A stretch of 12,513 bases of DNA, taken from the NCBI GenBank assembly GCA_003557485.1, contig PWOI01000166.1, positions 1 through 12,513 on the forward strand, in the 5' to 3' direction. Shown here one piece after another: positions 1 to 12,513 of this stretch. A model generated the notes under the pieces. It did no database searches. It was given only the letters and a program-made list of their open reading frames with translations, and was not told where the DNA came from. This stretch comes from Elusimicrobiota bacterium. GTDB taxonomy: Bacteria; CG03; SLGR01; PWQF01. The translations under genes were made by a program, and so were the position numbers. The stretch's first letter is position 1, and every line of letters starts with the position of its first letter.

Positions 1-196
1 CAGGGCTTCCGCTGATCCGCGCATGCCTTCTTCCTCCAGCGCTCCCGAAGCGACGGAGAGTGCTCCCGGCAGGGACAGGGCTTCCGCTGATCCGCGCATG
101 CCTTCTTCCTCCAGCGCTCCCGAAGCGACGGAGAGTGCTCCCGGCAGGGACAGGGCTTCCGCTGATCCGCGCATGCCTTCTTCCTCCAGCGTTCCC
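1..196 (+). repeat. In-frame 75-bp tandem repeat (Pro/Ser/Ala-rich, 25-residue unit)
   Basis: Two complete copies (23-97 and 98-172) are identical base for base. Bases 1-22 match the last 22 bases of the unit, and 173-191 match its first 19 before the sequence diverges at 192. Each unit starts with Met and encodes MPSSSSAPEATES followed by a charged segment ending in ASADPR. As 75 is divisible by three, copy-number change keeps the frame, which also explains why a second frame is open here. The composition suggests a flexible, disordered linker or stalk. Identity between copies points to recent expansion or homogenisation. The array runs off the left edge, so its length is unknown. Confidence 0.95.
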
Positions 197-3100
197 AGCC
201 CGGAAGGACCTGCCTGGCTGCATCCGGGTGAGAGAGGAGAGAACAGGCCGCTCGAGATTATCCCCAGCCAGGGCGGGGCTTCCGAGCACCACGGTGATCC
301 TAATGTGGCCATGGGGCTGACCTGTCCCCTGACCAGATGGAGCATGGAATTTGACCGGAGAGCGCAGGATGCCCATGATGAATATTTTAAAGAGGCGTTG
401 GACAGGGGTATGAGCCCGGATATGGCTTTGGAAATAGCCAATGCCCGGGTGGAAGCAATGTTGGAATCTCCGGAAAAAATAGCTGAGGTGGCAAAAGAAG
501 CCGGTTTTGATAAGGATATTCCGATGGCTTTGGAGTTTGCCGAGAATCGCGGGATTGAAGATCCCCGTAAACAGGGTGAGTATACGGGGCATCTGCTGGG
601 ACCCGAGGCTGAAGCAAGAGATGTGGGTGATACAGGGAGGCATTTTGGGGTTACCGCCAGCGGTGATGATACATGTGAGTTTGTTATAGGTGTGACTTCT
701 ATTGATCCGAACCCCAACCTGAGCCGGACCAATGAGATCCTGGGAGAAATGGGCGGTTCTGCCAGTTATAACAGGGATGGGGACTGGGTAATGGGAGCCA
801 CCGGAGACGATGGCCGGACCGGATATTATGTCCGTGAAGGCGGCTCTTCGGGCGACTGGACTAATGTTGATGACAGGGGTTCCGGCTGGAGCCGCACAAA
901 GAATGACGATTCAATTGAGCGGATTATAAGCGATTCCGAACGGGAACATTTCAGCACCAGTGAAGGGTACTGGTGGATAGAGGACAGCAACGGCCATGAT
1001 AAACGTTACGATCCCAATAGTGAGGAGACCGGGACCCTCTGGACACGCACGAACGAAAACCTGGACACAATGAAAGCGACCGGACGCGTGGGGGTGGAAT
1101 TCGGTGTGCTGGATGAGGAAAACGGAACGGTTGCCCGAATCTGCGATTCCGGTCAGATAACAATTGAAAATGATATGTATGACCCCTCCCGCAGAGAGTA
1201 CCATGCTGTGGGTGACCTTAGAGTGGATCAGAGCAAGACTGGAAGCGGAACCGGAAGCAAAGAAGAATCAGAGTATCTTAAGTTCGACGTCATATATGAG
1301 AGCAGTCAGACGGGAAGGATGACCGCGGATATAAATGACGTCTCTATCCTGGGAGAACCTTTCAGGGTTGAGAGTCTTAATGATAGCGGCGACTGGGATT
1401 ACAGAAGCGTTAATTTTGTATATGACGCTCAGGGAACGCTGCATAAGTATTATTTTGAAGGAGTGGTCGGAGAGGATAATACACAGATAAGCCATCGTGA
1501 CGGTAATACCTACATTGCGGGCGAGGTCTCCGGGTTGGAAAAAGTAGCCGCAATAGATGTCTACAGGGAAGGGATTATAAATCACCTTCAGGATGGAGAC
1601 ACTTTATCAGTTTACCGGGGCGAGACTGACGCGTTAGACCAGATTGAAACCGTCTTCACTGGAGGAGAGCTGGAATCTGATTATGAGGGTCTTATTATGG
1701 AAACCCGGTACGCCACGGAAGGCGCGCATGCCGGTCTTTCAATGGTAGATACGCTTATGCATAGAGCCGGCGGGAATATTGTAAGTGATGTAACCGTTAT
1801 GGGGGATGAGGTTACCGGGAATGTTCATCTGCTTGAGGATAATCCCGGAATTGAAATAACTTTTAACGAAACCGGGGAATATGTTTTTCTTACCGCCGAT
1901 GGTGGAAGATATGTGCTTGATAACCCTGAGGCTCTTGCTGATGCTCTCGCAAACGGGGAAATAATAAATAACGCAGACCTCGGGATATCCCGCCACGGGG
2001 AGAGAGTAAATGATATATTTATTCAAAACGGGGACATAGTCACTCAGCACGATAAAACCGGCCAGGCTACGGACGTCTTTGGCTTTACCGGAAGACAGTG
2101 GAGTGAAGGGAATATAATAGATGATACCAGGACCGAGGAACGTTACTTTGCCGCGACCTGCTCTGAAACCGGAAATTATACCGGATTTTATGAGATGTCC
2201 GAGGGACAGGAGTTATCTCTTTACAGAGGGGACGTATATCTGCCCGGGCAGGTTGAGGCTAAGTGGAGCGGGTCTGACAGGAAAGTTTATTTAAGGTCCG
2301 GGGAACATACCCTTAATAACGGTGTTGATGACATAAATATTGAAATATCCGGTCGGGGCGGGGCCTGGGTCGGCACAGAAGATGCTATAGTGGACATACT
2401 CCATGACGCCAATGAGAGGTTTGGTGTTCAGTATGGCGATGAGATTCTGGAACATGCGATTAAAGACATACACTTCGACAGGAACGGCCAGGCAATGATT
2501 GAGGGTGTTTTTTACCTTGAAGACGGCCAGCAAGTTGAGCGTATGATAGTTAACGGGCAAATTGATTACAGGGAAGCCCAGGAAAATATGGGGCAGGAAG
2601 AAAGCGAGTCCCGTCAGGAAGAAGGCCGCACAAGGGGCATAACTCATACTTCAAGCGTTTTTGATGCAGATATATCAATTGTATGTGAAGATAGCGCATT
2701 AAACAGTCTTTCACTTACAAGCAGGAAAGATGATTCCAATTTTTCGGGAAGTTATTTCCTTGAAGATGCTGCTAACGGCGGGATAAATAACCTCTTCTTT
2801 AACGAGTTTAACGGTGGAACCGATGTGACTTTTTCGGAAGGCTCCAGGTATATGGTGCAGGAGGCCTCGTATCTTATTGACGCTACTGAAGGCGGAGATG
2901 GCTTTTATGCCGAGCGGGAAGGAAGCTATACTGTTAAGTTTAATGAAAGTACCCGGCTGTCTCTCAGTAATGATACGGGTATCCTTGAGCTTAGGTCGCA
3001 TATTAATCGTAACAACCTTCAGTCCGGAGACGTAACTATAGTAGATGAATTTGATGTAACCTTCCTTACAGGAAGCAAGGCCGGAACTACTGAAAGTTAT

Positions 3101-6100
3101 ACTGCCACGACTGATATAAACGTTGTAGAATATGAATATGCTACCCGCGGCAGAGGGGGGCAGATGGAAGGGACCCGGTATTTTGAAAATACCGTTATTG
3201 AGGATAGTAGCGGTAGCCGCCTTACAAAAGATTTTCTCGGGTATGAGTATACGACCAACCGCATAGAGACAGGTAAATGGGGCCGTACTATTGAGGTAAG
3301 CGCCAGCGGTATTACCGAGAGTCAGGGTATACTCCTTTCAGCCTGGGAAGGCATAAAGGGGCTTAATCACCTGGGTAACGCCGCCACCGCCGCTGTTGCA
3401 TCGTTATTTACTTCTTCGGTTGATTCTTACTTTGATTCCCAGTGGGAAAAGGCTGTAAACCACCTTACCGGGCTTACTATGGACCAGTATAACAGCCTTG
3501 AAACCGGCCAGAGGGCCATGCTTATGTTTTCCGGAACCTTCAGCGCGGTGCTTGACGTAGCTTCAGTTGTCCTGATCGCGACAGGTGTCGGAGCAAAGGT
3601 AGGGGTAGCTGCTGCAGGTATCGCAAAGGCCGTGGGTGCCGGAATGAGGATTGCCGCACGGGCCGCTACCAGGGCCGTGATAAGGGCCGCTCAGACAGCT
3701 ATTACCCAGGGAATCAGGAGAGGTATTACTCAGGGCTTGAGGTTGGGTCTACAGACCTTTAGAGAGGGGATGAGACATGCGGGGCGTACGACATTAGCAG
3801 GCGTCAGGAACGCGGTATCCAGCGCTTTTAGAAGCAGCGCGGGCGCTGCTGGTTCCGGGGGCAGTTACTTTGAGAGAGCGAAAAGATCTCTTCAGGTGTT
3901 CAACCGGGACGGTGTGGCAAGATATAATAGAGCCGTGAGTCAGTATAACTTTACAATGGGCCAGCCCGCTCTTGCCCGCGCCCAGCAGTCAGTGCTTTCC
4001 CGGGCCTCAAACGCTCTCTCCAGGATAGGAAACAGCTTACTTGTAAATATAAACTCAATGGCAAGCGTAAATGTATTTTCCAGGGCCGGAAGCGTTATGG
4101 TTGATGCAATGAACTTTGATAGTGAGACAGCAGAGATGCTTCATACCGCCCTTGGAATGCTTCCGGTTCTTCTTGGAAATCCCACGGGGATAGCAGGATC
4201 TGGAGGGCAAACCGCCGCTCAATCGCTTATCTATCGACTTCCATCTCGATTTGCTAGCGGCGGACGACTCAGTACGGGCGCCTCCGCCGCTGTTTACGCT
4301 ACAGCCGGGTTTGGAGCGGGTGTAGGTTACGGTTACCTGGTGCAGGGAGCGGAGAGTTTTGGCGAAGCGGCCGGTTACGGCACGCTTTTTGCAGCGGGAG
4401 CTCTTGTGGGCTCAGTACTGGGAGGAGCTGTTTCAAGGGCTGCCACCCAAGGCGGCAGATCAGCTGCGAAACTTTCTAAAGGTATGATTGCCGGTTCGGT
4501 AGCCGGCGGGTTAGGCGGCGGTTATTTAAACTGGCAGTTAAGCGGCGAGGGCAGGTCCTTTGAAGACTTTGGGCTTAGTGATCTCACCTCATCCGAGTTT
4601 ATAACAGGAGCAGTAATCGGGAGCGCTCTGGGCGCTTCCCTTGGTGGCGGCGCGATCTCCCAGATAGGGCGGACTATAGCACAGCAGGGTAATGTGTCTA
4701 CAGCAGGGCTCTCCGCAGCGACGGGTTTCCTGGGCGGTTATTCTATAGCCCGTTACGGGTTTGACCAGGATGTGGGTGCCTCATTGCTCTGGGGCGCGTT
4801 GGGCGCTGTCGCCGGAACCGGGCTTTATATGACGCATATTAATCCCCAGGTTGGCGGTATTGTGAATTTTGCCGCGCAGCTTCCCTTTAATACCCTGAGA
4901 GTGGTAAGAAGCGTCACTACATTCAGAATGGGCACCTCCCTCGCGCTCAGCGCCTTGTCGTCTGCCGGGGTTAAGTTTCCGGATAACTTTACTTGGCAAG
5001 TAGGCGGATACGACGCTTTCGGTTCCGGGACTGTTAAGGGAGAAGACGGCTCGGAGACCCCCGCGGTGTTTTTCTTCGGAATACAGCTTACTTACCAGGA
5101 CCAGGGAAGCGCAAGGGATATTATCAGGCAAACGGTTGATACCGGACATGAGACTATGTTCAGCCCGACCTTATGGGCCTTCTCACTGACTGTTTCGGCG
5201 GTCAGACCGATACTGGCCCCGATTGTACAGAATATGCCCGGGTTGGGGCATGTAAACCAGGCTCTCTCCGGCGGCGGTTTCTCGGGAGGTAAAGGTCTCG
5301 GCGCCCGGATAGCCAATTACTTCTACGAAGTCGGGCTGCAGGAGTTCGGGCCACAGGCCGTATTCGGCGGAGTTATGGGCGGAACTTTTTCCGGTGAGTT
5401 CGGGAGTCAGTTGGTGGAACTTCTCAGGGAAACCTACGGTTCCGGAAGAGGAGGGATGTCGGCAACTAACCTCTCAAACGCCATGGCCCAGGTCAGGTCG
5501 CTCCAGAACCTGCATAGTTCCAGCAGGGATGCCAGTACAGACGTTAACGCCTACAGCCAGATATTAGGTCAGCTGGCCGGGCAGGTGTATAATGACCTGA
5601 ATATTACTCCTGCGGTGAGCCAGGATGCCTTACAGCAGATAGCAAATAATAACCCTGAAATGGCCAAGCGCATGGTTGACGTGGATATAGCGGCAGCAAA
5701 CGCCGGGCTTAACCAGAACCAGCGCCTTGAGGTAATAGCTGCCCTGACCGGAGTAAGTGTCAGTACTGACCAGTCCGGAACGGTTCAGGTCTCAAGGACC
5801 GCGACGGAGGTTTCGTCGGCAGTTGAAAGAGCCGGGTATGATGCGGTTATTGATTACGCTCACGGTATATCCCAGCTTGAGAAGGCTCAGACGGCGCGCA
5901 GCGGGTTTGAGAGAATAGTTCTTGGGAGAACGGAGAGCGACCGGAGCCAGCTCTTGGAACAGCTTTCCGGGGCTGAGGGTATCCAGGGTCAGGATGCGAT
6001 TGCGGCAGCCCTGGGTGAAAGGATTAGTGACGCCAGGACGCTTGAAGCTTTCAGGCATTACGTGACAGGAGCCGTATCGATGATGAGCGCTTCCGACAGA

Positions 6101-9100
6101 AGCAGCGCCACCTATGCTAACCTCCGGAACAACGTTAACGCCGTAATGGCCTCCTTATCCAGCCAGTTTGATGCTTTTCCGGAAGCTGTAGATTACCTGC
6201 ACGCTGCAGTCACTACCGTGGCAGAGAGCAGAAACTCCGATATTCAGAGGAGTTTCCTTGAAGCGGCAACCCTTGAATCCGGCGCTTTTATGGATACTTT
6301 TTCCAACTGGGCGGAGCAGCAGGTCGCTGCGAGAAATACAGAAGCCCTTGAAAAAGTCGGGCCGGTTGTTCTGGCGCTTCATAACGCTATGGCAAACCTG
6401 GAAGCAGAGCATCTGGTTGATTACCTTGCTTCGGCAGAGAGCCACGACAAACTTGGGTTATATGAAACCGCTCAGAAGGCCCTTTATAATAAACTTTCAG
6501 CCGAGCAGCAGCAGCAGGTTATACAGAATCTTGCTGAAGGTAAACCGGCAGCCGAGATTGAAATTGAAATTGCTGATGCTGATAATGTTTCAGTGAGGTC
6601 GGACCTTCTCTCCGGTGTTGCTCTGCAGGAGATGAGTTCACAGCAGATGGTTGAGTTTATTTCCTCAGCGGACTCCAATGTAAGCTCAGAGCTGCTGATG
6701 ACCGTTCAGCATGCTCTTTTTAATCAACTTTCAGTCGAGCAGCAGCAGCAGGTTATAGAGAGCGTGCTTGAGAACGATAAGGATGCGACTGTTGAAATTG
6801 AAATTGCTGGTGCTGATAATGTTTCAGTTAGGTCAGAACTTCTTGCGGAAGCTGCTCTGTCCAGCCGAATAACTCAAATGGCAGGCGAGCGGGACTCGGA
6901 AGTATCCGTTGAAAGTTTTGATGAGACGACGGCAGGAACGGAGTTTCTGTTAAGGGAAAGGGAACGTATACAAAGAGCCCAGGAAGAGTATAATGAAGCA
7001 GTTGCAGAAGAAAGAACGGATAGTGCCGAAACAATAGCCAGTGAACTTGCCAGGGAACTTATAATCTCTTTTCAGGACCGTGCTCGGACAATAATAAGTG
7101 ATAACCCTGATGTGGCTTTTAATTATGAACCTGGTGAAAATTTTACTCTTAAAGAAGGCCAGGTAAAAGCGGTACATGATATAGTCCAGTCTCTGCTGGA
7201 GGGTAAGCAGGCAGGAAGACGCGGGCATATGCAGCTTGCCGCAACGGCCCAGGGAAAAACCGTGATATCTATGCTGGGACTTGTTTTTATGAACGCGGGC
7301 AACCATGACAATATGATACATCTTTCCAATACCGATACAAATGTGGCCGAAACTATGAATATGATAAAGGATTTTCAGCTTGGTTCGGGAGCGCATCTTT
7401 CAAAGGAACAGGTTGAAGAGTTGCGTAATGATCCGGAGGCTATGAGACGGATTTTTACAGAACGTACCCATCTGGGAATGACATATGATACCTTCGGAAG
7501 TATTGTTTCAATGGCGCTGGCCGAGCTTCTTTCTGAAAAGCAGGAAGGTGACAGCGGCGTGACAGCCAAAGAGGCGGAGCATAACCGTAAGATTCTAAGT
7601 GATGCCGGTATAAGACTTGTTCCTGACAGAAACGGCCTTCGGTTTGAGAACCCTGAAATGTCCAGGAAAGCTCTTGAGCTCCTTGTGGAAAATGGCAGGG
7701 GCCTGGAAAAAACTTCGGTGCCTTTTGACAGACTTCTTAAGACGGCTGTTAATGCGGATGAGCTTGATTACGCCGCTACTATACCTGCCCAGGCCATTGC
7801 CCGGGCTCTTGGAACCTATGCCAGCAACCTTAACCAGATTAATTACTACAATGTTCTCAGTAACCCTCAAAGGTACTTAAACAGCAGCGAGAATATGGAA
7901 GAGTTCATTGAGACATACGCTCAGGAATTTCAGAAGTCCAAGGAAGCTATAAGGGCAGATATAAGGGCAAGCGCTTCAGAGTCCGGCAGAAACCGTTTCA
8001 GTAGACTGGCATCTTTCTGGGAGAGTGTAAATGCGAGGGCTCAGGAATTAACTCCGTCAAGTAATTTTACACAGGAAGCTTCACTTTTCGTTGACGCTGC
8101 TTCTCTCGGCATAGCACAGTCCGAGGTTGAGCAGGCGCTCTCCGAACAGGTTAATAACAAAAGGGCCAGAGACTTGTTTGAGAGCCTGGCGGAAAAAACC
8201 GGGAAACTCCACGCTCGTATGCCGAATTACAAGGGCAGGACCGATTATGCTGAAGGAGCACAGCACCTGTTTACCGGGATGTCCCGCGCCCAGTATTACG
8301 GCGCGATAGCAGAGACAGAGACTTTTGCTTCCCTGATGAGTTCTGAAGAGGCCAGAAGAGAGTTTGCCAGGCGTTTCTCAAAAGAACTGGATATTTTCCC
8401 CTCTGATATAGAGAAGGAACTCAAGGATTTACTGAAACCGGAGAGCAAGGAGAGCCAGGATAACCCGGATATAGCGCGTAATAAAGTAAAGGCGTTGGCT
8501 CATTTATGGAGCGAAGCTCATAAATTTTCCAATGAGATTTCTAACAGACCCGGCAGAGTTGATCTAGAAACGCTTAACAACAAGGAAGCAGATTTGAAAG
8601 CTGAGGCTGAACAACATGGAATAGCCGAGTTTGTGAATGAAGCAGAATTAAGACAGGTGATAAGGAGAAATTATACAAGCGAAGATCTTGCCAGACTTAT
8701 AAACCAGGAAGACCTGGATGCGGGGAGCAGAGCACTGGCTGAAAGGGTCAGTGAAGAACGCCGGGGCGAAATTGACCTTGCGGCTGAAGTTGAGAAGATT
8801 TTCCAGGAACTGAAGAGTGAACATGGAAATGTTTTCAGCGATGCGGAACTCAGGGAGTTCATATGGAACGGACTTCAGGCCCATAACCTGGAGAAGAACA
8901 GGGAGTTTGCTGTTAAGACGGACCCGTTCGGGAACAAGAGGCTGGATATAACTTCAAGCGGACTTACCTACCGTAACCTGAACCTTCCCGCCGGTCAGAT
9001 GCAGGTTCTGGAGGTTCTTCACGGAGCAGAGATAAGCAGGCCCTCTAATCAGACTTTTATTTCCAACTCGCTCCAGGCTCTGGGAATGGCGGAGACAATA

Positions 9101-12100
9101 GTAGGGTACTCTGGCACGGCTTCTGATTCTTTCAGGGATAATTTCCTTGAAAGGCTGAATATGAGCGTAAAAGGCCAGGTTACCGGGAACCAGATCGTGG
9201 GACGTCACCATTACCTGCTTCCCACTCAGAATGATTCTGGTGATCTTCTGGTAAAAACTATGCAGGATCTTGAATCCAGGAATATCGCGGGTTTTCATCT
9301 GGTTATGACTGCAAATACGAGTGAGAGTTTCGTTTTCCTGGAAAAAGTTTATGAAGCTGTACAGGCCGGGAAGATAAACACATCAGGAGAGTTAGGGCTC
9401 ACAAGTTTAACAGAGAACGCAAGAAACGCGCTTCTTGAAAGAGGACGGAACCCTGAAAAATTTGAAGATCTGTGGGAGGAATGGAATACTCTCAGGGGAC
9501 TGGAAAGCCGCAATGAAGCTGAAGAGGCTCTTTTTAGAACCCTTGACTCCCATCTGGCCCCTGTTCTTGACAGAGTAGCTTTCTTCCGGCACGATTCCAG
9601 CGAAGAGGAGAAAAGAAATGTAATAGATTCAGTAAAAGCAGGGGAGAAAGAAGTCCTCATAACAGACGCTTATCTCGGAGGACGGGGTATGGACCTGAAA
9701 GCAATGGTTAAAGCTGCCGATAATCTTAGAACAAGGCTTTCCGTCAGGGAAGGTGTTGATAAGAATGATGTTGCGCCAATGGCCCAGGCTATGGAATGGG
9801 TCATGAATCCGGAGCTTATGACCTGGGTTCAGTGTGAGCAGGCCGAGGGGCGTCTGGATCCCAGGGGAGACAACCGCTTTTCTACTAAAGCCTGGACAAA
9901 AGATATTGTTTCAATATCTACTATAGAAAGGGCCCGGACGGTTGATGTCTTCGAGGAAGCAGCGAAGAGAGACGGATGGTCTATTGATGTGTTGCGTGAT
10001 AATATGAAAGTCGCGCAGGACCAGCATGAACACAGAGCTTTTCAGAAAGCCGGTCAGAGGGTCCAGATGGCTTCCCAGCGCTTGAATATAAATGATCTGT
10101 CAACAACGGTTCAGCAAAACCTTTCAGGGAAAAGCAATCGGGATAAATATTATGACCTGAAAACAGGAGAATTGACCCAGCGCGGGATAGCTCACGTGGA
10201 AGCGCAAAGGCTCAATGACCTTGCCGATCTCAAACTTAAGGCGGATCACCTTGATGAGCTTGTAGGAAAACTGACCCTTGATGATAACTGGAGCGCCGAA
10301 CTTCTCAGCAAGATTGCGGAAGAGATAAAGAGGGTTGCACCCGCCTCCCAGACCGAAATCCAGAAGCATATTCTGAAGTTATCGGAAAAAGTCAGCGATT
10401 ACCATTCCAAATACGAAAAAGCAGAAACTTTTCAGAGGGATAACGCCGACGTTCTTCAAAACGCAAGGTTTGGATTAAGAACCCGTTTTACTGACTGGAG
10501 ACTTAAGAGACAGGCGGATAATGCCAGGAAAAAACTGGATACCGTGCTGGTTAATGCCATGCAGTCGGGTCTTTTGAAAAGCAGCGCCGCCGAGTTAACC
10601 GAAGGAAATCGTATTTCCCTGTCAAGAAGCGGGGTTTCAGAAGAGGCTCTGGAGGTACTTGATAGTATTGATGCGCAGAGACTTAACACTCTGAATATAG
10701 CCGAAGGAAAGAGTTTGCTTACGGAAAAAGGCGTAAGCGAATCCGATGCTGATAAAATACTGAGTTTTATAGCTGATAACAATTTTGATTCTCTTTCAGG
10801 GTTATGGAACCTCTATAAGGGGCTTCCCGGCGTCTCCCGGAATCTGGGGAAAATTAATTTTAAGGGAAGTGATTTTCATAAACTCAGCGTATTTTTAGAG
10901 AATGCTAAAAAGATTACGGGTAATGAAACTCTTCCGCCTCTGGCGAGAAAGGGAGTTGGCTTAACCGAACTGATGAACGCGGTAAGATCTGAAGATTTTT
11001 CAGGGGTTCTTTCCAAAATGGTGCCCGGAAGATCCAAGGTTGCCAGGGTTATAAAAGCCGTAGACGCCAGGGTCTCTGAAAAGGCAGCAGAAAAATTACC
11101 TTCGGATTCTGATAGCAAGAAACTTATTGACAGACTGATTCCGATGGTTAAAAACTCAATGACTGTCTCAGATATTGACCAAATAGCCCGGGAACATGGA
11201 TTAGAAGTTTCTGAGGCTCTCCAGATAATACTTCCCCTTACACCTATGGACAGGATTTCTGAGATTGAAACTGCGGTAGAGAACGATCCGTCGTTTGCAG
11301 AGAACCTGAAGCTTGGGCATATTTCATCGGACGAATCAATATCCGCGCTCCGTAATGAGCTTTCCGCGGCATCAGATGCGGAGAGCGTTTCCGTAATCAG
11401 TATACCCGGTTTCGGCAGGGTCGAACTTGACGCATCTGGAGAAACAACCGGGTTTGACGCCGGAGCCCTGAGGCTTTCAGAGGAAAATTATAATGCCTTG
11501 GAAAAGATATCTGATATTTCTCCCGAGTTTGCCGGAAAAGTTGCCCGTATGCTGGCGGCTTTTGAAATGCATAACGAGAAAACAGGAGAAGATCTCTTTG
11601 ATAATTATATTACGGAGATGAGGAGGATGGGGATAGAGAAACCTGAGGCTATGGCTCTTCCAATAATGATAAATGCCATCAAAGTAGACTCCACTCCTTC
11701 TTCAGATCAGCAGGCCCTGCCTGGAGCTCTGGCTGAATTTATGGGCGAGGAGAGAATAATTGAGGCTGTCAGGGGACCTGGAGCCGTGCAGCCTGACGAA
11801 ACTATACATTCCGAGGTGGATGCAGCGGGTCTTGGGGCATTCCTGCGGGCCTTATCCGCCGTAGTACTCTCTCCCGCTAATTCCGTGGGAAGGTTCACCG
11901 GTGTCAATGCTGGAGAGATCCTGGGTCTTGACCCCTGGTCAATTGGACAGGATACAGGCAGGTCCTGGGGAGCCGTGACCCGTTATATGTTCAACCCCGA
12001 TCCGTATGCGATAATAGAAGATATAGGTATAGCCTTAAACGGCGGCCGTTCCGATGCGGGGTTGAGTGTTCCCACAAACCTGCTTGAAAGCGTGCTCAGT

Positions 12101-12109
12101 TCAGCGTAA
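2..12109 (+). CDS. Giant multidomain protein with embedded SecA-like motor ATPase (5'-partial)
   Basis: A single uninterrupted frame runs from the left edge to a TAA at 12107-12109. The first ATG in view (23) gives 4,028 residues, but the frame is open before it and that ATG lies inside a tandem repeat with no ribosome-binding site, so the N-terminus and any signal peptide are missing. In order, the protein has a Pro/Ser-rich repeat linker, a helical stretch, about 900 residues of beta-type sequence, a hydrophobic glycine-rich centre, a helical part with a 78-residue duplication, a SecA-like ATPase (about residues 2377-3290) and a helical tail. Normal SecA is about 800-1,000 residues, so this is not the housekeeping translocase but a giant protein that has incorporated such a motor. 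No protease, glycosidase or toxin catalytic motif was recognised. A plausible role is an ATP-driven, membrane-associated, partly surface-exposed protein acting in export or attachment; that is inference. The reading frame is certain, the SecA-like call strong, the biological role unknown. Confidence 0.95.
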   Translation, partial: RASADPRMPSSSSAPEATESAPGRDRASADPRMPSSSSAPEATESAPGRDRASADPRMPSSSSVPSPEGPAWLHPGERGENRPLEIIPSQGGASEHHGDPNVAMGLTCPLTRWSMEFDRRAQDAHDEYFKEALDRGMSPDMALEIANARVEAMLESPEKIAEVAKEAGFDKDIPMALEFAENRGIEDPRKQGEYTGHLLGPEAEARDVGDTGRHFGVTASGDDTCEFVIGVTSIDPNPNLSRTNEILGEMGGSASYNRDGDWVMGATGDDGRTGYYVREGGSSGDWTNVDDRGSGWSRTKNDDSIERIISDSEREHFSTSEGYWWIEDSNGHDKRYDPNSEETGTLWTRTNENLDTMKATGRVGVEFGVLDEENGTVARICDSGQITIENDMYDPSRREYHAVGDLRVDQSKTGSGTGSKEESEYLKFDVIYESSQTGRMTADINDVSILGEPFRVESLNDSGDWDYRSVNFVYDAQGTLHKYYFEGVVGEDNTQISHRDGNTYIAGEVSGLEKVAAIDVYREGIINHLQDGDTLSVYRGETDALDQIETVFTGGELESDYEGLIMETRYATEGAHAGLSMVDTLMHRAGGNIVSDVTVMGDEVTGNVHLLEDNPGIEITFNETGEYVFLTADGGRYVLDNPEALADALANGEIINNADLGISRHGERVNDIFIQNGDIVTQHDKTGQATDVFGFTGRQWSEGNIIDDTRTEERYFAATCSETGNYTGFYEMSEGQELSLYRGDVYLPGQVEAKWSGSDRKVYLRSGEHTLNNGVDDINIEISGRGGAWVGTEDAIVDILHDANERFGVQYGDEILEHAIKDIHFDRNGQAMIEGVFYLEDGQQVERMIVNGQIDYREAQENMGQEESESRQEEGRTRGITHTSSVFDADISIVCEDSALNSLSLTSRKDDSNFSGSYFLEDAANGGINNLFFNEFNGGTDVTFSEGSRYMVQEASYLIDATEGGDGFYAEREGSYTVKFNESTRLSLSNDTGILELRSHINRNNLQSGDVTIVDEFDVTFLTGSKAGTTESYTATTDINVVEYEYATRGRGGQMEGTRYFENTVIEDSSGSRLTKDFLGYEYTTNRIETGKWGRTIEVSASGITESQGILLSAWEGIKGLNHLGNAATAAVASLFTSSVDSYFDSQWEKAVNHLTGLTMDQYNSLETGQRAMLMFSGTFSAVLDVASVVLIATGVGAKVGVAAAGIAKAVGAGMRIAARAATRAVIRAAQTAITQGIRRGITQGLRLGLQTFREGMRHAGRTTLAGVRNAVSSAFRSSAGAAGSGGSYFERAKRSLQVFNRDGVARYNRAVSQYNFTMGQPALARAQQSVLSRASNALSRIGNSLLVNINSMASVNVFSRAGSVMVDAMNFDSETAEMLHTALGMLPVLLGNPTGIAGSGGQTAAQSLIYRLPSRFASGGRLSTGASAAVYATAGFGAGVGYGYLVQGAESFGEAAGYGTLFAAGALVGSVLGGAVSRAATQGGRSAAKLSKGMIAGSVAGGLGGGYLNWQLSGEGRSFEDFGLSDLTSSEFITGAVIGSALGASLGGGAISQIGRTIAQQGNVSTAGLSAATGFLGGYSIARYGFDQDVGASLLWGALGAVAGTGLYMTHINPQVGGIVNFAAQLPFNTLRVVRSVTTFRMGTSLALSALSSAGVKFPDNFTWQVGGYDAFGSGTVKGEDGSETPAVFFFGIQLTYQDQGSARDIIRQTVDTGHETMFSPTLWAFSLTVSAVRPILAPIVQNMPGLGHVNQALSGGGFSGGKGLGARIANYFYEVGLQEFGPQAVFGGVMGGTFSGEFGSQLVELLRETYGSGRGGMSATNLSNAMAQVRSLQNLHSSSRDASTDVNAYSQILGQLAGQVYNDLNITPAVSQDALQQIANNNPEMAKRMVDVDIAAANAGLNQNQRLEVIAALTGVSVSTDQSGTVQVSRTATEVSSAVERAGYDAVIDYAHGISQLEKAQTARSGFERIVLGRTESDRSQLLEQLSGAEGIQGQDAIAAALGERISDARTLEAFRHYVTGAVSMMSASDRSSATYANLRNNVNAVMASLSSQFDAFPEAVDYLHAAVTTVAESRNSDIQRSFLEAATLESGAFMDTFSNWAEQQVAARNTEALEKVGPVVLALHNAMANLEAEHLVDYLASAESHDKLGLYETAQKALYNKLSAEQQQQVIQNLAEGKPAAEIEIEIADADNVSVRSDLLSGVALQEMSSQQMVEFISSADSNVSSELLMTVQHALFNQLSVEQQQQVIESVLENDKDATVEIEIAGADNVSVRSELLAEAALSSRITQMAGERDSEVSVESFDETTAGTEFLLRERERIQRAQEEYNEAVAEERTDSAETIASELARELIISFQDRARTIISDNPDVAFNYEPGENFTLKEGQVKAVHDIVQSLLEGKQAGRRGHMQLAATAQGKTVISMLGLVFMNAGNHDNMIHLSNTDTNVAETMNMIKDFQLGSGAHLSKEQVEELRNDPEAMRRIFTERTHLGMTYDTFGSIVSMALAELLSEKQEGDSGVTAKEAEHNRKILSDAGIRLVPDRNGLRFENPEMSRKALELLVENGRGLEKTSVPFDRLLKTAVNADELDYAATIPAQAIARALGTYASNLNQINYYNVLSNPQRYLNSSENMEEFIETYAQEFQKSKEAIRADIRASASESGRNRFSRLASFWESVNARAQELTPSSNFTQEASLFVDAASLGIAQSEVEQALSEQVNNKRARDLFESLAEKTGKLHARMPNYKGRTDYAEGAQHLFTGMSRAQYYGAIAETETFASLMSSEEARREFARRFSKELDIFPSDIEKELKDLLKPESKESQDNPDIARNKVKALAHLWSEAHKFSNEISNRPGRVDLETLNNKEADLKAEAEQHGIAEFVNEAELRQVIRRNYTSEDLARLINQEDLDAGSRALAERVSEERRGEIDLAAEVEKIFQELKSEHGNVFSDAELREFIWNGLQAHNLEKNREFAVKTDPFGNKRLDITSSGLTYRNLNLPAGQMQVLEVLHGAEISRPSNQTFISNSLQALGMAETIVGYSGTASDSFRDNFLERLNMSVKGQVTGNQIVGRHHYLLPTQNDSGDLLVKTMQDLESRNIAGFHLVMTANTSESFVFLEKVYEAVQAGKINTSGELGLTSLTENARNALLERGRNPEKFEDLWEEWNTLRGLESRNEAEEALFRTLDSHLAPVLDRVAFFRHDSSEEEKRNVIDSVKAGEKEVLITDAYLGGRGMDLKAMVKAADNLRTRLSVREGVDKNDVAPMAQAMEWVMNPELMTWVQCEQAEGRLDPRGDNRFSTKAWTKDIVSISTIERARTVDVFEEAAKRDGWSIDVLRDNMKVAQDQHEHRAFQKAGQRVQMASQRLNINDLSTTVQQNLSGKSNRDKYYDLKTGELTQRGIAHVEAQRLNDLADLKLKADHLDELVGKLTLDDNWSAELLSKIAEEIKRVAPASQTEIQKHILKLSEKVSDYHSKYEKAETFQRDNADVLQNARFGLRTRFTDWRLKRQADNARKKLDTVLVNAMQSGLLKSSAAELTEGNRISLSRSGVSEEALEVLDSIDAQRLNTLNIAEGKSLLTEKGVSESDADKILSFIADNNFDSLSGLWNLYKGLPGVSRNLGKINFKGSDFHKLSVFLENAKKITGNETLPPLARKGVGLTELMNAVRSEDFSGVLSKMVPGRSKVARVIKAVDARVSEKAAEKLPSDSDSKKLIDRLIPMVKNSMTVSDIDQIAREHGLEVSEALQIILPLTPMDRISEIETAVENDPSFAENLKLGHISSDESISALRNELSAASDAESVSVISIPGFGRVELDASGETTGFDAGALRLSEENYNALEKISDISPEFAGKVARMLAAFEMHNEKTGEDLFDNYITEMRRMGIEKPEAMALPIMINAIKVDSTPSSDQQALPGALAEFMGEERIIEAVRGPGAVQPDETIHSEVDAAGLGAFLRALSAVVLSPANSVGRFTGVNAGEILGLDPWSIGQDTGRSWGAVTRYMFNPDPYAIIEDIGIALNGGRSDAGLSVPTNLLESVLSSA
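303..625 (+). other. Short N-terminal helical segment of the giant protein
   Basis: Residues about 98-200 follow the Pro/Ser linker and change to charged, helix-type sequence, including MSPDMALEIANARVEAML and an Ala/Glu/Lys-rich continuation. It contains one of only six cysteines seen in the protein (C101). No family was recognised. It may be a small globular or coiled module joining the repeat linker to the beta-rich region; boundaries are approximate. Confidence 0.5.
635..3322 (+). other. Acidic beta-rich region of the giant protein (about residues 205-1100)
   Basis: This stretch of about 900 residues is rich in Asp, Glu, Asn, Gly, Ser, Thr and aromatic residues, with alternating short hydrophobic strands and turn-like Asp/Asn/Gly segments. 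That pattern is typical of beta-sandwich or beta-solenoid parts of large surface proteins. A short motif recurs about 203 residues apart: LSVYRGETD at 528-536 and LSLYRGDVY at 731-739. The phrases FNETGEYVF and FNESTRLSL also resemble each other, hinting at old, diverged repeats. Four of the six cysteines lie here (C218, C374, C713, C888). No catalytic motif or named domain was recognised. A surface-exposed structural or binding role is inferred from composition only. Confidence 0.55.
3515..3643 (+). other. Hydrophobic, probable membrane-inserting segment (residues 1165-1207)
   Basis: The segment begins AMLMFSGTFSAVLDVASVVL and continues through a Gly/Ala/Val-rich stretch ending AKAVGAG. It is long and hydrophobic enough for one or two membrane helices, although one Asp and two Lys interrupt it. 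It is the first strongly hydrophobic segment after the acidic beta-rich region. Similar Gly/Ala hydrophobic stretches precede effector domains in some large secreted toxins, but no toxin domain follows here. Membrane insertion is inference from composition. Confidence 0.5.
3644..3850 (+). other. Arg/Ala-rich amphipathic stretch with an 8-residue repeat
   Basis: Residues about 1208-1276 follow directly on the hydrophobic segment and are strongly basic, with arginines spaced through Ala/Ile/Thr/Gln sequence. A short tandem repeat is visible at 1227-1242: ITQGIRRG then ITQGLRLG. The pattern fits an amphipathic, positively charged helix lying on the cytoplasmic face of a membrane, as the positive-inside rule would predict. 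It could instead bind nucleic acid or another acidic partner; no family was recognised. Confidence 0.45.
4280..4888 (+). other. Glycine-zipper hydrophobic block (residues 1420-1622)
   Basis: About 200 residues are dominated by Gly, Ala, Val, Leu and Ser with repeated small-xxx-small patterns. Examples are AGFGAGVGYGYL, FAAGALVGSVLGGAV, GMIAGSVAGGLGGGYL, GAVIGSALGASLGGG and LLWGALGAVAGTGLYM. There are at least five or six such hydrophobic runs separated by short polar loops. Glycine-zipper arrays are known to pack tightly in membranes and in pore-forming or membrane-disrupting proteins. This block lies between the beta-rich N-terminal part and the motor, making it the best candidate for membrane association. 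It is not a recognised transporter fold, and some runs may be buried rather than transmembrane. Confidence 0.55.
4889..5455 (+). other. Mixed Gly-rich region after the glycine-zipper block
   Basis: Residues about 1623-1811 combine beta-type sequence (WQVGGYDAFGSGTVKG, then VFFFGIQLTYQD), moderately hydrophobic helices (PTLWAFSLTVSAVRPILAPI) and further Gly-rich segments (FGGVMGGTFSGEFG). It connects the hydrophobic block to the helical region. No family was recognised. Confidence 0.4.
5456..7150 (+). other. Alpha-helical region preceding the motor (residues 1812-2376)
   Basis: From MSATNLSNAMAQVRS onward the sequence becomes Ala/Gln/Glu/Leu/Ser-rich, with the regular spacing of hydrophobic residues expected of helical bundles or repeats. 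It has no cysteine and little Gly or Pro. Its last third holds a clear 78-residue tandem duplication, annotated separately, and it ends with a strongly charged helical stretch rich in Glu, Arg and Ala just before the ATPase. It may serve as an arm or scaffold for the motor. No named family was recognised. Confidence 0.5.
6398..6865 (+). repeat. 78-residue (234-bp) in-frame tandem duplication
   Basis: Copy A is 6398-6631 (residues 2126-2203) and copy B 6632-6865 (2204-2281), aligning without gaps at an offset of exactly 234 bp. Both carry an xxVxxxxSAxS helix, then an LSxEQQQQVI segment (AEQQQQV and VEQQQQV), then EIEIAxADNVSVRS. The 3' part is nearly identical in DNA: 41 of 45 bases match between 6557-6601 and 6791-6835. 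The first half is much more diverged. That asymmetry suggests gene conversion or local constraint rather than a single uniform duplication age. The function is unknown; it extends the helical arm before the motor. Confidence 0.9.
7151..9890 (+). other. SecA-like motor ATPase domain (residues 2377-3290)
   Basis: The order of motifs follows SecA, the ATPase that pushes preproteins through SecYEG. Motif I is TAQGKT with K2412 (SecA TGEGKT), followed by VISMLGLVFMNA, which resembles the SecA VATLPVYLNA stretch. Motif Ia-like is HLSNTDTN (2433-2440). Motif Ib-like is GMTYDTFG (2485-2492; SecA ITYGT..FG). Motif II is probably DELD (2579-2582; SecA DEVD). GLQAHNL (2950-2956) and AGQMQVLE (2990-2997) match the SecA ALRAHAL and DGLHQAxE segments at the end of the preprotein cross-linking domain. 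NQT (3009-3011) and GYSGTAS (3028-3034; SecA GMTGTAD) follow. MTANTSES (3095-3102) corresponds to the SecA GT.SIE region. GGRGMD (3219-3224) is motif V, and QAEGRLDPRGD (3273-3283) motif VI. The catalytic residues suggest an active ATPase. Large helical insertions make it longer than SecA. It could act on proteins or on another polymer; a different SF2 helicase is less likely, given the SecA-specific segments. Confidence 0.85.
9891..12106 (+). other. Helical C-terminal tail of the giant protein (residues about 3291-4028)
   Basis: The sequence after motif VI is charged and helix-rich. Its first 60-80 residues, around DVFEEAAKRDGWSIDVLRDN, sit where SecA has its helical scaffold (AIENAQ..VE..FDIRK), but the resemblance is weak. 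Further on come long Lys/Glu/Leu coiled-coil-type helices (about 3390-3520) and several small helical modules. The last 100 residues are more Gly/Pro/Ala-rich, with aromatic residues near the end. There is no SecA-type zinc-binding Cys motif, in fact no cysteine at all, and no sorting signal or hydrophobic anchor was recognised. The protein ends LLESVLSSA. Confidence 0.5.
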
Positions 12110-12110
12110 T

Positions 12111-12120
12111 ACTGCGCAGT
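12111..12120. other. Perfect 10-bp palindrome just after the stop codon
   Basis: ACTGCGCAGT equals its own reverse complement and starts one base after the giant frame's TAA. It could be a small protein-binding site or chance; as RNA it has no loop, so it is a poor hairpin. Confidence 0.5.
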
Positions 12121-12124
12121 TCCT

Positions 12125-12150
12125 TAAAAAATAAAATAATAAATTTTTTA
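12125..12150 (+). terminator. AT-only inverted repeat, weak candidate terminator
   Basis: TAAAAAAT (12125-12132) and ATTTTTTA (12143-12150) form an 8-bp perfect inverted repeat around a 10-base loop, 15 bases after the stop. The position and the U-rich 3' arm fit a terminator. The stem has no G or C, so it would be weak compared with a normal intrinsic terminator. Confidence 0.3.
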
Positions 12151-12420
12151 GCATTGCACCTTTACGCTGTCTAATTCTCCTGCCGGATTACTCTGCATAT
12201 AAAATTCATGTACATAATTAATACGTTAGTAATGACGAAGTGATACCGTATTCCTACGGGTAAATCTACAAAGTAATAAGGCTTGAACCAGGGGATTCAG
12301 AAAAGGTTGCTGAAATTAGACGAATCCCGGAACTAAATATCGGAGGTTGGGGAGGTTTGACTTCGGCGCATAATGATGTTATTTTATTAAACAGGAAAGA
12401 AATATGTATTATAAGTTATA

Positions 12421-12427
12421 AAGGAGG
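12421..12427 (+). promoter_or_regulatory. Strong Shine-Dalgarno-like AAGGAGG, distant from the next ATG
   Basis: AAGGAGG is a near-perfect anti-16S match, but the next ATG (12461) is 33 bases away and no ATG, GTG or TTG lies at the usual 5-10 base spacing. A perfect hairpin between the two (12434-12447) would shorten the effective distance to about 19 bases. It may serve the 12461 gene in an unusual way or be fortuitous. Confidence 0.35.
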
Positions 12428-12433
12428 ATCAAG

Positions 12434-12447
12434 CCGGGTTTTCCCGG
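12434..12447 (+). promoter_or_regulatory. Hairpin CCGGG-TTTT-CCCGG upstream of the last ATG
   Basis: A perfect 5-bp GC-only stem closes a TTTT loop between AAGGAGG and the ATG at 12461. As RNA it could modulate access to the ribosome-binding site or, less likely since no U-tract follows, act in termination. Confidence 0.4.
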
Positions 12448-12460
12448 AAGTATTTACATT

Positions 12461-12513
12461 ATGGAAAATAAAACTTCTGTTTATTATATTCTGGAAAAGT
12501 TCAGGGCCATAGC
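12461..12513 (+). CDS. Possible start of the next gene (3'-partial, cut by window edge)
   Basis: An ATG at 12461 opens a frame reading MENKTSVYYILEKFRAI up to the right edge. The sequence is plausible for a cytosolic bacterial protein but far too short to identify. Its only upstream Shine-Dalgarno match, AAGGAGG, is 33 bases away with a hairpin between, so the start is uncertain. The frame is open back to 12422 without another usual start codon. Confidence 0.35.
   Translation, partial: MENKTSVYYILEKFRAI

What the first reader, a model, noticed from the sequence alone, without database searches (positions are those of the whole stretch)
7151..9890. SecA-type motor built into a giant multidomain protein
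Seen: motifs I (TAQGKT), Ib (TYDTFG), II (DELD), III (SGTAS), V (GGRGMD) and VI (QAEGR..RGD) appear in SecA order, along with the non-helicase SecA landmarks LxAHxL, GxxQxLE and NQT. Known: SecA normally is a separate protein of about 800-1,000 residues working with SecYEG. Inference: here the motor is one module of a protein of more than 4,000 residues with a beta-rich N-terminal part and a membrane-like centre, so it may drive movement or export of its own N-terminal part or of a dedicated substrate.
Basis: partly seen in the sequence, partly recalled or inferred. Interest (0 to 1): 0.78.

Follow-up and report, generated by a model that had tools for sequence, protein, structure and literature searches.

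The report
ATP motor inside a giant bacterial protein
A bacterium from a little-known group makes a protein of more than 4,000 amino acids with a probable ATP-driven motor in its middle; the motor resembles a helicase and only faintly the protein-export motor SecA, but a related species carries an unmistakable SecA inside an even larger protein, so these giants do take in export-type motors.

Summary
The window is one 12.5 kb contig with a single open frame (4,035 aa, 5' end missing). They look like a superfamily-2 (SF2) ATPase. They do not pass the SecA tests: no SecA hit in Pfam, NCBIfam, PDB or hhalign searches; the best relevant Pfam match is generic Helicase_C (E 0.05); the Q-motif/Walker A stretch fits RecG best; a single-sequence AlphaFold model failed (pLDDT 40). 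SecA likeness rests on an 84-residue stretch at 8870-9121 (1 of 1,500 shuffles scores as high, but not distinct once all SecA tiles are scanned) and on a large insertion between motifs II and III, where SecA carries its PPXD.
The context is more interesting. Two giant paralogues in the same genome have the same scaffold and an SF2 motor in the same slot. A same-order genome has a 6,000-residue giant with a clear SecA (SecA_DEAD E 5e-74, plus PPXD, P-loop and wing/scaffold). The window's C-terminal module recurs in 22 other frames, mostly giants; relatives start with a signal peptide and carry assorted enzymes. SecA-like ATPases in giant secreted toxins are already published for Actinobacteria, so this is a new variant, not a new kind.

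The parts
2..12106 (+). single open frame of 4,035 codons (stop 12107-12109), open at the 5' end: giant multidomain protein; the contig is G000:C20
1..196 (+). 75-bp (25-aa) tandem repeat, 2.6 copies, at the contig start; the true N-terminus is missing
   Evidence: the paralogue contigs L011 and L012 also begin in coding repeats
320..3472 (+).
3506..6811 (+). Gly/Ala-rich scaffold with a few hydrophobic spans; the core 4337-6250 is 39-41% identical between paralogues and absent from 385 other genomes searched
7133..9982 (+). SF2-type ATPase (motor) module, aa 2371-3320
   Evidence: ordered SF2 motifs; Q-motif/Walker A z 5.8; Helicase_C E 0.05
7244..7261 (+). motif I / Walker A (TAQGKT)
7757..7768 (+). 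putative motif II / Walker B (DELD)
   Evidence: not SecA-like by profile
7769..8869 (+). large insertion between motifs II and III, at the place where SecA has its PPXD domain
   Evidence: spacing II to III: 451 residues here, 315 and 354 in paralogues, 193 in SecA, 26 in RecG
8870..9121 (+). SecA-resembling stretch LxAHxL...GxxQxxE...NQT...SGTA (aa 2950-3033)
   Evidence: segment score 50.7 against shuffles 19.4 +/- 6.0, 1 of 1,500; MAFFT finds the register unaided in trimmed alignments; not distinct from decoys after multiplicity
9677..9694 (+). motif V-like GGRGMD
   Evidence: falls in the Pfam Helicase_C match, E 0.05
9839..9871 (+). motif VI-like QAEGRLDPRGD (arginine spacing irregular compared with SecA)
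11357..12106 (+). C-terminal module shared with 22 other frames in three genomes; conserved to the last residues before the stop
   Evidence: partial fold confidence, no PDB match

Best explanation
The window encodes most of one member of a lineage-specific family of giant modular proteins that share a C-terminal module. Relatives start with a Sec-type signal peptide (read by eye) and a conserved N domain and carry varied enzymes in between. The reported region is an SF2-type ATPase with a large insertion between motifs II and III, i.e. SecA-like in layout but not demonstrably SecA in sequence; it sits in a fixed slot right after a conserved Gly/Ala-rich scaffold. Most likely mechanism (inferred): the giant is exported or displayed, and the motor is a cargo or working module that uses ATP to move a polymer chain (protein or nucleic acid) once it is in an ATP-containing compartment, such as the cytoplasm of a target cell. 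Shown here: one open frame, SF2 motif set, shared slot in three paralogues, family C-terminal module, a true SecA in a relative giant. Inferred: export of this particular protein, ATPase activity, the substrate, and the compartment of action.
For: Open frame and motifs. SF2 Q-motif/Walker A signal and Helicase_C over motif V. Paralogues C72 and C53 keep scaffold plus motor in the same order, with GKT/DEAH/SAT/EGMD/GRxR motifs and similar spacing; their motors are 46% identical, at least as conserved as the scaffold. C-terminal module in 23 frames, mostly at the ends of giants. Signal peptide plus conserved N domain in 24 places in four genomes of the order. Enzyme modules in relatives: SecA, pyruvate kinase, topoisomerase IB, SNF2, GH94 and others.
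Against: The window's own N-terminus is missing, so export of this protein is not shown. The motor sequence is an orphan (no relative in 386 genomes) and most individual motifs score poorly by profile. No structure could be obtained. No neighbouring genes are visible, because the contig holds one gene.
Confidence: 0.45

Rival explanations
1. The module is a SecA derivative that has diverged beyond recognition and powers export of the giant itself, the scaffold acting with SecYEG or as its own channel (the reader's idea, and close to the published prediction for actinobacterial giant toxins).
For: Stretch 8870-9121, insertion at the PPXD position, clear SecA in a related giant, weak SecA_DEAD hit in paralogue C53 (E 0.0047) and SecA tile z 6.2 there; precedent PMC8195603.
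Against: No SecA profile hit in the window; no wing/scaffold or PPXD match; the signal disappears after correction; the genome has an ordinary SecA that can do the job.
Confidence: 0.25
2. The module is a nucleic-acid SF2 helicase or translocase (RecG/SNF2-like) acting on DNA or RNA of a target cell.
For: Best local profile match is RecG; Helicase_C; a same-order giant carries SNF2, topoisomerase IB and GyrA-C domains.
Against: The II-III spacing of 451 residues is unlike RecG (26); the SecA-like stretch is then coincidence; no DNA-binding domain was identified in the window.
Confidence: 0.2
3. The module is a captured and decaying ATPase fragment without activity, kept only as bulk sequence of a giant protein.
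For: Orphan sequence, irregular motif VI, weak motif II.
Against: No stop in 12.1 kb; the paralogue motors are strongly conserved; Walker A intact.
Confidence: 0.1

Closest known systems
SecA preprotein translocase ATPase (Pfam SecA_DEAD, SecA_PP_bind, P-loop_SecA, SecA_SW)
   Same: SF2 motif order; large insertion between motifs II and III; stretch LxAHxL...NQT...SGTA
   Different: no profile match; longer insertion; irregular motif VI; not a free-standing 800-1,000-residue protein; no wing/scaffold match
SecA module inside the giant of G003:C226 (L049 aa 4254-5104)
   Same: motor module inside a giant protein whose C-terminus carries the same module as the window
   Different: clear SecA there (SecA_DEAD E 5e-74); the upstream parts show no BLAST similarity to the window's scaffold
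Giant actinobacterial secreted toxins with SecA-like ATPase and MFS domains (PMC8195603)
   Same: SecA-like/SF2 ATPase as one domain of a giant, probably secreted multidomain protein
   Different: other phylum; no GT4, ART or HTH domains found here; no sequence comparison was possible
Giant ORFs of Omnitrophota and other PVC-related lineages (PMC10066038; domain content in PMC12419801)
   Same: giant, poorly conserved modular proteins mixing enzymes and hydrophobic spans
   Different: the papers searched mention no SecA in them; the phylum of this genome is not identified
RecG/SNF2-type SF2 helicases
   Same: Q-motif and Walker A fit RecG best (z 5.8)
   Different: much larger II-III insertion; no wedge or DNA-binding domain detected

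Membership tests
SecA | match to SecA_DEAD / SecA profiles (Pfam, NCBIfam, PDB sequences) | tested here: not met
SecA | PPXD domain between motifs II and III | tested here: inconclusive
   insertion of 451 residues is present, but no SecA_PP_bind match
SecA | signature stretch GxHQAxEAKEG...NQT...GMTGTA | tested here: inconclusive
   1 of 1,500 shuffles; decoys reach similar z when all tiles are scanned
SecA | helical wing and scaffold domain | tested here: not met
   no SecA_SW match in the window; present in the G003 giant
SecA | SecA fold (two RecA-like domains with PPXD) | tested here: inconclusive
   single-sequence AlphaFold2, pLDDT 39.9
SecA | works with SecYEG | not testable with these tools
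   functional property
SF2 helicase/translocase superfamily | Q-motif and Walker A | tested here: met
   z 5.8 against RecG profile ending at aa 2433; motif I p 1e-4
SF2 helicase/translocase superfamily | motifs II, III, V and VI in order | tested here: inconclusive
   strings present in order; Helicase_C E 0.05, below Pfam's cut-off
giant modular protein family of this order | conserved C-terminal module | tested here: met
   36% identity to C34, E 1.8e-21, in a search with the window alone; profile search
giant modular protein family of this order | N-terminal signal peptide plus DLHAN/GLEGDP domain | not testable with these tools
   N-terminus lies outside the contig; found on another contig of the genome (G000:C144)
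giant secreted polymorphic-toxin-like proteins | toxin domain | tested here: not met
   no toxin domain in Pfam or NCBIfam scans of the window; PADLOC and PHROGs not searched

The most novel reading that the evidence does not exclude
The scaffold plus motor unit of the three paralogues is a self-contained translocation device: a giant protein that carries its own SecA-derived or SecA-like engine and threads itself or a partner domain across a membrane, with the C-terminal module as address tag.
Probability: 0.12. Interest if true: 0.85.

Novelty: new variant of a known kind. Interest (0 to 1): 0.5.

Why it matters
SecA is almost always a separate housekeeping protein: in the 79 genomes where all hits were listed, every SecA frame was at most 1,213 residues, except the G003 giant and one that looks split by an intein. 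A lineage that builds SecA (shown in G003) and other SF2 motors (window, C72, C53) into exported-looking giants would be a natural experiment on what such motors do away from SecYEG, and offers a testable model for how giant proteins of predatory or symbiotic bacteria get out of or into cells.

Tried and rejected
Direct SecA identification by Pfam, NCBIfam, PDB phmmer, hmmsearch --max and hhalign: negative for the window. Ordered motif-chain test and whole-domain identity test: negative. Pairwise alignment of window motor with SecA, the G003 SecA or the paralogue motors: no signal (the script stopped before the global mode). Rad3/DinG origin, suggested by DEAH...SATxxP and EGMD in the paralogues: the DinG profile is not clearly better than SecA or RecG. 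Relatives of motor or scaffold in GTDB contigs, viral contigs and 386 genomes: none beyond the own genome. AlphaFold of the motor with a SecA-rich alignment was not run: the alignment misplaces motifs II, V and VI and the result would be biased towards SecA. AlphaFold and Foldseek of the C-terminal module: about 100 residues confident, no PDB match. The organism's phylum could not be named.

Full report
What is in the window. The window is the whole of contig C20 of a 2.07 Mb, 212-contig genome. It holds one gene: an open frame from base 2 to 12106 on the + strand, 4,035 codons, stop 12107-12109, no stop inside. The 5' end lies in a 75-bp coding tandem repeat, so the N-terminus is missing. No tRNA is present.

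The reported motifs are real strings at the reported place. As SF2 motifs they are plausible: a Q-motif and Walker A stretch scores z 5.8 against a RecG profile at the correct position, and Pfam's Helicase_C matches over motif V at E 0.05, below its cut-off. As SecA motifs they fail most tests. No SecA family is hit in Pfam, NCBIfam or PDB sequences or with SecA profiles built here from the phylum and from diverse genomes. Block by block, only motif I and the LxAHxL/GxxQxxE/NQT...SGTA stretch stand out. That stretch as a whole scores 50.7, against 19.4 +/- 6.0 in shuffles, 1 of 1,500 reaching it, but when all SecA tiles are scanned other giants reach similar values, and whole-domain identity is no better than decoys. 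A single-sequence AlphaFold2 model was useless (pLDDT 39.9). SecA membership of the window's motor is therefore unproven.

Layout argues for something SecA-like. The distance from motif II to motif III is 451 residues here, 193 in this genome's own SecA and 26 in RecG. SecA carries its PPXD at this point; Rad3-type helicases also have an insertion here (from general knowledge), so the argument is not specific.

Paralogues. Two other contigs, C72 and C53, carry frames of 3,568 and 3,736 codons, open at both ends, sharing about 30% identity with the window up to aa 2263 (C72) and about aa 2362 (C53). Both continue with an SF2 motor at the same position: GSGKT/GAGKT, DEAH, SAT, GNKEGMD, LGRDR. 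Their motors are 46% identical to each other, against 39-41% identity to C72 over the scaffold core. Pfam sees DEAD in both (E 7.8e-5 and 0.0043) and SecA_DEAD weakly in C53 (E 0.0047). Sequence comparison does not link them to the window's motor, but II-III and III-V spacings are alike (315-451 and 175-189). The scaffold occurs three times in this genome and in no other of 386 searched.

Family. The last 250 residues of the window recur mostly at the ends of large frames: 3 hits in the own genome, 9 in G003 and 11 in G005 of the same order, conserved to the last residues before the stop. AlphaFold2 gives a partly confident model (about 100 residues) without PDB match. Where the N-termini of giants are visible they begin with what reads as a signal peptide (by eye; no predictor was available) and a conserved domain with DLHAN...GLEGDP...GGFHSEG motifs, found in 24 places in four genomes, including frames of 9,931 and 11,860 codons in G002. 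Between the ends lie varied enzymes: pyruvate kinase, cation efflux, M28 peptidase, HD, GGDEF, epimerase and methyltransferase, topoisomerase IB, GyrA-C, SNF2, GH94, ABC1 kinase and others.

A true SecA in a giant. G003:C226 is a 6,000-codon frame ending in the same C-terminal module. Its residues 4254-5104 are SecA: SecA_DEAD E 5e-74, P-loop_SecA 1e-34, PPXD 6e-23, wing/scaffold 4e-7, NCBIfam SecA models at E down to about 1e-161, below the equivalog cut-off, solved SecA structures at E about 1e-110, motifs GEGKT, DEAD, TGT, AGRGTD, QARGRAARQG intact. It sits on a long branch, not close to the SecAs of its own phylum. In the 79 genomes whose hits were all listed, the only other long SecA frame (2,075 codons, G060) looks split by an intein-like insert; a survey of 386 genomes listed only part of its hits, none long among those shown.

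Mechanism. With a signal-peptide-led, enzyme-loaded family, the simplest view is that the giants are exported or displayed and the motor is one working module that needs ATP and thus acts before export or inside another cell. Self-export by a built-in SecA is possible; SecA-like ATPase domains in giant actinobacterial secreted toxins have been predicted to help their secretion (PMC8195603), and SecA-like helicase-related domains were noted in Amoebophilus effectors (PMC3482391). Giant modular proteins of Omnitrophota are described in PMC10066038 and PMC12419801, without mention of SecA in the text searched. Hence: new variant of a known kind.

Limits. Draft genomes break inside these repetitive giants, so no member of the window's subfamily is complete. 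The phylum is unnamed in the tools (16 genomes held). No expression data.

Noticed in passing
L049 (G003:C226) aa 4254-5104: Nearly complete SecA (DEAD, PPXD, P-loop, wing/scaffold) inside a 6,000-codon giant frame that ends in the window's C-terminal module.
   Followed up: yes
L011 (G000:C72) and L012 (G000:C53): Two giant paralogues with the window's scaffold followed by SF2 motors; the two contigs end in an identical sequence, so the assembly breaks in a shared coding repeat.
   Followed up: yes
G002:C42 and G002:C25 (L143-L146): Frames of 9,931 and 11,860 codons with signal-peptide-like start; one carries topoisomerase IB, GyrA-C propeller, HHH, HD and SNF2 domains, the other GH94, GT, ABC1 kinase and M48 domains.
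   Followed up: partly
window 11357-12106 and 22 homologues: C-terminal module conserved up to the stop (ILYAN, ILYAK, IxHAL, LSSA endings), possibly a sorting or export tag.
   Followed up: partly
L060, L053, L052 N-termini (alignment A3): Signal peptide plus a conserved N domain with DLHAN...GLEGDP...GGFHSEG motifs; no Pfam family above cut-off.
   Followed up: partly
L013 (G000:C34): C-terminal piece of another giant with GGDEF-like stretches (GGDEF E 1.4e-11, two stretches).
   Followed up: no
L060 (G005:C2) and L052 (G003:C24): Giants lie head to tail in arrays; L060 2239-5532 is a small, complete member (1,098 codons) with both conserved ends.
   Followed up: partly
L059 (G005:C83) 2167-5898 and 5902-9051: Adjacent large frames 42-49% identical, a tandem duplication next to a giant.
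   Followed up: no
G060:C240:110893-114279: SecA frame of 2,075 codons with the SecA_DEAD match split by about 2.3 kb in frame, as by an intein.
   Followed up: no
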